Shown one piece after another: positions 1 through 64,000 of a stretch of 64,000 nucleotides of DNA. The notes beneath the pieces are model-generated. The model was not told the DNA's origin, did not search any database, and saw only the letters and a program-made list of their open reading frames with translations. This DNA comes from Allobosea sp. OK403 (lineage in GTDB: Bacteria > Pseudomonadota > Alphaproteobacteria > Rhizobiales > Beijerinckiaceae): the NCBI RefSeq assembly GCF_900113835.1, contig NZ_FOQV01000006.1, forward strand, positions 124,001 to 188,000. Reading direction: 5' to 3'. A program made the translations under genes and the position numbers. How positions within the stretch are numbered: position 1 is the first letter of the stretch; every line of letters starts with the position of its first letter.

Positions 1-640
1 CGGCGGCGCGGCCGAGATAGGTACCCAGCACCGGATAAAACACATCCGAGCTGCGTAGGGCCCGTGACAGGCCGCTGACATCGATCAGCAGGGAGGCGAT
101 GCGGTTCTCCGGCTGATGCAGGCCGTAATCGGGTGCGCAGCCGGCAATGGCGCAGGCGATGTCGAGGAAATCGCCATAGCGGTTGGTGCGCGCGCCGAGC
201 ACCGAATTGCAGAAGATGACGGCGTTGGACTCGCCCCAGGCGACATCCGTGCCCACGGCCGGGCGATGCCCCGCCTGATAGGGCGCGCAGGTCCAGGAGG
301 GCTCGCAGCCCATGGCCTCATAGGCACGCATCATCCGCCCTGCCATGTCGCGCTCATGCGCGGGCAGGCGGATCGCGGCGCAGCCGGCAGGCGCGAGGGC
401 GCCGACATTCAAGGTGGCGCGCACCGCGACCCTGGCGTCGCCCGCGACCAGCCTTTCGGCGAAGAGCGTGCCGGAATCGCCATGATAGAGCGCGCCGTCG
501 ATATGGGCGGAGGCGACCGGGATCAGCCTCGGCGCCCCCATCAGCCGGGCGGCCTCCGTGACGATGCGCAGCGCCATGGCAGCGCCTTCGCCTTGCGCGC
601 CTGAGGCGATGCTGCGTTCCTCGGCGGAGAGCTCAACCAT
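1..640 (-). CDS. Aconitase X (AcnX) large-domain protein, 3' part outside window
   Basis: About 213 N-terminal codons are visible from ATG at 640; the gene continues past base 1. The translation starts MVELSAEERS and contains the AcnX large-domain blocks LIPVASAHIDG, TCAPYQAG and GESNAVIFCNSVLGARTN. Known members dehydrate hydroxy acids: bacterial cis-3-hydroxy-L-proline dehydratase and archaeal mevalonate-5-phosphate dehydratase. The ATG overlaps the TGA of the upstream lyase gene (633-635) in the string ATGGTTGA, so the two are probably translationally coupled. No small (swivel) domain precedes the large domain; it must be fused C-terminally or encoded separately, outside the window. Family assignment is strong; the substrate is not known. 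Confidence 0.85.
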   Translation of the reverse strand, partial: MVELSAEERSIASGAQGEGAAMALRIVTEAARLMGAPRLIPVASAHIDGALYHGDSGTLFAERLVAGDARVAVRATLNVGALAPAGCAAIRLPAHERDMAGRMMRAYEAMGCEPSWTCAPYQAGHRPAVGTDVAWGESNAVIFCNSVLGARTNRYGDFLDIACAIAGCAPDYGLHQPENRIASLLIDVSGLSRALRSSDVFYPVLGTYLGRAA

Positions 641-2006
641 CGGAATCCATATGCTCCCGCTCCTCGTCGTAGAGAGCGAGGATGCGGTCGATGATAGCAT
701 CGGTCGCACCGCGATAGGTCGTCGGGTCGAAGAGCTTGTCGATTTCGCCGGGCGCCAGCTTGCCGGCGAGGGCAGGGGTCTGGGCGAGCACGTCTCTGAG
801 ATGACGGCCGCTGGCGATGCAGATGCGACTGGCCTCCTCAAGCAGATGATGCGCCTCGCCCCTGCCGACGGTGGCGGCAAGCGCGAGCGATACGCGCTCA
901 GCCATGACCAGGCCATTGGTGAGCTCGAGATTCTGCCGCATCCGCTCGGGGAAGACCTGAAGCCCTTCGATCAGCGTCACCATCTGGTTCAGGGCGGAGC
1001 CGGCAATGGTGAAGAGTTCCCCCATCGTGCGCCATTCGGCGTGCCAGCCGCCCATGGCGCGCTCGTGCTCCTGCGGCATGGTGGCGAGCATGGTCGAGAC
1101 GAGGCCGGGTGCGCGCTTGGCCGCGGCGAGGATCAGCGTGCACAGCACCGGGTTGCGTTTATGCGGCATGGCGGAGGAGCCGCCCTTGCCGGGGGCTTCC
1201 GGTTCGGCCAATTCACCGATCTCGGTTTGCGCCATCAGCGCGATGTCCTGCGCCATCTTGCCGAGATGGCCCATGAAGATGCCGAGACCGGCGGCGATTC
1301 GCGCCGGGCGCCGGCGTTCCGTGTGCCAGGGCGTGTTGACAGCGCCGATGGAAGGCATCGTCCTGCCGAAGGCTTGAAGGACGGCTTCGGCGTGCTCGCC
1401 GAGCGAGGCCAGCGTGCCTGCCGCTCCGCCGAGCTGATGCGCGGACTGGCCACAGATCATGAAGTCGTCATGGAAGGAGATGACGGGGCCGAGCCAGTTC
1501 GCCGCCTTGATGCCGAAGGAGATCGGCACGGCGTGCTGCAGGAACGTGCGGCCGATCATCGGCGTGTGGCGATGGCGCCTTGTCAGCTCAGCGAGGGCGT
1601 CCGCAAGACGGGCGGCCCGTTCCAGAAGCAGCCGCCACGCAGCACCATATTGCTGCGCATGGCCGGAATCGATCACATCCTGGCTGGTGGCGCCGTAATG
1701 GGCCCATTTCGCGGCCTCAGGATCGATCGCAGCGACGCGGGCCGTCAACGCCTTGACCAGCGGGATCGCGGGATTGCCGGCCAGTGTCGCCGCCTTGCCG
1801 ATGGCGGCGATGTCGTAGAACTCCGCCTTGCATTGCGCGCCGATCGCTTCTGCGGCTTCTGTGGGGATGACGCCGGCGGTGGCTTCCGCGCGGGCAAGCG
1901 CCGCCTCGAAATCCAGCATGCCTTGCAGCGCCGCGCAGTCGTCGAGCAGCGCTGCCATCTGCGCATCGGCGAACAACTCGCCGTACAGGCCGAGAGGGCC
2001 GCTCAT
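633..2006 (-). CDS. Fumarase/aspartase superfamily lyase, PcaB (3-carboxymuconate cycloisomerase)-like
   Basis: A 457-residue protein starting MSGPLGLYGELFAD. It carries the superfamily signature GGSSAMPHKRNPV, the HYGATSQDVIDSG block and the RTFLQHAVP block, in the order expected for 3-carboxy-cis,cis-muconate cycloisomerases. ATG at 2006 was chosen because the family normally begins near this point; an upstream in-frame ATG at 2090 would add 28 basic, low-complexity residues. Downstream it overlaps the aconitase X gene by 8 bp. Pairing with AcnX rather than with pca genes argues against a protocatechuate role; it may act on a hydroxy-acid or N-substituted amino acid intermediate (inference). 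A distant paralogue sits at 59962-61329. Confidence 0.8.
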   Translation of the reverse strand: MSGPLGLYGELFADAQMAALLDDCAALQGMLDFEAALARAEATAGVIPTEAAEAIGAQCKAEFYDIAAIGKAATLAGNPAIPLVKALTARVAAIDPEAAKWAHYGATSQDVIDSGHAQQYGAAWRLLLERAARLADALAELTRRHRHTPMIGRTFLQHAVPISFGIKAANWLGPVISFHDDFMICGQSAHQLGGAAGTLASLGEHAEAVLQAFGRTMPSIGAVNTPWHTERRRPARIAAGLGIFMGHLGKMAQDIALMAQTEIGELAEPEAPGKGGSSAMPHKRNPVLCTLILAAAKRAPGLVSTMLATMPQEHERAMGGWHAEWRTMGELFTIAGSALNQMVTLIEGLQVFPERMRQNLELTNGLVMAERVSLALAATVGRGEAHHLLEEASRICIASGRHLRDVLAQTPALAGKLAPGEIDKLFDPTTYRGATDAIIDRILALYDEEREHMDSDG

Positions 2007-2182
2007 CTGTCCACGGACCGGGGTGCGGCGGGCATAGCTTGGGCGCTGTTCACTTTTGTCCCCTTGTGCAGCGAGGGGCTTTCCGCTCATGGATAGCCGA
2101 TCCGAGCCTTGGATAGACCCGAGGCATGGCCGGCTGCAACAGCGGCGGGGTCGGCTTGATCTTGGAATGAGGGAGTAGCGGC

Positions 2183-2635
2183 ATGGCGATGACGATGAAT
2201 GGCGAGGTCACCTTGCCGGCTGCCAAGGATGTGGTCTGGGCCAAGCTGAATGACGCGGAGGTGCTCAAAGCCTGCATCCCCGGCTGCGATCAGCTGACCA
2301 AGGACGACGACACCCACTTCTCGGCGATCGTGAAGGTCAAGCTCGGGCCGGTGAAGGCGACCTTCCGAGGCAAGGTCGAGCTCGTCGACCTCGACCCGCC
2401 CAATGGCTATCGTATCCAGGGCGAGGGCGAGGGCGGCATCGCCGGCTTCGCCAAGGGCGGCGCCAAGGTCGCGCTCAGCGTGGCCGAGGGCGGGCAGACG
2501 CTGCTGCGCTACGATGTCGAGGCGCAGGTCGGCGGCAAGCTGATGCAGCTCGGCGCAAGGTTGATCGATTCGGTCTCAAAGAAGCTCGCCGACGAGTTTT
2601 TCGCCAATTTCGCCAAAGCGGTCAGCGAAGGCTGA
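2183..2635 (+). CDS. coxG: CoxG-like SRPBCC-fold protein (CO dehydrogenase subunit G family)
   Basis: A 150-residue protein with no signal peptide. It matches the CoxG family: MNGEVTLPAAKDVVWAKLND, ACIPGCDQL, a central GGIAGFAKGG and a C-terminal LADEFFANFAKAV helix. CoxG proteins are START/SRPBCC-fold proteins linked to membrane recruitment or maturation of molybdenum hydroxylases. ATG at 2183 follows a GAGGGAG Shine-Dalgarno sequence by about 8 bases. The gene is separated from coxSLM by a minus-strand chemoreceptor gene. Its last codons are inside a 38-bp tandem repeat. Confidence 0.85.
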   Translation: MAMTMNGEVTLPAAKDVVWAKLNDAEVLKACIPGCDQLTKDDDTHFSAIVKVKLGPVKATFRGKVELVDLDPPNGYRIQGEGEGGIAGFAKGGAKVALSVAEGGQTLLRYDVEAQVGGKLMQLGARLIDSVSKKLADEFFANFAKAVSEG

Positions 2636-2718
2636 GCGCGTCCTTCCATCCCATAGCGGTCAGCGAAGGCTGAGCGCGTTCTTCCATCCCATAGCGGTCA
2701 GCGAAGGCTGATCGCGTC
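2617..2718. repeat. 38-bp tandem repeat, about 2.7 copies, spanning the coxG stop
   Basis: Copies begin at 2617, 2655 and 2693 (period 38), each starting AGCGGTCAGCGAAGGCTGA. The first copy contains the last codons and stop of coxG; the last ends at the stop codon of the convergent chemoreceptor gene. The copies differ at single positions (tcctt/tcttt-type change, gagcg/gatcg). It looks like a local slippage duplication of the coxG 3' end rather than a CRISPR. Confidence 0.9.
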
Positions 2719-4108
2719 AGGACACCTGTCTCAGCGCCGTCAGCGCCTCGCTGACGGTGGCCTCCGCGGCGCCGACTTGAAGTGCGATCTGGGAAGCGAC
2801 GAGGGTGGCGCGTTCGATCGCCCTTGTCGTCGTCTCCAGGCTGTCGCCGACGGCTTGGGCGCTGGCGATCGTGTCATCCGAACACCCGGCCACATCCGAG
2901 GCGTCGCGCGCTATGCCCGAGGTGACGAGGCTCTGCTGGGCGACCGAGTCGGATATCGCCTCGGAATCGCCCCGGATTTCGCCGATCGTCGAGCTGATCG
3001 AGGCGGCATGCTGGCCGCACGCTGCGGCGTTCGCCGAGAATTCGGTGATCTGGCGAGAGATCTCCCGCGTCGCATTGGCTGTCTGCGTCGCCAGCGACTT
3101 TACCTCCGAGGCAACGACGGCGAAACCGCGTCCAGCTTCTCCCGCTCGGGCGGCCTCGATCGTGGCATTGAGAGCAAGCAGATTGGTCTGCGCGGCGATG
3201 TCTGCGATCAGGCCGAGAACCGAGCCGATGCTAGCGGTCGATTCACGCAATTGCGTGATCGCGTGGTTCATCGCCTCCGCGTCGCCGACGGCGCGGGTCG
3301 CGATGGCGACGCTTTGACGGGCGCGATGGCCGATTTCACCGATATTGGCCGACATCTCTTCGGTCGCAGCTGCCGTCTGGCGGGCGCGGTCTCTCATCAT
3401 TTCGGCGGCGCGCGTGACATCGAGGACCTGTGTCCGGATGAACGCTGTCGCGCTCGTGGTCTCGTCTGTGGCGCCGACGAACTGCTCGACTGCGCCGCTG
3501 ATCGTCGAATCGAGCGTGCCGATCCGTGATTTCAGCATATGCGCGGCGGTGTCGAGCGCGTCGCGGCGATGCCTGGCCTCCGCAGCCTCAAGGGCATGAT
3601 CCAGAGTGATCGCGGTATTGATGTCCATGACCAAGACGTTCTCGATGATCTCCATGTCCCTCGCGAAACGTCTGGGAGACAGCAGAGAGGCTAGGCGCGG
3701 CTTCGTCGCGATCGCTCTGAAAAGTGCCCCCGCGATCGACACGCGGGAACGGGTGCCGACCTTGACGGCGCGCTCCAGGATGCACATGCGCTCCATAGAT
3801 TTGTAGTAGCGCTCGTCGAAATCACCTTCAAAGATCAGCCTGAAGTGCTGCCCCGTGATCTCATAGAGGTTCTCATTTAGCGGCGTGATGTTGTCTTTCA
3901 GCCCGGGATGGATCTGGCGACCGTAGGTGAAGGCCTTCGCGACGATGTCTTCGATGACGAGATCGACATGCTTGCGATAGCCCCGCAGCGCGGTGCGCTT
4001 TTGCTCACCATAGCCCGTCGAGTGCAGGCGGCGTGCGACCTGTTCGGAAATCGATGTCAAGATTGGCCCTCGCGCCGCCGGCAAAAGCGCTCCAACGAGC
4101 TGACGCAC
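2717..4108 (-). CDS. Methyl-accepting chemotaxis protein with globin-like sensor domain
   Basis: A soluble 463-residue receptor with no membrane segments. Residues about 15-185 resemble a protoglobin sensor ([19 protein letters not shown], then [13 protein letters not shown]). Residues about 210-463 are an MCP signalling domain with the hairpin-tip region [20 protein letters not shown] and [13 protein letters not shown]. In globin-coupled sensors the haem-binding His lies about 11 residues after the FD..Y motif; here that position is Glu112, so haem binding is doubtful. The start is GTG at 4108 without a clear ribosome site; an in-frame TTG at 4060 preceded by GAGGG is an alternative. It lies convergent to coxG and divergent from coxS. 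Confidence 0.8.
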
Positions 4109-4398
4109 GGTGAGTGGCCCCGGTTAAAATTCCGGCAATGCGACATACGCACGCGGTTTCGCAAATTCTGGGTGAGCACCGCTCGAACGCGATGAATCGC
4201 CGCGAAACGGTACAAAACAGCCTGCCTTGTCTGGATGTGCCCGGCTTGACCGCGCAAAAATGCGGGTCCACATTCAATTTCGAGCTATTCCAAGGAAGAG
4301 CTGCTCTTCGTCGATTGCGGTCGCGCGAGGGGAGATTACGCTACGGCTTCGAGATGTCTTAGCCGGGCGCCAGACCCGGGTCACAGGAGGAATGCCCC
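4109..4398. promoter_or_regulatory. Divergent intergenic region between chemoreceptor gene and coxS
   Basis: About 290 bp without a convincing gene, which must hold the coxSLM promoter and probably that of the chemoreceptor. A 15-bp palindrome (GAAGAGC-T-GCTCTTC) lies at 4295-4309, about 90 bp before coxS. AGGAGG at 4386-4391 is the coxS ribosome site. No sigma-54 or clear sigma-70 promoter was identified. Confidence 0.45.
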
Positions 4399-4899
<501 letters not shown>

Positions 4900-4907
4900 G
4901 GCGTTTC

Positions 4908-4934
4908 GCCCGCGCCATCCCGCGCGGGCTTTTT
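4908..4934 (+). terminator. Intrinsic terminator between coxS and coxL
   Basis: Perfect 8-bp GC-only stem GCCCGCGC (4908-4915) / GCGCGGGC (4922-4929), loop catccc, followed directly by TTTTT (4930-4934). It sits between coxS (stop 4899) and coxL (start 4985), where it could reduce read-through and set a higher coxS than coxL transcript level. Confidence 0.8.
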
Positions 4935-4984
4935 CTCATGCCATGACGTGCCCGCCAGAGGCGCGCTGCGAGGAGGGAACACCA

Positions 4985-7363
4985 ATGTCTTCTCAATCAA
5001 GCTCCGCCACCGGAATCGGCGCCTCAGTCCGCCGCAAGGAAGACCACCGCTTCATCACCGGCCAGGGCCGCTACACCGACGACATCAACCGCCCCGGCCA
5101 GGCCCACGCCTATTTCCTGCGCTCGCCCCACGCCCACGCCACCATCAACAAGATCGACACCAAGGCCGCCGCCAAGATGCCCGGCGTGCTTGGAATCTTC
5201 ACAGGCGACGATCTCACGGCCGATAAGGTCGGCGGGCTGATCTGCGGCTGGATGATTCACAACAAGGATGGCTCGCCGATGCGCGCCGGTGCCCATCCGG
5301 CCCTAGCCCAGGGCAAGGTCCGCTATGTCGGCGATCATGTCTGCGTGATCGTCGCCGAGACGCTGGCGCAGGCGCGCGACGCGTCCGAGGCGATCGTCGT
5401 CGACTACGGCGTGCTGCCGGCCGTGGTCGACACCGCAAGCGCCGCCAAAGCCAAGACGGTGGTCCATGTGGAGGCGCCCGACAACACGGTGTTCAACTGG
5501 CATCTCGGCAACAAGGACGAGACAGAGAAGGCCTTCAAGGCGGCCAAGCATGTGACGAAGCTCGACATCGTCAACAACCGGCTGGTGCCCAACCCTATGG
5601 AGCCGCGCGCGGCCGTCGGCGATTACGATCAGGGTGAGGGGGCATTCACGCTCTACACCACGAGCCAGAACCCGCATGTTGCACGCCTCGTCCTCTCGGC
5701 CTTCATCGGCATCGCGCCCGAGAACAAACTGCGCGTGATCGCGCCCGATGTCGGGGGCGGTTTCGGCTCGAAAATCTTCATCTATGCCGAGGAGACGGTC
5801 TGCGTCTGGGTGGCGAAAAAGGTCGGCCGGCCGGTGAAATGGACGTCGGACCGTTCCGAGGCCTTCCTCTCCGACGCGCATGGCCGCGACCATGTCACCC
5901 ATGCCGAACTCGCGACCGATGCGGATGGCAAGATCACGGGCCTCAGGGTCAAGACCACCGCCAATCTCGGCGCCTATCTTTCGACTTTCTCCTCGTCGGT
6001 GCCGACCTATCTCTATGCGCCGTTACTCTCGGGCTCCTACGATATCCCGGCGATCTATGCCGAGGTCGATGCGGTCTACACCAACACGGCCCCCGTCGAC
6101 GCCTATCGCGGAGCGGGGCGGCCGGAGGCGACCTTCGTGGTCGAGCGCCTGGTCGAGGTCGCGGCGCGCGAGCTCGGCAAGGATCCGGCAAAATTCCGGA
6201 TGCAGAACTACATCAAGAAATTCCCGCACCAGACGCCGGTGATCATGATGTACGACGCCGGTAATTACGGCGCGGCGATGAAGAAAGCGCTGGAGATCAT
6301 CGACTACAAGGGCGTCGGCAAGCGCAAGCGCGACTCAGCCCGCAACGGCAAGCTGCGTGGCATCGGCTTCTCCTCCTATATCGAGGCTTGCGGCATTGCG
6401 CCGTCGGCCGCGGTGGGGTCGCTGGGTGCAGGTGTCGGCCTGTGGGAATCGGCGGAGGTCAGGGTCAATCCGATCGGCACCGTCGAGGTTTTGACCGGCT
6501 CTCACAGCCATGGCCAGGGCCATGAGACGACCTTCGCCCAGCTCGTCTCCGACAAGCTGGGCATCCCGATCGAGAACGTTTCGATCGTCCATGGCGACAC
6601 CGACAAGGTGCAGATGGGCATGGGCACCTATGGCTCGCGCTCCGGCGCGGTCGGCATGTCTGCGATCTTCAGGGCGGTCGACAAGGTCATCGCCAAGGGC
6701 AAGAAGGTCGCGGCCTATGTGCTGGAGGCCGACGAGGCCGATATCGACTTCGCGGATGGGCACTTCAAGGTGAAGGGCACGGACAAGACGCTCGATTTCG
6801 GCTCCTGCGCGCTGCAGGCCTATGTCGCGCACAAGTTCAACGGGCAGGATCTCGAGCCCGGGCTGAAGGAGGGGGCGTTCTACGACCCGACCAACTTCAC
6901 CTTCCCGGCCGGCGTCCATATCTGTGAGCTCGAGATCGACCCCGCCACCGGCACGACCCGTATCGAGCGCTGGGCGGCGGTGGATGATTTCGGCAATGTC
7001 ATCAACCCGATGATCGTCGAGGGGCAGGTCCATGGCGGCATCGCCCAGGGGGTCGGGCAGGCGCTGCTGGAAGGGGCGAAGTACAATAGTGATGGGCAGC
7101 TCGTGACCGCGAGTTTCATGGATTACTGCATGCCGCGCGCTGGCGATCTGCCATCCTTCGATGTCGGCATGACAGTGACGCCATGCCCGTCCAACCCGCT
7201 CGGCATCAAGGGGTGCGGCGAGGCCGGCGCCATCGCTGCCCCACCTGCCGTGATCAACGCCATCACCGACGCGCTCGGCCATGAGGACATCGCCATGCCG
7301 GCGACGCCCCAGGCGGTCTGGCGCGCGGCGCAGAAGAGCCTCAAGAGAATGGCTGCCGAGTAA
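4985..7363 (+). CDS. coxL: Molybdenum hydroxylase large subunit, form II CoxL-like
   Basis: A 792-residue molybdopterin cytosine dinucleotide subunit of the xanthine oxidase family. Conserved blocks include [23 protein letters not shown] compressed at the N terminus, [17 protein letters not shown] and [14 protein letters not shown]. The active-site loop reads AYRGAGR (6101-6121, residues 373-379), the form II signature; genuine form I CO dehydrogenases have AYxCSFR, whose Cys binds copper. So the enzyme oxidises an unknown substrate and CO is unlikely. ATG at 4985 was chosen because GAGGAGGGAAC precedes it and the family starts here; the open frame extends upstream to 4754 over coxS. Confidence 0.93.
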
Positions 7364-7374
7364 GCATCGAGAAG

Positions 7375-7403
7375 GCGGATGGCGGCATGTGGCTGCCATC
7401 CGC
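7375..7403. other. Hairpin between coxL and coxM
   Basis: Inverted arms 7375-7386 and 7392-7403 (GCGGATGGC / GCCATCCGC core, one wobble pair), loop ATGTG. There is no T run, so it is more likely an RNA-stability or processing element than a terminator. Confidence 0.55.
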
Positions 7404-7442
7404 TTATCCAGCGCCTGCGACGTTTCGAAAGGGATCATGCCC

Positions 7443-8246
7443 ATGTACGCCTTCACCTTCCATCGCCCGGCCACGGCGCGCCAGGCCGCCGGTCTCCTCG
7501 CCAAGAAGGAGGACGCCAAATTGCTCGCCGGTGGGCACACGCTGCTGCCGACGATGAAGCAGCGTCTCGCTTCGCCGGGAGCACTCGTCGATCTCGGCGG
7601 CTGCGCCGATCTCAAGGGCATCGAACGCAAGGGCCGCAATGTCGTGATCGGCGCGATGACGACCCATGCCGAGGTCGCGGCCTCGCCACTCGTGCAGGAG
7701 GCCATTCCGGGCCTGGCCTATCTCGCCTCGCATATCGGCGATCCGCATGTGCGCAATCGCGGCACGATCGGCGGTTCGGTCGCCAATAACGACCCTGCGG
7801 CGGACTATCCCGCAGCCTGCCTCGCGCTGGGGGCGACGATCGTCACCAACAAGCGCAAGATCGGGGCGGACGAGTTCTTCACCGGCCTTTACGAGACGGC
7901 GCTGGAAGAGGGCGAGATCATCACCAAGATCGCCTTCCCGCTGGCTTCCAAGGCGGCCTATGCGAAATTCCGCAATCCGGCCTCGCGCTATGCGCTGGTC
8001 GGCGTCTTCGTCGCCAAGCGCGGCTCCGATGTCCGCGTCGCGGTCACGGGCGCGGGCGAGGGCGGCGTCTTCCGCTGGCCCGAGGCCGAGGATGCTCTGA
8101 AGACGCGCTTCACCGCGAAATCGCTCGATGGCCTCAAAGCCTCGGCCAAGGGCATCAATGCCGACATGCATGCCGATGCCGAATATCGCGCCCATCTGAT
8201 CGGCGTGATGGCGAAGGAAGCCGTGGCGCGCGCGACGGGCAAGTAG
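7443..8246 (+). CDS. coxM: Molybdenum hydroxylase FAD-binding medium subunit (CoxM)
   Basis: A 267-residue flavoprotein subunit. The two FAD pyrophosphate-binding motifs of the CoxM family are present: LLAGGHTLLPTMK and RNRGTIGGSVANND. It transfers electrons from the iron-sulphur subunit to the external acceptor. Two ATGs (7437 and 7443) are in frame; 7443 (MYAFTFHRPAT) is favoured because the AAAGGG ribosome site ends about 9 bases before it. It is third in the coxSLM set. A 7-9 bp hairpin follows at 8271-8296. Confidence 0.93.
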   Translation: MYAFTFHRPATARQAAGLLAKKEDAKLLAGGHTLLPTMKQRLASPGALVDLGGCADLKGIERKGRNVVIGAMTTHAEVAASPLVQEAIPGLAYLASHIGDPHVRNRGTIGGSVANNDPAADYPAACLALGATIVTNKRKIGADEFFTGLYETALEEGEIITKIAFPLASKAAYAKFRNPASRYALVGVFVAKRGSDVRVAVTGAGEGGVFRWPEAEDALKTRFTAKSLDGLKASAKGINADMHADAEYRAHLIGVMAKEAVARATGK

Positions 8247-8270
8247 GGCGAGTATAATCGAGCTTTGTCG

Positions 8271-8296
8271 AGGGCGATGTCGTTCGGCGTCGCCCT
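8271..8296. other. Hairpin after coxM
   Basis: Arms AGGGCGA (8271-8277) and TCGCCCT (8290-8296), extendable by one wobble and one GC pair. No T run. Third of a series of hairpins at cistron boundaries in this locus. Confidence 0.5.
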
Positions 8297-8345
8297 GAGA
8301 CGAAAAACGGATCGCAACGATCGATCCAATCCAGGGGATGCGCCG

Positions 8346-9416
8346 ATGAGATATGCCACTTTCGTGGGGGCGGCCGCCCTCGTGACGTTCTTCGCTCTGC
8401 CGGCCTCCGCCTTCGACGGCTGGCATCTCGAGAGTTCTGCCACGATCGAAGGCAAGGGTGCGGCCTGGGACTATATCAGCCTGGATGGTGCGTCTGGCCG
8501 GCTCTATATCGGCCATCGCAAGGAAGGCCTGCAGGTCTTCGATACCGCGGGCAGGAAGTTGCTGAAGACCCTCGACAATACCGCGACGCAAAGCTCGAAC
8601 GGCGCGACGCTGATGCCCGAATTCGATCTTGGCTTCTCCAATAACGAGGACGGATCGATCACGCCGTTCAAGATGTCGACGATGGAGGCGCGCGCGCCGA
8701 TCAAGCTCGGCGAGGAACTCGACACCAGCCACTACGATCCGGTCTCGAAGCGGATCCTGGTCAACATGGCCGCTGGCAAGGATGGGACGGAGCTTGTCGT
8801 CCTGCAGGCTCCCTCGCTCGAGAAGGTCGGCGTCATCAAGATCGCCAGCAAGAAGCCCGAGCATGCCGACAGCGACGGCAAGGGCAACCTGTTCATGGCC
8901 TCGCGCGACCTGGAGCTGGTCTACCGCATCGACATGAAGGAGATGAAGGTCACCGCGGAGTGGCCCGCTTCCGGATGCGGCCAGGCCAACAGCCTGGCGA
9001 TGGATGCCGTCAACAAGCGCATCTTCCTGGGCTGCCGCGGCAGCGACAAGGCCAAACCTGCCTTCGCGGTGATGGATTCCGAAACCGGCAAGGTGATCTT
9101 CTCGCAGGAGATGGGCGGCGGCAACGACGGCGTCGCCTATGATGCGGAGCTGAAGCGGATCTTCCTGACCAATGGCGTCAACGCCGTCATGAACGTGTTC
9201 GAACAGGTCGATGCCAATACCTACAGGCAGATCGAGGCTCTGGGCACCCATGCCGGGGTGCGTTCGCTGGCGCTGGACGCCAAGAGCAAGAAAATCTTCG
9301 CGGTAACGGCCGAGGGCTCGGCCGACTATGCCAAGAAGGTGACGACGACCGTTTCGCCCTATTACGCCAACACGTTTTATCCGAATACGTTCAAGGTGTT
9401 GATCTACGCGAAATGA
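8346..9416 (+). CDS. Exported YncE-like beta-propeller protein
   Basis: A 356-residue protein. Residues 1-22 form a Sec signal peptide (MRYATFVGAAALVTFFALPA, cleavage after ASA). The rest has repeated blades typical of YncE/cytochrome-cd1-like propellers (DYISLDGASGRLYIGHR, DPVSKRILVNMAAGKDG, DAVNKRIFLGCRGSD, DAELKRIFLTNGVNAVM). Start ATG at 8346 follows AGGGGAT. It lies between coxM and coxD on the same strand, so it is probably periplasmic and co-expressed with the hydroxylase. Its role is unknown; electron acceptor or substrate binding in the periplasm is a guess. Confidence 0.8.
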   Translation: MRYATFVGAAALVTFFALPASAFDGWHLESSATIEGKGAAWDYISLDGASGRLYIGHRKEGLQVFDTAGRKLLKTLDNTATQSSNGATLMPEFDLGFSNNEDGSITPFKMSTMEARAPIKLGEELDTSHYDPVSKRILVNMAAGKDGTELVVLQAPSLEKVGVIKIASKKPEHADSDGKGNLFMASRDLELVYRIDMKEMKVTAEWPASGCGQANSLAMDAVNKRIFLGCRGSDKAKPAFAVMDSETGKVIFSQEMGGGNDGVAYDAELKRIFLTNGVNAVMNVFEQVDANTYRQIEALGTHAGVRSLALDAKSKKIFAVTAEGSADYAKKVTTTVSPYYANTFYPNTFKVLIYAK

Positions 9417-9597
9417 TGTGATGTCTCCCATTGTCGTTGCCGCTTCGCCAGCGGTGACGGCGGTGTCGGGATGCTACTGGGTTCGCTCCTCCGTCGATTC
9501 CGTCGGGGTCGCGCCGGTCTCGGGACACCTGGACGATTGTCGTCAGGGGGCTCCGGGCAGGCCGGCGCACCTGAACCGGGAATGATGAGAGTTTGCG

Positions 9598-10509
9598 ATG
9601 ACTGCCTTGCCGGATTCCATTGATGCGACGCAGGCTCTCCTGCAATCGCAGGGCTATGTCGCCGACCGCTCGCTTGCGACCGTGCTGTTCCTGGCGCTCA
9701 GGATGAAGCGGCCGCTGCTGCTGGAAGGCGAGGCCGGCACCGGCAAGACCGAGATCGCGAAAGTGCTCTCGGCTGCGCTGGGGCGCAAGTTGATCCGGCT
9801 GCAATGCTATGAGGGGCTCGACCTCGCCTCGGCCGTCTATGAATGGAACTATGCCGGCCAGATGATGGCGATAAGGCTCGCCGAGGCGGGCGGTGCGACG
9901 GGCGATCGCGACCGGCTTGAGGCCGACATCTTCTCGGAGAAATATCTGGTCAAGCGTCCGCTCTTGCAGGCGCTGGAGCCGCAGGAGGGTGGCGCGCCGA
10001 TCCTGCTGATCGATGAGCTCGACCGTACCGACGAGGCTTTCGAGGCCTTCCTGCTCGAAGTTCTGGCGGATTCGCAGGTGACGATTCCGGAGCTCGGTAC
10101 GATCAAGGCGGCCGAGCCGCCGATCGTGATCCTGACCTCGAACCGCACCCGCGAGATCCATGACGCGCTGAAGCGGCGCTGCCTCTATCACTGGGTCGGC
10201 TACCCTGATGCCGTCCGCGAGCTCGCCATCCTCAAGGCGCGCGCGCCAGGCGCTCCCGCCAAGCTGGCGAAGCAGGTCGTCTCCTTCGTGCAGGCGATCC
10301 GCAAGGAGGAATTGTTCAAGGCGCCCGGTGTCGCCGAGACGCTCGACTGGGCGAGTGCTTTGGTGGAGCTCGACGCGGTCGCGCTCGATCCCGCGCTGGT
10401 CTCGGACACGCTGGGCGCGCTGCTGAAATACCAGGACGATATCCAGGCGATGCAGGGCTCGAAGGTGAAGGAACTGCTGGATCAGGTGAAGGCGGAAGCG
10501 CGGGGCTAG
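9598..10509 (+). CDS. coxD: MoxR-family AAA+ ATPase (CoxD-like)
   Basis: A 303-residue AAA+ ATPase. Walker A is GEAGTGKTEIAK, Walker B LLIDELDR, and sensor 1 LTSNRTREIHDALKRR. MoxR ATPases act with VWA proteins as cofactor-insertion chaperones; in Oligotropha CoxD works with CoxE to build the Mo/Cu centre. Here the CoxE partner is the gene at 11193. ATG at 9598 follows a GAGAG sequence. The 180 bp upstream (9417-9597) contain no gene I can support. Confidence 0.9.
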   Translation: MTALPDSIDATQALLQSQGYVADRSLATVLFLALRMKRPLLLEGEAGTGKTEIAKVLSAALGRKLIRLQCYEGLDLASAVYEWNYAGQMMAIRLAEAGGATGDRDRLEADIFSEKYLVKRPLLQALEPQEGGAPILLIDELDRTDEAFEAFLLEVLADSQVTIPELGTIKAAEPPIVILTSNRTREIHDALKRRCLYHWVGYPDAVRELAILKARAPGAPAKLAKQVVSFVQAIRKEELFKAPGVAETLDWASALVELDAVALDPALVSDTLGALLKYQDDIQAMQGSKVKELLDQVKAEARG

Positions 10510-10524
10510 GTTGGGCTCACCGTC

Positions 10525-10587
10525 ATGGTCGACCTTGTGTCGACCATCTACGCCTTCGTTCAACCGGCCGACACGTCGCAAGACGTG
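10525..10587. other. Two hairpins after coxD
   Basis: Perfect 9-bp arms ATGGTCGAC (10525-10533) / GTCGACCAT (10539-10547) with 5-nt loop, then CACGTC (10572-10577) / GACGTG (10582-10587) with 4-nt loop. They lie between coxD and the NTF2-like gene. No T run follows either. Confidence 0.6.
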
Positions 10588-10630
10588 GATGGTCGGGACA
10601 TGCAAGACCATGACGGAGGAGGAGGACACC

Positions 10631-11008
10631 ATGTACAATGATCTCAAGGCGATCGAGGCGGCGACCTGGACCTATCTCAACGGGCTCTATGAGGGCGATG
10701 TCGACAAGCTCTCCCATGTCTTCCATCCGACCAGCGCGCTGACCTCGGCGCAGGAGGACGGCGCGATCAAGATCCTGCCGCGCGACCAGTGGTTGGAGTG
10801 GGTGCGCAGCCGGCCATCTCCGAAAGCCGCCGGCCTGGCGCGCGGCGACCATATCCTGACCATCGATCTAGTTGGGCCGACGCTGGCGCTGGTCAAGGTC
10901 AAATGCCAGATGCCGCCGCGCTATTTCACCGATTTGCTGTCCTTCCTGAAGGTCGATAGCAAATGGCAGGTCGTGCAGAAGGTGTTCATGACCGAGGTGG
11001 GGGAGTGA
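10631..11008 (+). CDS. NTF2-like (putative lumazine-binding/SnoaL-type) small protein
   Basis: A 125-residue protein starting MYNDLKAIEAATWTYLNGLY with the NTF2-fold pattern: N-terminal helix, LYEGDVDKLSHVFHPTSAL, a central LARGDHILTIDLVGPTLALVKVK strand pair and a final KWQVVQKVF strand. The fold is a ligand-binding cone; many are found beside oxidoreductases. Start ATG at 10631 is preceded by GAGGAGGAGGACACC. It lies between coxD and coxE, so a part in the hydroxylase pathway is likely, but nothing fixes its function. Confidence 0.75.
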   Translation: MYNDLKAIEAATWTYLNGLYEGDVDKLSHVFHPTSALTSAQEDGAIKILPRDQWLEWVRSRPSPKAAGLARGDHILTIDLVGPTLALVKVKCQMPPRYFTDLLSFLKVDSKWQVVQKVFMTEVGE

Positions 11009-11042
11009 GGCACGCGCGATTGCGTCAAAGGGCGCGGGGAAC

Positions 11043-11152
11043 CCTTCTCCCGTGTGGGAGAGGGGCAGGGGTGAGGGCCGGACGGTGCCTGATTGAGCGA
11101 TGGCAGGCCCTCATCCGGCGCTCCGCGCCACCTTCTCCCATCCGGGAGAAGG
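11043..11152. repeat. Inverted pair of palindromic intergenic repeats
   Basis: Two related units in opposite orientation. The first has hairpin TCTCCC-gtgt-GGGAGA at 11046-11061; the second has GGCGC-tcc-GCGCC at 11117-11129 and CCTTCTCCC-atcc-GGGAGAAGG at 11131-11152. Both end in a gtgaGGGCC / GGCCCtca block facing each other. This is the arrangement of a rhizobial BIME/RIME-like mosaic element between NTF2-like and coxE genes. Confidence 0.7.
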
Positions 11153-11192
11153 AAGGGCGCGTTGCGGCTTTCATGACGGTCGCGGTTCACCC

Positions 11193-12395
11193 ATGACTGG
11201 CAAGCTCCCCGAAAACGTCGCCTATTTCGCCCGAGCCCTGCGCATCGCCGGCGTGCCCGTCGGACCCGGTGCGGTGGTCGAGGCGGTCGAGGCGCTGGCC
11301 GAAGGGGCGCTGGGCGCGCGCGACGACGTCTATTGGGCTCTGCATGCGATCTTCGTGAAGAAGCATGAGGACAGCGTCGTCTACGATCAGGCTTTCCGGC
11401 TGTTCTGGCGCAGGCGGGCGCTGATCGAGAAATTGATGGCGCAGATGTCGCCCGTTTCGCCTGGCGGCGACAGCACGCCGCAGAAGGAAGAGGCCGGCGC
11501 GCTACGGGTAGCGGAGGCCTTCGCGCCGCCCAAGCGAGAGGATGACGAGCCGCCGCGGGAGCTGACCGAACTCAGCGCGCAGATGACAGTTTCCGATCGC
11601 GAGACACTGAAATCGCGCGATTTCGCCCAGATGAGCGCGGCCGAGATCGCGCGGGCGAAACAGCTGATCGCGGGCTTGAGCCTGCCCGACGACAGGGTGC
11701 CGACACGGCGCTTCCAAGCGGCGCATCAGGGTGCGCGCATCGACCCGCGCCGGACCTTTCGCCGCTCGCTGCGGGGCGGCGGCGGATCGATCGATCTGGC
11801 GTTCCGCGAGCGCGCCGAGGTGCATCCGCCGGTCGTCGCGCTGGTCGATATCTCGGGCTCGATGGCGGAGTATTCGCGCATCTTCCTGCATTTCCTGCAT
11901 GCGCTCACCGAGAAGCGCCACCGGGTGCATTCCTTCGTTTTCGGTACAAGGCTGACCAATGTCACGCGCAGCTTGCGCGCCCGCGACCCCGATGATGCGC
12001 TGGCCCTGGCGGGGCGCGCAGCGCCCGACTGGGAAGGCGGCACGCGCATCTCGACGGCGCTGCATACGTTCAACCGGATCTGGTCGCGCCGGGTTCTGGC
12101 GGGCGGAGCGGTTGTTCTGCTGTTCACCGACGGGTTGGAGCGGCATCTCGACGGGGAGCTCTCCTTCGAGATGGACCGCCTGCACCGCTCCTGCCGCCAG
12201 CTCGTCTGGCTCAACCCGCTGCTGCGCTTCGAGGCCTTCGAGGCGCGAGCCAGCGGCATCCGCGCGATGCTGCCCCATGTCGACAGCTTCCGACCGATCC
12301 ACAATCTCGCCGCGATGGCCGATCTCTGTGCAGCGCTGTCGCCGGATGCAGACCGGAAGAGCGATCCACGCCAGTGGTTGAAGAAGGCCGGGTGA
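11193..12395 (+). CDS. coxE: VWA-domain protein, CoxE-like
   Basis: A 400-residue protein with a C-terminal von Willebrand A domain (about residues 205-390). The MIDAS metal site is DISGSM, with a later FTDGLERHLDGE. The N-terminal half is a helical CoxE region (ENVAYFARALRIAGVPVGPG). CoxE partners the MoxR ATPase CoxD during maturation of molybdenum hydroxylases. ATG at 11193 (MTGKLPENVAYF) is the family-typical start; the open frame continues upstream into the palindromic repeat. Confidence 0.9.
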   Translation: MTGKLPENVAYFARALRIAGVPVGPGAVVEAVEALAEGALGARDDVYWALHAIFVKKHEDSVVYDQAFRLFWRRRALIEKLMAQMSPVSPGGDSTPQKEEAGALRVAEAFAPPKREDDEPPRELTELSAQMTVSDRETLKSRDFAQMSAAEIARAKQLIAGLSLPDDRVPTRRFQAAHQGARIDPRRTFRRSLRGGGGSIDLAFRERAEVHPPVVALVDISGSMAEYSRIFLHFLHALTEKRHRVHSFVFGTRLTNVTRSLRARDPDDALALAGRAAPDWEGGTRISTALHTFNRIWSRRVLAGGAVVLLFTDGLERHLDGELSFEMDRLHRSCRQLVWLNPLLRFEAFEARASGIRAMLPHVDSFRPIHNLAAMADLCAALSPDADRKSDPRQWLKKAG

Positions 12396-12481
12396 GGCAT
12401 GATATCGGTGCAGGTCTTCCAGCCTCTACGCTCGCAAGGGCGGGAAGCGTCTGAAGTCATAGCGAGATCGAAGGTCATGCC

Positions 12482-12835
12482 ATGATCAGCACCGACACGG
12501 ACATCCTCAGCCTCGCCGAAGCCTGGGCCAGGTCGGGCCGCGGCGTCGCGCTCGCCACCGTGATCGAGACCTGGGGCTCGGCGCCGCGCCCGGTCGGCTC
12601 GCATCTCGTCATCGATGACGAGGGCAATTTCCAGGGCTCGGTCTCGGGCGGTTGCGTCGAGGGTGCGGTCGTGGAGGAGGCGGCCGAGGTCATCGGCGAT
12701 GGGAAAGCCCGTACGCTCGAATTCGGCGTTGCCGACGAAACTGCCTGGAAGGTCGGGCTCTCCTGCGGCGGGCGGATTCGGGTGTATGTCGAGCGGATTC
12801 TGGTCGAGCGGATTGTGGCTGAGAAAGTGAACTGA
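12482..12835 (+). CDS. XdhC/CoxI-family protein, N-terminal half only
   Basis: A 117-residue protein that consists only of the XdhC_CoxI domain: GRGVALATVIETWGSAPRPVGSHLVI, then GSVSGGCVEGAVVEEA and a final LSCGGRIRVYVE. Full XdhC proteins, which bind and sulphurate the molybdenum cofactor before insertion, add a C-terminal Rossmann domain; here that half is encoded separately at 13469. Its TGA overlaps the ATG of the LysE-family gene (ATGA at 12832-12836 region), so they are coupled. Confidence 0.85.
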   Translation: MISTDTDILSLAEAWARSGRGVALATVIETWGSAPRPVGSHLVIDDEGNFQGSVSGGCVEGAVVEEAAEVIGDGKARTLEFGVADETAWKVGLSCGGRIRVYVERILVERIVAEKVN

Positions 12836-13464
12836 TGGCCTCCTGGGAAACCCTTGTCGCCTTCGCGACGCTGACCATCCTGGTCGCCTATTTCCCGGGG
12901 CCGGCGCTGCTCTATACGGCGGCGCAGACGATTTCGCATGGCCGCCGCGCCGGCTTCATGGCGATGCTCGGCATCCATCTCGGCTGCTATCTGCATGTCT
13001 TTGCCGCCGCCTTCGGCCTGTCGGCGGTGTTCAAGCATGTGCCCGAGCTGTATGTCGCGGTGAAGCTTGCGGGCGCGTTCTATCTCGTCTGGCTCGGCAT
13101 CGGCATGATCCGCGCCAAGCTGGCCCAGGGCGACGCTCTCGTGACGCCAGCCAAGACGGTCAAGCGCGCCTTGATCGACAGCTTCATCGTCGAGGTGCTG
13201 AACCCCAAGGTTGCGCTGTTCTTCATTGCGCTCCTGCCGCAATTCGTCGATCCGGCCGGCTCCCTGCCGGTCTGGGCGCAGTTCCTGATCCTCGGCACGA
13301 TCGTCAATTTCGCCTTTTCCTCAGCCGATTTCGTCACGGTCCTGGGGGCGTCCGCCGTGATCAAGACGATGAAGCAGACGAAGGCCGGCTTCGCCTTCGG
13401 GCGCTGGCTCGGTGGCTCGATGATGATCGGGCTCGGGCTGAAGCTCGCGACCGATAAGGGCTGA
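12835..13464 (+). CDS. LysE/RhtB-family exporter
   Basis: A 209-residue inner-membrane protein with about six hydrophobic segments. It starts MASWETLVAFATLTILVAYF and contains the family motif PGPALLYTAAQTISHGRRAG and a later VEVLNPKVALFFIALLPQFV. The family exports amino acids or related compounds. Its ATG overlaps the stop of the N-terminal XdhC gene and only 4 bp separate its end from the C-terminal XdhC gene, so it is embedded between the two halves of a split maturation factor. Confidence 0.88.
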   Translation: MASWETLVAFATLTILVAYFPGPALLYTAAQTISHGRRAGFMAMLGIHLGCYLHVFAAAFGLSAVFKHVPELYVAVKLAGAFYLVWLGIGMIRAKLAQGDALVTPAKTVKRALIDSFIVEVLNPKVALFFIALLPQFVDPAGSLPVWAQFLILGTIVNFAFSSADFVTVLGASAVIKTMKQTKAGFAFGRWLGGSMMIGLGLKLATDKG

Positions 13465-13468
13465 GCCG

Positions 13469-14161
13469 ATGGAACTTTCGATCCTGTCTGCGCTCAATGC
13501 CGAGCGCACTGCGCGGCGGGCGAGCGTGCTCGTTACCACGATCGCAAGCGGTGCGCAGCGGCTGGTCAAGGCAGCCGAGATTGCCGCCGATCCTCTGGCA
13601 GAGCTGCTCGACAAGCAGTTGCGCATGGCCAAGAGCGCCATGGTCGAGGTTGAGGGGGCCCAGTATTTCCTGACCGTGCAGGCGCCGCATCCGCGCATCG
13701 TCATCACCGGCGCCGTCCATGTCTCGCAGGCGATGGCGCCGATGGCGAAGCTGCTCGACCTCGACCTCGTCATCATCGATCCGCGTACCGCCTTCGCCAC
13801 GCCTGAGCGCTTTCCCGGGGTGCGCCTGCTAACGGAATGGCCGGACGAGGCGATCGCGACGATCGGGCTCGACGGCTACACGGCCTTCGTCGCGCTGACG
13901 CATGATCCCAAGGTCGACGATCCCGGGCTGGAGGCCGCCCTGCGCTCCGATTGCTTCTATGTCGGTGCGCTCGGCAGCCGGAAGACGCACGCCCGGCGCA
14001 TCGAGCGGCTGGCGGCTGCGGGCTTCGATGAGACCGCGACCGGGCGCATCCATGCGCCGATCGGGCTCGACATCGGCGCGGTGTCGCCGGCCGAGATTGC
14101 GCTCGCGATCCTGGCCGAAATCGTCAGCAGCTTGCGCGGTCCGCGCCGCAAACCGGCCTGA
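13469..14161 (+). CDS. XdhC-family protein, C-terminal Rossmann half
   Basis: A 230-residue protein. Residues about 70-220 are the XdhC Rossmann domain: PRIVITGAVHVSQAMAPMA, LDLDLVIIDPRTAFATPERF, FVALTHDPKVDDPGLEAAL, YVGALGSRKTHARRIERL and a terminal PIGLDIGAVSPAEIALAILAEI. It is the complement of the 117-residue N-terminal half at 12482. Together they would act in molybdenum cofactor handling for the CoxSLM enzyme. RBS is weak; the ATG lies 4 bp after the LysE-family stop. Confidence 0.88.
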   Translation: MELSILSALNAERTARRASVLVTTIASGAQRLVKAAEIAADPLAELLDKQLRMAKSAMVEVEGAQYFLTVQAPHPRIVITGAVHVSQAMAPMAKLLDLDLVIIDPRTAFATPERFPGVRLLTEWPDEAIATIGLDGYTAFVALTHDPKVDDPGLEAALRSDCFYVGALGSRKTHARRIERLAAAGFDETATGRIHAPIGLDIGAVSPAEIALAILAEIVSSLRGPRRKPA

Positions 14162-14173
14162 GCCACAAACCAG

Positions 14174-15772
14174 ATGAAATTCGGACCCGTCGCCATCACC
14201 GAGGCTGCAGGCTGCATCGCCGCGCACACCGTCCGCGCTGGCGACGTCATCTTAAGGAAGGGCGCGACGATCAGCGCGGAGGACGCAGGCAGGCTCGCCG
14301 CCGCCGGCCTGACGGAGCTCGTCGCCGTCAGGTTGGAGCCAGGCGACATCGATGAGAATGCAGCGGCGGCGAAGCTGGCCGCTGCATTGGCGGGGCAAGG
14401 CATCGTCACCGAGACCCCCTTCACCGGCCGCGTCAATCTCTTCGCGACCACAGCAGGCGTGCTGACGATCGATGTCGCGGCGATCGACCGCTTCAATCGG
14501 GTCGACGAGGCGATCACTGCCGCGACCTTGCCGGCGATGAAGCCTGTCGTCGCGGGCGAGATGGTCGGCACGGTCAAGATCATCCCCTATGGCCTTGCCG
14601 GGAGCCTGGTCGACGAGGCGCTGGCGGCCATCTTTGGCGCGCCGATCTCGGTCGCAGCCTATCGGCCGGTCTCCGTCGCGGTGATCTCGACGCTCCTGCC
14701 TGGCCTCAAGCCCTCGGTCATCGAGAAGACCCTGCGGATCATGGCTGACCGGCTCACGCCGGCCGGCGCAAGCCTGTCCGCCGACAGGCGCGTGCCACAT
14801 GAGGTTACGCCATTGGCGCAGGCGCTTGCGAAGATGGCGGCGGGGCCGGCCGACATCGTCGTCGTCTTCGGGGCCTCGGCCATCACCGACCGGCGCGATG
14901 TGATCCCGCAGGCGCTGCTCGCGGCCGGTGGGCGGATCGAGCATCTCGGCATGCCGGTCGACCCTGGGAATCTGCTGCTGATCGGCGAGCTTGGCGGCAA
15001 GCCGGTGATCGGCGCACCCGGCTGTGCCCGCTCGCCCAAGGAGAACGGCTTCGACTGGGTGCTGCAGCGCAGTCTTGCCGGCATTCCCGTCCGCAAGGCC
15101 GATATTCAGGCGATGGGCGTCGGCGGCCTCCTGATGGAGATCGTCTCGCGGCCACAGCCACGTGCTCCGGGCCATGCGGAGGCTGCACCGGTTGCCGGCA
15201 TGGTGCTCGCTGCCGGTCGCTCGACTCGGATGGGCGAGGCCAACAAGCTGCTGCAGGCTGTGCGCGGCAAGCCACTGGTGCGCCACGCCGTCGAGGCGCA
15301 ACTGGCGTCGCGGGCCGGGCCTGTCCTGGTGGTGACGGGGCATCAGCAGAAGGAGGTCGCCGCGGCGCTGGCCGGCCTCGATATTCGCCTCGTCCATAAT
15401 CCCGATTTCGCCAGTGGCCTTGCCAGCTCGGTGAAGGCTGGGCTTGCCGCATTGCCGGCCTCGGCGCCGGGCGTTGTGGTTTCGCTCGGCGACATGCCCA
15501 ATGTGACCGCGCAAGTGATCGACAGGTTGGCCGAAGTCTTCGCCGACAGGCCGGATGCGCTCGCGGTGGTGCCAACACTGCTCGGCCAGCGCGGCAATCC
15601 AGTGCTACTCGCCCGGGCGCTGTTCCCGGCGGTGGCGCGCTTGAACGGCGATCAGGGCGCCAGGCGCCTGCTCGACGAGGCCGGCGAGGCCGTTGCCGAG
15701 GTGCCGCTGGACGATCCGGCGATCGCGCTGGATGTCGATACGCCGGAGGCGCTGCGGGCGTTGGTTGGATAG
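14174..15772 (+). CDS. Fusion of molybdopterin-binding (MoeA/MoaB-type) and MobA/MocA-type nucleotidyltransferase domains
   Basis: A 532-residue two-domain protein. Residues about 1-335 resemble a molybdopterin-binding MoCF domain (RPVSVAVISTLLPGLKPS, VVVFGASAITDRRDVIP). Residues about 340-532 form a MobA-like nucleotidyltransferase: MVLAAGRSTRMGEANKLL, then SLGDMPNVT and QRGNPVLLAR, as in MocA, which attaches CMP to molybdopterin for xanthine-oxidase-family enzymes. That cofactor type is what CoxL needs. The gene starts 12 bp after the XdhC C-half and closes the cox operon. Confidence 0.88.
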   Translation: MKFGPVAITEAAGCIAAHTVRAGDVILRKGATISAEDAGRLAAAGLTELVAVRLEPGDIDENAAAAKLAAALAGQGIVTETPFTGRVNLFATTAGVLTIDVAAIDRFNRVDEAITAATLPAMKPVVAGEMVGTVKIIPYGLAGSLVDEALAAIFGAPISVAAYRPVSVAVISTLLPGLKPSVIEKTLRIMADRLTPAGASLSADRRVPHEVTPLAQALAKMAAGPADIVVVFGASAITDRRDVIPQALLAAGGRIEHLGMPVDPGNLLLIGELGGKPVIGAPGCARSPKENGFDWVLQRSLAGIPVRKADIQAMGVGGLLMEIVSRPQPRAPGHAEAAPVAGMVLAAGRSTRMGEANKLLQAVRGKPLVRHAVEAQLASRAGPVLVVTGHQQKEVAAALAGLDIRLVHNPDFASGLASSVKAGLAALPASAPGVVVSLGDMPNVTAQVIDRLAEVFADRPDALAVVPTLLGQRGNPVLLARALFPAVARLNGDQGARRLLDEAGEAVAEVPLDDPAIALDVDTPEALRALVG

Positions 15773-15784
15773 GGAGATGGCTTG

Positions 15785-15809
15785 ATTTGGACTATGTATT
15801 GGTCCAAAT
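15785..15809. promoter_or_regulatory. Palindromic operator before the toxin-antitoxin pair
   Basis: Perfect 8-bp arms ATTTGGAC (15785-15792) and GTCCAAAT (15802-15809) with a 9-nt AT-rich spacer, 33 bp before the antitoxin start. AT-rich sequence here contrasts with the GC-rich flanks and probably includes the promoter. Phd-type antitoxins usually repress their own operon at such sites. Confidence 0.65.
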
Positions 15810-15842
15810 TATTGAAGCTGCGTTGCAGGAAGAGGCTTGCCG

Positions 15843-16100
15843 ATGAATATCTCCGTCAGCGAGGCCAAAGGGCAACTGACCGACCTCGTCCGCCGCGCGG
15901 AGGCCGGCGAGGAGGTGGTTCTGACCCGCCATGGTCAGGCGGCGGTTCGGTTGGTTCCTGTGAAGCCAGTTGTTGACAGCGCGGCGCGACGGCGGGTCAT
16001 CGAGACGGCCCAGGAGATGGCGCGCGGCAAGATATTGCCTGGGCCGGACGCCGCCCGAAGCCAGGACTTCCTCTATGACGAGGACGGCTTGCCGAAGTGA
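15843..16100 (+). CDS. Phd/YefM-family antitoxin
   Basis: An 85-residue protein with the Phd fold signature MNISVSEAKGQLTDLVRRAE followed by EEVVLTRHGQAAVRLVP. The N-terminal half binds the operator and the C-terminal tail (DAARSQDFLYDEDGLPK) is expected to wrap the toxin. ATG at 15843 follows AGGAAGAGG; an in-frame TTG at 15837 would add two residues. Its TGA overlaps the GTG start of the downstream PIN toxin, the usual coupling in such pairs. Confidence 0.88.
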   Translation: MNISVSEAKGQLTDLVRRAEAGEEVVLTRHGQAAVRLVPVKPVVDSAARRRVIETAQEMARGKILPGPDAARSQDFLYDEDGLPK

Positions 16101-16486
16101 TCGCGGTCGACACCTCCACGCTGATGGCGATCCTTCTCGACGAACCTCGAGCGGGCGACTGCATGGCGGCCTTGGAGCACGCGGGCGAGGTCGTGATCTC
16201 GGCTGGAACATTGACCGAAGCGCTGATCGTCGCGAGCAAGCGAGGGCTTGGTGATGCGATGGCCTATTTGGTCGATCGCTTCGGCTTTACCGTCGTCGAT
16301 GTGACGCTGGCGGAAGCACGACGCGCGGCTGCGGCGCATGAGATATGGGGCAGGGGCGTCCACCCGGCCGGGCTGAATTTCGGCGACTGTTTCGCCTATG
16401 CCGTCGCCAGACAGCACGATTGCCCGCTGCTCTTCGTCGGCGATGATTTCGTCAAGACCGATATCAGATCTGCGCTCGCATCTTAG
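16097..16486 (+). CDS. vapC: VapC-like PIN-domain toxin ribonuclease
   Basis: A 129-residue PIN-domain RNase. The acidic metal-binding residues are present: Asp5 (IAVDTSTLMAIL), Glu41 (GTLTEALIV), Asp in LNFGDCFAYAVA and Asp in LLFVGDDFVKT. VapC toxins cut tRNA or rRNA. It starts at GTG 16097, overlapping the antitoxin stop. The partner is a Phd-type rather than an AbrB-type antitoxin, a common combination. Confidence 0.88.
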   Translation: MIAVDTSTLMAILLDEPRAGDCMAALEHAGEVVISAGTLTEALIVASKRGLGDAMAYLVDRFGFTVVDVTLAEARRAAAAHEIWGRGVHPAGLNFGDCFAYAVARQHDCPLLFVGDDFVKTDIRSALAS

Positions 16487-16642
16487 AAAGGGTGTCACCG
16501 CAGCCACTCCCGGCGCATGGCCGGATGCATGCCCTGACTGCAGAAGCTTGGCAGGAGGCTTGCAAGCTTTTGTTAACCACAGGGGCGCACCCTATATCTA
16601 ACCGGCTCAACTTTCATCGTGACGTGGCGAAGGGAGATGGCA

Positions 16643-16912
16643 ATGGCTTCAGCGGACTTCATCCGGCAGTTGGCGGGATACGGATTGACGACGGCGACGA
16701 TCCTCTACCGCATGCCCGATCACCCGAAATTGCTGCAGACCTATATCTGGCAGCAATATGATCTCGCCCCGCGCTTCCCGCAGCTGCACGACTTTCTGGA
16801 TTTCTGGAAGCGCGAGCTGGAAGGCCCGCTTCATTCGGTCACAGTCGCGCATTCGCGCCTGATCCGTCCGGCCGAAATCATCAACGTCAACGGCGTGCTG
16901 ACGCTGCATTGA
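16643..16912 (+). CDS. usg: Usg family protein
   Basis: An 89-residue protein with the conserved Usg core: QLAGYGLTTATILYRMPDHP, LLQTYIWQQYDLAPRFPQL, then FWKRELEGPLHSV and RLIRPAEI. Usg was first seen between trpF and trpB in Caulobacter and is nearly confined to alphaproteobacteria; its function is unknown. ATG 16643 is favoured because AGGGAG ends 6 bases upstream; ATG 16637 has no room for a ribosome site. No trp genes are nearby. Confidence 0.88.
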   Translation: MASADFIRQLAGYGLTTATILYRMPDHPKLLQTYIWQQYDLAPRFPQLHDFLDFWKRELEGPLHSVTVAHSRLIRPAEIINVNGVLTLH

Positions 16913-16939
16913 AGGCCCGAGAGCCGGAGGATTTCATCC

Positions 16940-17057
16940 AAGAGTAGAGCAGGATCGACACGAAAAGCCGGTTTCCACTTTTTCGCATCCTGCTCTGGCC
17001 CGCGCGCCCGGGCAGAGCGCAAAACACCACAACCCCTTTTTTTGCATCCTGCCCTCG
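16940..17057. repeat. Dispersed palindromic repeat, copy A (two adjacent units)
   Basis: First unit 16944-16996 begins TAGAGCAGGAT, contains GCCGGTTTCCACTTTTTCGC and ends ATCCTGCTCT, so its ends are inverted repeats. A degenerate second unit (GGGCAGAGCGCAAAAC ... TTTGCATCCTGCCCT) spans 17010-17057. The same family occurs at 24577-24755. Confidence 0.75.
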
Positions 17058-17130
17058 GCGTCGCCGCGCTTGTTGCGCGGGGCTTGCGCATGCTAGGCCG
17101 CTGCTCCCGACCCGGCCCGGCCTTGTCCTA

Positions 17131-17727
17131 TTGTCATATCCATTGCGCACTTCCGGACTACTGACGGCGCTCGCCGCCCTGCCTGGAGAGCGCATCGGGG
17201 TCGCCACGATCATGTCTGCGCTCAAGGATCGGACCTACGCGCTGCTCGTGGTCCTGCTCGGCCTGCCTAATTGCCTGCCAATGCCGCCGCCGATCCCGCT
17301 GGTCTGCGGCCTGGTGCTCGCCTTCGTCGCGGTGCAGATGCTGACCGGCCGCGCCATGCCGTGGTTGCCGCAGGCGGTGCTCGGCAAGAGCGTCGGCAAG
17401 CCTGAACTCAGCCGCGCCGTGGCCCGCGCCGTGCCGGTATTGACGCGGCTCGAGCGCTTTTCGCGGCCCCGCCTGACCGTCCTGGGCAGCGCCTTGGCGA
17501 CCCCGGTGCTCGGGCTGATCATCCTCGTGCTGGCGCTGGGTCTCGTCGTTGCGGCGCCCTTCATCGGGCAGATCCCGCTTGGGCTCGCCGTCTGCCTGGT
17601 CGGCCTGGGTCTCGTCGAGCGCGACGGGTTGTTCATCATCGCTGGCGCCGTCATCGGCGCGGGCGGGTTGATCCTCAGCGCCGGCTTCGCCTATGCGATC
17701 GTCAGCGGTCTTTCCGGGCTGTTTTAG
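17131..17727 (+). CDS. ExoD-family membrane protein
   Basis: A 198-residue protein matching the ExoD family (exopolysaccharide synthesis, ExoD): LLTALAALPGERIGVATIMS, VVLLGLPNCLPMPPPIPLVCG and three hydrophobic C-terminal segments. ExoD was named from a Sinorhizobium mutant defective in exopolysaccharide and alkali tolerance; the biochemical role is unknown. The longest frame begins with TTG at 17131 (MSYPLRTSG); no ribosome site is evident and the start is uncertain. Confidence 0.8.
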   Translation: MSYPLRTSGLLTALAALPGERIGVATIMSALKDRTYALLVVLLGLPNCLPMPPPIPLVCGLVLAFVAVQMLTGRAMPWLPQAVLGKSVGKPELSRAVARAVPVLTRLERFSRPRLTVLGSALATPVLGLIILVLALGLVVAAPFIGQIPLGLAVCLVGLGLVERDGLFIIAGAVIGAGGLILSAGFAYAIVSGLSGLF

Positions 17728-17830
17728 AGCATTCTCCGATCCAGCCGGATCGTTCAATTGCTCCAGCTTTTTGGTTTGAGCGTTTTCTTCACGCGAACCG
17801 GTGTCCACTTCGCTCGAAAGCGCTCTAAAG
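17728..17830. repeat. Dispersed palindromic repeat, copy C, at convergent gene ends
   Basis: Contains CGATCC-agcc-GGATCG (17737-17752) and then CGTTTTCTTCACGCGAACCG with inverted ends GAGCG...CGCTC. It fills the space between the stops of the ExoD-family and GGDEF-EAL genes. The same 3' half recurs at 42241-42286. Confidence 0.75.
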
Positions 17831-17832
17831 GA

Positions 17833-20049
17833 TCAAGCCGCTGCAAGGCGGGCGGCAAAAGGCGCGTCCTGCGCCAGGAGCCGATCGATCTCATCCGCCG
17901 AGACGGCTTTCGAGAACAGGAAACCCTGCAATTCGTGGCAGCCGATCGCCTGCAGGAAGCGGTGCTGCTCAACCGTCTCGACACCCTCGGCGCAGACGCG
18001 CAGGCCGAGCGCGCGACCCAGATGAGCAATCGAGTGGACCAGGATCGCCGATTCTCCTGTCGTCTCCATGTATTCCAGGAAGGAGCGATCGATCTTGATC
18101 TTGTCGAAGGCGAAGCGGCGCAGATAGATCAGGCTCGAATAACCGGTGCCGAAATCGTCCAGCGCGAGGCCGACGCCGTGGCTGCGCAGATCCATCATCG
18201 CGGCCTCCGCCGCATCGGCATCCTCGACGACGACGCCCTCGGTCAATTCCAGTTCGAGACGCGCCGGGTCGAAGCCGGTCTCCTCAAGGATGGCGATGAC
18301 GTTGGCGACGAAGTCCTTGTGGCGGAACTGGATCGGCGAGACGTTGACCGCGAGCTTGACGCCCTCCCAGCGCAGGGCTTCCGTGCAGGCGCGCCGCAGC
18401 ACCCAGTCGCTCAGGGGCACGATCAGGCCGCGCTCCTCGGCGATACCGACGAATTCGGAGGGCGGCACCAGGCCGTGCTCCGGATGCGGCCAGCGCACCA
18501 GGGCCTCGACACCGATGATCGACAAGCCGTCGATCGAGACCTGCGGCTGGTAGTGCAGCACAAGCTGGTCGTCGATGATCGCCTTGCGCAGATCCTCCTC
18601 GACCATGCGCTTGAGCTGCAGTGAGCGGTTCATGTGCTCTTCGAAGAAGGAATAGCGGTTCCGGCCTTCGTTCTTGGATTGGTAGAGCGCGGTGTCGGCG
18701 AGCCGGAGCAGCAAGCCTCGGTCGCTGCCGTCCTGCGGGGCGAGCGCGATGCCGATCGAGCAGCCGATCGAGGTTTCCACTCCGAAGATGGTGAAAGGCT
18801 TGGTCAGGGCCTCAAGGATGCGTTCGCCAAGGGCGGCGCAGCCGGCCGGATCATGGATATTGGTCTGGATGATGCCGAATTCGTCGCCGCCAAGCCGTGC
18901 CACAGTGTCGCCCAGCCGCATGATGCCCAGGAGCCTGTCGGCGACCTGGCGGATCAGCTCGTCGCCGGCGGTGTGGCCATAGGTGTCGTTGACGGCCTTG
19001 AAGCGGTCGAGGTCGAGCAGCATGACCGCCAGGCTGGCGCCCGAGCGGCTGAGCTGCGCCAGTTCCTGATCGAGCCTGAGGTCGAAGGTCCGCCGGTTCG
19101 GCAGCAGCGAGAGCTCGTCCTGTCCCGCGAGGCGCTGGATCTGGCGTTCCCTGAGCGCGACCTGGCTCGCGGCGCCGCGCAACCTCTGGATGACATAGGC
19201 GAAGATCGCCGCGAAGAGCAGGCCAACCGCGACGAAGCCCCAGAAAAACTGGCGCAGCATGGCGTCGCCCGGGCGTTCGGGCGTCCAGGTCAGCCAGGCC
19301 TTGACGGCGCCGTCGGGCGCCAGAATCTGGCGGCGCGACACCGAATCCTCAGGCATCCGCCCGGTCAGGCGGACATCGGCGACACGGTAGCGATCGCTGA
19401 TGTCGTGCAGCACCGCGCTGGTCAATCGCCGATAGCCGACGAGCTTCAGACTGCCGGGCCAGCGGGGGACCGCCGGCGTGGCCGCGGCCGCGAGATCGGC
19501 GACCAGGACGGCGATGGCCTCTTGGCCGTCATGAATGATGAAGCTGACCGTCGGCTCGGCCATGGTCGTCGCGGGCGCCGTCGAGGCGGCTGAGCCTCCG
19601 GGAATGCGCTGGCTGAAATGCTTCAACCCGTTATAGCCGGTCTGGCCGGCCTGCACGCCGGATTCGACACCGGCGAGAACCCGGCCAGAGCCGGTCACGA
19701 TATAAGCGCCGTCGAATTCGAGGAAGCGCGTGCTGAGGCGCGTGAAAGCGGATTGGAGCGCCGAGAGCGGATCATCGCTCGCGGAGAGGGCGGTCTGCAA
19801 TTCCCCGCTCGCCGCGAGGCTGTCGAGCCGCAAACGGCGCAGCTTGAGCTGGCTGTCGATCGCCGCCTCGATGCGGTCGCGCTGGCGTATCGCCTCGAGC
19901 TTATTGGCGTCGCTGGTGATCGCGAGCACGACGGCGGCCAGGGCGGACACGACCAGCAGGAATGCACAGCCGAGCGTCGCCACGGTGCTCTTGAGCATCC
20001 GCGCCGACGAGTCCGCGTTGGTCATCTTCGCGACGGCAGGCGCGCGCAT
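17833..20049 (-). CDS. Membrane-bound GGDEF-EAL protein (cyclic di-GMP turnover)
   Basis: A 738-residue signalling protein. Transmembrane helix 1 is near residues 19-43, a periplasmic sensor about 44-262, helix 2 near 264-288. GGDEF domain: intact GGDEF at residues 387-391 with RLGGDEFGII. EAL domain: EALVRWPHPEHGLVPP at 515, then NVSPIQF, ELTEGVV, DDFGTGYSSL and KIDRSF, the catalytic set of an active phosphodiesterase. Both activities therefore look possible. The periplasmic part resembles double-Cache/CHASE-type sensors only loosely. It is a single-gene unit; the start could also be the Met at residue 9. Confidence 0.92.
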   Translation of the reverse strand: MRAPAVAKMTNADSSARMLKSTVATLGCAFLLVVSALAAVVLAITSDANKLEAIRQRDRIEAAIDSQLKLRRLRLDSLAASGELQTALSASDDPLSALQSAFTRLSTRFLEFDGAYIVTGSGRVLAGVESGVQAGQTGYNGLKHFSQRIPGGSAASTAPATTMAEPTVSFIIHDGQEAIAVLVADLAAAATPAVPRWPGSLKLVGYRRLTSAVLHDISDRYRVADVRLTGRMPEDSVSRRQILAPDGAVKAWLTWTPERPGDAMLRQFFWGFVAVGLLFAAIFAYVIQRLRGAASQVALRERQIQRLAGQDELSLLPNRRTFDLRLDQELAQLSRSGASLAVMLLDLDRFKAVNDTYGHTAGDELIRQVADRLLGIMRLGDTVARLGGDEFGIIQTNIHDPAGCAALGERILEALTKPFTIFGVETSIGCSIGIALAPQDGSDRGLLLRLADTALYQSKNEGRNRYSFFEEHMNRSLQLKRMVEEDLRKAIIDDQLVLHYQPQVSIDGLSIIGVEALVRWPHPEHGLVPPSEFVGIAEERGLIVPLSDWVLRRACTEALRWEGVKLAVNVSPIQFRHKDFVANVIAILEETGFDPARLELELTEGVVVEDADAAEAAMMDLRSHGVGLALDDFGTGYSSLIYLRRFAFDKIKIDRSFLEYMETTGESAILVHSIAHLGRALGLRVCAEGVETVEQHRFLQAIGCHELQGFLFSKAVSADEIDRLLAQDAPFAARLAAA

Positions 20050-20136
20050 CAGCTATCCGAAAAGGGCATCAGGACATGCAGAATGCCAAGGGATCGTTGA
20101 CATCCCGTTGCCGCCCGCGTGGATTCTTGGGGGTTT

Positions 20137-20886
20137 TCAACCGGAGGGTGGTCCATAGGGCGGGCGCGGTATCGCGGTGTGGGCTGCGCGCAACGCCGCC
20201 GACCAGCGTTCGCGCAGGTCGTGGAAATAGGGCTCGCCGGCTTCGATCCGGCGGTTGAGCTCTGGCTCGGCGGCGTCGCGACGCAGCACGATCAGGTCGA
20301 TCGGCAGGCCGACGCCGAGATTGGAGCGCATCGTCGAATCCATCGAGATCAGACCGACCTTGAGCGCGTCGTAGAGATGCGTCTTGTAGGTCACGGCGCG
20401 GTCGAGGATCGGCTTGCCGTATTTGTGCTCGCCGATCTGGAGGAAGGGCGCGTCCATCCCGCATTCGATGAAGTTGCCGGCGCCATAGACCATGAAGAGC
20501 CGCATCGGCTGGCCCTTGATCTGGCCGCCAAACAGCATCGAGACGTCGAACTTTACGCCCGCTTCCTTCATGGCGTCGCCATCCATCTCCCTGACGGCGC
20601 GAATGGCGCGGCCGACGAGCTGGGCGGCGCGGAACATCGTCGTCGCGTTGAGCAGGGTGTCCATCTCGCCGGTTTCGGGATTGGCCAGCCCCTCATGCAG
20701 CAGGCTGACCACCGATTGGGTCACGGAGAGATTGCCCGCCGTCATCAAGCCGAAGGTGCGCTCGCTCGGCGTGGAAAAGACATGCAGCTTGCGGAAGGTC
20801 GAGACATCGTCGAGCCCGGCATTGGTACGGGTGTCGGCGATCATCACCAGCCCGTCCTGCACGAGGATTCCGGCGCAATAGGTCAC
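20137..20886 (-). CDS. Anbu proteasome-type peptidase
   Basis: A 249-residue HslV-related Ntn hydrolase of the Anbu type. The start is GTG at 20886 with AAGGA about 9 bases upstream. Removing the initiator Met exposes Thr1 in TYCAGILVQDGLVMIAD; Asp17 and Lys32 (DTRTNAG, TFRKLHVF) complete the expected site. Further family blocks are LMTAGNLSVTQSVVSLL and LFMVYGAGNFIE. The open frame continues upstream but that would bury Thr1, so the GTG is the functionally sensible start. It is last in an operon with ATP-grasp, alpha-E and transglutaminase-like genes, the standard Anbu neighbourhood. Confidence 0.92.
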   Translation of the reverse strand: MTYCAGILVQDGLVMIADTRTNAGLDDVSTFRKLHVFSTPSERTFGLMTAGNLSVTQSVVSLLHEGLANPETGEMDTLLNATTMFRAAQLVGRAIRAVREMDGDAMKEAGVKFDVSMLFGGQIKGQPMRLFMVYGAGNFIECGMDAPFLQIGEHKYGKPILDRAVTYKTHLYDALKVGLISMDSTMRSNLGVGLPIDLIVLRRDAAEPELNRRIEAGEPYFHDLRERWSAALRAAHTAIPRPPYGPPSG

Positions 20887-20935
20887 GAGGCGGGTCCTTG
20901 TCGCGGGATTGGCCGGGATGTGCCCGGCCGCTCCG

Positions 20936-21763
20936 TCATTGGTTGGCCTGGAAGCCGGCGGCCTGGCGCGCGCTGACGACCACGGAGAGGCGCTCACCGT
21001 CGCCGCCCTTGCGCGCCCCGCGCACCGGAGCGGCATCGGAATAGTCGAGGCCCGAGGCGATGCGCACATGGGTGTCGATCGGGCACAGGCCGTTGGCGCA
21101 ATCGAAGCCGATCCAGCCATAATCGTCGAGATGGACCTCGGCCCAGGCATGGGCGCCGCTGGCATGGGGCAAGGACTGGCTCTCGGCGACATAGCCGGAG
21201 ACGTAGCGCGCGGGCATGCCGAGATGGCGGGCGCAGGCCATGAAGACATGGGCGAGATCCTGCGCGATGCCCTCGCGCGCCGCGAAGGCGGCTGCGGCGC
21301 CGATCCCGATGCGGTCGGCAGGCTCCTGGCAGGTCATCTCCTCGTGCAGCGCGTCCATCAGGGCGTGCATCCTGGCAAGCGGTGTTCCTGCTTCGCGCGT
21401 CGTCTCCAGCGCGAAGCTGCGGAGCGCCTCATCTGGCGCGCTCAGCAGCGTGTCACGGCGAAAGACCTCGGGCGGAACGCGCTCGATGCCGCCGCGCACG
21501 ACGCCGGCGAGGTCTGTGGTCTCGATCAGGCCACTGACCTGGATCGCCAGCGTCGCGATCGGGCCATCGGCCGAGAAGGTGTGGATCAGGTTACCGTGGG
21601 GGTCCTGTCCGGCGCGCAAGCGGCCATCGACCGTGGGCTCGATGCGCCAGGACATGACATGCTGGCCATCATGGTCGCGCGGAGTCAGCCGCAGGATCTG
21701 CGTGATGTGCCGGGCAGGCTCGGCATAAGCATAAGCGATCGAGTGGGAAATCCGGATCCGCAT
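20936..21763 (-). CDS. Transglutaminase-like protein of the Anbu operon, catalytic Cys replaced by Ala
   Basis: A 275-residue protein with an N-terminal beta domain (MRIRISHSIAYAYAEPARHI) and a transglutaminase-like core. The His and Asp of the triad are seen in GAHAWAEVHLDDYGWIGFDCANG. Where the family has G-x-C-Q-D, this protein reads REGIAQDLAHVF; the codon is GCG (Ala), so the nucleophile is absent. Substrate binding or a scaffolding role is possible. ATG 21763 was chosen by family fit; the frame extends upstream to 21838. It lies 49 bp upstream of the Anbu gene. Confidence 0.9.
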   Translation of the reverse strand: MRIRISHSIAYAYAEPARHITQILRLTPRDHDGQHVMSWRIEPTVDGRLRAGQDPHGNLIHTFSADGPIATLAIQVSGLIETTDLAGVVRGGIERVPPEVFRRDTLLSAPDEALRSFALETTREAGTPLARMHALMDALHEEMTCQEPADRIGIGAAAAFAAREGIAQDLAHVFMACARHLGMPARYVSGYVAESQSLPHASGAHAWAEVHLDDYGWIGFDCANGLCPIDTHVRIASGLDYSDAAPVRGARKGGDGERLSVVVSARQAAGFQANQ

Positions 21764-21847
21764 GGCGTCGCTGGGTCTCGGGCGGTGGGGCGTGGACGGC
21801 CTCTCTTTAGCGGGCCAAGCGGCTGGAAGCGAGCCCAAGGCCCAATT

Positions 21848-22789
21848 TCATTGCAGATACTGCTCGATGATGGTGCCTCCAAGGCGATTATTCTCGGTGA
21901 TGAAGTCCGAGATGAACTCGTGCAGCCCGTGCTGGAAGATGTCGTCGATGCGGGTGTTGTTGAGGTTGGCGAGAGTCTTGCGCGCCTGGCGCTGGGCCGG
22001 GCCCTGACGGCCATAGGCGTCGCCGAGCGCGTCGAGGAAGCGCGAGATGTTCTCGTAGCAGCTCGCCAGCGAGCGCGGCATGCGTCGGTTCAGGATCAGG
22101 AGGTCTGCGATCAGCAGCGGCTTCACCGCCTCGCGATAGACCCAGTGATAGGCGGTCAGCGCCGAGACCTCGCGCAGCACGGTGGTCCACTGGAAATAGT
22201 CGAGCGAGCCGCCGACCTGCTCATTGGCCGGCAGCAGGACATGGTATTTTACGTCGAGGATGCGCGCCGTGTTGTCGGCGCGCTCGACATAGACGCCGAG
22301 CCTGGAGAACCAATAGCCGTCGTCGCGCAGCATGGTGCGGTAGGCCGAGCCGTCGAAGACCAGCGAGACGTTCTTGACCCATTCAAGGAAGCGGGCGAAC
22401 TCCTCGCGGTCCATGCGCTTCTTCTCGAAGCGCTGCAGTTCGAGCCAGGCGCCGTTCAGCGCGTCCCACATCTCCGAGGTCAGCGCGGTGCGCACCGCGC
22501 GCGCATTGGAGCGGGCGAGCGCCAGGCAGTTGCGGATCGAGGAATGATTGTCGGGGTTGAAGGTCAGGAAGTCGCAGACATTGCGCTCATTGGCCTCGCC
22601 ATAGGCCTTGGCGAAGGCCTCCTCGCAGCCGGCGGTCGAGACCGCGCTCTGCCATTCCGTGCCGGCGCCGCCATAGGCGTGGGGCAGGTTGGTCAATCGT
22701 GTCGTCGCATCGAGGATGCGGGCGAGATACTCGGCCCGCTCGACATAGCGGGAGACCCAGTAAAGGCTGTCAGCTGTACGCGAGAGCAT
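21848..22789 (-). CDS. Alpha-E domain protein of the Anbu operon
   Basis: A 313-residue, largely helical protein starting MLSRTADSLYWVSRYVERAE, the hallmark of the alpha-E family. Further conserved parts are LFDSNYPRS-like MPRSLASCYENISRFLDALG and a C-terminal YLQ. The family almost always sits next to a circularly permuted ATP-grasp gene and may form a complex with it. The frame extends upstream to 22870, overlapping the ATP-grasp stop by 8 bp, but the family start is at 22789. Confidence 0.9.
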   Translation of the reverse strand: MLSRTADSLYWVSRYVERAEYLARILDATTRLTNLPHAYGGAGTEWQSAVSTAGCEEAFAKAYGEANERNVCDFLTFNPDNHSSIRNCLALARSNARAVRTALTSEMWDALNGAWLELQRFEKKRMDREEFARFLEWVKNVSLVFDGSAYRTMLRDDGYWFSRLGVYVERADNTARILDVKYHVLLPANEQVGGSLDYFQWTTVLREVSALTAYHWVYREAVKPLLIADLLILNRRMPRSLASCYENISRFLDALGDAYGRQGPAQRQARKTLANLNNTRIDDIFQHGLHEFISDFITENNRLGGTIIEQYLQ

Positions 22790-22862
22790 GGTCAGTTCGG
22801 GCCTTTTCGTGGCGGGGCGCGGTGCGTCGGCGTTCCGTCCGGGATGAATGCCGCCATTGATG

Positions 22863-24278
22863 TTATGCATCGAGCACCCAGGTGTCTTTGGTTCCGCCGC
22901 CCTGGCTGGAATTGACGACGAGTGAGCCTTCCTTCAGCGCGACGCGGGTGAGGCCGCCGGGCACGCAGGAGATGCCGTTGGCGCCTGAGAGCACATAGGG
23001 GCGCAAATCGACATGGCGTGGGGCCACGCCCGAGGCCACGAAGGTCGGGCAGGTCGAGAGGGCCAGCGTGGGCTGGGCGATGAAGCCCTCAGGGCTCGCC
23101 TTCAGCTTCTTGCGGAAGGTCTCGATCTGCGCCTTGTTGGCGTGGGGGCCGACAAGCATGCCGTAGCCGCCGGAGCCGTTGACCTCCTTGACGACGAGCT
23201 TCTCGAGATTGTCGAGCACATAGGCGTTGGCCTCGGGCTCGCGGCAGCGCCAGGTCGGCACGTTCTTCAGGATCGGCTCCTCGCCGGTGAAGAACTTCAC
23301 GATCTCGGGCATGTAGCTGTAGACCGCCTTGTCGTCGGCGACGCCGGTGCCGACCGCGTTGGCCAGCGTGACATTGCCGGCCTTATAGGCGCCGATCAGC
23401 CCGGGCACGCCGAGCACGGAATCACTGCGGAAGACGAGCGGGTCGATGAAGTCGTCGTCGATGCGCCGGTAGATCACATCGACCCGCTTGGGCCCCTGCG
23501 TGGTGCGCATATAGACGACGTCGTCCTTGACCAGCAGGTCCGAGCCCTCGACCAGCTCAACGCCGAGCTTGTCGGCCAGGAAGGAGTGTTCGTAGAAGGC
23601 CGAATTGAACTGGCCGGGCGTCAGCAGGCAGATCGACGGGTCGCTTGGCGCGCTGCGCGGCGCGACCGAGCGCAGGGTCGCCAGCAACTGGTCGGGATAG
23701 TTGTCGACGGGTGCAACGCGATGCGTGGCGAAGAGCTCCGGGAAGAGCCTGAGCATCACCTCGCGGTTCTCCATCATGTAGGAGACGCCTGAGGGCGTGC
23801 GCGCATTGTCCTCCAGCACATAGAAGGTGTCGGCATCGACCCGGACCACGTCGATGCCGGCGATGTGGCAGTAGATGCCGTGCGGCACCTGGAAATCGAC
23901 CATTTCGAGCTGGTAGCAGGCATTGCCATAGACCAGGTCGGGCGGGATGATCCCGGCCTTGAGGCATTCCTTCGGCCCGTAGACATCGGCCAGGAACATG
24001 TTCAGCGCGGTCACGCGCTGGCGCAGGCCCGCTTCCAGCTTGGTCCATTCCGGCTTGGTCAAGACCCGGGGGATGATGTCGAAGGGGATCAGTCGCTCGG
24101 TCGACTCTTCGTCGCCATAAACGGCGAAGGTGATGCCGATGCGGCGGAAGAACAGTTCGGCCTGGCTGCGCCGCAGCGCCAACGTTTCCGGCGGCGCTTC
24201 TTTCAGCCAGCGGTCGAGCTCAGCATAGGCCGGCCGCAAATCGGAGCCGGAGCCGGTCATTTCATCGAACGCGACCAT
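22863..24278 (-). CDS. Circularly permuted type 2 ATP-grasp protein
   Basis: A 471-residue protein of the COG2308 family. Blocks seen: RRIGITFAVYGDEESTERLIPFDIIPR compressed near the N terminus, NMFLADVYGPKECLKAG, DTFYVLEDNARTPSGVSYM, KDDVVYMRTTQGPKRVDVIYRR, GNVTLANAVGTGVADDK and the ATP-grasp loop NGSGGYGMLVG. ATP-grasp enzymes make amide or peptide bonds, and this family has been proposed to ligate a peptide-like tag or product. It is first of the four-gene Anbu operon. ATG 24278 (MVAFDEMTG) has GGGGAAAA upstream; alternatives are 24296 and 24320. Confidence 0.9.
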   Translation of the reverse strand: MVAFDEMTGSGSDLRPAYAELDRWLKEAPPETLALRRSQAELFFRRIGITFAVYGDEESTERLIPFDIIPRVLTKPEWTKLEAGLRQRVTALNMFLADVYGPKECLKAGIIPPDLVYGNACYQLEMVDFQVPHGIYCHIAGIDVVRVDADTFYVLEDNARTPSGVSYMMENREVMLRLFPELFATHRVAPVDNYPDQLLATLRSVAPRSAPSDPSICLLTPGQFNSAFYEHSFLADKLGVELVEGSDLLVKDDVVYMRTTQGPKRVDVIYRRIDDDFIDPLVFRSDSVLGVPGLIGAYKAGNVTLANAVGTGVADDKAVYSYMPEIVKFFTGEEPILKNVPTWRCREPEANAYVLDNLEKLVVKEVNGSGGYGMLVGPHANKAQIETFRKKLKASPEGFIAQPTLALSTCPTFVASGVAPRHVDLRPYVLSGANGISCVPGGLTRVALKEGSLVVNSSQGGGTKDTWVLDA

Positions 24279-24750
24279 CGTAGGTGTTTTCCCCATTTCA
24301 GGCAGCCTATGCCTATTCACGATCGTTCGGGAAGGGGGCGCATGGTCAGGTCTGCGTCGGCGTCTGCCTAATCCTTGAGCAATTTCGGCGTTGATGTGGC
24401 CGGTGCGCTTGTCGAGTCGTCAAAAGGGATGAGGCGCGTCGCACCAAGTTGGGCCGCAGCAGGTCTTCGAGAGAATCGCCCGCTGCGGTACGGCCTGCAT
24501 CAGGGCTGATCCGCCTGATTGCTTTCGAGCCACTGCTTCAGAGCGACGGCGTTGTTTCGAGGTCTGTCGGGTTTTGATCTTGCATCGGCTTGTCCCGAAA
24601 ACCGGTTCCCACTTTTCGGGCCGATGCGAGAGCCGGATGATTTCAGATGGGGTCACAAAGTGATCCCATCTGAAATCTGAATCCGTCTCTCACCAAAAGT
24701 GAGAGCAGTATCAATGCGAAAAACCGGTTCCCACTTTTTCGCATCCTGCT
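24279..24750. other. Gene-free 472-bp region rich in inverted repeats
   Basis: No gene can be supported. It holds the promoter side of the Anbu operon and the downstream side of the DapA-like gene. At 24639-24677 a long hairpin has arms GATTTCAGATGGG / CCCATCTGAAATC flanking TCAC-aaa-GTGA; at 24577-24755 are two units of the dispersed repeat family. A possible 78-codon minus frame at 24420-24656 is made largely of repeat sequence and is not credible. Confidence 0.7.
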
Positions 24751-24755
24751 CTAGC
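24577..24755. repeat. Dispersed palindromic repeat, copy B (two units plus hairpin)
   Basis: Unit 1 (24586-24630): CATCGGC ... CCGAAAACCGGTTCCCACTT ... GCCGATG. Unit 2 (24700-24753): AGAGCAGTATC ... AAAAACCGGTTCCCACTTTT ... GATCCTGCTCT-type ends. A 39-bp hairpin lies between them. The unit shared with copy A is CCGGTTYCCACTTTTTCGC. Confidence 0.75.
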
Positions 24756-25668
24756 CGAGAAGCCCGGTCTGCTTGAGAATCGCTTTGATGGCCGCGGCTT
24801 CCTCGGCGTTGAGGGAGCGTTGCGGCCGGGCCATCGTGTTGGTGTCGATGACGCCGAGAAGTTGCATCGCCGTCTTGAATGCGCCGACGCCGGCCGAGCC
24901 GGCGCTGGTGCGGCCGAGCGAGATCCAGACCATCTCGAACAGGCGGCAGAGCCGTTCCTGCTCCAGGCGGGCCTCGTCCCATTTGCCCGCCTGGGTCAGC
25001 CGCCAAAGCTTGACGTAGCCCTTGGGGTCGACGTTGGCGAGGCCCGGTACCACACCGTGGGCGCCCATCAGCGCCGCATTGTCGACCACGATCTCGGACC
25101 CCGTCATCGCGAAGAAATCGGTGATGTCCGCCAGGTCCTGTTTGACGAAGCGAAAATTGCCGTCGTCCCCGCTGGAATCCTTCAGGCCTGCCACGGTGCC
25201 TTCACGGGCAAGCGTGACGGTTGTCTTGCGCTCAAGCTTGATGTGGACGCAGACGGGGATGTCATAGGCGATCACCGGGCGGTCGACCGCCTCACGCACA
25301 TAGCGGAAATGGTCGATGGTCTCGGCCTGGCTGGTGCGGGTGTAGAACGGGGCGGTCACGACCAGCGCGTCGGCGCCGGCGGATTGCGCGACCTTCGCAT
25401 GCTGGATGACGCGGTCGGTCGTTGGGTCGATCACGCCGGCGAAGATCGGCACGCGGCCATTGTTGATCCTGACGGCGTGTTCGATGATCTTCGCGCGCTC
25501 GTCATCACCGTGGAAGACGACTTCGCTGGTCGATCCCAGCACGAACAGGCCGTCGACGCCGCCCTCGAGCAGATGCTCGATCACGCGGGTGAAGGATGGG
25601 TAGTCGACCTTGAAATCCAGGGTCAGGGGGGTGACGACCGGGGGAACCACACCGTGAAAACGTGTCAT
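24751..25668 (-). CDS. DapA-family (dihydrodipicolinate synthase-like) aldolase/lyase 1
   Basis: A 305-residue class I aldolase-fold protein. It begins MTRFHGVVPPVVTPLT; the Schiff-base Lys is in AGLKDSSGDDGNFRF and the catalytic Tyr in VIAYDIPVCV. The substrate-binding GSTSEVVFH block departs from the GTTGE of true DapA, so a catabolic aldolase or dehydratase for a keto acid is more likely than lysine synthesis. It is the last gene of a minus-strand operon behind a peptide-type ABC transporter and a FadR-type regulator. Confidence 0.88.
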   Translation of the reverse strand: MTRFHGVVPPVVTPLTLDFKVDYPSFTRVIEHLLEGGVDGLFVLGSTSEVVFHGDDERAKIIEHAVRINNGRVPIFAGVIDPTTDRVIQHAKVAQSAGADALVVTAPFYTRTSQAETIDHFRYVREAVDRPVIAYDIPVCVHIKLERKTTVTLAREGTVAGLKDSSGDDGNFRFVKQDLADITDFFAMTGSEIVVDNAALMGAHGVVPGLANVDPKGYVKLWRLTQAGKWDEARLEQERLCRLFEMVWISLGRTSAGSAGVGAFKTAMQLLGVIDTNTMARPQRSLNAEEAAAIKAILKQTGLLG

Positions 25669-25685
25669 GGACTGAGGCTTTCTCT

Positions 25686-25717
25686 GCTTGGATTACTCAA
25701 GGCTTGGATTACTCAAG
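25686..25717. repeat. 16-bp perfect tandem duplication at permease 3' end
   Basis: GCTTGGATTACTCAAG at 25686-25701 and again at 25702-25717. The second copy contains the final codons and TAA of the permease gene ending at 25709. Confidence 0.85.
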
Positions 25718-26611
25718 CCCTGTGCGCGGATCGAAGGCGTCGCGGAGGCCGTCGCCGATGAAGTTGATGGCGAGCACGGTGGCCACGAGCGCGGCACCCG
25801 CCGGCATCCATTGCGAGGGGTGCAGCTCCAGCACCACGGTCGAGCGCGCTGCCCTGAGCATATTGCCCCAGCTCGCTTCGGGCGGAACGATGCCCATGCC
25901 GAGAAAGGACAGGCCGGCTTCGAGGAGGATCGCATTGGCGAACTGCACGGTGGCGTAGACCACGAGGATGTCGAGCGAGTTCGGCAAGGCATGGCGAAAG
26001 AGCAGGTGCCCGAGACCGGCGCCGAAGCCGCGGGAGGCGACGACGAAATCGCGTTCGCGAAGCTCCAGCAGGCGCGCCCGCACCATGCGCGACAGCACCG
26101 GCCAGGACAGGAGCGAGATCACGAAGATCGTCGGCAGGATGCCGGTGCCGGTGATCGAGGCGAGCACCAGCAGCAGGATGACCGGTGGCAGCGTCATGGC
26201 GAGATCGACGAAACGCATGATCGTTCCGTCGAGAACGCGCCCGCCGAAGGCTGCGATCGCGCCGACCAGAAAGCCGATGAGGAGCGAGATCGCCACCGAG
26301 ACCGATGCGATCAGCAGCGAGATCCGTCCGCCCTGTAGCAGGCGGGCCAAGGTGTCGCGGCCGACGCCATCGGTGCCGAGCCAATGGGCCATTGTGGGCC
26401 CGGAGTTCAGCGCCCGCAGATCGATGCTGTTGGGGGCATAGCGCCACCAGAACGGATAGGTCAGCACGGCGAGCAGCACGGGCACCAGGATGAGCAGTCC
26501 TGCGATCGCCGCGCCATTGCGAAAGAAGCGCATGAGCGCGCGCTGCAGCGGGCTGCGGCTCCGGCTTTGTGATGCAATCGCGCTTGCGGCCATGGGTGTG
26601 TCCACGCTCAT
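25709..26611 (-). CDS. Peptide/nickel-type ABC permease (DppC-like)
   Basis: A 300-residue inner-membrane permease with an N-terminal cytoplasmic tail, first helix near residues 35-56 and about five further helices. Characteristic: [20 protein letters not shown] and the EAA-type loop [22 protein letters not shown], ending [15 protein letters not shown]. Its ATG shares one base with the stop of the DppB-like gene upstream. No ATP-binding genes follow; the next gene is a DapA-family enzyme. Confidence 0.92.
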
Positions 26612-27570
26612 CAGCTCACCTGAATGCGCGGATCGACCACCGCATAGGCAAGGTCGGTCAGAAGATTGACCAGGATGACGCCGATGCCGACCAAGAGCGT
26701 CGCGCCCATGATCACGGGGTAGTCGCGGGTTTCGACCGCCTTGACCATCAGGAGCCCCATGCCGGGCCAGTCGAAGACGCTTTCGATGAAGATTGCGCCA
26801 CCGATGGCAATGCCGATGGTCGAACCGATCAGGGTGATGACGGGGAGGATGGCGTTGCGCAGCGCATGCCTGACGATCACCGCGAATTCGCCGACGCCCT
26901 TGGCTCGGGCCGTGCGCAGATAATCCTGGTTCAACACCTCGATCATCGAGGAGCGCATGTAGCGCATGAACAGCGCGGAATAGACGAGCGCCAGCAGCGA
27001 AGCGGGCAGGGTGAGGTGAGCCAGCAGATCGGTGAGCGAGAAGGGCGCGCCCGGCGTCAGCATTCCGCCCGAGGGAGCCCAGCGCAGCACCACCGCAAAA
27101 ACATAGAGGCCGAGCAGGGCCTTGAGGAAGGCCGGGGTCGAGATGACGAGGAAGGCGAGCACACCGAGGCCGACATCAATGGCGGAGTTGCGCTTGACCG
27201 CGCCGACGACGCCTGCCGCAATACCCAGCACGATCGCCATGGCCAGGCCGGTCAGCATCAGCAGCAGCGTCGGACCGGTGCGCTCGATCAGGAGCGGCAG
27301 CACGCGCACGCCAGCCCGGTCGATCGAATAACCGAGGTCGCCACTGAGCGCCGAGCGCAGCCAGGCGAGATACTGCACTGGCCAGGGCTGGTCGAGCCCG
27401 AGCCGTTGGCGCAGCGCATCCATCTCGACCTGGCTCAGCGGGGCCAGCGGATTAAGATAGGCGTCGATCGGGTCGCCCGGCGCCAGGCGCAGCAGCACGA
27501 AGACCATGATGCTGAGCGCAATCAGCATCATCAAGCCGGCGGTGAGCCGTTTCAGATAGAAGCCAAGCAT
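26611..27570 (-). CDS. Peptide/nickel-type ABC permease (DppB-like)
   Basis: A 319-residue permease starting [20 protein letters not shown] with six predicted helices. Family features: [37 protein letters not shown] and the EAA loop [23 protein letters not shown]. With the DppC-like partner and the binding protein it forms the membrane part of an importer for peptides, opines or similar solutes. Confidence 0.92.
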
Positions 27571-27595
27571 GGTTTACGCCGTCGTCGAGGGGAGC

Positions 27596-29173
27596 TCAGG
27601 GCGCGATCGACCATTTCTCCGGCGTGGCCGCGAACGGCCCGCCGCCCGGCGCGGGCGTCCAGACGAAGTCCTTGAGCTTGACCGAGGCGACGCCGTAGCG
27701 GTTGGCGACCCACATCGTGCCCCAGGGCAGCGTCTTGTTCATGACGGCGCAGACGTCCTGATATTTCGTCGTCGCCTTGGCCTGGTCGGTCTCGGCGACG
27801 GCGGCGTTCAGCGCGGCATTGAGCTCTGGGATCTTGATCTGCAGGAAGTTCTGGCCGACGGGCGGGATCTGGCTCTCGTTCAGCCCGAGATTGAGCGTTC
27901 CGGGATCGGGGCCATTCTGCAGGCCGGCATAGACCAGCGGGAAATCGGCCGGGTTCGGCGTCCTGGACATGACGATGCCGTTATAGCCCGCGGAATCCAA
28001 GGCGCGCGGCACGACGTTGATGCCGACCTGGGCGAGCATGGACTGGACCGCGGCCATGACGTTGGCAGTGAGCGGGTTGTTGTAATAGGTGATCCAGGAG
28101 ATCGGCTTGGTGCCGTTGATCTTGTCCCAGCCGGCCTCCATGAGAAGCTTCGCCGCCTTGGCCGGGTCATAGGCATATTCGTCGAGACCCTTCGGGATCA
28201 GGCTGCCCTCGACATAGCCGCAATCGGCCTTCTTGGCCGCGCCCTTGTAGAGGCTGTCGATGATCGTGTTGCGGTCGATCGCATGCATCACCGCCTGGCG
28301 GACGCGGATGTCGTTCCAGAGCGGTATCTGGTTGTTGAAGCCGATATAGTTGGCGACGTAGGAGGCGCCTTCGATAATGGTGTAGTCCTTGTTGCCCTTG
28401 AAGGTCGGGACGTCGTCGGACTCGATATAGGTGAACTGGATCTCGCCGGCCCGCAGCGCCGAGATCGCGGCGGCCGCATTGGCGAAGTAGCGATTGATCA
28501 GCCGGTCGACCTTGGGCTTGCCGCCGCGATAGGTTTCGTTGGCGGCGAGCTCGACGAAGCGGTCGGTCTCGTAGCGCACGAATTTGAACGGGCCGGTGCC
28601 GATCGGCTTGGTCGACCACATCGCATTCTTCGCCATGTCCTCCGGCGCGATCGCGGCGAGCGCATGCGCCGGCAGGATCATCATCTTGGTCAAGCTGACA
28701 ATCAGGGCGTTGTCGGGCCGCGACAGCTTGACGACGACGGTGCGCGGGTCCTTGGCCTCGACACTGTCGACCGCGGACAGCCGCGCTGACAGCAGGCTCG
28801 CGGTCTTCGGATTCTTGTTGAGCTCGATGGTGAACTTCACATCGGCCGCAGTGAACTTCTGGCCGTCATGCCAGCTCTCGTCCGCCAGCTTGAAAGTATA
28901 GCTCAGCTTATCCTGGCTGATCTCCCAGCTCGCAGCCAGTGCCGGCACGAGCTTGGTCAGGCCGGCGTCGTAAGTGACCAACGGTTCGAAATAGGTGCTC
29001 AGCCATGTGTAGCCGGCGGGCGCCGTCATCGGGTTGAAATTGCCCTGCAGGCCGCCGGGGCCGACGTCGAAGCCGCCGGTGATCGTCTTCATCTGGGCGA
29101 AAGCCGGCGTCATCATCGTGCCGGCCAGCAACACAGCGCCGAGCAGCGCCTTACGATAGGTCCTCATGGTCAT
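27596..29173 (-). CDS. Periplasmic solute-binding protein, family 5 (DppA/OppA-like)
   Basis: A 525-residue exported binding protein. Signal peptide residues 1-26 (MTMRTYRKALLGAVLLAGTM, cleavage after AFA). Mature part has the SBP_bac_5 pattern: LVPALAASWEISQDKLSYTF, KLADESWHDGQKFTAADV, IGTGPFKFVRYETDRFVEL and IRVQAVMHAIDRNTI-like RVRQAVMHAIDRNTII. ATG 29173 has GGGAGG 5 bases upstream. It supplies substrate to the DppBC-like permeases. Confidence 0.93.
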   Translation of the reverse strand: MTMRTYRKALLGAVLLAGTMMTPAFAQMKTITGGFDVGPGGLQGNFNPMTAPAGYTWLSTYFEPLVTYDAGLTKLVPALAASWEISQDKLSYTFKLADESWHDGQKFTAADVKFTIELNKNPKTASLLSARLSAVDSVEAKDPRTVVVKLSRPDNALIVSLTKMMILPAHALAAIAPEDMAKNAMWSTKPIGTGPFKFVRYETDRFVELAANETYRGGKPKVDRLINRYFANAAAAISALRAGEIQFTYIESDDVPTFKGNKDYTIIEGASYVANYIGFNNQIPLWNDIRVRQAVMHAIDRNTIIDSLYKGAAKKADCGYVEGSLIPKGLDEYAYDPAKAAKLLMEAGWDKINGTKPISWITYYNNPLTANVMAAVQSMLAQVGINVVPRALDSAGYNGIVMSRTPNPADFPLVYAGLQNGPDPGTLNLGLNESQIPPVGQNFLQIKIPELNAALNAAVAETDQAKATTKYQDVCAVMNKTLPWGTMWVANRYGVASVKLKDFVWTPAPGGGPFAATPEKWSIAP

Positions 29174-29185
29174 GGTAACCTCCCA

Positions 29186-29893
29186 TTAGCTCGCCTTGCT
29201 GGCCGCTATTATTTTTGAGATGCCGTGATAGTGGTGGTCGAGGCGCTCGCGCGCCGTCTCGGCGTCGCGTGCCGCGACGGCTTCGACGATCTCGTGGTGA
29301 TCGCGCCAGGTGGCGACGGGATCGCGGTTTTCGAGATTGAAGAAGTCCGAAGCCTTGACGAAGGCCTGCCAGAAAATGTCGAGCAGCTTCAGCAGGAGCT
29401 GGTTGTTCTGGCAGCGGAACAAGGTGCGGTGGAAGCGCCGGTCCTCCTCCAGGAAGCTTTTGCCCGCATCGACCCTGGCTTTCATCTGGGCTGTGATGGC
29501 GCGCAGTTCGGCGATGTCGTCGGCGCCGATCACCTCCACTGTCCTGCCGATCAGCGCGCCTTCCAGCGCGCGGCGAATGGTCAGGAGCTCCTCGAAATCA
29601 TCGAGCCGGCCGCGCAGACCGAAGGCGAGGTTGTCGAGCAGCGGGGCGAAGGAGAAGTCGCTGACGAAGATACCGATACCGCGCCTGGTCTCGACGATGC
29701 CGACGGATTCCAGCGCCTTGACCGCCTCGCGCACCGAATTGCGACTGACGCCGAGCTGCTGGGCGAGGTCGTTTTCCGGCGGAAGCGGGCTGCCCGGAGG
29801 CAGGCCGCTCTCGTCGATATAGGCCTTGACGCTTTCGAGCACCGAAGCGTGCAGCGATTGCGGTTTCACCAGAGGCTTGATCGTCCGGTTCAC
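29186..29893 (-). CDS. FadR-subfamily GntR transcriptional regulator (FCD domain)
   Basis: A 235-residue regulator. N-terminal winged helix: GSPLPPENDLAQQLGVSRNS then VREAVKALESVGIVETRRG. C-terminal FCD ligand domain: LTIRRALEGALIGR, LEEDRRFHRTLF and DHHEIVEAVAARDAETAR, with the His and Asp residues that commonly bind a metal and a carboxylate ligand. It is divergent from the second DapA-like gene and first in the transporter operon, so it probably controls both from the 133-bp intergenic region. Confidence 0.9.
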   Translation of the reverse strand: MNRTIKPLVKPQSLHASVLESVKAYIDESGLPPGSPLPPENDLAQQLGVSRNSVREAVKALESVGIVETRRGIGIFVSDFSFAPLLDNLAFGLRGRLDDFEELLTIRRALEGALIGRTVEVIGADDIAELRAITAQMKARVDAGKSFLEEDRRFHRTLFRCQNNQLLLKLLDIFWQAFVKASDFFNLENRDPVATWRDHHEIVEAVAARDAETARERLDHHYHGISKIIAASKAS

Positions 29894-30026
29894 GGGCCTT
29901 CGACCTCGTCATTAGTGGCGCGCGGGTTGCCCTCTCCGAGCACTGGCGGGCACCGTCCATTGGTTGATTGATGTTTACTTGTAGGATATCCCTTAAGTCA
30001 ACAAGACGACGGGACGGGACACGACG
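29894..30026. promoter_or_regulatory. Divergent promoter region of FadR-type regulator and DapA-like gene 2
   Basis: 133 bp; the part 29960-30005 is AT-rich. It contains GGATATCC (29984-29991) and CTTGT (29978-29982) / ACAAG (30001-30005) as an inverted pair. These are candidate operator parts for the regulator; their centres do not coincide, so the exact site is unclear. Confidence 0.4.
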
Positions 30027-30980
30027 ATGGCCGGGAAGCTCGAACGAGCGGGCAGGTGGGGCAAATTGCGCGGCAACTGGGCGACGCTGCTGCTGCCGAT
30101 CGAACCCGACGGCGCCATCGATCTGTCCGGATTGGCGGATGAAATCGACGCTCTGATCGCCGCCAAAGTCGACGGCATCTATTCGAACGGCACTGCCGGC
30201 GAGTGCTGCAACCAGACCGAGGCCGAATTCGACGCAATCCAGCGCATCCTGGCCGAGCACTGCAGCCGGTCGAGGACACCCTTTGTCATCGGCGCCTGCC
30301 AGCCCGATCCGAGCCTGGCGCTCGACCGGCTGCGCCGGGCGGTTGCGTATGCGCCCGACGGAATCCAGGTGATCCTGCCGGATTGGTGGCCGGTCAGCGA
30401 TCCCGAGGCCGTGGACTTCCTGCAAATGGCGGCCGAGGCGGCGGGAGACATCCCGCTCGTGCTCTACAATCCGCCGCATGCGAAGCGCGTGCTGTCACCG
30501 GCCACGCTGGCCGGCGTGCTGAAGCAGGTGCCCGCGGTCGTCGGCGTCAAGCTCGCTGACGGCGATGCCGACTGGTACGCGCAGGCCGACAAGCATCTGC
30601 GGGATTGGGCGCTGTATGTGCCGGGCCACCATCTCGCGACCGGGGTTCAGGCCGGCGTCGCGGCCGGGGCCTTCTCCAATGTCGCTTGCCTCAGCCCGCG
30701 CGGCGCGCAGCTATGGACCGAGATGATGCGGACGGACATCGCGGGGGCATGCGAGATCGAGCGGCGCATCTGCGAATTCATGGACGTGCATGTCCTGCCG
30801 TTCCGGCGCGACCATGGCTATTCCAACGCTGCCCTCGACAAGCTGCTCGCCGCCACCGGCAATTGGGCGCCCGTTGGTCCGCGCTTGCGCCGGCCATATC
30901 GCTGGATCGACCCCGCCGAGGCCGAGCGGCTGAGGCCGATCGCCCGGCGCATGATGCCGGAGATCATGGACGCGCGCTGA
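30027..30980 (+). CDS. DapA-family aldolase/lyase 2
   Basis: A 317-residue class I aldolase-fold protein. Schiff-base Lys in VVGVKLADGDADW, catalytic Tyr in LVLYNPPHAKRVL, substrate loop YSNGTAGECCNQTEAEFD. The two DapA-like proteins in this island are only distantly alike. It leads a plus-strand pair with the enolase-superfamily gene, a pairing typical of sugar-acid pathways, where the enolase member dehydrates the acid and the aldolase acts on the 2-keto-3-deoxy product. Confidence 0.88.
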   Translation: MAGKLERAGRWGKLRGNWATLLLPIEPDGAIDLSGLADEIDALIAAKVDGIYSNGTAGECCNQTEAEFDAIQRILAEHCSRSRTPFVIGACQPDPSLALDRLRRAVAYAPDGIQVILPDWWPVSDPEAVDFLQMAAEAAGDIPLVLYNPPHAKRVLSPATLAGVLKQVPAVVGVKLADGDADWYAQADKHLRDWALYVPGHHLATGVQAGVAAGAFSNVACLSPRGAQLWTEMMRTDIAGACEIERRICEFMDVHVLPFRRDHGYSNAALDKLLAATGNWAPVGPRLRRPYRWIDPAEAERLRPIARRMMPEIMDAR

Positions 30981-31026
30981 GCCCGGCCATGTGTTGCCGT
31001 GGCCGTGGTCGAAACGAGGGAGCCCG

Positions 31027-32247
31027 ATGCCTGAGATCACCAGAGTTCGCTGCGTCCTCTTGAGTTCGCCCTATGCCGATGCGGATGAGCGCGAGATCAA
31101 GGCCTGTTTCCCGAACGGGCCGAAGCGTACGATCGGCATGGTCGAGGTGACGCTGGACAATGGCGTGACCGGCATCGGCGAAGGTTATCTCGCCGTGTTC
31201 GCGCCGCTGGTCTTCAAATCGATCGTCGATCTCTGCACGCCATTGATGCTGGGCAAGGACGGCTTCGACATTCCCCGGCGGGTCAAGGATCTGCGCTCGC
31301 TGTGCGATTACTGGTCGCTCCAGGGCGCGGCGCGCCATGTCATCAGCGCGTTCGAGGCCGCCTTGCAGGACGCCAGGGGCAAGAGCCTCGGCGTGCCCGT
31401 CTATGAGTTGCTCGGCGGCGCGAAACGCGACTCGATCCAGATCTATGGCAGCGGCGGCTGCTGCGATGCCAAGCACCAGTTCATCCGCGAGCTCGACCTT
31501 CTGAGCGCGATGGGCATCGGCATCTACAAGATCCGCTCGCTCAAGCGCGACATCTGGCGCACCGTCTGGGCACTGGAGGAATCGGCCAGGCGCGGCATTC
31601 GCGTGGCCGTCGACATGTGCCAGAACCTGGCTGATCCACCACAGCCCGTGGACGATGCCGTCGCCTTCGTCGAGGCCGTGCACGCCAGGACGGACCAGCG
31701 CATGCTGTTCCTCGAAGAGGCAGTCGGCCCCGACAATCCCGAGGCGTTCCGCGAGCTGCGCCGGCGCATCGACGTGCCTGTCTGCGGCGGCGAGATCATC
31801 ACGACGCCGAAAGAGATGATCGAGCGCATGCGCGCCGGCGCCTATGCCTTCGTCCAGCCCGACGCCTCCGTGATCGGCGGCGTCAGCACGGTGATGGAGA
31901 TCTTTGCGGTCGCCGACGCGCTCAAGATCGACGTCGTCGTGCACGCCTGGGGCGGAGCAGCCGCGATCATGGCGAACTACCATGCCGCCTTTGCTGGGGG
32001 CGGCGGGCTGGTGGAATTCCCCATGCTCGATTTCCCGCTCGGCCGCGAGATGATCGGCGATCAGGGGCGGATCGAAAACGGCCGCCTGCTGCGCCCCACC
32101 GCGCCGGGCCTCGGCCTGACGCTGACGCCCGAGATGGAGGCGCGCTATCCCTTCGACGAGGGCGCCGTCTACAGCTGCGTCCTGAACGATTGGGGTCCGC
32201 CGCCGGACAACCACTGGAAACCTTTAGTAGGTGGCTCGACCGCCTGA
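31027..32247 (+). CDS. Mandelate racemase/muconate lactonizing enzyme family protein (acid dehydratase)
   Basis: A 406-residue enolase-superfamily enzyme. Metal ligands: Asp in RVAVDMCQNL, Glu in LFLEEAVGPD, Glu in VCGGEIITT. Catalytic side: IYKIRSLKRD, where the usual KxK is KxR, and His in VVVHAWGG. The family removes a proton alpha to a carboxylate, giving racemisation or dehydration. ATG 31027 (MPEITRVRC) fits the family start. Its 3' end overlaps the convergent SDR gene by 24 bp. Confidence 0.88.
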   Translation: MPEITRVRCVLLSSPYADADEREIKACFPNGPKRTIGMVEVTLDNGVTGIGEGYLAVFAPLVFKSIVDLCTPLMLGKDGFDIPRRVKDLRSLCDYWSLQGAARHVISAFEAALQDARGKSLGVPVYELLGGAKRDSIQIYGSGGCCDAKHQFIRELDLLSAMGIGIYKIRSLKRDIWRTVWALEESARRGIRVAVDMCQNLADPPQPVDDAVAFVEAVHARTDQRMLFLEEAVGPDNPEAFRELRRRIDVPVCGGEIITTPKEMIERMRAGAYAFVQPDASVIGGVSTVMEIFAVADALKIDVVVHAWGGAAAIMANYHAAFAGGGGLVEFPMLDFPLGREMIGDQGRIENGRLLRPTAPGLGLTLTPEMEARYPFDEGAVYSCVLNDWGPPPDNHWKPLVGGSTA

Positions 32248-32931
32248 GAGATCGAAACAGGCTCCTGTCGAGAACGAGCATTCGTCCGATGCCAGCCATG
32301 CGATCAGGGCTGCGACCTCGTCGGGACGGCCCGGGCGGCCGAGCGGGATCTTGGCGACGACCGTCGCATAGGTCTCCGCCGACATCTGTTTGATCAGATC
32401 CGTCGCGATCACGGCTGGAGCGATACAGTTCACGCGCACCTCCGTATCGGCCAGTTCCTTGGCCAGCGCCTTGGTGAGTGCGATGACCGCGCCCTTCGCC
32501 GCCGAATAGGCCGTCATCATCGCATTGCCTTCCTTCCCTGCGATGGAGGCGAGGTTGACGATCCGCCCGGCATTCCGCTGCCGCATCGCCGACACGGCGG
32601 CGCGGCAGCACAGGAAGGTGCTGGTCAGGTTCACGTCGAGCGTGCGGCGCCAATCCGTCAGGCTGTAGCGCTCGATGGGCTGGTTCGGGCCGGTGATGCC
32701 GGCACAATTCACCAGGATGTCGAGATGGCCGTGACGGGCAAGAAACCGCTCCATTGCGGCATCGACAGCCTCCTCGTCGGTGACGTCGACCCGGTCGTCG
32801 GCGGCCTCCGCCAGGTCCCAGGTTACGACCGTCGCGCCCGAGGCGCGCATGCGTTCGTTCACGGCAAGGCCGATGCCGCCGCAGCCGCCGGTCAGGAGCG
32901 CTGTCTTGCCGCGCAGGTCGATTGCGTTCAT
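32224..32931 (-). CDS. Short-chain dehydrogenase/reductase 1
   Basis: A 235-residue classical SDR. Cofactor motif TGGCGGIGLAV, Asp in TWDLAEAADDRVDVTD (NAD preference), NCAGITG, catalytic Ser in VNLASIAG and YSAAK. It ends SGGRATY, typical of 2-keto-3-deoxy-sugar or sugar-acid dehydrogenases, though that is not decisive. ATG 32931 overlaps the stop of the TIM-barrel gene (ATGA). Its 3' end overlaps the enolase-family gene on the other strand. Confidence 0.9.
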   Translation of the reverse strand: MNAIDLRGKTALLTGGCGGIGLAVNERMRASGATVVTWDLAEAADDRVDVTDEEAVDAAMERFLARHGHLDILVNCAGITGPNQPIERYSLTDWRRTLDVNLTSTFLCCRAAVSAMRQRNAGRIVNLASIAGKEGNAMMTAYSAAKGAVIALTKALAKELADTEVRVNCIAPAVIATDLIKQMSAETYATVVAKIPLGRPGRPDEVAALIAWLASDECSFSTGACFDLSGGRATY

Positions 32932-33785
32932 GTGCTGGCTCCCTCGCGCAGGCTCGCACCGCGCGCCACGGCTTGATCGCGCTGAGCGAGTATCGCTTTC
33001 GTCGCCTCGAGCGCCTGGCGGGCCCATTCGCGATGGCCGAGCGCGGCCATGCGTTCGAGATGCGGCACCTCGACGCTGACCGGCAGTTCCTGCGGCAGCT
33101 GGGAGAAGATGCCGACGAGGTCGATGCCGCCTTCACCCGGCAGCAATCGCGCGCAGCGGGCGGTGTGGATCAGGCCTTCATCCGTTTTCGGAATTGCGCC
33201 GGGCGCGTCACAGATCTGGGCATAGCTCAAGCGCTCGGCCGGGATCGCCGCGATATCGGCGAGCGTCGTCTGCGAGCGGCCGGCGTGCAAAGCATCGACC
33301 AGCACGCGGCCATTGGCCTCGCCCGCCTTGGTGACGATCCGCAATGCGGTGCGGGCATCGGGCACCTTGGTCCAGGGCATGAATTCCAGGTCGCCGGTCA
33401 GGCCATAGGGTGCTGCCGCCGCGCAAAAGCTGGCGAAGGAGGCCGTCAGCCTCGCCTCATCTGGATCGTCTCCGGCGACGAGGATCGCGCGGGCTCCGAG
33501 TTCACCGCAGAGATCCAGGAAGGGCCGGAAAGCCGCGACCTTGAAGTCGGCCGCGAGCCGGACGATCTCGACATCGAAGACGGAAACGCCGGTATCCGCG
33601 ATGCGCCGCTTCGTTTCCGCCAGGAGCGCCGGCTCCTCGATGAGGCGGCTGAAATCGCCGCCGGGAGCTGCCGGCAAGGCGCGCAAGCCGACTGCGTCAT
33701 AGCCGAGTTCGGCGGCAAGCGAGACGGTGTCCGGCGGAGCAAGCGGGATGCTCGTGAGATAGGCGAGCGAAAGTGTCGGCATCAT
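32928..33785 (-). CDS. TIM-barrel sugar phosphate isomerase/epimerase-like protein 1
   Basis: A 285-residue xylose-isomerase-like TIM barrel starting MMPTLSLAYLTSIPLAPPD. Putative metal-site segments: GLTGDLEFMPWTKV (Glu), VLVDALHAGRSQT (Asp/His), YAQICDAPG and LPVSVEVPH (Glu). The same superfamily includes 3-dehydroshikimate dehydratases and keto-sugar epimerases; that gives a possible link with the AroE-like gene. It is coupled by ATGA to the SDR downstream. Confidence 0.8.
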   Translation of the reverse strand: MMPTLSLAYLTSIPLAPPDTVSLAAELGYDAVGLRALPAAPGGDFSRLIEEPALLAETKRRIADTGVSVFDVEIVRLAADFKVAAFRPFLDLCGELGARAILVAGDDPDEARLTASFASFCAAAAPYGLTGDLEFMPWTKVPDARTALRIVTKAGEANGRVLVDALHAGRSQTTLADIAAIPAERLSYAQICDAPGAIPKTDEGLIHTARCARLLPGEGGIDLVGIFSQLPQELPVSVEVPHLERMAALGHREWARQALEATKAILAQRDQAVARGASLREGAST

Positions 33786-33813
33786 AGCGCTTCCGTCCTT
33801 GCAAGGTTGCCGG

Positions 33814-34428
33814 TCAGGACAGGGGGGAGATGGCTGTGGGTAGCGCGATCGTCGAGTGCATCTCGCCGGTCAGCCACTCCGGCCCGCCCTTCGGCGGCCA
33901 GATGCCCTTCGCGACGGAATCGGCGCGAACGGAGGCGCGCGCATCCAGACTTGCGAATGGCCAGATATGGGTAAAGCGCGGCGGCCCGTCGAGCGCGTGC
34001 ATGGCGATGACCAGCGGCGAAAGCTTTACGCGCTCGGGCACAGCGGCTTCCCAGGCGGCGATGGTCGCCGGCACGCCGCCATGCTTCAGCTTATAGGTCC
34101 TGATCTCATAGACCTTGCCGAGCTTGGCCGGCTGGACCGGCGGCAGGAAGGGGAAGGGCGCGTAGCTGTCGAATTGCAGCCTGGCGATGTCGTCGCCGGC
34201 ACTGAACGGGTTCGTCGTGTCGAGCGCGCGCAGGCGCTCGGCTTGGAGTTCGGCGTCGTCCGCAAAGCCGCGCAGCACGAAAATCTCGTTGAGCGCGCCG
34301 ATCTCGCTCGTCCAGCAGCCGAGCAGCGTTCCCTTGGCTTCGGGCGCCTTCACATAGGCGTCGATGCCGGCGACGACGCTGGCCGCCTTGCCGAGCTTTA
34401 CGGTGAGGGTTGCGATCTCGTAGCGCAT
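33814..34428 (-). CDS. NIPSNAP-family protein
   Basis: A 204-residue protein with two ferredoxin-like NIPSNAP repeats; the second begins KVYEIRTYKLKHGGVPATIAAW compressed here and ends RFTHIWPFASLDARASVRAD. Bacterial NIPSNAP/dimeric alpha-beta barrel proteins often occur in catabolic operons but lack a defined reaction. It lies between the TIM-barrel gene and two flavoprotein genes on the same strand, with gaps of about 20-30 bp, so it is co-transcribed. Confidence 0.85.
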   Translation of the reverse strand: MRYEIATLTVKLGKAASVVAGIDAYVKAPEAKGTLLGCWTSEIGALNEIFVLRGFADDAELQAERLRALDTTNPFSAGDDIARLQFDSYAPFPFLPPVQPAKLGKVYEIRTYKLKHGGVPATIAAWEAAVPERVKLSPLVIAMHALDGPPRFTHIWPFASLDARASVRADSVAKGIWPPKGGPEWLTGEMHSTIALPTAISPLS

Positions 34429-34449
34429 GGGAAGCCTCTTTCGCTGGAG

Positions 34450-36168
34450 TCAGGAACGGTTGTTGGCGAGCGGGACGCCGGCAGCATCATGGGCTGCGAC
34501 GAAGCCGAAGGTCATGGCCGGGCCGAGCGTGATGCCGCCGGCGGGATAGCGCCCGGCCATCATGCTCGACATGTCGTTGCCCACGGCATAGAGGCCCGGA
34601 ATCGGTCGGTCCGTAGCGTCGAGCACATGTGCGCGGGCATCCGTCTTCAAGCCGGCGAAGGTGCCCAGACTCCCGGGCACGATCCTCACCGCGTAGAACG
34701 GCGCAGACGCGATCGGCGCAACGCACGGATTGGGCTGATGCGAGGCCTCGCCCTGGATGCGGTTATAGGGGCTTTCGCCGCGCCCGAATTGCGGGTCGCG
34801 ACCCTGCTCGGCGTCGTGATTGTAGGAGGCCAATGTCGCCTCAAGCCCGGCCGGATCGATGCCGCAGGCGCGGGCGAGCGCGTCAAGGCTACGTCCCTTG
34901 CGCAGATAGCCGTTCCGGAGCCAGGGCCCGGTCGGAAAGGGGCGCGGTCGCACGCGCCCAAGCCCGTAGCGCCGCAGGAAGGCGTGGTCGCAGATCAACC
35001 AGGCCTCGGCCGCCTCGCCAGGAGGCGTCGCGGAAAAGAGTGCCTTCATCACGTCGTGATAGGAATCCGCTTCGTTGACGAAGCGTCGCCCGTCGCGGCG
35101 GACCATGATGAGGCCGGGCTTGGCCCGCTCGATCAGATGGGGAAAGCGCCCGACATCGCCATCGGCCTTCGGGACGAGCGAGACCGGCGCCCAGGCTCCG
35201 GCATCGGAGAGGCCGGCCTGAACATGGCCACCGGCCGCTTCGCCGAGCCGGATGCCGTCGCCGCTATTGGCGAGCGGGGCGGCCGACCAATGCTCCTGTC
35301 CCGTGGGCGCATGAGGAAACAGCGCCGCCTTGCGCGCCGTGTCATGCGGGAAGCCGCCGGCCGCCAGCACCACGCCGCGCCTCGCGCGGATCGCGAGAGG
35401 CCGCCCAGCCGTGGTTGCGACCACGCCGACGACCTTGTCTCCCTCGCGGATCAAGTTGCCCGCCGGGGTCCCGGCCATCAAGCGCACGCCGAGCTCATCG
35501 GCTGATTTCAGCAGGCGGGCGACGAGCGCGTTGCCATTGACCAGATGCATGCCGCGGCCATAGCGCAGCAGGTCGAGGGCCTGCCGCCCGAGCCGTCGCA
35601 GGACATGGAGGAAGGAGGGCAGGGAGCGGGTCGCCTTGAGGAAATGCTGCAAATCGGCTCCGGAGGCGATGCTCATGCCGAAGGGGGCGACCTCGGCCAG
35701 CGGCGGACGCAGATCCTTGATCCGAGGGCCCAGCATCCGCCCATCGATCGGCGCTGCGCAAAGCGAGCGGCCGCCCGTCGCCGAACCGTCCGAGCGATCA
35801 TGAAAATCCGGAATCCGGTTGCCATCGATGAAGGCGAGGCTGGTCTCGCGCTCGAAGAAAGTGACCATGCGCGGTCCTTGCTCCAGCAGCATGGCGACGA
35901 AGTCTTCGTCATAGCCGTCGCCGAGTTCGCTGCGCAGATAGCGGCGCGGCACCTCGATATCCTCATCGATGCCGGCGGCCCGGGCGTGCGGATTGCGCGG
36001 AATCCACATCCAGCCGCCGGACCAGGCGGTGGTGCCGCCGAACTGGGCCTCCTTCTCGATGACGATCACGTCGAGCCCGAGCCAGGCGGCCGTGACTGCC
36101 GCCGACAATCCGCCGGCTCCCGAACCAATGACGAGGAGGTCGCAGGAGAGTTCGTCGGGCCCGCTCAT
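34450..36168 (-). CDS. FAD-dependent dehydrogenase 1 (KstD/fumarate reductase flavoprotein family)
   Basis: A 572-residue flavoprotein. Rossmann motif CDLLVIGSGAGGLSAAVTA, then EKEAQFGGTTAWSGGWMWIP, and the C-terminal FAD block YPAGGITLGPAMTFGF. Overall organisation matches 3-ketosteroid delta-1-dehydrogenases and fumarate reductase-like flavoproteins, which oxidise a C-C bond next to a carbonyl. It is clearly paralogous to the 572-residue protein at 47515 and to that at 36168. Its ATG shares one base with the TGA of the preceding flavoprotein gene (36168-36170). Confidence 0.9.
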   Translation of the reverse strand: MSGPDELSCDLLVIGSGAGGLSAAVTAAWLGLDVIVIEKEAQFGGTTAWSGGWMWIPRNPHARAAGIDEDIEVPRRYLRSELGDGYDEDFVAMLLEQGPRMVTFFERETSLAFIDGNRIPDFHDRSDGSATGGRSLCAAPIDGRMLGPRIKDLRPPLAEVAPFGMSIASGADLQHFLKATRSLPSFLHVLRRLGRQALDLLRYGRGMHLVNGNALVARLLKSADELGVRLMAGTPAGNLIREGDKVVGVVATTAGRPLAIRARRGVVLAAGGFPHDTARKAALFPHAPTGQEHWSAAPLANSGDGIRLGEAAGGHVQAGLSDAGAWAPVSLVPKADGDVGRFPHLIERAKPGLIMVRRDGRRFVNEADSYHDVMKALFSATPPGEAAEAWLICDHAFLRRYGLGRVRPRPFPTGPWLRNGYLRKGRSLDALARACGIDPAGLEATLASYNHDAEQGRDPQFGRGESPYNRIQGEASHQPNPCVAPIASAPFYAVRIVPGSLGTFAGLKTDARAHVLDATDRPIPGLYAVGNDMSSMMAGRYPAGGITLGPAMTFGFVAAHDAAGVPLANNRS

Positions 36169-37919
36169 CAGGCGACTTCGGCTCGATGCGAGGCCGGTTC
36201 CTTTGCGGCGTCGCGCTGGCCCAACGCATGCTGGATCGCACGGTAGGCGAAGGTGAGCGCGGGGCCGATCGTGATGCCGGGACCTGGATAGGTACCGCCC
36301 ATGATCGAATTCGCTTCATTGCCGCAGGCATAAAGCCCGCCGATCGGCCGGTTCTCGCCATCGAGCACGCGAGCCCATTCGTCGATGACGAGGCCGGTCG
36401 CCGCGCCGATATCGCCGGGCACGAGCTTCACCGCATAGAAGGGCGCTGTCGCGATCGGCCCAAGCGTCGGATTGGGGCCCTTCGAGGCATCGCCATTGGC
36501 GCGGTGATAGGCGGTGGCGCCGCGGCCGAATTCGGGGTCGATCCCGGTCCTGGCGTAGCCGTTCATGTTGGCGATGGTCGTTTCGAGGATAGCCGGCTCC
36601 ATGCTGAGTTTTTCGGCGAGGGCGGCCACCGTCTCGCCTTCGATGAGATAGCCGTCATCGAGATAGGGCTTGAGGCTCTTCGCGCCCATCCGGACCTGGC
36701 CCAGCCCGTAGCTCTTCAGGCCGACGGCGTCGGTGATGATGAAGCAGGGGATCGTCGGCGCATTGCGATTGGCCTCGAACATTGCTCGGACGAAGAGGTG
36801 GTAGGAGGTCGATTCATTGACGAAGCGGCGCCCGTGCTGATCGACGCAGACGGTGCCTGGCTTGCTGCGATCGAGCACGAAATGCGGGAAGACGGCTGTC
36901 GAACCGTCGGGACGCATCCGCAGCGAGACCGGCGCCCAATAGGCATTGTCGAGATTGCCTTCGCCGAGGCGTGCGCCGAGCTCGAGCGCCAGGTCCTGCA
37001 TCTCGCCGGTGTGGCCGGGCGCGGCGGGGCTGAAATCGGGAGCGGGCGAAGCCAGCAGCTCCGCGCGGCGCGTTTTGTGCCGGTTGAAGCCGCCTGCCGC
37101 GAGCACCACGCCATGGCGCGCCTCGACCGTTCGCGTTTGTCCGGCTTGCGCGAGCACAACGCCTGCAACGCCATCCGGGCCGGAGAGGAATTGCGAGACC
37201 GAGGTTCCAAGCAGGACCGTGCCGCCACGCTTCTTCAAGGAGAGCAGCAGCCGCCCGATCAGCGCATTGCCCATGACGAGTCGTGTGCCGCGCGGGCTCT
37301 TCAGCCGGTCCAGGCCATAGCGTCCCAGGATCGCGGCGGCGTGCCGAAAGGATTTCCAGGATGTCTTGAGACCGAGCAGATGGCCGATATCCGTGCGGTC
37401 AACCATCATGCCGCCGAAGAGGGTGAATTCAGGGATCGGCGGGCGGATGCGGGCGAGGTCGTCGCCAAGCTCGCGGCCGTCGAAGGGCAGGGGCTCGAGC
37501 GCCCGTCCGCGCATCGTCGCGCCCTCGACCTGCTGTTCATAGTCCGGATGAGTGGCGTAGGGGCGGAACCTGACATCGGTTTTCGCCTCCAGCGCCGCGA
37601 CCGCGTCCGGGCCGCTCTTCAGAAAGGCTTCGCGCAGGCTTGCGGAGGAACGGTTGCCGACGACGCCGGTCAGGAAGGTGGCCGCCTTCTCGAAGCTGTC
37701 ATCGGTCGCAACCTTGCTCGCATGCAGCGAATTCGGGATCCAGGTCGTCGCCGCCGAAAGCGCGGTGGTGCCGCCGACATACTCCGTCCGCTCGACGACG
37801 AGGACGGATTTGCCGGCGATAGCCGCGAAGACGGCAGCAGCCAGCCCGCCGCCGCCGGCGCCAACGACGATGATGTCGTAGCTGGCATTGTCGGGAATGG
37901 CGTCGATGCTCGTAAACAT
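36168..37919 (-). CDS. FAD-dependent dehydrogenase 2 (KstD/fumarate reductase flavoprotein family)
   Basis: A 583-residue flavoprotein. YDIIVVGAGGGGLAAAVFAA forms the FAD motif, followed by ERTEYVGGTTALSAATTWIP; the C-terminal FAD block is YPGPGITIGPALTFAY. ATG 37919 (MFTSIDAIPD) has GAGGAGG 7 bases upstream; the open frame extends to 38018 into the AroE-like gene. Two flavoproteins of one family in tandem suggest successive or stereospecific desaturation steps on a cyclic substrate. Confidence 0.9.
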   Translation of the reverse strand: MFTSIDAIPDNASYDIIVVGAGGGGLAAAVFAAIAGKSVLVVERTEYVGGTTALSAATTWIPNSLHASKVATDDSFEKAATFLTGVVGNRSSASLREAFLKSGPDAVAALEAKTDVRFRPYATHPDYEQQVEGATMRGRALEPLPFDGRELGDDLARIRPPIPEFTLFGGMMVDRTDIGHLLGLKTSWKSFRHAAAILGRYGLDRLKSPRGTRLVMGNALIGRLLLSLKKRGGTVLLGTSVSQFLSGPDGVAGVVLAQAGQTRTVEARHGVVLAAGGFNRHKTRRAELLASPAPDFSPAAPGHTGEMQDLALELGARLGEGNLDNAYWAPVSLRMRPDGSTAVFPHFVLDRSKPGTVCVDQHGRRFVNESTSYHLFVRAMFEANRNAPTIPCFIITDAVGLKSYGLGQVRMGAKSLKPYLDDGYLIEGETVAALAEKLSMEPAILETTIANMNGYARTGIDPEFGRGATAYHRANGDASKGPNPTLGPIATAPFYAVKLVPGDIGAATGLVIDEWARVLDGENRPIGGLYACGNEANSIMGGTYPGPGITIGPALTFAYRAIQHALGQRDAAKEPASHRAEVA

Positions 37920-37930
37920 GGATGGCCTCC

Positions 37931-38746
37931 TCAGCCGAGCCTCTCGCCGGCGAGCAGGAATTCGACCATCGCGGTCTGCAGCGCCTGATACATCTCGGTT
38001 CCCGTCGAGGTCCGACAACCGAGCTTCCGGGCGGCCTCGATCAGCGGCGACACGGCCGGCACGGTGACGACGCAGCCGACGAAGGTGGAAGGCGAGAGCT
38101 TGGCGACATCGACCGGCAAAGCGTCGCCCGGCTTCATCCCGGCGGGCGTCGCATTGGCGACGAGGTCGAAGCCTGTCGGGTCAGGCGAGCCGGCGATGAT
38201 CTTCGCCTTGTTCCTGGCGTTGAGCCGCTCGATCAACCGGTCGCGACGTGTGGTGTCGGCGTCATGGATGGCGAGTTCGCGGACACCGGCATCGACGAGG
38301 GCGAGCGCGATCGCGGAGCCCGCGCCACCGGCGCCGATCAAGAGTGCGCGCTTGCCGGACGGATCGTAGCCCGCAGTCTTCACCGCGCCGACGAAACCGA
38401 GCCCATCGACCATCTCGCCATGCCAGCCACCATCCTCGCGGCGGCGCATGATGTTGACCGCGCCGAGGAAATCGCCGCGCTCGGACGCGCTGCTGCAATG
38501 CGCGTGGCAGGCGAATTTATGCGGCACGGTCACGATGATGCCGTCGAGGTTCTTCAGCCGGGTCGCAACCGTCAGGAAATCCTTCAGGTCCTCGGGCGAG
38601 ACCCGCACGGGCGCCACCACGGCGTCATGATCGCGCGCGGCGAAGGCCGTCGTCATGCCGGCCGGGGATTTCACCTGGGCGATCGGATCGCCGATGATGA
38701 GATTGAGGCGCGTTGCGCCGGTGATGTTGAAATCCATCGCGGTCAT
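37931..38746 (-). CDS. Shikimate dehydrogenase (AroE/YdiB)-like protein
   Basis: A 271-residue protein with the shikimate dehydrogenase layout: N-terminal IIGDPIAQVKSPAGM, catalytic Lys in IIVTVPHKFACH, Asp in GEMVDGLGFVGAV and the Rossmann motif LLIGAGGAGSAIALAL. It differs from biosynthetic AroE in its C-terminal part (TGTEMYQALQTAMVEF) and context, between flavoprotein and ABC-transporter genes, so a catabolic quinate/shikimate-type dehydrogenase is more likely than aromatic amino acid synthesis. The gap to the flavoprotein gene is 11 bp. Confidence 0.87.
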   Translation of the reverse strand: MTAMDFNITGATRLNLIIGDPIAQVKSPAGMTTAFAARDHDAVVAPVRVSPEDLKDFLTVATRLKNLDGIIVTVPHKFACHAHCSSASERGDFLGAVNIMRRREDGGWHGEMVDGLGFVGAVKTAGYDPSGKRALLIGAGGAGSAIALALVDAGVRELAIHDADTTRRDRLIERLNARNKAKIIAGSPDPTGFDLVANATPAGMKPGDALPVDVAKLSPSTFVGCVVTVPAVSPLIEAARKLGCRTSTGTEMYQALQTAMVEFLLAGERLG

Positions 38747-38757
38747 GATCTCCGTGT

Positions 38758-41295
38758 TCAGACGACAGCCGCATGGGCTGGCGGATTCTGATTCTCGCCA
38801 TGGACGACGCCGAGCAGGCGGGCCTGGAGGGCGTGGTCCTTTTCAAGCGTGGTGGCATCGCCGGCGAAGGCAACCTGGCCGTTGACCAGGACATAGGCGC
38901 GGTCGACGATCGGCAGCACGGTTTCGGCGTGGTGCTCGACGATCACCATCGCGACCCGTCCGCGCAGCTTCACCAGCGCATCCATCACTTCATTGACGAC
39001 GGCCGGCGCCAGTCCCTCAAAAGGTTCGTCGAGCAGGATGAGCTTGCTCGGCACCATCAGGGCGCGGGCGATCGCGACCATCTGCCGTTCGCCGCCAGAC
39101 AGGTTCTCGGCCTTGGCCCCCTGGCGCGTGCGCAATCGGGGGAAGAGCTGGAAGATCTCCTCCAGATTCATTCCGCCTGGCCGCGTTGCGAGCTGCAGGT
39201 TCTCAACGACGGTGAGGTTGGGGAAGAGGCGTCGCCCTTCCGGTACGAGCGAGATGCCGAGCCGGTTGATCTCGAAGGGGCGCAGCTTCGCCAATTGCGT
39301 TCCCGCGAAGGAGATCGTCCCTGCATCGAGCGGCAGGCTGCCGGTGAGCGCGCGCAACGCCGTTGTCTTGCCGACGCCGTTGCGGCCGAGCAGCGCGACG
39401 GCCTCGCCCTTGCGAACCTCCAGGCTAACGCCGGAGAGGACGGTGCTGCCGCCATAGCCGACCGCGATATCGCGCGCCGCGAGCAGCGCTTCGGTCGCCG
39501 CGCCGACCCGGCGCTCGATGGCCGGCGCCGCCTGGTCTGCGCTTCTGGCCGCGCCGAGATAGGCGGAGATGACCTCCGGGTTGTTGGCCACCTCGGTCGG
39601 CTTGCCGTCCGCGATGATCCGGCCCTGATGCAGCACGGAGATGCGGTCCGAGATCGCCAGCACGCGGTCGATGTCGTGCTCGATCAGCAGCACCGCATGG
39701 TTCTTTGCGAGCCGGCGGATGAGATCGGCAACGATGATGCGGTCGGCTTCGGCGAGGCCAGCCAGCGGCTCGTCGAGCAGCAGCAACTTGGACTCGATCG
39801 CCAGCGTCACCGCGATCTCGAGCAGGCGTTTGGCGCCATGGGGAAGGTCCGCGCAAGGGGCGGCGGCCTTGTCGGCGAGCCCGACCGCATCCAGCAGCGA
39901 CCAGCTGCGCGCATTGATCGCGTCGATGCCATGGGCGTCGTTCAGCAATCCGCGCGCGCCGATCTTCTGGGCCTGCACGGCGATGCGGACATTCTCGAAC
40001 ACGCTGAGATTGGGAAAAACCGACAGGATCTGGAAGGAGCGGCTGATGCCGAGCCGGGCGCGGGCATGTATCGATAGCCTGGTGATGTCCCGGCCTTCGA
40101 AGAAGACCTTGCCGCCGCTCGGCGGCAGCACGCCGGTCAGCATGTTGTAGAAGGTCGTCTTGCCGGCTCCGTTGGGACCGATGATCGAATGCAGCACGAA
40201 GGGCCGCACTTCGAAATCGATATCGTGGGCGGTGACGAGGCTGCCGAAGCGCTTGTTCAGCTTCTTCGTCTCCAGGATCGGCCGGTCCGGATCGATCGCC
40301 TGGGCTGCGCTTGCATAGGGCGCGATCACGGCGGGGCGGGGCGGGATCGTGTTGCGCGTCAGCGTCCAGCGCTCGCGACGCAGCGCCCGTTGCACCAGCC
40401 CCTGGATGCCCTCAGGCGACAGCAGCGCGAACAGGATCAGGATCGGCGCGAAGATCAGCCACCAGTTCTCGGTGATGGCCGAAAGCCGGTTCTCCATGAT
40501 GATGAAGGTGATCGCACCCCAGAGCGGGCCGAGGAAATGGTGCACTCCGCCAAGTACGGTCATCAGCAGGGCGTCGCCGGCATGCTGCCAGCTCAGATTA
40601 TTGGCGTAGACGCCCTGCAGCAGCAGCGTGAGGAGAGCTCCGGCATAGCCGACGAAGCCGGCCATCAGGAGGAAGGAGCCGAGCCGCAGCAGATAGACAT
40701 TGTAGCCAAGGCTGCGGGCGCGCTGCTCATTGTCGCGCACGGCCTGCAGCGCGCGGCCGAAGGGCGAATGCGCGATCTGCCACAACAGCGCGATGGCGAC
40801 GACGACGCTCGCGACGGCGAAGAAATGGAAGCCGAGATCCGAGACGAAGCTCGGGCGTTCGACGCCCTGCAAGCCGTTCTCGCCACCGGTGACGGCTGTC
40901 CATTTGAACGCGACCTCGAAGGCGATCTGCGAACAGGCCAGCGTCAACAGCGAGAAATAAAGCCCCTTGCGACGCAAGATCAGCGCGCCGAGGACGAGCG
41001 CCAGCGCCAGCGAGAACAGCACCGCAAGGACAAGCGCCACGACATCGGTCGCGACGCGGCCAAGCACGAAGAAGGCGAGCGCATAGCTGGCGCAGCCGAA
41101 GAAGACCGAGGCGCCGAACGGCACGAGGCCGGTATAGCCGACGAGCAGGTTCACGCCCATTCCGTAGAGCGTGTAGATCGCGATCTGGGTGATCAGGCCG
41201 ACGGGCGCCCCCAGCATGAGCCAGAGCACGGTGAGACCGGAGAGGACGAGCGCCGCCCAGAGAGCAGGGTGGCGGAGAAGCTGTTGGGTCTTCAC
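38758..41295 (-). CDS. Branched-chain-type ABC transporter: fused LivM permease, LivG ATPase and LivF ATPase
   Basis: An 845-residue three-part protein. Residues 1-310 are a LivM-type permease (YGMGVNLLVGYTGLVPFGAS, AVRDNEQRARSLGYN). Residues about 341-585 are LivG (Walker A GPNGAGKTT, Walker B LLLLDEPLAGL). Residues about 610-835 are LivF (Walker A GRNGVGKTT, signature LSGGERQM, Walker B LILLDEPFEGL). The LivG signature reads LPHGAKR rather than LSYGxQR. GTG at 41295 is favoured: it overlaps the livH stop as GTGA and has GGGAG 8 bases upstream; ATG 41310 is the alternative. LivM-LivG fusions are common; the triple fusion is rarer. Confidence 0.9.
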   Translation of the reverse strand: MKTQQLLRHPALWAALVLSGLTVLWLMLGAPVGLITQIAIYTLYGMGVNLLVGYTGLVPFGASVFFGCASYALAFFVLGRVATDVVALVLAVLFSLALALVLGALILRRKGLYFSLLTLACSQIAFEVAFKWTAVTGGENGLQGVERPSFVSDLGFHFFAVASVVVAIALLWQIAHSPFGRALQAVRDNEQRARSLGYNVYLLRLGSFLLMAGFVGYAGALLTLLLQGVYANNLSWQHAGDALLMTVLGGVHHFLGPLWGAITFIIMENRLSAITENWWLIFAPILILFALLSPEGIQGLVQRALRRERWTLTRNTIPPRPAVIAPYASAAQAIDPDRPILETKKLNKRFGSLVTAHDIDFEVRPFVLHSIIGPNGAGKTTFYNMLTGVLPPSGGKVFFEGRDITRLSIHARARLGISRSFQILSVFPNLSVFENVRIAVQAQKIGARGLLNDAHGIDAINARSWSLLDAVGLADKAAAPCADLPHGAKRLLEIAVTLAIESKLLLLDEPLAGLAEADRIIVADLIRRLAKNHAVLLIEHDIDRVLAISDRISVLHQGRIIADGKPTEVANNPEVISAYLGAARSADQAAPAIERRVGAATEALLAARDIAVGYGGSTVLSGVSLEVRKGEAVALLGRNGVGKTTALRALTGSLPLDAGTISFAGTQLAKLRPFEINRLGISLVPEGRRLFPNLTVVENLQLATRPGGMNLEEIFQLFPRLRTRQGAKAENLSGGERQMVAIARALMVPSKLILLDEPFEGLAPAVVNEVMDALVKLRGRVAMVIVEHHAETVLPIVDRAYVLVNGQVAFAGDATTLEKDHALQARLLGVVHGENQNPPAHAAVV

Positions 41296-42161
41296 TCGAA
41301 GCGCTCCCATTTTTCGCCGAACAGGCCGCGAGGGCGCACGAGCAGGATGGCCGCCATCAGGACATACATGGCCGCTCCCGACCATTCAGGCTGGAACTGG
41401 ATGGTCATGGCCGTGGTCAGGCCGACGAGGAGACCGGCGATGATCGCACCCGCATAGGAGCCCAGGCCGCCGATCGTCACGATGACGAAAGCCGGCATGA
41501 TGGCGCCTGCCGCCATGGTCGGGTTCACCGTCCAGAGGGGCGCAGCCAGCATGCCCGCAAGACCTGCCAGCAGGCAGCCGATGCCGAAGACGAAGCTGAA
41601 CACCACGGGCAGGTTGATGCCGAGAAGGCCGACCATCTCGGCATCGCGCGAGCCGGCGCGGATGATCCGGCCGAATGGCGTGTAGGTCAGGAAGGCCCAG
41701 AACCCGATCAGCGCGGCCACCGTCACGGCCAGTACGAACATGCGGTATTTGGTGATCAGGATCGGGCCATATTCGACGAAGCCCGAGAGGAAGCGCGGCG
41801 CGGCGAAGGGCAGCGGAGCGCCGCCGAAGATCATGCGCAGCACCGACTCGAACAACAGCGCCAGCGCGAAGGTCAGGATCAGCCCGAGCAAGGGCTCCTT
41901 GCCGTAGAGGCGCCGGATCAGCACGATCTCGACCAGCACCCCGAGCGCTCCGGTGAGCAGCGGGGCGAGAAGGGCCGCCCACCAGCCGAATTCGCGGTTG
42001 AGCACGAGGGCGAGATAGGCGCCGATCGCGAAGAAGGCGCCATGGGCGAAATTCACGATGCCGAGCAGCCCGAAGATGATCGAGAGCCCAACCGCGATCA
42101 GCACATAGAGGAAACCCAGCACCAGGCCATTGACGGCCTGGGATAAGATCATATCGAGCAT
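41292..42161 (-). CDS. Branched-chain-type ABC permease (LivH-like)
   Basis: A 289-residue inner-membrane permease with about eight helices. Family features: VNGLVLGFLYVLIAVGLSIIFG compressed, GIVNFAHGAFFAIGAYLAL and a GLGSYAGAIIAGLLVGL block. It pairs with the fused LivM-LivG-LivF protein downstream, whose GTG overlaps its TGA. The binding protein gene lies upstream, separated by a 46-bp palindrome. Confidence 0.92.
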   Translation of the reverse strand: MLDMILSQAVNGLVLGFLYVLIAVGLSIIFGLLGIVNFAHGAFFAIGAYLALVLNREFGWWAALLAPLLTGALGVLVEIVLIRRLYGKEPLLGLILTFALALLFESVLRMIFGGAPLPFAAPRFLSGFVEYGPILITKYRMFVLAVTVAALIGFWAFLTYTPFGRIIRAGSRDAEMVGLLGINLPVVFSFVFGIGCLLAGLAGMLAAPLWTVNPTMAAGAIMPAFVIVTIGGLGSYAGAIIAGLLVGLTTAMTIQFQPEWSGAAMYVLMAAILLVRPRGLFGEKWERFE

Positions 42162-42187
42162 GGCGCACGGATCCTGCGGAGAGCGGC

Positions 42188-42286
42188 GCTAGAGCAATTT
42201 AACGATCCAATTGGATCGTTAAATTGCTCTAGCTCTTTGTGTTTTCTTCACGCGAACCGGCGGCCACTTCGCTCGAAAACGCTCCA
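42188..42286. repeat. 46-bp perfect palindrome plus dispersed repeat, copy D
   Basis: Arms 42188-42210 and 42211-42233 are exact reverse complements (23 bp each; centre GATCCAATTGGATC). The adjoining 42241-42286 repeats the CTTCACGCGAACCGG...CCACTTCGCTCGAAA block of copy C. It lies between the binding-protein gene and livH in one operon, so it may act as a partial terminator or RNA stabiliser giving excess binding protein. Confidence 0.85.
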
Positions 42287-42354
42287 GGCCGCGCGTCAGG
42301 GACCGGCCCGGGCGAGGCCCGGGCCGCGTTTGTAGAACCGATCGGTTCCTCAGA

Positions 42355-43617
42355 TCAGAGCGAATCCATCTTGCAGATGCTCTCGGCCTGGTTGCCGAAG
42401 GCCCGCGCGACACCGGACGGCGTTGCCGGCAACTCGGCCTTTACGTCGAAATAGTCCCATTTGTCGGTGATCTTCGGCTTGATGCTGGCCACCAGGAGGC
42501 GGCTGACCATCTGGTGGTCGAAGGCGCGATAGCCGAAATCGATGTCGCCGCGCTTGACGCTCCATGCCTCCAGGGCCTCGACGATCTTGGCGGGCTCGGT
42601 CGAGTTGGCGCGTTCGATGGCGTCGAGCAGGTTCTTCATGCCCATCCAGCCCATCCAGGTCTTGTCGGCGGCCGGGCGCTTGTATTTCTTCTCGTAATCG
42701 GCCGCCATCGCCTGCTCTTCGGGCGGGTTGTTCGGGTTCTTGTAGTACCAGGTCAGGGTATAGAGCCCGTCGGCGGCCTCGGGGCCGACGCCCCAGAGAT
42801 CGGTATTGCCGACAGAAATCTCGGCGAAGGGAATGCGGCCGCGCATGCCGAGCTCGTTCCACTGCTTCAGGAACGTGGTCAGGTCGCTTGCGGCAATGCC
42901 GCCGATCACCACATCCGGCTTGGCGGCGCGAATCTTGAGGATGAAGGAGCTGTAGTCCGGCGTGCCGACGGGCACCTCATCGGCGCCGACAAGCGTGCAG
43001 CCATTGGCTGCGGCGTATTCGGAGAAGGCGCGTTTGATATCCTGGCCGAAAGCGTAGGCCGCAGTGAGCAGATACCATTTCTTGCCGATATCGGCGCAGT
43101 AGGGCGCGAGCACGCGGGCATGGACATCGACCGGCGGCTGCAGGCGGAAGGTGTATTTGTTGCAGGACTTGCCGGTGAGATCGCCTGTCGCCGCATTGGC
43201 CGCGATGTAGGGGATCTTCGCCTTCTTCGCGACAGCCGAGATAGCGAGCGCAAAGGAGCTCAGCGCACCTCCGACGATGCCGACGACCTTGTGCTCGCCG
43301 ACGAGGCGCTCCGCATTCTGCTGTGCGCCTTGCGGGTTGGGCTCATCGAGCCAGACGATCTCGGCTGGCCGGCCGAGCAGCATGTTGTTGCGCTGCTCCA
43401 GGGCGAGCAGGCTGCCTTGTGCGAGATATTCGGACTGATCGACGATCGTGCCGGTCTTGGCCCAGATCATGCCGATCTTGATCGGCTCGGCGGCGGCGGC
43501 GTTGCCGATATAGGGCATGCCGAGTTTGCCTGAGACCAGGCCCGTCGCGCCCAGGGACGACGCGCCCATGATCAGGCCGCGCCGACCGATGACCGGCCCC
43601 TTTGTTTGATCGTCCTT
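42355..43617 (-). CDS. Branched-chain-type ABC substrate-binding protein, Tat signal
   Basis: A 420-residue binding protein of the Leu/Ile/Val type. GTG 43617 (MKDDQTKGPVIGRRGLIMGA) has GGGAGG 5 bases upstream; it gives a twin-arginine signal with RR at residues 13-14 and a hydrophobic stretch to about residue 40. Mature part begins PIKIGMIWAKTGTIVDQSEY. Similar binding proteins serve aromatic and alicyclic acids as well as amino acids. An upstream ATG (43638) would break the short spacing to the ribosome site. The frame continues upstream through the operator to 43815. Confidence 0.88.
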   Translation of the reverse strand, partial: KDDQTKGPVIGRRGLIMGASSLGATGLVSGKLGMPYIGNAAAAEPIKIGMIWAKTGTIVDQSEYLAQGSLLALEQRNNMLLGRPAEIVWLDEPNPQGAQQNAERLVGEHKVVGIVGGALSSFALAISAVAKKAKIPYIAANAATGDLTGKSCNKYTFRLQPPVDVHARVLAPYCADIGKKWYLLTAAYAFGQDIKRAFSEYAAANGCTLVGADEVPVGTPDYSSFILKIRAAKPDVVIGGIAASDLTTFLKQWNELGMRGRIPFAEISVGNTDLWGVGPEAADGLYTLTWYYKNPNNPPEEQAMAADYEKKYKRPAADKTWMGWMGMKNLLDAIERANSTEPAKIVEALEAWSVKRGDIDFGYRAFDHQMVSRLLVASIKPKITDKWDYFDVKAELPATPSGVARAFGNQAESICKMDSL

Positions 43618-43703
43618 CACATCGTCCTCCCACAGCATCCGGTTTTTCTGATTGGCTCCAGTCGCGCATCGAGGCGGACCGAACTCCGTCCGTGTAACAT
43701 AAT

Positions 43704-43753
43704 TGGAATCCAGTTCCAGTGTTATTTTCAAAACTGGAATCCAGTTCTGAAAA
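43704..43753. promoter_or_regulatory. Two palindromic operators, probably for the IclR-type regulator
   Basis: TGGAATCCAGTT occurs at 43704-43715 and 43735-43746, 31 bp apart (three helical turns). The second is the centre of a 29-bp palindrome at 43725-43753 with 14-bp arms and a single mismatch. It lies between the divergent binding-protein gene (start 43617) and the Gfo/Idh gene (start 43807), two genes before the IclR regulator. Confidence 0.75.
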
Positions 43754-43806
43754 TGCTTGACGCTGGAGCCGGTGCGGAGGACATATGCGGCGGAGTGGAG
43801 AGACCG

Positions 43807-44853
43807 ATGCCGCAATTCTCAATTGGCCTCGTCGGTGCGGGCGCGATCGGGCGCATGCATGCCGAGGTGATCCTCAAGACGGATTTCTGCCGCCTGACCG
43901 GGGTCGCCGACCCGACGGAAGCTGGCCGGCGCTTCTGCGAGGAAAGGGGGCTTGCCTGGTTCCCGGATCACCGCCAGCTCCTGGTGCAGGCACGCCCCGA
44001 TGCGCTGATCGTCGCGACGCCGAACAACACCCATCTGCCGATCTCGCTCGATGCGATCGCCGCCGGGGTGCCGGTTCTGGTCGAGAAGCCGGTCGCGAGC
44101 ACGGTCGAGGAAGGGGAAGCGCTTGCCGCGGCCTCCGCGAAGGCCGGCGTGCCGGTGCTTGTCGGCCACCACCGGCGCCATAACCCCATCATCGCCCGCG
44201 CCCGCGAACTCGTGGGGGCAGGCGAACTCGGGCGGCTGACCAATGTCTCGGTGCTCTACACCTTCTTCAAGCCGGAGCCTTATTTCGAGATGGCCTGGCG
44301 GCGCGAGCCTGGCGGCGGGCCAATCCTGATCAACCTCATCCATGAGATCGACCTGATCCGCTTCATCTGCGGCGAGATCGAAACCGTGCAGGCGGTGACC
44401 TCGAACGCGGTGCGCGGCTTTCCTGTCGAGGATACCGCGGCCGTCCTCCTGCAACTCACCAATGGCGCGCTGGTGACGATCAGCCTGTCGGATACGGCGG
44501 TCACACCCTGGAGCTGGGATCTCAGCTCGGGCGAACTGCCGCCTTACCCGCCGCAGCCGGCGCCGGTGAACTCGCATTTCATCAGCGGCACGCTGGGGTC
44601 GCTGACTTTGCCGCGCCTCGAACTCTGGCGTTATCGGGGGGAGAAGAGCTGGTTCGCCGCGCTCTCCCAGGATGCGCTTGCGGTCACGCGCGGCAGCCCA
44701 TACGTCGAACAGTTGCGTCACCTGTGCGAGGTTGCGCGGGGCGAAACCACGCCTCTGATCGATGCGGCCGACGCGACGAGGACGTTACGGGCGACACTTG
44801 CGGTGAGCGAGGCAGCGCGGACGGGCCGGCGTGTGGCCCTCACCTCCGGATAA
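43807..44853 (+). CDS. Gfo/Idh/MocA-family oxidoreductase
   Basis: A 348-residue NAD(P)-dependent dehydrogenase. N-terminal Rossmann motif IGLVGAGAIGRMHAEV, catalytic-region motif VLVEKPVASTVEEG and GHHRRHNP, with IHEIDLIRFI in the C-terminal domain. The family oxidises hydroxyls of sugars, inositols and related cyclic polyols. It opens a plus-strand operon that continues through the IclR gene to 50833. ATG 43807 is preceded by GGAG. Confidence 0.9.
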   Translation: MPQFSIGLVGAGAIGRMHAEVILKTDFCRLTGVADPTEAGRRFCEERGLAWFPDHRQLLVQARPDALIVATPNNTHLPISLDAIAAGVPVLVEKPVASTVEEGEALAAASAKAGVPVLVGHHRRHNPIIARARELVGAGELGRLTNVSVLYTFFKPEPYFEMAWRREPGGGPILINLIHEIDLIRFICGEIETVQAVTSNAVRGFPVEDTAAVLLQLTNGALVTISLSDTAVTPWSWDLSSGELPPYPPQPAPVNSHFISGTLGSLTLPRLELWRYRGEKSWFAALSQDALAVTRGSPYVEQLRHLCEVARGETTPLIDAADATRTLRATLAVSEAARTGRRVALTSG

Positions 44854-44857
44854 GCCC

Positions 44858-45733
44858 ATGGCAAAGCGACTCGAAACCGACGATCCAGCCGCCGCCGAGC
44901 AGGAAGCGGGCCCCAGCGGATTGCTCGAGCGGACGCTCGGCGTGCTGGAGCTGCTGGCAGCCCACGCGCATGGCCTGCAGCTCTACGAAATCGCCGACCG
45001 GCTCGGCATTCCGCGCAGCGCCACCCATCGCGTGCTGACGAGCCTGGTCGAGCAGGGCTATGTCCGCCAGGAGCGCCAGCTCGGCGCCTATCAGCTCACC
45101 GCCAAGATCGCCTCGCTCGCTTTCAGCTTCCTCGCCGGCAGCGGCATCACCGATTTCGCCCAGCCGATCCTCGACCGGCTGGCCCGCGATGCGGGAGAAC
45201 TTGTCCGTCTTGCCTTGGTCGATGGGCGAGAACTCGTCTGGGTGGCCAAATCGCAGGGTTCGCCATTCGGCCTGCGCTACGATCCGGATATGGGCCAGGT
45301 CGGCCGGCTTTCCTGTTCGGCCAGCGGCCATGCCTGGCTCTCCTGCCTGCCGGAGGAGGAGGCGCTCGCCCTCGTCGAGAAGCAGGGCTATGGCTCGCGC
45401 GAGGAATTCGGTCCGCGTGCGCCGCAGACCAAGGCGGCGCTGCTGCGCTATATCCGGCAGGCGCGCCAGCGCGGCTTCAGCCTCGTCGTCCAGACCTATT
45501 CGGCCTGGATGAACGCGACAGCCGCCCCGATCCGCAGGCCGCAGACCGGCGAAGTCATCGGCGCCGTGGTCATCGCCGGCCTGCACAACCGGCTCACCGA
45601 AGAGAAGATGCTGAGCCTCTCGCCGCTCCTGCTCGAAGCTGCGCGCGAGTTGTCTCTCGCCATGATGGTGACGCCGACGCTCGCGCCGCGCCGCGCCAGC
45701 GGCGCGTCGAACTTCTTCGACACGCCCGCATGA
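44858..45733 (+). CDS. IclR-family transcriptional regulator
   Basis: A 291-residue regulator. Helix-turn-helix LYEIADRLGIPRSATHRVLT, then a C-terminal effector domain with LVRLALVDGRELVWVA, SCSASGHAWLSCLP and IGAVVIAGLHNRLTEE. IclR proteins sense small organic acids and aromatics. ATG 44858 lies 4 bp after the Gfo/Idh stop. The palindromes at 43704-43753 are its likely targets. Confidence 0.92.
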   Translation: MAKRLETDDPAAAEQEAGPSGLLERTLGVLELLAAHAHGLQLYEIADRLGIPRSATHRVLTSLVEQGYVRQERQLGAYQLTAKIASLAFSFLAGSGITDFAQPILDRLARDAGELVRLALVDGRELVWVAKSQGSPFGLRYDPDMGQVGRLSCSASGHAWLSCLPEEEALALVEKQGYGSREEFGPRAPQTKAALLRYIRQARQRGFSLVVQTYSAWMNATAAPIRRPQTGEVIGAVVIAGLHNRLTEEKMLSLSPLLLEAARELSLAMMVTPTLAPRRASGASNFFDTPA

Positions 45734-45755
45734 ACCGCTGAGCCAAAGGACAGTC

Positions 45756-46655
45756 ATGCGTATTCTCGTCACCGGCGGCGCGGGCTTCCTCGGCGCCTGG
45801 ATCGTCAGGCGCCTGGCCGCGGGCGGTCACGCCGTCCGGATCTTCGACCTGAGCGAGAAGCGCGGCCTCCTCGTCGCGATCGCGGGCGAGGCGGCGGCGC
45901 AGGCCTGCGAATGGCGCATCGGTGACATCGTCAGTGCGGATGATGTTCGCGGCGCCGCCGAGGGCTGCGACGCGATCATCCATCTTGCCGGCGTGCTGAC
46001 CCTGGCTTGCAAGGCCGATCCGGTGCGCGGTGCGCAGATCAACCTGATCGGCACGCTCAACATCTTCGAGGCTGCGCTCGCCCATGGCATCGACCACCTG
46101 ATCTATACCAGCACGGCCGGCGTCTATGGCCCGGCGGATGGCCACACGCCGGTTCCGGTGTCGCATTACGGCGCCTTCAAGCTCGCTTGCGAAGGCTGCG
46201 CGCGGGCTTATTGGGAGGATCATCGCCTCGCGAGCAGCGGCTTCCGGCCCTATGTCGTCTACGGGCCGGGGCGGGAGAGCGGCCTCAGCGCCGGGCCGTC
46301 ATTGGCCTGCCGCGCGGCGGCGCTCGGCGAGAGCTATGTGTTTCCCTATGAGGGTGCGGCTGGCCTGGTTTATGTCGACGACGTCGCGGCCGCCTATGAG
46401 GCGGCGCTGCTGCGCGAGCCTGACGGCGCCCATGTCTTCAACCTCGTCGGAACGCTCGCCACGCCGCAGGATGTGATCGACGAACTGCGCCGCTTGCGCC
46501 CGAACGCCGATATCAAGCGCGGAGGCGAGCTGATGCCCTCCGCTCCCGATATCGTGGAGGGGAGCGTGCGCGAAATCCTGCCCGGCCTGCCTTCGACCAG
46601 CTTGCGCGAGGGGATCGAACGCACCTTCGCCTATTACCGCGATGGGGGCCTGTGA
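45756..46655 (+). CDS. NAD-dependent epimerase/dehydratase (extended SDR)
   Basis: A 299-residue extended SDR. Cofactor motif VTGGAGFLGAWIVRRL, catalytic YGAFK in VSHYGAFKLACEG, STAGVYGP and a YVDDVAAAYEAAL segment. Members act on nucleotide sugars, lactones or uronic acids. It sits in the catabolic operon, 22 bp after the IclR gene; the TIM-barrel gene starts 1 bp after its stop. Confidence 0.88.
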   Translation: MRILVTGGAGFLGAWIVRRLAAGGHAVRIFDLSEKRGLLVAIAGEAAAQACEWRIGDIVSADDVRGAAEGCDAIIHLAGVLTLACKADPVRGAQINLIGTLNIFEAALAHGIDHLIYTSTAGVYGPADGHTPVPVSHYGAFKLACEGCARAYWEDHRLASSGFRPYVVYGPGRESGLSAGPSLACRAAALGESYVFPYEGAAGLVYVDDVAAAYEAALLREPDGAHVFNLVGTLATPQDVIDELRRLRPNADIKRGGELMPSAPDIVEGSVREILPGLPSTSLREGIERTFAYYRDGGL

Positions 46656-46656
46656 G

Positions 46657-47502
46657 ATGTTCAGGCTCGCCGCCCATACCTTCGGTTTCGTCTGGCGGGA
46701 GAGCGCCGAGGCTGCGTTCGAGCAGATCGCGCAAGCCGGCTTCTCGCAGATCCAGCTCATGGCCGCGCCGCCGCATTTCGACAGCTGGCGCGAGGATGGC
46801 GAGAGGACGCGGCGTTTGCGGGGCATTCTCGATCGGAGCGGGATGACGCTTCTCGCGGCGGATCTCGCCAGCAGCGACATCAATCTCGCCAGCGCTTCGC
46901 CGGATGTCGTCGCCTTCGCCGTCGATGCCTATCGCCGCGCGACCATGCGCTGCGCCGAGCTCGGCGCGCCTTGGGTCTGCGTCGGCTCGGGCCGGGGGCA
47001 TGCGCTTTTGGCCGATGCCAATGCAAGGCTGATGGAGACGTTCCGCCCGGCCTTCCTGGCCATCGTCGAGGAAGCGCGCCGCCAGGGCATCGCCGTCATC
47101 CTGGAGAACCACCCGCAGGGCCTGCTTGCGGATGCCGGCACGATCGACCGCTTTCTGCGCGAGGAGGGGCTGGATGATGTCCCCGTCATCTATGACGTCG
47201 CGAATGCGGTCGCGATCGGCGAAGACCCGGTCGAGGGCCTGCGCCTGCTCGGCTCGCGTCTCGGCATCGTCCATGTCTCCGACAGCCCGACCGGCCAATG
47301 GCGTCATGATCCGATCGGCTCCGGCGATATCGATTTCGCCGCCATCGGCGCCCGCCTCGCGGAGCTTGGCTATACCGGGCCCGTGGCGCTGGAGATCCTC
47401 TCGGGCCAGCCGCTGAACGGCCTGATCGACGGGGCGCGGGCGCTGGCGGCTGCCGGCTGGGCCTTTTCGGACGCGTTGCCGCGCTCGATCCTCGCCGCAT
47501 GA
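46657..47502 (+). CDS. TIM-barrel sugar phosphate isomerase/epimerase-like protein 2
   Basis: A 281-residue xylose-isomerase-like TIM barrel. Metal-site candidates: Glu in AVILENHPQGLL, Asp and Asn in VIYDVANAVAIGE, His in GIVHVSDSPTGQWRHD and Glu in VALEILSG. These are the positions used by epimerases, inosose dehydratases and 3-dehydroshikimate dehydratases of the superfamily. ATG 46657 follows the previous stop by one base; ribosome site GGGGGCC. Confidence 0.85.
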   Translation: MFRLAAHTFGFVWRESAEAAFEQIAQAGFSQIQLMAAPPHFDSWREDGERTRRLRGILDRSGMTLLAADLASSDINLASASPDVVAFAVDAYRRATMRCAELGAPWVCVGSGRGHALLADANARLMETFRPAFLAIVEEARRQGIAVILENHPQGLLADAGTIDRFLREEGLDDVPVIYDVANAVAIGEDPVEGLRLLGSRLGIVHVSDSPTGQWRHDPIGSGDIDFAAIGARLAELGYTGPVALEILSGQPLNGLIDGARALAAAGWAFSDALPRSILAA

Positions 47503-47514
47503 AAGGCGCCTGAC

Positions 47515-49233
47515 ATGGCTACTTCGCAACCCGAGCGCAACTGCGACGTGCTGGTCATCGGCTCGGGGGCAGGCGGGCTCTCGACTGCGATCACCGCCCG
47601 CAAGCACGGCCTCGATGTCATCGTCGTGGAGAAGGAACCCTTCTTCGGCGGCACGACGGCTTTTTCCGGCGGCGTTCTCTGGATTCCCGGCAGCCAGCAT
47701 GCGGCTCGCGCCGGCGATAGTGACGACCGCGAGGCCGTGCGGACCTATCTGCGCAATGAGGTCGGCAATTTCGCGCGCCAGGATGTGATCGAGGCCTTTC
47801 TCGATCATGGCCCGGAGATGCTGGCGTTCTTCGAGCGCGAAACCCAGGTGAAATTCGTGCCGACGCTCTATCCCGATTATCACCCCAAGGTGGCGGGTGG
47901 GGTCGATGTCGGGCGCTCCGTCCTGGCCGCACCCTATGATGCGACAGTGCTGGGCCCGGAACTCGCCCGCCTGCGTCCGCCGCTCGCGACGATCACCTTC
48001 ATCGGCATGATGTTCAATTCGTCGAATGCCGACCTCAAGCATTTCTTCAACGTGACGCGCTCACTGAGCTCGGCGGCCTATGTCGCGCGCCGGCTCGCTC
48101 TCCATCTCAAGGACCTGCTGCTCTACCGGCGCGGGGTCATGATCACGAGCGGCAACGCTCTCGCTGCTCGACTGGCGAAATCCGCCTTCGATCTCGGTAT
48201 CCCGATCCTGACTTCGACGCCTGCCAGGGAGCTCATCCAGGAAGACGAGCGCGTCACCGGAGCCGTACTGCAGTGCCCGGAAGGCGCCGTGCGGATCACG
48301 GCTCGGCGCGGCGTGGTGCTGGCCTGCGGCGGCTTCCCGCATGACGCGGCGCGGACGAGGCAAGCCTATCCGCATGTCGCGCGCGGCGGAGAGCACGTCT
48401 CGCCCACTCCGGCCGGCAATACCGGCGACGGCATTCGTCTGGCGGAAACCGCAGGCGGGCGTTTCGAGGCGCGCTATCCCAACGCGGCTGCCTGGATGCC
48501 GGTCTCAAAGGTGCCGCTTTCGGGCGGGCGCAGCGGCGTGTTTCCGCATCTGCTCGACCGCTGCAAGGCCGGCATCATCGCGGTCGATCGCCATGGCCGA
48601 CGCTTCTGCAACGAGGCGGAATCCTATCACGATTTCGGCGCCGCCATGATCAAGGCCTGTGAGAAGGAGCCGGAGACGGCGGCCTGGCTGATCTGTGATC
48701 ACCGGACGATCCGCCGCTACGGGCTGGGCTATGTGAAGCCGGCGCCGGTGCCGCTGATCGGCTATCTGCGCAGCGGCTATCTTCTGAGCGGCAAGACGCT
48801 CGCCGAACTGGCCGGACAGGCCGGTATCGATCCAGGCGGTCTCGAGCGCACGGTCGCCGCCTTCAATCCGGGGGCCGAGAAGGGGGAGGATCCTGAGTTC
48901 GGCAAGGGCTCGACCTCCTTCAACCGCTATCTCGCCGACCCGTCGCACAAGCCCAACCCTTGCGTCGCGCCTGTCCAGCAGGGACCGTTCTATGCGGTGA
49001 AGCTGGTGATGGGCGATCTCGGAACCTTCGATGGCCTCGACACCGATGTCCGCGGCCAGGTGCTGCGCGAGGATGGCAGGCCGGTCGAAGGGCTGTTCGC
49101 CGTCGGCAATGACCGCGCCAGCATGATGGGCGGGAACTATCCCGGTGCCGGCATCACGCTCGGGCCGATCATGACCTTCGGCTATATCCTCGGGCGGCAT
49201 CTCGCCGGTGTCGATCGGGAGCCGCCGCGATGA
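47515..49233 (+). CDS. FAD-dependent dehydrogenase 3 (KstD/fumarate reductase flavoprotein family)
   Basis: A 572-residue flavoprotein, the same length as the one at 34450 and similar throughout: CDVLVIGSGAGGLSTAITAR, EKEPFFGGTTAFSGGVLWIP, RLRPPLATITFIGMMF and the FAD block YPGAGITLGPIMTFGY. It lies on the opposite strand arm of the island, in the IclR operon. Having three such enzymes implies several C-C oxidation steps or several related substrates. Stop overlaps the next ATG as ATGA (49230-49233). Confidence 0.9.
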   Translation: MATSQPERNCDVLVIGSGAGGLSTAITARKHGLDVIVVEKEPFFGGTTAFSGGVLWIPGSQHAARAGDSDDREAVRTYLRNEVGNFARQDVIEAFLDHGPEMLAFFERETQVKFVPTLYPDYHPKVAGGVDVGRSVLAAPYDATVLGPELARLRPPLATITFIGMMFNSSNADLKHFFNVTRSLSSAAYVARRLALHLKDLLLYRRGVMITSGNALAARLAKSAFDLGIPILTSTPARELIQEDERVTGAVLQCPEGAVRITARRGVVLACGGFPHDAARTRQAYPHVARGGEHVSPTPAGNTGDGIRLAETAGGRFEARYPNAAAWMPVSKVPLSGGRSGVFPHLLDRCKAGIIAVDRHGRRFCNEAESYHDFGAAMIKACEKEPETAAWLICDHRTIRRYGLGYVKPAPVPLIGYLRSGYLLSGKTLAELAGQAGIDPGGLERTVAAFNPGAEKGEDPEFGKGSTSFNRYLADPSHKPNPCVAPVQQGPFYAVKLVMGDLGTFDGLDTDVRGQVLREDGRPVEGLFAVGNDRASMMGGNYPGAGITLGPIMTFGYILGRHLAGVDREPPR

Positions 49234-50039
49234 GTGCCGATGTGGATGGATGGCTCGGCCTCGGCGGCGTGCTCTGTGTCGTCACCGGCGCTTCGGGCGG
49301 CATAGGCCGCGCCATCGCCCTCAGCCTCGCAAGGCAGGGCGCGCGGCTTGTCCTGCTCGATCGCGATGAAGCCGGCCTGGCGGATACGGCAATCGCTGTC
49401 TCGGAGATGGTGGGTGGAGCTGTCCTGCCCCTGCCTTGCGACATCACGGACCCGGTTGCCATCGAACAGGCTGCGGCTCAAAGTTTCGAGCGGCACGGCG
49501 CCTGCGCGGTGCTCGTCAACAATGCGGGCCTGCTTCGGCCCGGCGCGCTCGCCAGCATTCCGCTGGCGGACTGGAACGCCTTGCTGGCCGTCAACCTGAC
49601 CGGCTACCTGCTCTGCGCCCAGGCTTTCGGGCGACAGATGCGGACGGCAGGCCGTGGCGCGATCGTCCATGTCGCTTCGATCGCCGGTTCGCATCCGCAG
49701 GACCGCAGCGGCGCCTACAGCGTCAGCAAAGCAGGCGTCGTGATGCTGTCGCGCCAGCTTGCCACCGAGTGGGCGGGAGAGGGTGTCCGCAGCAACGTCG
49801 TCAGTCCCGGCATGGTCGAGACCCCGATGAGCCGGGATTTCTATGTGGCGCCGGGCGTGCGCGAGCGTCGCAGCGCCGTGGTGCCGGCGGGCCGGATCGG
49901 GATGCCGCAGGACATCGCGGATGCCGCGCTGTTCCTGGCCAGCCCGCGAGCGAGCTACATCACCGGCCAGGAGATCACAGTCGACGGTGGCTATAGCCGC
50001 ATGTTGATGAACCTGATCCCGCGCCCCGGCTATGACTGA
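49230..50039 (+). CDS. Short-chain dehydrogenase/reductase 2
   Basis: A 269-residue classical SDR. VTGASGGIGRAIALSL, LLDRDEAGLADTA (NAD-type Asp), NNAGLLRPG, catalytic Ser in VHVASIAGSHP and YSVSKAG; C-terminal GQEITVDGGYSRM. Coupled to the upstream flavoprotein by ATGA. Likely oxidises or reduces a ring hydroxyl or keto group in the same pathway. Confidence 0.9.
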   Translation: MSADVDGWLGLGGVLCVVTGASGGIGRAIALSLARQGARLVLLDRDEAGLADTAIAVSEMVGGAVLPLPCDITDPVAIEQAAAQSFERHGACAVLVNNAGLLRPGALASIPLADWNALLAVNLTGYLLCAQAFGRQMRTAGRGAIVHVASIAGSHPQDRSGAYSVSKAGVVMLSRQLATEWAGEGVRSNVVSPGMVETPMSRDFYVAPGVRERRSAVVPAGRIGMPQDIADAALFLASPRASYITGQEITVDGGYSRMLMNLIPRPGYD

Positions 50040-50053
50040 GCCGGGAGGGCGCA

Positions 50054-50833
50054 ATGGCGGGAACTCCAGTGGCGGTGGTAACCGGCGGAGCCGACGGCAT
50101 CGGCTTCGCCGTCGCTGAACGGTTCGCGCAAGCGGGCTGCACCGTCGTCATTGCGGATCTGGATGGGAGCAAGGCTGCCGCGAAGGCCGCCGCGATCGGG
50201 CCTTGCCATCACGGGCTCGCCATGGATGTCGCCGATGAAAGCTCCGTGACCTCCGGCATCGCCGCCATCCTGGCGCGGCACGGGCGCATCGACATGCTGG
50301 TCAACAATGCCGGGATCGCCGACACGCATAAGCCGACGGTCGATCAGGATCATCTCGCCTTCGAGCGGATCGTGCGCGTGAACCTGCAGGGTGTCTTTGC
50401 CGTTTCGCGCGAGGTCGGGCGCGGCATGCTGGCTCAAGGCAGCGGCGCGATTGTCAATCTCTCCTCGATCGCCGGGCTGTCGGGCCTGCCGCGTCGCAAT
50501 GCCTATGGCGCCGCCAAGGCCGGCGTCGCCGCGATGACGCGGTCGATGGCGGTGGAATGGGCCGGCCTCGGCATCCGCGTCAACGCGGTCGCGCCGGGTT
50601 ATGTCAGGACGGCGCTGGTGGCGGAGCTGATCGCGAGCGGCCGCGTCAACCAGGCGAGTCTCCAACGGCGCACGCCGATGGGTCGGTTGGCGGAGCCGGC
50701 CGAGATCGCCGAGGCTGTCTGGTTCCTCTGTTCGCCGGCCGCCTCCTACATCACCGGCGTGGTTCTCTCCGTCGACGGCGGCTGGATGGCCTTCGGCGAT
50801 TCCGGCGACGCCTGGACGCCGATGCCGGACTGA
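50054..50833 (+). CDS. Short-chain dehydrogenase/reductase 3
   Basis: A 259-residue classical SDR. VTGGADGIGFAVAERF, VIADLDGSKAAA (NAD-type Asp), NNAGIADTHKP, catalytic Ser in VNLSSIAGLSG and YGAAKAG; C-terminal GVVLSVDGGWMAFGD. It is last in the IclR operon, 14 bp after SDR 2. Similar to, but not a recent duplicate of, SDR 2. Confidence 0.9.
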   Translation: MAGTPVAVVTGGADGIGFAVAERFAQAGCTVVIADLDGSKAAAKAAAIGPCHHGLAMDVADESSVTSGIAAILARHGRIDMLVNNAGIADTHKPTVDQDHLAFERIVRVNLQGVFAVSREVGRGMLAQGSGAIVNLSSIAGLSGLPRRNAYGAAKAGVAAMTRSMAVEWAGLGIRVNAVAPGYVRTALVAELIASGRVNQASLQRRTPMGRLAEPAEIAEAVWFLCSPAASYITGVVLSVDGGWMAFGDSGDAWTPMPD

Positions 50834-51112
50834 CCAGGGTCTGTGCCGAGATTCTCAAATACGCGCTGTCTGTACCGCCCCAGATAAATCTCGTCTTGCC
50901 GAGCGGTTCGTCCGATGCCCTTTTCGGACCACCGAACTGTCGGCCTTTCGGCGGTTGGGCGCCAGCCTGCAAAGGTAAGGCATTAGTAATATCGATCGCT
51001 AGAATTAGATATTATTATAGTATCTTTGAGCCTTCCAGCTCCGTGATTTGATGACTCGAACGGCGCTCGGCTCGACCGGCACCCAGGGATCGTTACGGCA
51101 AGCAGGTTTCCC
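50834..51112. promoter_or_regulatory. 279-bp AT-richer spacer before the M20 peptidase operon
   Basis: No gene seen. Sequence 50980-51030 is unusually AT-rich. It contains an inverted pair TAGTAATAT (50984-50992) / ATATTATTA (51009-51017) with one mismatch, a plausible promoter or operator for the M20-ABC operon. Confidence 0.45.
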
Positions 51113-52417
51113 ATGTCCAAAGACGTCGCGGCCATCAAATCCGAATTGTGCCAGATGATCGACGAAAGGCGCGACGAGATCATCGCCTTGCTCCAGCGGT
51201 TCCTTCAGATCAAAAGCGTCAACCCGCCAGGCGACATGCGCGAGACGGCCGATTTCGTCCGCAGCATCCTCGACGAATTTGGAAGCCCGCACAGGACTGT
51301 CGCTCTCAGGGAGGACATGCCCAACATCATCGGCCGCTGGGATGCGCCCAGGCCAGGCCGTCATCTCGTCCTGAACGGGCATATGGACGTCTTCCCCGTC
51401 ACCAATGAACGCTTGTGGGATGCAGAGATCGTCGACGGCAAGATCATGGGCCGCGGCGCCTCCGACATGAAGACAGGCACGCTCGCCTCGATCCTGACCT
51501 ATTGCTATCTCGAGCCTTACAGCGAGCACCTCAGCGGCGCCTTGACCCTGACGGTCGTCTCCGACGAGCAGTCCGGCGGACGGTACGGCACGAAGTATCT
51601 GTTCGACGCGTTCGCCGATGAAATCGCCGGGGATTGTTGCCTCAACGGCGAGCCCAGCGGGCTGGCCAACCTGCGCTTCACGGAGAAGGGAACCCTGCGC
51701 TTCCAGCTTTCCGCCAGGAGCGCGGGAGGGCATGGCGGCTATCCGCATCGCGCGCCCAATCCAATCGAGGCGATCTGTAAGCTCGTCGCCGCGATCTATG
51801 AGCGCTACCATCTCAAGCTCGCGACATTGCCTCCCGAGATCGACGCGGTCCTGACATCGCCTGAAACAATCGCTGCGGCTGACGCCAATCTCGGCAAGGG
51901 CGCAGGCGATATCGCGCGCCGCATCACCGTCAATGTGGGCATCATCGAGGGCGGACAGAAGGCGACGCAGATTCCCACCGGCTGCAGCACGCATCTCGAC
52001 ATCCGCGTGCCGATCGGCTCCGACCGCGACGTCATCCGGCGCGATCTCGAAAAGCTGGCTTTGGAGCATGGCTGCGAGATGGTCGTGAACGAGGACCACA
52101 GCTACCCCGCGAGCATGACCGATCCGTTCGGCGAAATGGCGACCATTCTCCGCAACAACATCAAGTCCCTGCTCGGGCATGACGCGCCGCCTGTTTCAAG
52201 CCTCGGGGGCACCGACACGCGCTATTGGCGCTGGCGCAAGATCCCCGCGATCATCTGCGGCCCTTCGCCGATCAGCATGGGACGCGACGACGAGCACGTC
52301 ACCATCGACGAGGCCATCGCCGTGCTCAAGCTGCAGGTGATGTGCGCCCTGGACTATCTCGGGGATACGGGCGCCGCGTCGTCCCAAAACACCAGCTCGA
52401 ACCCGCGCCCGGCGTAA
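51113..52417 (+). CDS. M20-family metallopeptidase/deacylase (ArgE/DapE-like)
   Basis: A 434-residue hydrolase. Metal site: His in LVLNGHMDVFPV, Asp in GRGASDMKTG, His in AGGHGGYPHR and SSLGGTDTRYW near the end. The usual DEE motif, whose second Glu binds metal, reads DEQ (codons 151-153, 51563-51571). The family cleaves amide bonds of acyl amino acids and peptides. It leads an operon with a complete polar amino acid importer, so it probably deacylates the imported compound. The start codon is ATG at 51113 with a weak GCAGG site. Confidence 0.88.
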   Translation: MSKDVAAIKSELCQMIDERRDEIIALLQRFLQIKSVNPPGDMRETADFVRSILDEFGSPHRTVALREDMPNIIGRWDAPRPGRHLVLNGHMDVFPVTNERLWDAEIVDGKIMGRGASDMKTGTLASILTYCYLEPYSEHLSGALTLTVVSDEQSGGRYGTKYLFDAFADEIAGDCCLNGEPSGLANLRFTEKGTLRFQLSARSAGGHGGYPHRAPNPIEAICKLVAAIYERYHLKLATLPPEIDAVLTSPETIAAADANLGKGAGDIARRITVNVGIIEGGQKATQIPTGCSTHLDIRVPIGSDRDVIRRDLEKLALEHGCEMVVNEDHSYPASMTDPFGEMATILRNNIKSLLGHDAPPVSSLGGTDTRYWRWRKIPAIICGPSPISMGRDDEHVTIDEAIAVLKLQVMCALDYLGDTGAASSQNTSSNPRPA

Positions 52418-52569
52418 AGCGCCGTTTGACCCAGCACGCCGCATACGCATCAGCGCCGAGCAAAAAAGGCCGAGGGGACAACGCAATGAAACCGACGACG
52501 CGCAGATTCGAGCCAAGCCACGCGCTGCATCGGCAGGCGCGGCTCCACCGCCGAAGGGGAGGATGACGC

Positions 52570-53475
52570 ATGCCGCCTTCCAACACGGATCTCACCGGGG
52601 TCAGCGTGATCTCCGCTCCACAATCCGCTTTGCCGGCCGACGCTTACAAGATCGCCCATTACACGATCGTGCCCCCGCGACACTACGGTCGGATCCTCGC
52701 CACCGTCCTGATCCTCGCTGTCCTGGCGGCGCTGATCCGGGCCTTTGCCGTCGGCGATATCGAGTGGCGCTATGTCGGGCTGTTCCTCACGGCGCCGGCC
52801 ATCATGACCGGGCTTGCCAACACCATCCTGCTCGCAATCTGCGCGATGCTGCTGGGTGCCGTTCTCGGCGTGATCTTCGCCGTGATGCGCCTCTCGAAGA
52901 ACCCCGTTCTGAGCACCGTGGCGAAGCTCTATGTCTGGCTGTTTCGCGGGGCGCCGGCGCTGCTGCAGTTGTTGATCTGGTTCAACCTGGCCCTGATCTT
53001 CCCCCGGATCGCTTTCCCCGGTCTCTTCGACCTGCGCACGGTCGATGTGATGACGCCGTTCGTCGCCGGATTGCTCGGCCTGGGCATCCAACAGGGCGCC
53101 TACACATCCGAGGTCGTCCGAGCGGGCCTGTTATCCGTTGATCGCGGCCAGTACGAAGCGGCCCAGGCGATCGGCATGACCCGCCTGCGGATGCTGAGGC
53201 GGATCGTGATGCCGCAAGCGATGCGCGTCATCGTTCCGCCCGTCGGCAACGAGTTCATCGGAATGGTGAAGCTGACCTCGCTGGCGAGCGTGATCCAGTA
53301 CTCGGAAATGCTCCATGCCGCGCAGACGATCTACTACGCGAATTCCCGCGTGCTCGAGCTCCTGATCGTCGCGAGCATCTGGTACCTCGTCATCGTTTCG
53401 GTGCTGAGTTTCGGCCAGAGCTTCGTCGAGCGCTATTTCGGGCGCGGCGTCGCCGCCGTCCGCCACGGCTTGTGA
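52570..53475 (+). CDS. Polar amino acid ABC permease (HisM-like)
   Basis: A 301-residue permease with a roughly 50-residue N-terminal extension, then five or six helices. The EAA loop is [20 protein letters not shown] followed by [15 protein letters not shown]. As the only permease of the set it presumably forms a homodimer. ATG 52570 has AAGGGGAGG 7 bases upstream. Next gene begins 12 bp after its stop. Confidence 0.93.
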
Positions 53476-53486
53476 CGGGGCGCGCG

Positions 53487-54266
53487 ATGAACTCCACCTC
53501 GACCAGTCCCATCGTCCGGGCAATCGACGTCTGCAAGCGCTTCGGCGATTTCGACGCTCTCAAGAGCGTCAATCTGGAGGTCGATGCCGGCGAAGTCGTC
53601 TGCATCATCGGCCCGTCCGGCTCAGGCAAGAGCACGCTTCTGCGCTGTATCAACCAGCTCGAACAGATCGATGGTGGCGCCATCTGGGTCAACGCGGAAC
53701 TGATCGGCTATCGCCGCGAAGGCACCAAACTCTACCATCTGACGGATGCCGAGATTGCCCGGCAGCGGCAATGCGTGGGCATGGTCTTCCAGCGCTTCAA
53801 CCTGTTCCCGCACTTCACGGCGCTGGCAAACGTCACGGAAGGCCCGGTCCAGGTCCTGGGCGAGCCGTTGAAGCAGGCCCAGGCGCGTGGCCGGGCGTTG
53901 CTCGCCCAGGTCGGGCTGGCCGACAAGGAAAACGCCTATCCATCCGAATTGTCGGGCGGGCAGCAGCAGCGTGTGGCGATCGCGCGCGGTCTCGCCATGC
54001 GGCCGGAGATCATGCTGTTCGACGAGCCGACCTCGGCTCTCGACCCGGAGCTCGTCGGCGACGTCCTTTCCGTGATGAAGGACCTCGCCACCAGCGGCAT
54101 GACCATGGTCGTGGTGACGCACGAACTCGGCTTCGCCCGCGAGGTCGCCGACCGCATCGTCTTCATGGATCAGGGCGAGATCATCGAGGTCGGCCTCGCC
54201 CGGGACCTGCTGTCCTCGCCACGTCAGAAGCGCACCCAGGATTTCATCTTGGCGGTGCGCGCCTGA
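53487..54266 (+). CDS. Polar amino acid ABC transporter ATP-binding protein
   Basis: A 259-residue ATPase of the GlnQ/HisP group. Walker [17 protein letters not shown]-loop [18 protein letters not shown], signature [16 protein letters not shown], Walker [17 protein letters not shown] and switch His [12 protein letters not shown] 53487 is favoured; a GTG at 53472 overlaps the permease stop and would add five residues. Confidence 0.94.
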
Positions 54267-54306
54267 GCTGCCTCGAGATCATCAACGACAACAAAGGAGT
54301 GGGACA

Positions 54307-55140
54307 ATGAAATTCGCCGTCATCGCGACAGGAGCCCTGCTGGTGCTCAGCGCCGCCGCCGCTCATGCCCAGACGCTGCCCGAGACATATAAAAGCGCGG
54401 GGAAGATCGTCATCGGCACGACGCCGAACTACCCGCCCGTGACGTTCAAGGATCCGGCGACCAACCAGCTCACCGGCTACGACATCGAGATCGGCAATGC
54501 CATCGGCGAAAAGCTGGGCATCAAGATCGAATGGCAGGACACCAGCTTCGAGCAGATGATCAGCGGGGTCACGACCGACCGGATCGATCTCATCCTCGGC
54601 GGGATGAACGATCTCCCCGCCCGCCGTGAGACGGTCGATTTCATCGACTATATGAAGTCCGGCGTTCAGTTTTTCGTCCAGCACAAGCGTTCGGCCGAAT
54701 TCAAGGAGGCCGCCGACCTCTGTGGCAAGACGGTCGGCGCGAGCCGTCGCACGAACTTTCCCAAGGACATCGATGCCTGGAGCCAGGAATGGTGCGTCAA
54801 GGCCGGCAAGCCTGCGATCAAGGTGCTGGGGACGGAAGGTTCAGCCGATGCGCGGGCGCAGCTCCGACAGGGCCGCATCGATGCCGGCGCCCAGGGCAAT
54901 GAGAGCCTTCCCTATCTGATGAAGCTCGACCCCGATACCTACAAGCTCCTCGGAACCCCCTTCGCCATCACCTATCAGGGCATCGGGGTGGCGAAAAAGA
55001 ACGCCGCCTTGCGCGACGCCGTCGCAGGCGCACTCAAGGCGATGCTGACTGATGGGACCTACAGCAAGATCGTCGCCAAATATGAGGTGCAGCCCAGCGC
55101 GATCACCGAGGTTTCCATCAATGAAGTGCCGTTGAAGTAA
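54307..55140 (+). CDS. Polar amino acid ABC substrate-binding protein
   Basis: A 277-residue family 3 binding protein. Signal peptide residues 1-22 (MKFAVIATGALLVLSAAAAH, cleavage after AHA). Mature part KIVIGTTPNYPPVTFKDPAT, LTGYDIEIGNAIGEKLGIKI and IDLILGGMNDLPARRETVDF. AAGGAG lies 9 bases before ATG 54307. It completes the importer encoded with the M20 peptidase. Confidence 0.94.
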   Translation: MKFAVIATGALLVLSAAAAHAQTLPETYKSAGKIVIGTTPNYPPVTFKDPATNQLTGYDIEIGNAIGEKLGIKIEWQDTSFEQMISGVTTDRIDLILGGMNDLPARRETVDFIDYMKSGVQFFVQHKRSAEFKEAADLCGKTVGASRRTNFPKDIDAWSQEWCVKAGKPAIKVLGTEGSADARAQLRQGRIDAGAQGNESLPYLMKLDPDTYKLLGTPFAITYQGIGVAKKNAALRDAVAGALKAMLTDGTYSKIVAKYEVQPSAITEVSINEVPLK

Positions 55141-55150
55141 CCGGCTACAG

Positions 55151-55176
55151 GCCTGCGGGATTGCTGCCCCGCAGGC
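55151..55176. terminator. Hairpin between convergent genes
   Basis: Perfect 9-bp arms GCCTGCGGG (55151-55159) / CCCGCAGGC (55168-55176), 8-nt loop, 10 bp after the binding-protein stop and before the LysR stop. No T run, so a bidirectional, weak or Rho-assisted terminator. Confidence 0.55.
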
Positions 55177-55203
55177 TGCCTTGCAAGCTGCCTTGGCGGC
55201 ACG

Positions 55204-56178
55204 TCAACCGCGCGGCTGCTCGAAGACGTGGAACTGATCGCCCATCCACGGGGCGATGGCATGCAGGCTGGGCGCAATCTTGTCCCGAAGCAGGACGTGA
55301 AGGACATGGGCGACCTCTTGCGGAATCGCGCCGAGTTCGGACTTCCGGGAATAAAGGTCGATCCGCCGGCGTATCTTGATGCCCGGTAGCGGCAACAGCC
55401 GCACCCCGGTCATGCGCTCCTTCGTCTGCAGCGCCATCAGCGGCGTGGTGATCGACCAGCCGAGCCCCGCCGACACCATGGTTGCGATGGTGTCGGCCGT
55501 ATCGCTCTCGAACTCGCGGGGAAACTCCAGCCGCAACTGCCGGATCACCTGTTCGACCTGGCGGCCTGCGCTCGTGCGATGGGTATGGCGAATGAAATTG
55601 CGACCTTTGAGATCGGCCAAAGACCGGACCTCGATGTCCCATTCGGCAGGCAGCGCCAGGGCGTAGGGCTCGATCATGAGCGGAATCGTGATGGCCGCAT
55701 CGACTTCCCTGAGCAGATCGACGCCGATGAGGATGTCGATTTCGCGGGCCTGGAACTGTTCCTCGCTGATGCCCCGCATGTTCGCAAACAGCGAGCAGCG
55801 TTTGACGCTCTTGCCCAGTTCCCGGACGAAATCGGGCCCGAGCGTCGTGGTCAGCGAGGCGACCATCGAGATCCGCAAGGTCGGGATCACATGGTGGGCG
55901 GACGATTTGACAGCCGTCTCAAGCTCGCGGGCCTGTTCCAGCAGGTCATGCGCCTTTTCCATGAGCAGCCGGCCGGCCGCGGTCGCCTGCACGGGCCGGA
56001 TGTCGCGGTCGAGCAGGGTGACACCCATGGCTTTTTCGAGATTGGCCACAACCTGCGACACCGCCGATTGCGTCAATCCGACCCGCCGCGCGCCCTTTGT
56101 CAGGCTACCCGTGGCGACGACCGTTCGGAAGATCTCCAATTGCCAAAGATCAAATCCCAGCTTCTGCGACGTCGTCAT
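55204..56178 (-). CDS. LysR-family transcriptional regulator
   Basis: A 324-residue LysR protein. DNA-binding part LEIFRTVVATGSLTKGARRV then GLTQSAVSQVVANLEKAMGV; effector domain follows from about residue 95. ATG 56178 overlaps the fumC TGA (ATGA at 56178-56175), which favours it over an ATG at 56208. It could regulate the convergent amino acid transporter operon, or the tartrate-type operon it terminates; gene coupling supports the latter. Confidence 0.9.
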   Translation of the reverse strand: MTTSQKLGFDLWQLEIFRTVVATGSLTKGARRVGLTQSAVSQVVANLEKAMGVTLLDRDIRPVQATAAGRLLMEKAHDLLEQARELETAVKSSAHHVIPTLRISMVASLTTTLGPDFVRELGKSVKRCSLFANMRGISEEQFQAREIDILIGVDLLREVDAAITIPLMIEPYALALPAEWDIEVRSLADLKGRNFIRHTHRTSAGRQVEQVIRQLRLEFPREFESDTADTIATMVSAGLGWSITTPLMALQTKERMTGVRLLPLPGIKIRRRIDLYSRKSELGAIPQEVAHVLHVLLRDKIAPSLHAIAPWMGDQFHVFEQPRG

Positions 56179-57680
56179 CTGTCTCGATCTGAGCGGTTCG
56201 GCAGGCATCCAATGATAGAGGCTTCCCGCCCAGGCTCACAGCGGGAGTTTGTTGTCCGTGCCAGCCGGTGTCCTGCGCCATGACGAAGGACATTGGGACT
56301 GTCGAGCTTTGTACTGACATCGACCAAGCGGTCGAACTCTTCTCCCGACAGCAAGCCGAGTTCGATCGTGGCCTGGCGTGGTGTCAGGTTGTCCGCGACC
56401 GCCTTCGCCGTGATCTTCGCGACGGTATCGTAGCCGAGCACCGGATTGAGTGCGGTGGCCAGCAGCAGCGAGCGCTCGACATTGGCGTGCAGCCTGCCGG
56501 CGTCGACCTCTATCCCGCGAACCAAGCTTGTCGCGAAGATGCTCGCACCGTCTGCCAGCAGCCGGATCGATTGCAGCAGATTGTAGATCAGGACTGGCTT
56601 GGCGACGTTGAGCTCGAAATTGCCAGACGCGCCGGCGGCCGTGATCGTCGCGTGGTTGCCGATGACCTGCCAGCACGCTTGGAGGAGCGCCTCTGCGATC
56701 GTCGGATTGCGCTTGCCGGGCATGATCGAGGAGGTCAGCCCGTCGTCGGGCAGCACCAGTTCGCCGAGGCCGCAGCGCGGTCCCGAGCCGAGCCAGCGGA
56801 TGTCGTTGGCGATCTTGGCCAGCGAAACCGCCAGCACGTTGAGCGCGCCCGAGACCTCGACCAGCGCATCATGGGCTGCCATGCCCTCGAACTTGCTGGG
56901 ATTGGGCGTGAAGGAGATCCCGGCGATCATGCTCGCCTCCTCGCAGAAGGCGGCATCGAAATTCGCCGGGGCATTGAGGCCGGTGCCGACGGCGGTGCCA
57001 CCTTGCGACAGCAGGCAGAGCCGCGGCCATGTCGCCATGGCCCTGTCGATGCCGTGTCCGACCTGTCGCGCGAAGGCGTCGAAACCCTGTCCCATCGTCA
57101 TCGGCACGGCGTCCATCAAATGTGTCCGGCCGATCTTGACGAAGCCGGCGAAACGTTCGGCGCTGGCCCGCAATTCGTTGCGCAGCAGGGTCAGCGCCGG
57201 GACGAGCCTGTCCCGCAGTTCCAAGGCCGCCGCGATGTGCATCACCGTCGGGAAGCTGTCGTTGGAGGATTGCGAGCGGTTGACGTGATCGTTGGGGTGG
57301 ACCGGCGTGCGCGTGCCCAGGCCATGGCCAAGCCGCTCATTGGAGCGGTTCGCCAGCACCTCATTGGCGTTCATGTTGGTCTGGGTGCCCGAGCCGGTCT
57401 GCCAGATCGTCAGCGGAAAATGCGCGTCGAACTCGCCTTGCCGCAGTTCCTCGGCCGCGGCTTCGATCGCCGCGGCGATGTCGTCCGGCAGCACGCCGAG
57501 GCGGCGGTTGGCGCGGGTGGCGGCGAGCTTCTGGACGCCGAAGGCATGGATGAGGCAGGTCGGAAAGCGCTCCTCGCCGATGGCGAAGATCGCAAGCGCG
57601 CGCTGCGTCTGTGCGCCCCAATAGCGGTCGGCCGGAATCTCGACCGGACCGAAGGCGTCGTACTCGGTGCGAAACTGCAT
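56175..57680 (-). CDS. fumC: Class II fumarate hydratase, FumC-like
   Basis: A 501-residue class II fumarase. It starts MQFRTEYDAFGPVEIPADRY, has IWQTGSGTQTNMNANEV, RTHLMDAVPMTMGQ and the signature TSSIMPGKRNPT. The family is usually about 460-470 residues; here about 35 extra residues follow the normal end and run into the LysR start. In an operon with a D-tartrate-dehydratase-like enzyme it may be a second, substrate-adapted fumarase rather than the citric-acid-cycle one. ATG 57680 is family-typical; the frame reaches upstream to 57863. Confidence 0.9.
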   Translation of the reverse strand: MQFRTEYDAFGPVEIPADRYWGAQTQRALAIFAIGEERFPTCLIHAFGVQKLAATRANRRLGVLPDDIAAAIEAAAEELRQGEFDAHFPLTIWQTGSGTQTNMNANEVLANRSNERLGHGLGTRTPVHPNDHVNRSQSSNDSFPTVMHIAAALELRDRLVPALTLLRNELRASAERFAGFVKIGRTHLMDAVPMTMGQGFDAFARQVGHGIDRAMATWPRLCLLSQGGTAVGTGLNAPANFDAAFCEEASMIAGISFTPNPSKFEGMAAHDALVEVSGALNVLAVSLAKIANDIRWLGSGPRCGLGELVLPDDGLTSSIMPGKRNPTIAEALLQACWQVIGNHATITAAGASGNFELNVAKPVLIYNLLQSIRLLADGASIFATSLVRGIEVDAGRLHANVERSLLLATALNPVLGYDTVAKITAKAVADNLTPRQATIELGLLSGEEFDRLVDVSTKLDSPNVLRHGAGHRLARTTNSRCEPGREASIIGCLPNRSDRDR

Positions 57681-57700
57681 GGCGGTGGATCCCGGATTCG

Positions 57701-58876
57701 TCAGAAGGCTTGCGGACACAGTGCGGCCAGGTACGGTCGCAGCTCCGGCTTCTGTTCGAGGCCGAAGCCCGGGGCATCTGGCGCACGCACTGCGCCGCCA
57801 CCCAGCATGCAGGCCGCCGGATACCCACCGAAGGGCTGGAAGACGCCCGGATAGCATTCGCATCCGCCGAGACCGAGACCGAGCCCGATGTGCAGGTTGA
57901 GCAGATGTCCGCCATGCGGGATCGCCTGGGAGGGCTCGAAGCCATGCCGCTCCATCAGCGCGATCATGCGAGCATATTCGCTCAAGCCATAGCTCAGGCC
58001 GGCGTCCATCTGAAAGACGTCGCGGCCGCGGCGCATGCCGCCGAAGCGCAGGAGATTCTGCGTATCGACCGCCGAGAACAAGTTCTCACCTGTCGCTATC
58101 GCGCCGTCATAGCGCTCGGCGACGTGGCGATTCAGGTCGAAATCGAGCGGATCGCCGATCTCCTCGTACCAACGCAGGCGGTAAGGCGTGAGCGTGTCGG
58201 CGTAAGCGAGGGCGGTGTCGAGGTCGAAGCGGCCATTGGCGTCGACCGCGAGCGCGCTGCCATCGCCTGCGAGTTCCAGCGCCGCTTCGACGCGCGCCAG
58301 ATCCTGCGCCAGCGAGGCGCCGCCGATCTTCATCTTGAAGGCGGTGAAGCCGAGATCGCGATAGGCGGCGAATTCGTCGCGCAGCCGGCTCGCGCTGTCG
58401 CTGGGATAATAGTAGCCGCCAGCGGCATAGGCGCTCATCGTCTCCTTCGGCCCGGCACGCCCGAAGGCACGCGCGATGGTGTGGCAGGCCGGTTCATCTG
58501 AGAGCTTGGCGTTGAGATCCCAGATTGCGAGTTCGAGCGCTGCGACCGCACCTGCCCGGTCACCGTGGCCGCCGGGCTTCTCATTGCGCATCGCGACAGC
58601 CACGATCTTTGCGGGATCGAACCGCAAGCCGCCTGCGTCGAGCAGGTCTGCGGGCGCCGCCGCCTTGAGCCTGGGAATCAGGCGCTCACGCAGGATGCCG
58701 CTCTGCGCGAAACGACCGATCGAGTTGAAGGCAAAGCCGACAACTGGGCGGCCGTTGCGGATCACATCCGAGACGACTGCGACCAGCGAGACGTCATGCT
58801 CGGCGAAACTGACGACGGCGTTGGCGACCTCGCCTTGCAGGCGCACGGCGAGGTCGCGGATGTCGGTGATGCGCAT
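57701..58876 (-). CDS. D-tartrate dehydratase-like enolase-superfamily enzyme
   Basis: A 391-residue protein close in layout to Bradyrhizobium D-tartrate dehydratase (TarD), which forms oxaloacetate. Metal ligands Asp212 (AVDANGRFD), Glu239 (YEEIGD) and Glu264 (ATGENL); catalytic Lys183 in AFKMKIGG and His321 in IPHGGHLLNLHIG, all within one residue of the TarD positions as I recall them. It also has the family segment RNEKPGGHGDRAGAV. ATG 58876 is the family start. Neighbours are a TctC-type binding protein and fumC, fitting uptake and use of a hydroxy-dicarboxylate. Confidence 0.88.
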   Translation of the reverse strand: MRITDIRDLAVRLQGEVANAVVSFAEHDVSLVAVVSDVIRNGRPVVGFAFNSIGRFAQSGILRERLIPRLKAAAPADLLDAGGLRFDPAKIVAVAMRNEKPGGHGDRAGAVAALELAIWDLNAKLSDEPACHTIARAFGRAGPKETMSAYAAGGYYYPSDSASRLRDEFAAYRDLGFTAFKMKIGGASLAQDLARVEAALELAGDGSALAVDANGRFDLDTALAYADTLTPYRLRWYEEIGDPLDFDLNRHVAERYDGAIATGENLFSAVDTQNLLRFGGMRRGRDVFQMDAGLSYGLSEYARMIALMERHGFEPSQAIPHGGHLLNLHIGLGLGLGGCECYPGVFQPFGGYPAACMLGGGAVRAPDAPGFGLEQKPELRPYLAALCPQAF

Positions 58877-58907
58877 GGACGGTCCTTCAGGCGGTCTGCG
58901 GAACGCC

Positions 58908-59882
58908 TCACTGGCCGGTGACGCCGGCCTTCTTGATAATGGGCCCCCATTTGTCGAGTTCGGCCTGGAGATGCTTGCGCAGGGCATCGGGTGTCGCGCG
59001 TTCGGGCGAGACGGTGTCTGCGCCGAGCTTGGCGAGCCTGTCCTTGACGTCCTGCTCCTTGAGCGCCGCATTGAGCGACGCCGTCAGCCTGTCGACGATC
59101 GGTTTCGGCGTGCCCTTGGAGGCGAAGAGCGCATACCAGACCGAGAGTTCGAAGCCCGGCAGCCCGGCCTTGTCGGCAGTCGGGAGATCAGGCAAAGCCT
59201 TGGCCGCCTCCTTGCTGGTGACGGCATAGGCTTTGATCGTGCCCGCCTCGACATTCGGCACGACATTGACGATCTGATCGCAGATGAAATCGACCTGCCC
59301 ACCGATCAAATCGTTCATGGCAGGCCCACTGCCGCGATAGGCTACGGTCGTCAGTTTGATGCCTGTCGCCTCGGCGAACAGAAGACCGCACAGATGGGCG
59401 GCCGAGCCGACGCCGGCATGGGCGTAGGTCGCCTTGTCGGGGTTCGCCTTCACATAGGCGACCATCTCGGCGAAGGTCTTGGCCGGAAAGTCCTTACGCG
59501 CGACGAAGACCGAAGGCAGCTCGGCCACGAGCCCGATGGGCTCGAAATCCTTCATGACGTCGTATTTCAGGTTTGGATAGAGGAACGGATTGGTCGCCTG
59601 GCTGACATGGATCAGCAGCAGCATGTGACCGTCAGGTGCAGCGGCCGAGACCCGCTGGCTGCCGATGGTGCCGCCGGCGCCGGCGATGTTCTCGACCATG
59701 ACCTGCTGCTTCAGATTGCCGGTCATCGCCTGCGCCAGGATGCGGGTGATGGTGTCGCCGGGACCGCCGGCGGCATAGGGCATTACCATGGTGACGGGCT
59801 TGGTCGGGAAATCCTGTGCCGAGAGGCTTGTCGTGCCGGCAAAGGCAAGGCAGGCGGCGAGGCTCAGCGTTGTGGCTTTCAT
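58908..59882 (-). CDS. Tripartite tricarboxylate transporter-type binding protein (TctC/Bug family)
   Basis: A 324-residue exported protein. Signal peptide residues 1-23 (MKATTLSLAACLAFAGTTSL, cleavage after LSA). Bug-family segments: FPTKPVTMVMPYAAGGPGDT, VENIAGAGGTIGSQRV, THAGVGS-type YAHAGVGSAAHLCGLLF and YRGSGPAMNDLIGGQVDF. These proteins bind carboxylates for TctAB carriers, but no TctA or TctB gene is present. ATG 59882 is preceded by GGGGAA. Confidence 0.92.
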   Translation of the reverse strand: MKATTLSLAACLAFAGTTSLSAQDFPTKPVTMVMPYAAGGPGDTITRILAQAMTGNLKQQVMVENIAGAGGTIGSQRVSAAAPDGHMLLLIHVSQATNPFLYPNLKYDVMKDFEPIGLVAELPSVFVARKDFPAKTFAEMVAYVKANPDKATYAHAGVGSAAHLCGLLFAEATGIKLTTVAYRGSGPAMNDLIGGQVDFICDQIVNVVPNVEAGTIKAYAVTSKEAAKALPDLPTADKAGLPGFELSVWYALFASKGTPKPIVDRLTASLNAALKEQDVKDRLAKLGADTVSPERATPDALRKHLQAELDKWGPIIKKAGVTGQ

Positions 59883-59961
59883 GGTCGTTTCCCCTGTGAG
59901 GTGACAGCTTGGCGTCGCGGCGCTCTTGCGGCGCCTTGATGACGGATCGCATTGGGGCCGC

Positions 59962-61329
59962 TCAGGCGGCGGGCAGCCTGGCAGGCGCCTGGCCGAGCAC
60001 GCGGTCGACCATCTCGCCGGCGAGGCCGAGATAGTTGGCCGGATCGCAGCAGCGTTCGATTGCTTCGCGGCTGCCGAGTGCGGCGACGACCTCGGGCCGG
60101 CCGGCCAGGATGTCGGCCAGGCGGCCGCCGCCCTCGATCGCCTGGCGGCACGCGTCGTAGACGACGTCGTGGGCATGTTGCCGTCCAAGCTTCGGCGCCG
60201 CAGCCATCATCACCGCCTCGGCCACGATCAGGCCGCCGGTGATGTCGAGATTCCCGCGCATGCGCTGCTCGTGCACCACGAGGCCGCCCAGCATGAAGTT
60301 CGCGTTGGCGAGCGCCGAGCCGGTCAGGAGAAAGCTTTCCGGCAGCGCTATCCATTCGAGGTGCCAAGGTCCGGTGGCGCGCTCGAAATCGTGGATCATG
60401 CCGTCGAGCATGGTCGCGACGTGCTGGCGCACGGCTTTGGCCGCGGCGAGGATGAGCTCACTGGAAATCGGATTGCGTTTCTGCGGCATGGTCGAGGAAG
60501 CGCCGCGCCCTGGCACGAAGGGCTCGGAAACCTCGCCGAATTCGGTCGCCATCATCAGCATGACGTCGGTCGCGATCTTGGCGAGAGAGCCGGTGATCAG
60601 CCCGAGCAGCGCGACCGTCTCGGCCAGGCCGTCGCGGGCGACATGCCAGGTGATCGCCGGCTGATCGAGCCCAAGCTCCTCGCAGAACAACCGCTGCATC
60701 TCGAGGCCACCGGCACCCACCGAAGCAAGCGTGCCGGCCGCGCCCGAGAATTCGCCGACCAGAACGCGCGGCCGCAATTGCGACAGCCGCTCACGATGGC
60801 GCTCGATTCCGGCGAGCCAGATCGCCGCCTTGTAGCCGAAAGTGATCGGCAGCGCCTGCTGCAGGTGGGTACGCCCGGCCATCGGCGTATCGCGATGCTT
60901 GCGGGCGAGGCCGGCGAGAATGCCCGCCAAGGTGGCGAGGTCGCGTTCGACGAGTTCGAGCGCTGCCCTGACCTGGAGCACGTTGGCCGTATCCATGATG
61001 TCCTGGGTGGTCGCGCCCCAATGGACGAAGCCTCCGGCCGCCTCGCCGGCCGCCTCGGCGAGTTGGTGGACCAATGGCAGGATCGGATAGCCGACGATCT
61101 CGGTCTCGCGCCGGAGACGGTCGAAATCGATCGTGAACTCCCGTCCGGCGCGGTCGATCGCGATTGCAGCTTCGCGGGGGATGACGCCGCAGCGCGCCTG
61201 GGCCCGCGCCAGTGCCCGCTCGGTCTCGACATAACGGCCGACCAGTGCCGCATCGTCGAAGATGGCGCGCATCTCGGCCGTGCCGAACATGTCGCGGAAC
61301 AACCGTGAGTCAAAGACGGTGCTGGTCAC
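59962..61329 (-). CDS. Fumarase/aspartase superfamily lyase 2, PcaB/adenylosuccinate lyase-like
   Basis: A 455-residue lyase. It has FVHWGATTQDIMDTANV, RTHLQQALPITFGYK and the signature GASSTMPQKRNPISSE. It resembles 3-carboxymuconate cycloisomerase and adenylosuccinate lyase, but belongs to an operon with tartrate-type genes. It is distantly related to the lyase at 633. As first gene of the operon its start lies 12 bp from a 50-bp palindrome. Upstream bases CGAGGAACGCTCGTG give the ribosome site GAGGAACG. Confidence 0.88.
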   Translation of the reverse strand: MTSTVFDSRLFRDMFGTAEMRAIFDDAALVGRYVETERALARAQARCGVIPREAAIAIDRAGREFTIDFDRLRRETEIVGYPILPLVHQLAEAAGEAAGGFVHWGATTQDIMDTANVLQVRAALELVERDLATLAGILAGLARKHRDTPMAGRTHLQQALPITFGYKAAIWLAGIERHRERLSQLRPRVLVGEFSGAAGTLASVGAGGLEMQRLFCEELGLDQPAITWHVARDGLAETVALLGLITGSLAKIATDVMLMMATEFGEVSEPFVPGRGASSTMPQKRNPISSELILAAAKAVRQHVATMLDGMIHDFERATGPWHLEWIALPESFLLTGSALANANFMLGGLVVHEQRMRGNLDITGGLIVAEAVMMAAAPKLGRQHAHDVVYDACRQAIEGGGRLADILAGRPEVVAALGSREAIERCCDPANYLGLAGEMVDRVLGQAPARLPAA

Positions 61330-61341
61330 GAGCGTTCCTCG

Positions 61342-61391
61342 AAGTCCTATAATGTTCGTACATTTATAAATGTACGAACATTATAGGACTT
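61342..61391. promoter_or_regulatory. 50-bp perfect palindrome at operon promoter
   Basis: Arms 61342-61366 and 61367-61391 are exact reverse complements (25 bp). Each arm contains a GntR-like half-palindrome TGTTCGTACA, or TGTACGAACA on the other side, and a TATAAT. TTGACA (complement of 61391-61396) abuts it on the minus strand. It is placed directly before the lyase gene and 115 bp after the GntR gene; most likely a double operator overlapping the promoter. Confidence 0.85.
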
Positions 61392-61479
61392 GTCAATCGC
61401 ACCCGGGCTCGCTGTGCAGCGTCGCCGGCCTGTTTCGATCCGAGAAGGGCGCTTTAAAACAAGGAGCTGGAGTCATTGA

Positions 61480-61508
61480 CCGATCCAATTGGATCGGAAT
61501 CTGCTCTA
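61480..61508. repeat. Dispersed palindromic repeat, copy E (short)
   Basis: An 18-bp palindrome CCGATCCAATTGGATCGG (61480-61497) followed by CTGCTCTAG. It shares the GATCCAATTGGATC core with copy D and the gCTCTAG end with copies A and B. It ends at the GntR gene stop (61506). Confidence 0.7.
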
Positions 61509-62255
61509 GCCGCCGCTGGCCGCGCGTCGCTGCAGCCGCATCTCATAGGCGAAGCGATCGCCAGGGTGGAGGCTGAACGTCGTGATGAAGGCGATGCCTG
61601 CGGCATCGACATAGCGGCGCGTGATCTCCAGCGCATGGTCGCCCGTCGCGGCCGCGAGCGTGCGGGCGATCATGTCTGTCAGCCCGGCGGCGCGGATCGT
61701 TTGCCTGATCTCGCTGACCCGCCGTCCATGCCGCTCCTCGATCAGGGCCGCGACGGCATGGCGGTAGCTGGGCAGTTCCCGGCGCATCAAGGCGGCGTAG
61801 TCTCCGTCGATATATAGGTCAGTCCAGCAGATCGGAGCGGCCGCGTCGTCGTCGGTCCTGACCCGGATGGCCGAGACATGGAGCCAGCGTCGACCTGGAC
61901 GCGACTGCAGGCGCCGGGCGAGATCATCGTCCGCCACGACGTCGGCCATCTCCAGGACGCGCCGCTCGGTCGCATCCGCATATTGGACGAGATCGTCGAA
62001 CGTCCCGAGCGATTGGTTGTAGGCCGCGCTCGTGGCCGTCGGACGCGATGCTTCGACCAGTGTGCCGGCCCCCCTGCGTCGGCTGATGACGCCGAGATTC
62101 TGCAATTGCAGCAGGGCGGCCCGCACCGTCGAGCGGCTGACGTCGTGCAGCTCGGCGAGTTCGTGCTCGGACGGCAGGAGATGGCCGACCGGATGCTTCC
62201 CCGCAGCGATCTGCTCCAGCAAGGCGGTGGCGAGGATTGAGTATCGTGGGCTCAA
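61506..62255 (-). CDS. GntR-family regulator, HutC/UTRA subfamily
   Basis: A 249-residue regulator. N-terminal winged helix GHLLPSEHELAELHDVSRST followed by VRAALLQLQNLGVISRRRG; C-terminal UTRA domain with PICWTDLYIDGDYAAL, SEIRQTIRAAGL, LEITRRYVDAAG and the closing HPGDRFAYEMRL. The UTRA ligand is often the imported acid or sugar. The 50-bp palindrome just downstream, before the lyase operon on the same strand, is its probable target. Confidence 0.92.
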   Translation of the reverse strand: MSPRYSILATALLEQIAAGKHPVGHLLPSEHELAELHDVSRSTVRAALLQLQNLGVISRRRGAGTLVEASRPTATSAAYNQSLGTFDDLVQYADATERRVLEMADVVADDDLARRLQSRPGRRWLHVSAIRVRTDDDAAAPICWTDLYIDGDYAALMRRELPSYRHAVAALIEERHGRRVSEIRQTIRAAGLTDMIARTLAAATGDHALEITRRYVDAAGIAFITTFSLHPGDRFAYEMRLQRRAASGG

Positions 62256-62448
62256 GGCGGAGATCCGGCAGTCAGCATACGGCGCAGCGACAGGTCTCCT
62301 TCAAAAACGGCCTGTGCGCCAGCCCATTATAGGCGATGAGCATGGTCGCCTATTCCGGCAACGGTTGCTCTGCGGCCCTGCTGCCGCCTTTGCCGACGCT
62401 GCAAAATATCCGCTACCGGCTCGTTCCTTTGGGGGGATGCGTCGCCGC

Positions 62449-63183
62449 TCAGATCAGCCGCAGCTCCTTCAAACTCGCGTATCCGTCCTTGCCGACGATG
62501 ACGTGGTCATGCACGGCGATGCCAAGCGGAGCTGCGATGTCGACGATCGCCTTGGTTATCTGGATGTCCGCCCGCGATGGCGCCGGGTCGCCAGAGGGGT
62601 GGTTGTGGACGAGGATCAGCGCCGTTGCCGAGAGTTCCAGCGCCCGGCGCATGACCTCGCGCGGATAGACCGGCGTGTGGTCGACCGTGCCGGTCTGCTG
62701 CAGCTCGTCGGCGATCAGCGCGTTCTTCTTGTCGAGAAAGAGGATGCGGAGCTGCTCGCGCTCGGAGAAGGCCATCGCCATGCGGCAATAATCGAGCACG
62801 GCCGCCCAGGATGAGAGCACGGTGCGCTTGGCGACCGCGCCCTTGGCCATGCGCGTCAGCGCGGCCTCGACGATCTTGAGGTCGAGCGCGACGCCCGCGC
62901 CGACACCCTTGACCTCGGTGAGCCGCGCGGATGGGGCTGAGAGCACCTCGGCGAAGGAGCCGAAACGCTGGATCAAGTCCTTGGCGAGCGGCTTGACGTC
63001 GCGCTGCGGAATCGAGCGGAAGAGCAGCAGTTCGAGCAATTCGTAATCGGGCAGGGCGCCCGCGCCGGCATCCTGGAAGCGCGCGCGCAGGCGCTCGCGA
63101 TGGCCGTGATAATGCGGGACGGCGTCGGGGAGGGCGCCTGACGGGGCGGCGCAGTTTGAAACCTTGCCGCCGTCTGCCGTCAT
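62449..63183 (-). CDS. radC: RadC-family JAB-domain protein
   Basis: A 244-residue RadC/MPN protein. The N-terminal half contains a helix-hairpin-helix ([18 protein letters not shown]) and the C-terminal half the JAMM metal motif in [17 protein letters not shown] plus a preceding ELSATALI. RadC is conserved, but its once-supposed DNA repair role is unproven. Its ATG overlaps the stop of map as ATGA, so both are one operon. Confidence 0.94.
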
Positions 63184-63971
63184 CGCAGGGCGAGTGGATT
63201 GTCGCGTCCGGTCGGCGACAGGGTGAAGATCTCGCAGCCGGTTTCGGTGACGCCGATGGTGTGCTCGAACTGGGCCGAGAGCGAGCGGTCGCGCGTCACG
63301 GCGGTCCAGCCGTCGGAGAGGACTTTCACCCCGGATTTGCCGAGATTGATCATCGGCTCGATGGTGAAGATCATGCCGGCCTTGAGCTGCGGGCCTTCGC
63401 CGGGCGAGCCGTAATGCAGGATGTTGGGTGCGTCGTGGAAGACCTGGCCGACGCCATGCCCGCAGAAATCCCGGACCACCGAACAGCGCTCACCTTCGGC
63501 GTAACGCTGGATGGCAAAGCCGATATCGCCTGTGGTTGCGCCGGCGCGCACGGCCTTGATGCCGCGCAGCAGGCTCTCATAGGTGATCTCGATCAGGCGC
63601 TCGGCCTTGCGCGAGATTTCGCCGACGCCGTACATCCGGCTGGAATCGCCATGCCAGCCATCGACGATCAATGTGTAGTCGATGTTGAGGATGTCACCCT
63701 CGCGCAACGGCTTGTCGTCGGGGATGCCGTGGCAGACGACATGGTTGATCGAAGTGCAGATCGACTTGGTGTAGCCGCGATAGAACAAGGTTGCCGGATA
63801 GGCGCCGTTGTCCATTGCGAACTGGAAGGCGAGATCGTCGAGGCGCTGGGTGGTGACGCCCGGCTTGACGTAGTCGCCGAGCATGTCGAGGCCCGCGGCG
63901 GTCAATCGGCCGGCCTTGTGCATGGCCGCGAAGGCCTCGGCGCCGTGCAACTTGATCACCGGATCGCGCAT
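63180..63971 (-). CDS. map: Type I methionine aminopeptidase
   Basis: A 263-residue enzyme removing the initiator methionine. Metal ligands: Asp in [17 protein letters not shown] (two), His in [14 protein letters not shown], Glu in [11 protein letters not shown] and Glu in [15 protein letters not shown] 63971 is close to the window edge; 29 bases upstream keep the frame open, so a slightly longer form starting outside the window cannot be excluded. Confidence 0.94.
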
Positions 63972-64000
63972 GCGCGACCGTCCCAGGGTTTCGTCGAATG

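What the first reader, a model, noticed from the sequence alone, without database searches (positions are those of the whole stretch)
20137..24278. Complete Anbu peptidase operon with ATP-grasp, alpha-E and transglutaminase-like genes
Seen: four same-strand genes in tight order. The GTG start of the last gene places Thr directly after Met, with Asp17 and Lys32 in the right places for an active Ntn hydrolase. Established: Anbu peptidases are usually found with exactly these families, and a peptide-tagging or peptide-synthesis function has been proposed, but the substrate is unknown. This is the most coherent poorly understood system in the window.
Basis: partly seen in the sequence, partly recalled or inferred. 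Interest (0 to 1): 0.7.

Follow-up and report, generated by a model that had tools for sequence, protein, structure and literature searches.

The report
Anbu operon with a dead transglutaminase
This is a known four-gene bacterial set built around a proteasome relative, but one of its enzymes has lost the residue it needs to work, and in the genomes sampled that loss is seen only where a second, related gene cluster is present, a clue to what this little-understood system does.

Summary
On the minus strand of 20137-24278 lie, in order of transcription, a circularly permuted ATP-grasp, alpha-E, a transglutaminase-like gene and Anbu, the order already in print. The nearest relatives are Bosea-group bacteria (Hyphomicrobiales). 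Anbu's Thr1, Asp17 and Lys32 are kept in 96 of 96 ORFs, with a start codon directly before Thr in all 96.

In the order 19 of 101 scored genomes lack this Cys, by 9 separate losses. The gene stays under purifying selection (Bosea-group median Ka/Ks 0.30, 45 pairs). All 19 carry a second locus (DUF2126 amidoligase-transglutaminase, fused ATP-grasp/alpha-E, live transglutaminase) against 36 of 82 Cys-bearing genomes (Fisher 1.7e-6; branch-length test 2e-4 to 1e-3). In turn, six residues invariant in operon ATP-grasps are kept by 0 of 60 fused copies.

So the two loci decay in opposite places. Best reading: one shared amide-ligation pathway, with ATP-grasp plus alpha-E as ligase, Anbu as hydrolase, and here a pseudo-transglutaminase as non-catalytic partner. 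Substrate unknown. New variant of a known kind.

The parts
22863..24278 (-). CP-ATP-grasp ligase (P0004, 471 aa), first gene; has E156, N158, R160, K317, K364, K464, which are invariant in operon copies of the order (106 of 106 or 107 of 107)
   Evidence: Pfam CP_ATPgrasp_2 3.2e-165; PDB 3n6x 9.5e-198; residues
21848..22870 (-). alpha-E protein (P0003, 340 aa), second gene; the Pfam domain begins at Met28 (about 22789), so the true start may be internal
   Evidence: Pfam Alpha-E 1.7e-95; AF2 all-helical, pLDDT 81.8, pTM 0.83, residues 1-23 below 50; no PDB fold match at E <= 0.001
20936..21763 (-). transglutaminase-like pseudoenzyme (P0002, 275 aa), third gene; Ala167 at the catalytic Cys position, His205 and Asp221 kept
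   Evidence: Pfam; residues; AF2 pLDDT 88.0, pTM 0.87, transglutaminase fold, best PDB match 3isr TM 0.76
21263..21265 (-). GCG (Ala167) at the catalytic-cysteine position; helix 167-180 of the model starts here
20137..20886 (-). Anbu (P0001), proteasome-like Ntn hydrolase, fourth gene; GTG start 20886-20884, Thr1 20883-20881, Asp17, Lys32
   Evidence: PDB 5loy, 5nyj, 5nyf, 5nyw, 5lox; residues and start codons

Best explanation
This is an Anbu operon of the known kind. Shown: four genes, an ATP-grasp and an Anbu with the residues invariant in their kin, and a transglutaminase-like protein without its catalytic Cys. Inferred: the ATP-grasp, with alpha-E as its dedicated partner, activates a carboxylate with ATP and joins it to an amine, making a peptide or amide-tagged product; Anbu, a Thr-nucleophile hydrolase, cuts that product (turnover or maturation), so it needs the ligase but the ligase does not need it. 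The transglutaminase-like subunit here no longer does cysteine chemistry; it is kept as a folded, non-catalytic partner (substrate or protein binding). Where transglutaminase chemistry is needed, it comes from a second locus of the same genome: DUF2126 amidoligase-transglutaminase, fused pseudo-ATP-grasp/alpha-E, and a Cys-bearing transglutaminase. The two loci would thus share one pathway and have decayed in complementary places.
For: Gene identities. Dependence: all 95 Anbu genomes of 150 in the order also have alpha-E, while 14 of 109 alpha-E genomes lack Anbu (recount 98); in the phylum sample of 200, 68 of 69 Anbu genomes have alpha-E and 44 of 112 alpha-E genomes lack Anbu. Anbu detaches and the trio stays: of 95 loci, 78 G-E-T-N, 2 cut by contig ends, 15 with Anbu apart, of which only G087 splits the trio. 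T catalysis is dispensable: 19 of 101 genomes lack the Cys, 9 losses on a tree of 100 tips; 14 losses on a joint tree of 175 tips; three phylum genomes (G227, G270, G326) have G-E-N with no T gene between alpha-E and Anbu. Kept as protein: Cys-less T Ka/Ks median 0.30 in the Bosea group (45 pairs, max 0.49) and 0.29 in a Methylobacterium group (10 pairs), against 0.32 (Methylobacterium) and 0.20 (Bradyrhizobium) for Cys-bearing T, 45 pairs each. Complementarity: E156, N158, R160, K317, K364, K464 are kept by 0 of 60 fused ATP-grasps and by 106 of 106 or 107 of 107 operon copies; T genes beside fused copies are C-H-D in 52 of 52 found; Cys-less genomes 19 of 19 DUF2126+, Cys-bearing 36 of 82 (Fisher 1.7e-6); all 9 losses on DUF2126+ branches, which hold 39-46% of live branch length (p 2e-4 to 1e-3). 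Internal control: in the same sample the ATP-grasp and Anbu residues are never lost.
Against: No product, substrate or activity is shown here or in the passages seen. Yersinia operon proteins gave no specific co-precipitation with Anbu, and Anbu did not stimulate the ATP-grasp (PMC6376114, passages). Shared pathway is inferred from co-occurrence; simple redundancy of transglutaminase activity would give the same pattern. 36 of 82 Cys-bearing genomes also have the second locus, so its presence permits but does not force the loss. With the fused ATP-grasp as marker the link is weaker: 17 of 19 (Fisher 2.4e-4), and in the second sample 22 of 23 against 18 of 27; the exception there (G171, Lichenibacterium ramalinae) also lacks Anbu, though it has the DUF2126-transglutaminase. 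The fused locus has its own predicted amidoligase (DUF2126), so it need not borrow the operon's ATP-grasp. One phylum genome (G282) has Anbu and no alpha-E. T is the fastest-evolving of the four genes in all four groups measured; in one genus (G021, G067, G103, G134) the active-site loop is rebuilt and His is gone too.
Confidence: 0.55

Rival explanations
1. Standard tagging model: all four proteins are working enzymes; ATP-grasp and transglutaminase make or attach a peptide tag and Anbu removes tags or degrades tagged proteins.
For: Proposed in the literature (PMC5666114, PMC6376114, passages); 82 of 101 order genomes keep the catalytic Cys.
Against: The window's protein has Ala at the Cys; its nearest Cys is C177, ten residues on in the same helix, where the family consensus has Ala. 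Nine separate losses, and three G-E-N operons with no T gene between alpha-E and Anbu, though in G270 a transglutaminase-like ORF lies after Anbu.
Confidence: 0.1
2. Plain redundancy: the second locus supplies an interchangeable transglutaminase, the operon copy drifts, and the two loci otherwise act in separate pathways.
For: Loss only on the DUF2126+ background in the order sample; T evolves fastest; the fused locus has its own predicted amidoligase.
Against: Cys-less T is under purifying selection like Cys-bearing T (0.30 and 0.29 against 0.32 and 0.20), keeps Asp in 19 of 19 and His in 14 of 19 and the predicted fold, so it is not simply drifting away. Redundancy would still imply a shared substrate class.
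Confidence: 0.25
3. The association is a by-product of genome size or lineage: large genomes hold the second locus and also accumulate pseudoenzymes.
For: Cys-less genomes are slightly larger than Cys-bearing DUF2126-negative ones (medians 4.8 and 4.0 Mb, Mann-Whitney p 0.06).
Against: The association holds within size tertiles (19 observed, permutation p 2e-5) and sizes equal those of Cys-bearing DUF2126+ genomes (4.8 and 4.8 Mb); nine losses are spread over nine families; ATP-grasp and Anbu in the same sample do not lose residues.
Confidence: 0.1

Closest known systems
Anbu operon as described in print (PMC6376114 on Yersinia bercovieri, PMC5666114 on Pseudomonas aeruginosa; passages seen)
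   Same: Same four families in the order given there as conserved; Anbu Thr1/Asp17/Lys32; no AAA+ ATPase in the operon.
   Different: The window's transglutaminase-like protein has no catalytic Cys; the state of that Cys in those two species was not tested here.
Second locus of the same genome (DUF2126-transglutaminase, fused CP-ATP-grasp/alpha-E, transglutaminase), G000:C12, L148
   Same: CP-ATP-grasp, alpha-E and transglutaminase families.
   Different: No Anbu match there; ATP-grasp fused to alpha-E and without the six residues invariant in operon copies; its short transglutaminase keeps C-H-D; adds a DUF2126 predicted amidoligase.
NtrC/sigma54-controlled cluster I35_5080-83 of Burkholderia cenocepacia (PMC5491218, passages)
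   Same: DUF404/DUF407 (ATP-grasp), DUF403 (alpha-E) and transglutaminase-like genes in one cluster.
   Different: No Anbu named in the passages; has a large transglutaminase-like protein; no sigma54-like site was found upstream of the window's operon.
rloABC operon of Pseudomonas aeruginosa (PMC12239564, passages)
   Same: An ATP-grasp protein, a peptidase and an inactive transglutaminase in one operon: a precedent for a pseudo-transglutaminase beside a ligase-type protein and a protease.
   Different: Retropepsin-like aspartic protease instead of Anbu, an ATP-grasp related to RimK, transglutaminase domain fused to seven membrane helices.

Membership tests
Anbu (proteasome-like Ntn hydrolase) | Sequence relation to solved Anbu over the full length | tested here: met
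   phmmer 5.3e-83 to 7.5e-60, query from residue 2 to 239-244 of 249
Anbu (proteasome-like Ntn hydrolase) | Thr directly after the start Met, Asp17, Lys32 | tested here: met
   (96 of 96 including the window)
Anbu (proteasome-like Ntn hydrolase) | Split-ring or helical assembly through the C-terminal helix | not testable with these tools
   only sequence compared; no model of Anbu was made
Anbu (proteasome-like Ntn hydrolase) | Hydrolase activity | not testable with these tools
   no cleavage reported for Yersinia, Pseudomonas and Hyphomicrobium Anbu (passages)
Anbu four-gene operon | ATP-grasp, alpha-E, transglutaminase-like, Anbu in this order on one strand | tested here: met
   78 of 95 other Anbu loci the same
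Transglutaminase-like fold family (PF01841) | Fold and family profile | tested here: met
Catalytic transglutaminase / cysteine protease | Cys-His-Asp triad | tested here: not met
   Ala167-His205-Asp221
CP-ATP-grasp ligase | Family profile and the residues invariant in operon copies | tested here: met
CP-ATP-grasp ligase (fused paralogue P0005, not in the window) | The same invariant residues | tested here: not met
   0 of 60 fused copies keep E156, N158, R160, K317, K364, K464; their role as ATP/Mg ligands is recalled, not tested

The most novel reading that the evidence does not exclude
The Anbu operon and the DUF2126 locus are two halves of one machine with swapped pseudoenzymes: the operon supplies the live ATP-grasp and the hydrolase Anbu, the second locus supplies live transglutaminases and a second amidoligase, and each carries a dead copy of the other's enzyme (pseudo-transglutaminase here, pseudo-ATP-grasp there) as a structural or substrate-presenting subunit. 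Anbu would then be a hydrolase of an amide product made by both loci.
Probability: 0.3. Interest if true: 0.75.

Novelty: new variant of a known kind. Interest (0 to 1): 0.5.

Why it matters
Anbu has been placed near the root of the proteasome family, yet its substrate is unknown. If transglutaminase catalysis is dispensable in the operon whenever a second locus exists, that locus points to the missing pathway: it says which genes to delete together, which enzyme must be live (the ATP-grasp, whose residues were never lost in the sample), and which model (transglutaminase tagging by the operon itself) fails for this and many related species. It turns an open question into a two-locus genetic test.

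Tried and rejected
Nitrogen control: the Burkholderia cluster is NtrC/sigma54-controlled, so I looked for sigma54 sites. The short pattern gave one hit in the window, at 53888, with 1.06 expected by chance; the longer one with up to 2 mismatches gave 8 hits (11 expected), none in 24279-24750. Not supported for this operon.

A fold clue for alpha-E: AF2 gave a helical model (pLDDT 81.8), but Foldseek found nothing at E <= 0.001 in the PDB and phmmer gave no credible relative (best E 0.053). No function can be read from it.

A fifth conserved gene: not pursued. Gaps between T and Anbu are 10-708 bp, 70 of 78 under 200 bp; small ORFs in the larger gaps were not examined.

A single clean marker for the second locus: with the fused ATP-grasp as marker, G171 is an exception, G103 has the gene in pieces and G134 (78% complete) shows none; with DUF2126 all three fit. 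I report both, since I changed marker after seeing the exceptions.

Catalytic motif of the large DUF2126 transglutaminases: 53 of 62 ORFs showed a GxCRD motif in their first 420 residues; 9 did not and were not resolved, and I draw nothing from them.

Rows dropped before counts: 8 of the 109 alpha-E genomes have no scored operon T (G024, G030, G073, G084, G089, G119, G139, G149); the T-like gene L121 beside Anbu of G144 was left out as another subfamily; G078 has no operon ATP-grasp on its contig and is not on the tree. Of the 80 genome-contig loci 23 are Cys-less, 53 Cys-bearing and 4 not scored; to I gave 50 of the 80, all 23 Cys-less and 27 of the 53 Cys-bearing, picked by me across genera before seeing the result, not at random. 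The samples overlap (for example L242 and G351, L290 and G328 lie on contigs of equal length). One record labelled Bosea (Bosea sp. 117, L239, 66% identity in alpha-E) keeps the Cys.
Full report
What is there. The four genes are on the minus strand exactly at 20137-24278: CP-ATP-grasp (24278-22863), alpha-E (22870-21848), transglutaminase-like (21763-20936) and Anbu (20886-20137). Pfam names the first three. Anbu is below the Pfam Proteasome cut-off (21.3 against 22.4 bits), but it matches five distinct PDB sequences over nearly its full length at 5.3e-83 to 7.5e-60, three named Anbu and two Peptidase. Thr follows the GTG start; Asp17 and Lys32 are in place. In 96 of 96 Anbu ORFs, window included, these residues are kept and a start codon lies directly before Thr. 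Nine genome-contig loci have 85-93% identity in alpha-E; five are labelled Bosea, one Boseaceae, two Rhizobiales bacterium and one Methylobacterium MAG, so the window is most likely from Bosea or a near neighbour.

What is known. Passages of PMC5666114 and PMC6376114 describe this operon in this order, with a proposed peptide-synthesis or tagging role, no detected peptidase activity, phosphate release by the Yersinia ATP-grasp, and binding of epoxomicin and MG132 to Thr1 of Pseudomonas Anbu. The same passages report Anbu up in nitrogen-limited Pseudomonas putida, and a Burkholderia cluster with ATP-grasp, alpha-E and transglutaminase-like genes is NtrC/sigma54-controlled (PMC5491218, passages). 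The paper that first proposed the system (Iyer et al. 2009) is not held and I did not read it.

Which genes depend on which. In 150 genomes of the order, 95 have Anbu and 109 have alpha-E; all 95 are among the 109. In 200 genomes of the phylum, 69 have Anbu and 112 have alpha-E; 68 of the 69 have alpha-E, the exception being G282. Of 95 Anbu loci other than the window, 78 are G-E-T-N, 2 are cut by contig ends and 15 have Anbu apart; among those 15 only G087 breaks the trio. Three genomes (G227, G270, G326) have ATP-grasp, alpha-E and Anbu with no T gene between alpha-E and Anbu; in G270 a transglutaminase-like ORF lies after Anbu. So ATP-grasp plus alpha-E looks like the core, Anbu an add-on that needs it, and T the most dispensable part.

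The transglutaminase here is a pseudoenzyme. The window has GIAQDLAH where the family has GVCQDxxH: Ala167, with His205 and Asp221 kept; the alignment to 3isr puts this Ala against the Cys of GVCRDFAH. AF2 gives a transglutaminase fold (pLDDT 88.0; best match 3isr, TM 0.76) with a helix starting at residue 167. In the order 19 of 101 scored genomes lack the Cys (A, P, V, S or T in its place; in the four genomes of one genus the loop is rebuilt and His is gone too; in G058 His is Arg). Parsimony that allows only losses gives 9 events on a FastTree tree of 100 tips, and 14 on a joint tree of 175 tips with genome-contig loci. In that collection 23 of 80 loci are Cys-less, 53 keep the Cys and 4 could not be scored; the nine loci nearest the window are all Cys-less, with Ala (GCG, GCA) or Pro (CCG, CCT) codons. 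The gene is not simply decaying: Ka/Ks in the Bosea group has median 0.30 and maximum 0.49 over 45 pairs, and 0.29 in a Cys-less Methylobacterium group (10 pairs), against 0.32 for Cys-bearing Methylobacterium and 0.20 for Bradyrhizobium (45 pairs each); it is, however, the fastest of the four genes in all four groups.

The second locus. The same genome has, on contig C12, a DUF2126 amidoligase-transglutaminase, an 822-residue ATP-grasp fused to alpha-E, and a Cys-bearing transglutaminase. Fused copies occur in 60 of 150 order genomes by a cut of 396 bits that I set, with a 61st, G103, in pieces. None of 60 fused ORFs keeps E156, N158, R160, K317, K364 or K464; operon ATP-grasps keep them in 106 of 106 or 107 of 107. 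That some of these are the ATP and Mg ligands is recalled from glutathionylspermidine synthetase, not tested. T genes found beside fused copies are C-H-D in 52 of 52.

The association. With the fused ATP-grasp as marker: Cys-less 17 of 19, Cys-bearing 36 of 82 (Fisher 2.4e-4); of the other two, G103 has the fused gene in pieces on two contigs and G134 is a 78% complete genome. With DUF2126 as marker: 19 of 19 against 36 of 82 (Fisher 1.7e-6); all 9 losses fall on DUF2126+ branches, which hold 39-46% of the live branch length (binomial p 2e-4 to 1e-3). It holds within genome-size tertiles (permutation p 2e-5). In the second sample the fused gene is in 22 of 23 Cys-less and 18 of 27 Cys-bearing genomes. 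The exception, Lichenibacterium ramalinae, has no Anbu match and no fused gene but does have a DUF2126-transglutaminase. DUF2126 itself was not searched for in the other 22. In another order of the class, G347 is Cys-less, has a fused copy and has no Anbu match.

Mechanism. Shown: ATP-grasp and Anbu with their invariant residues, absent Cys in T, and the statistical link to the second locus. Inferred: ATP-grasp with alpha-E makes an amide or peptide; Anbu hydrolyses it; T is a non-catalytic partner here; transglutaminase chemistry, where needed, comes from the second locus. In the rloABC operon of Pseudomonas aeruginosa mutations in the inactive transglutaminase RloB and the ATP-grasp RloC rescue protease mutants (PMC12239564, passages), so an inactive transglutaminase in such a setting can matter. 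The link may reflect redundancy alone; even so the two loci would share a substrate class.

Novelty. In six paper searches I saw no title, listed abstract start or passage that reports Cys-less transglutaminases in Anbu operons or a dead ATP-grasp fused to alpha-E; the library lacks most subscription papers. I rate the operon itself as known, and the pseudoenzyme with the two-locus pattern as a new variant.

Noticed in passing
L334, L335, L336 (G227, G270, G326): ATP-grasp, alpha-E and Anbu adjacent with no transglutaminase gene between alpha-E and Anbu; in L335 a transglutaminase-like ORF follows Anbu.
   Followed up: partly
L337 (G282:C88): Anbu in a genome with no alpha-E match: the one exception among 69 Anbu genomes of the phylum sample.
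   Followed up: no
L274 / G171 (Lichenibacterium ramalinae): Operon trio with Cys-less transglutaminase but neither Anbu nor fused ATP-grasp found; DUF2126-transglutaminase present on another contig.
   Followed up: partly
L127 (G116:C1): A second Anbu gene, apart from any trio, in a genome that also has a full operon (L086).
   Followed up: no
L239 (Bosea sp. 117): A record labelled Bosea whose alpha-E is only 66% identical to the window's and whose transglutaminase keeps the Cys; the label may be wrong.
   Followed up: no
window 24751-29173, minus strand: Upstream on the same strand: DHDPS-family gene, an OppC-type ABC permease and a family 5 solute-binding protein by Pfam, with a further permease-like ORF (26611-27570) by eye; whether they bear on the operon is unknown.
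   Followed up: partly
window 17833-20049, minus strand: GGDEF-EAL protein directly downstream of Anbu on the same strand.
   Followed up: partly
window 15837-16486, plus strand: Pair of small ORFs that read like a Phd-type antitoxin and a PIN-domain toxin (by eye, no profile search).
   Followed up: no
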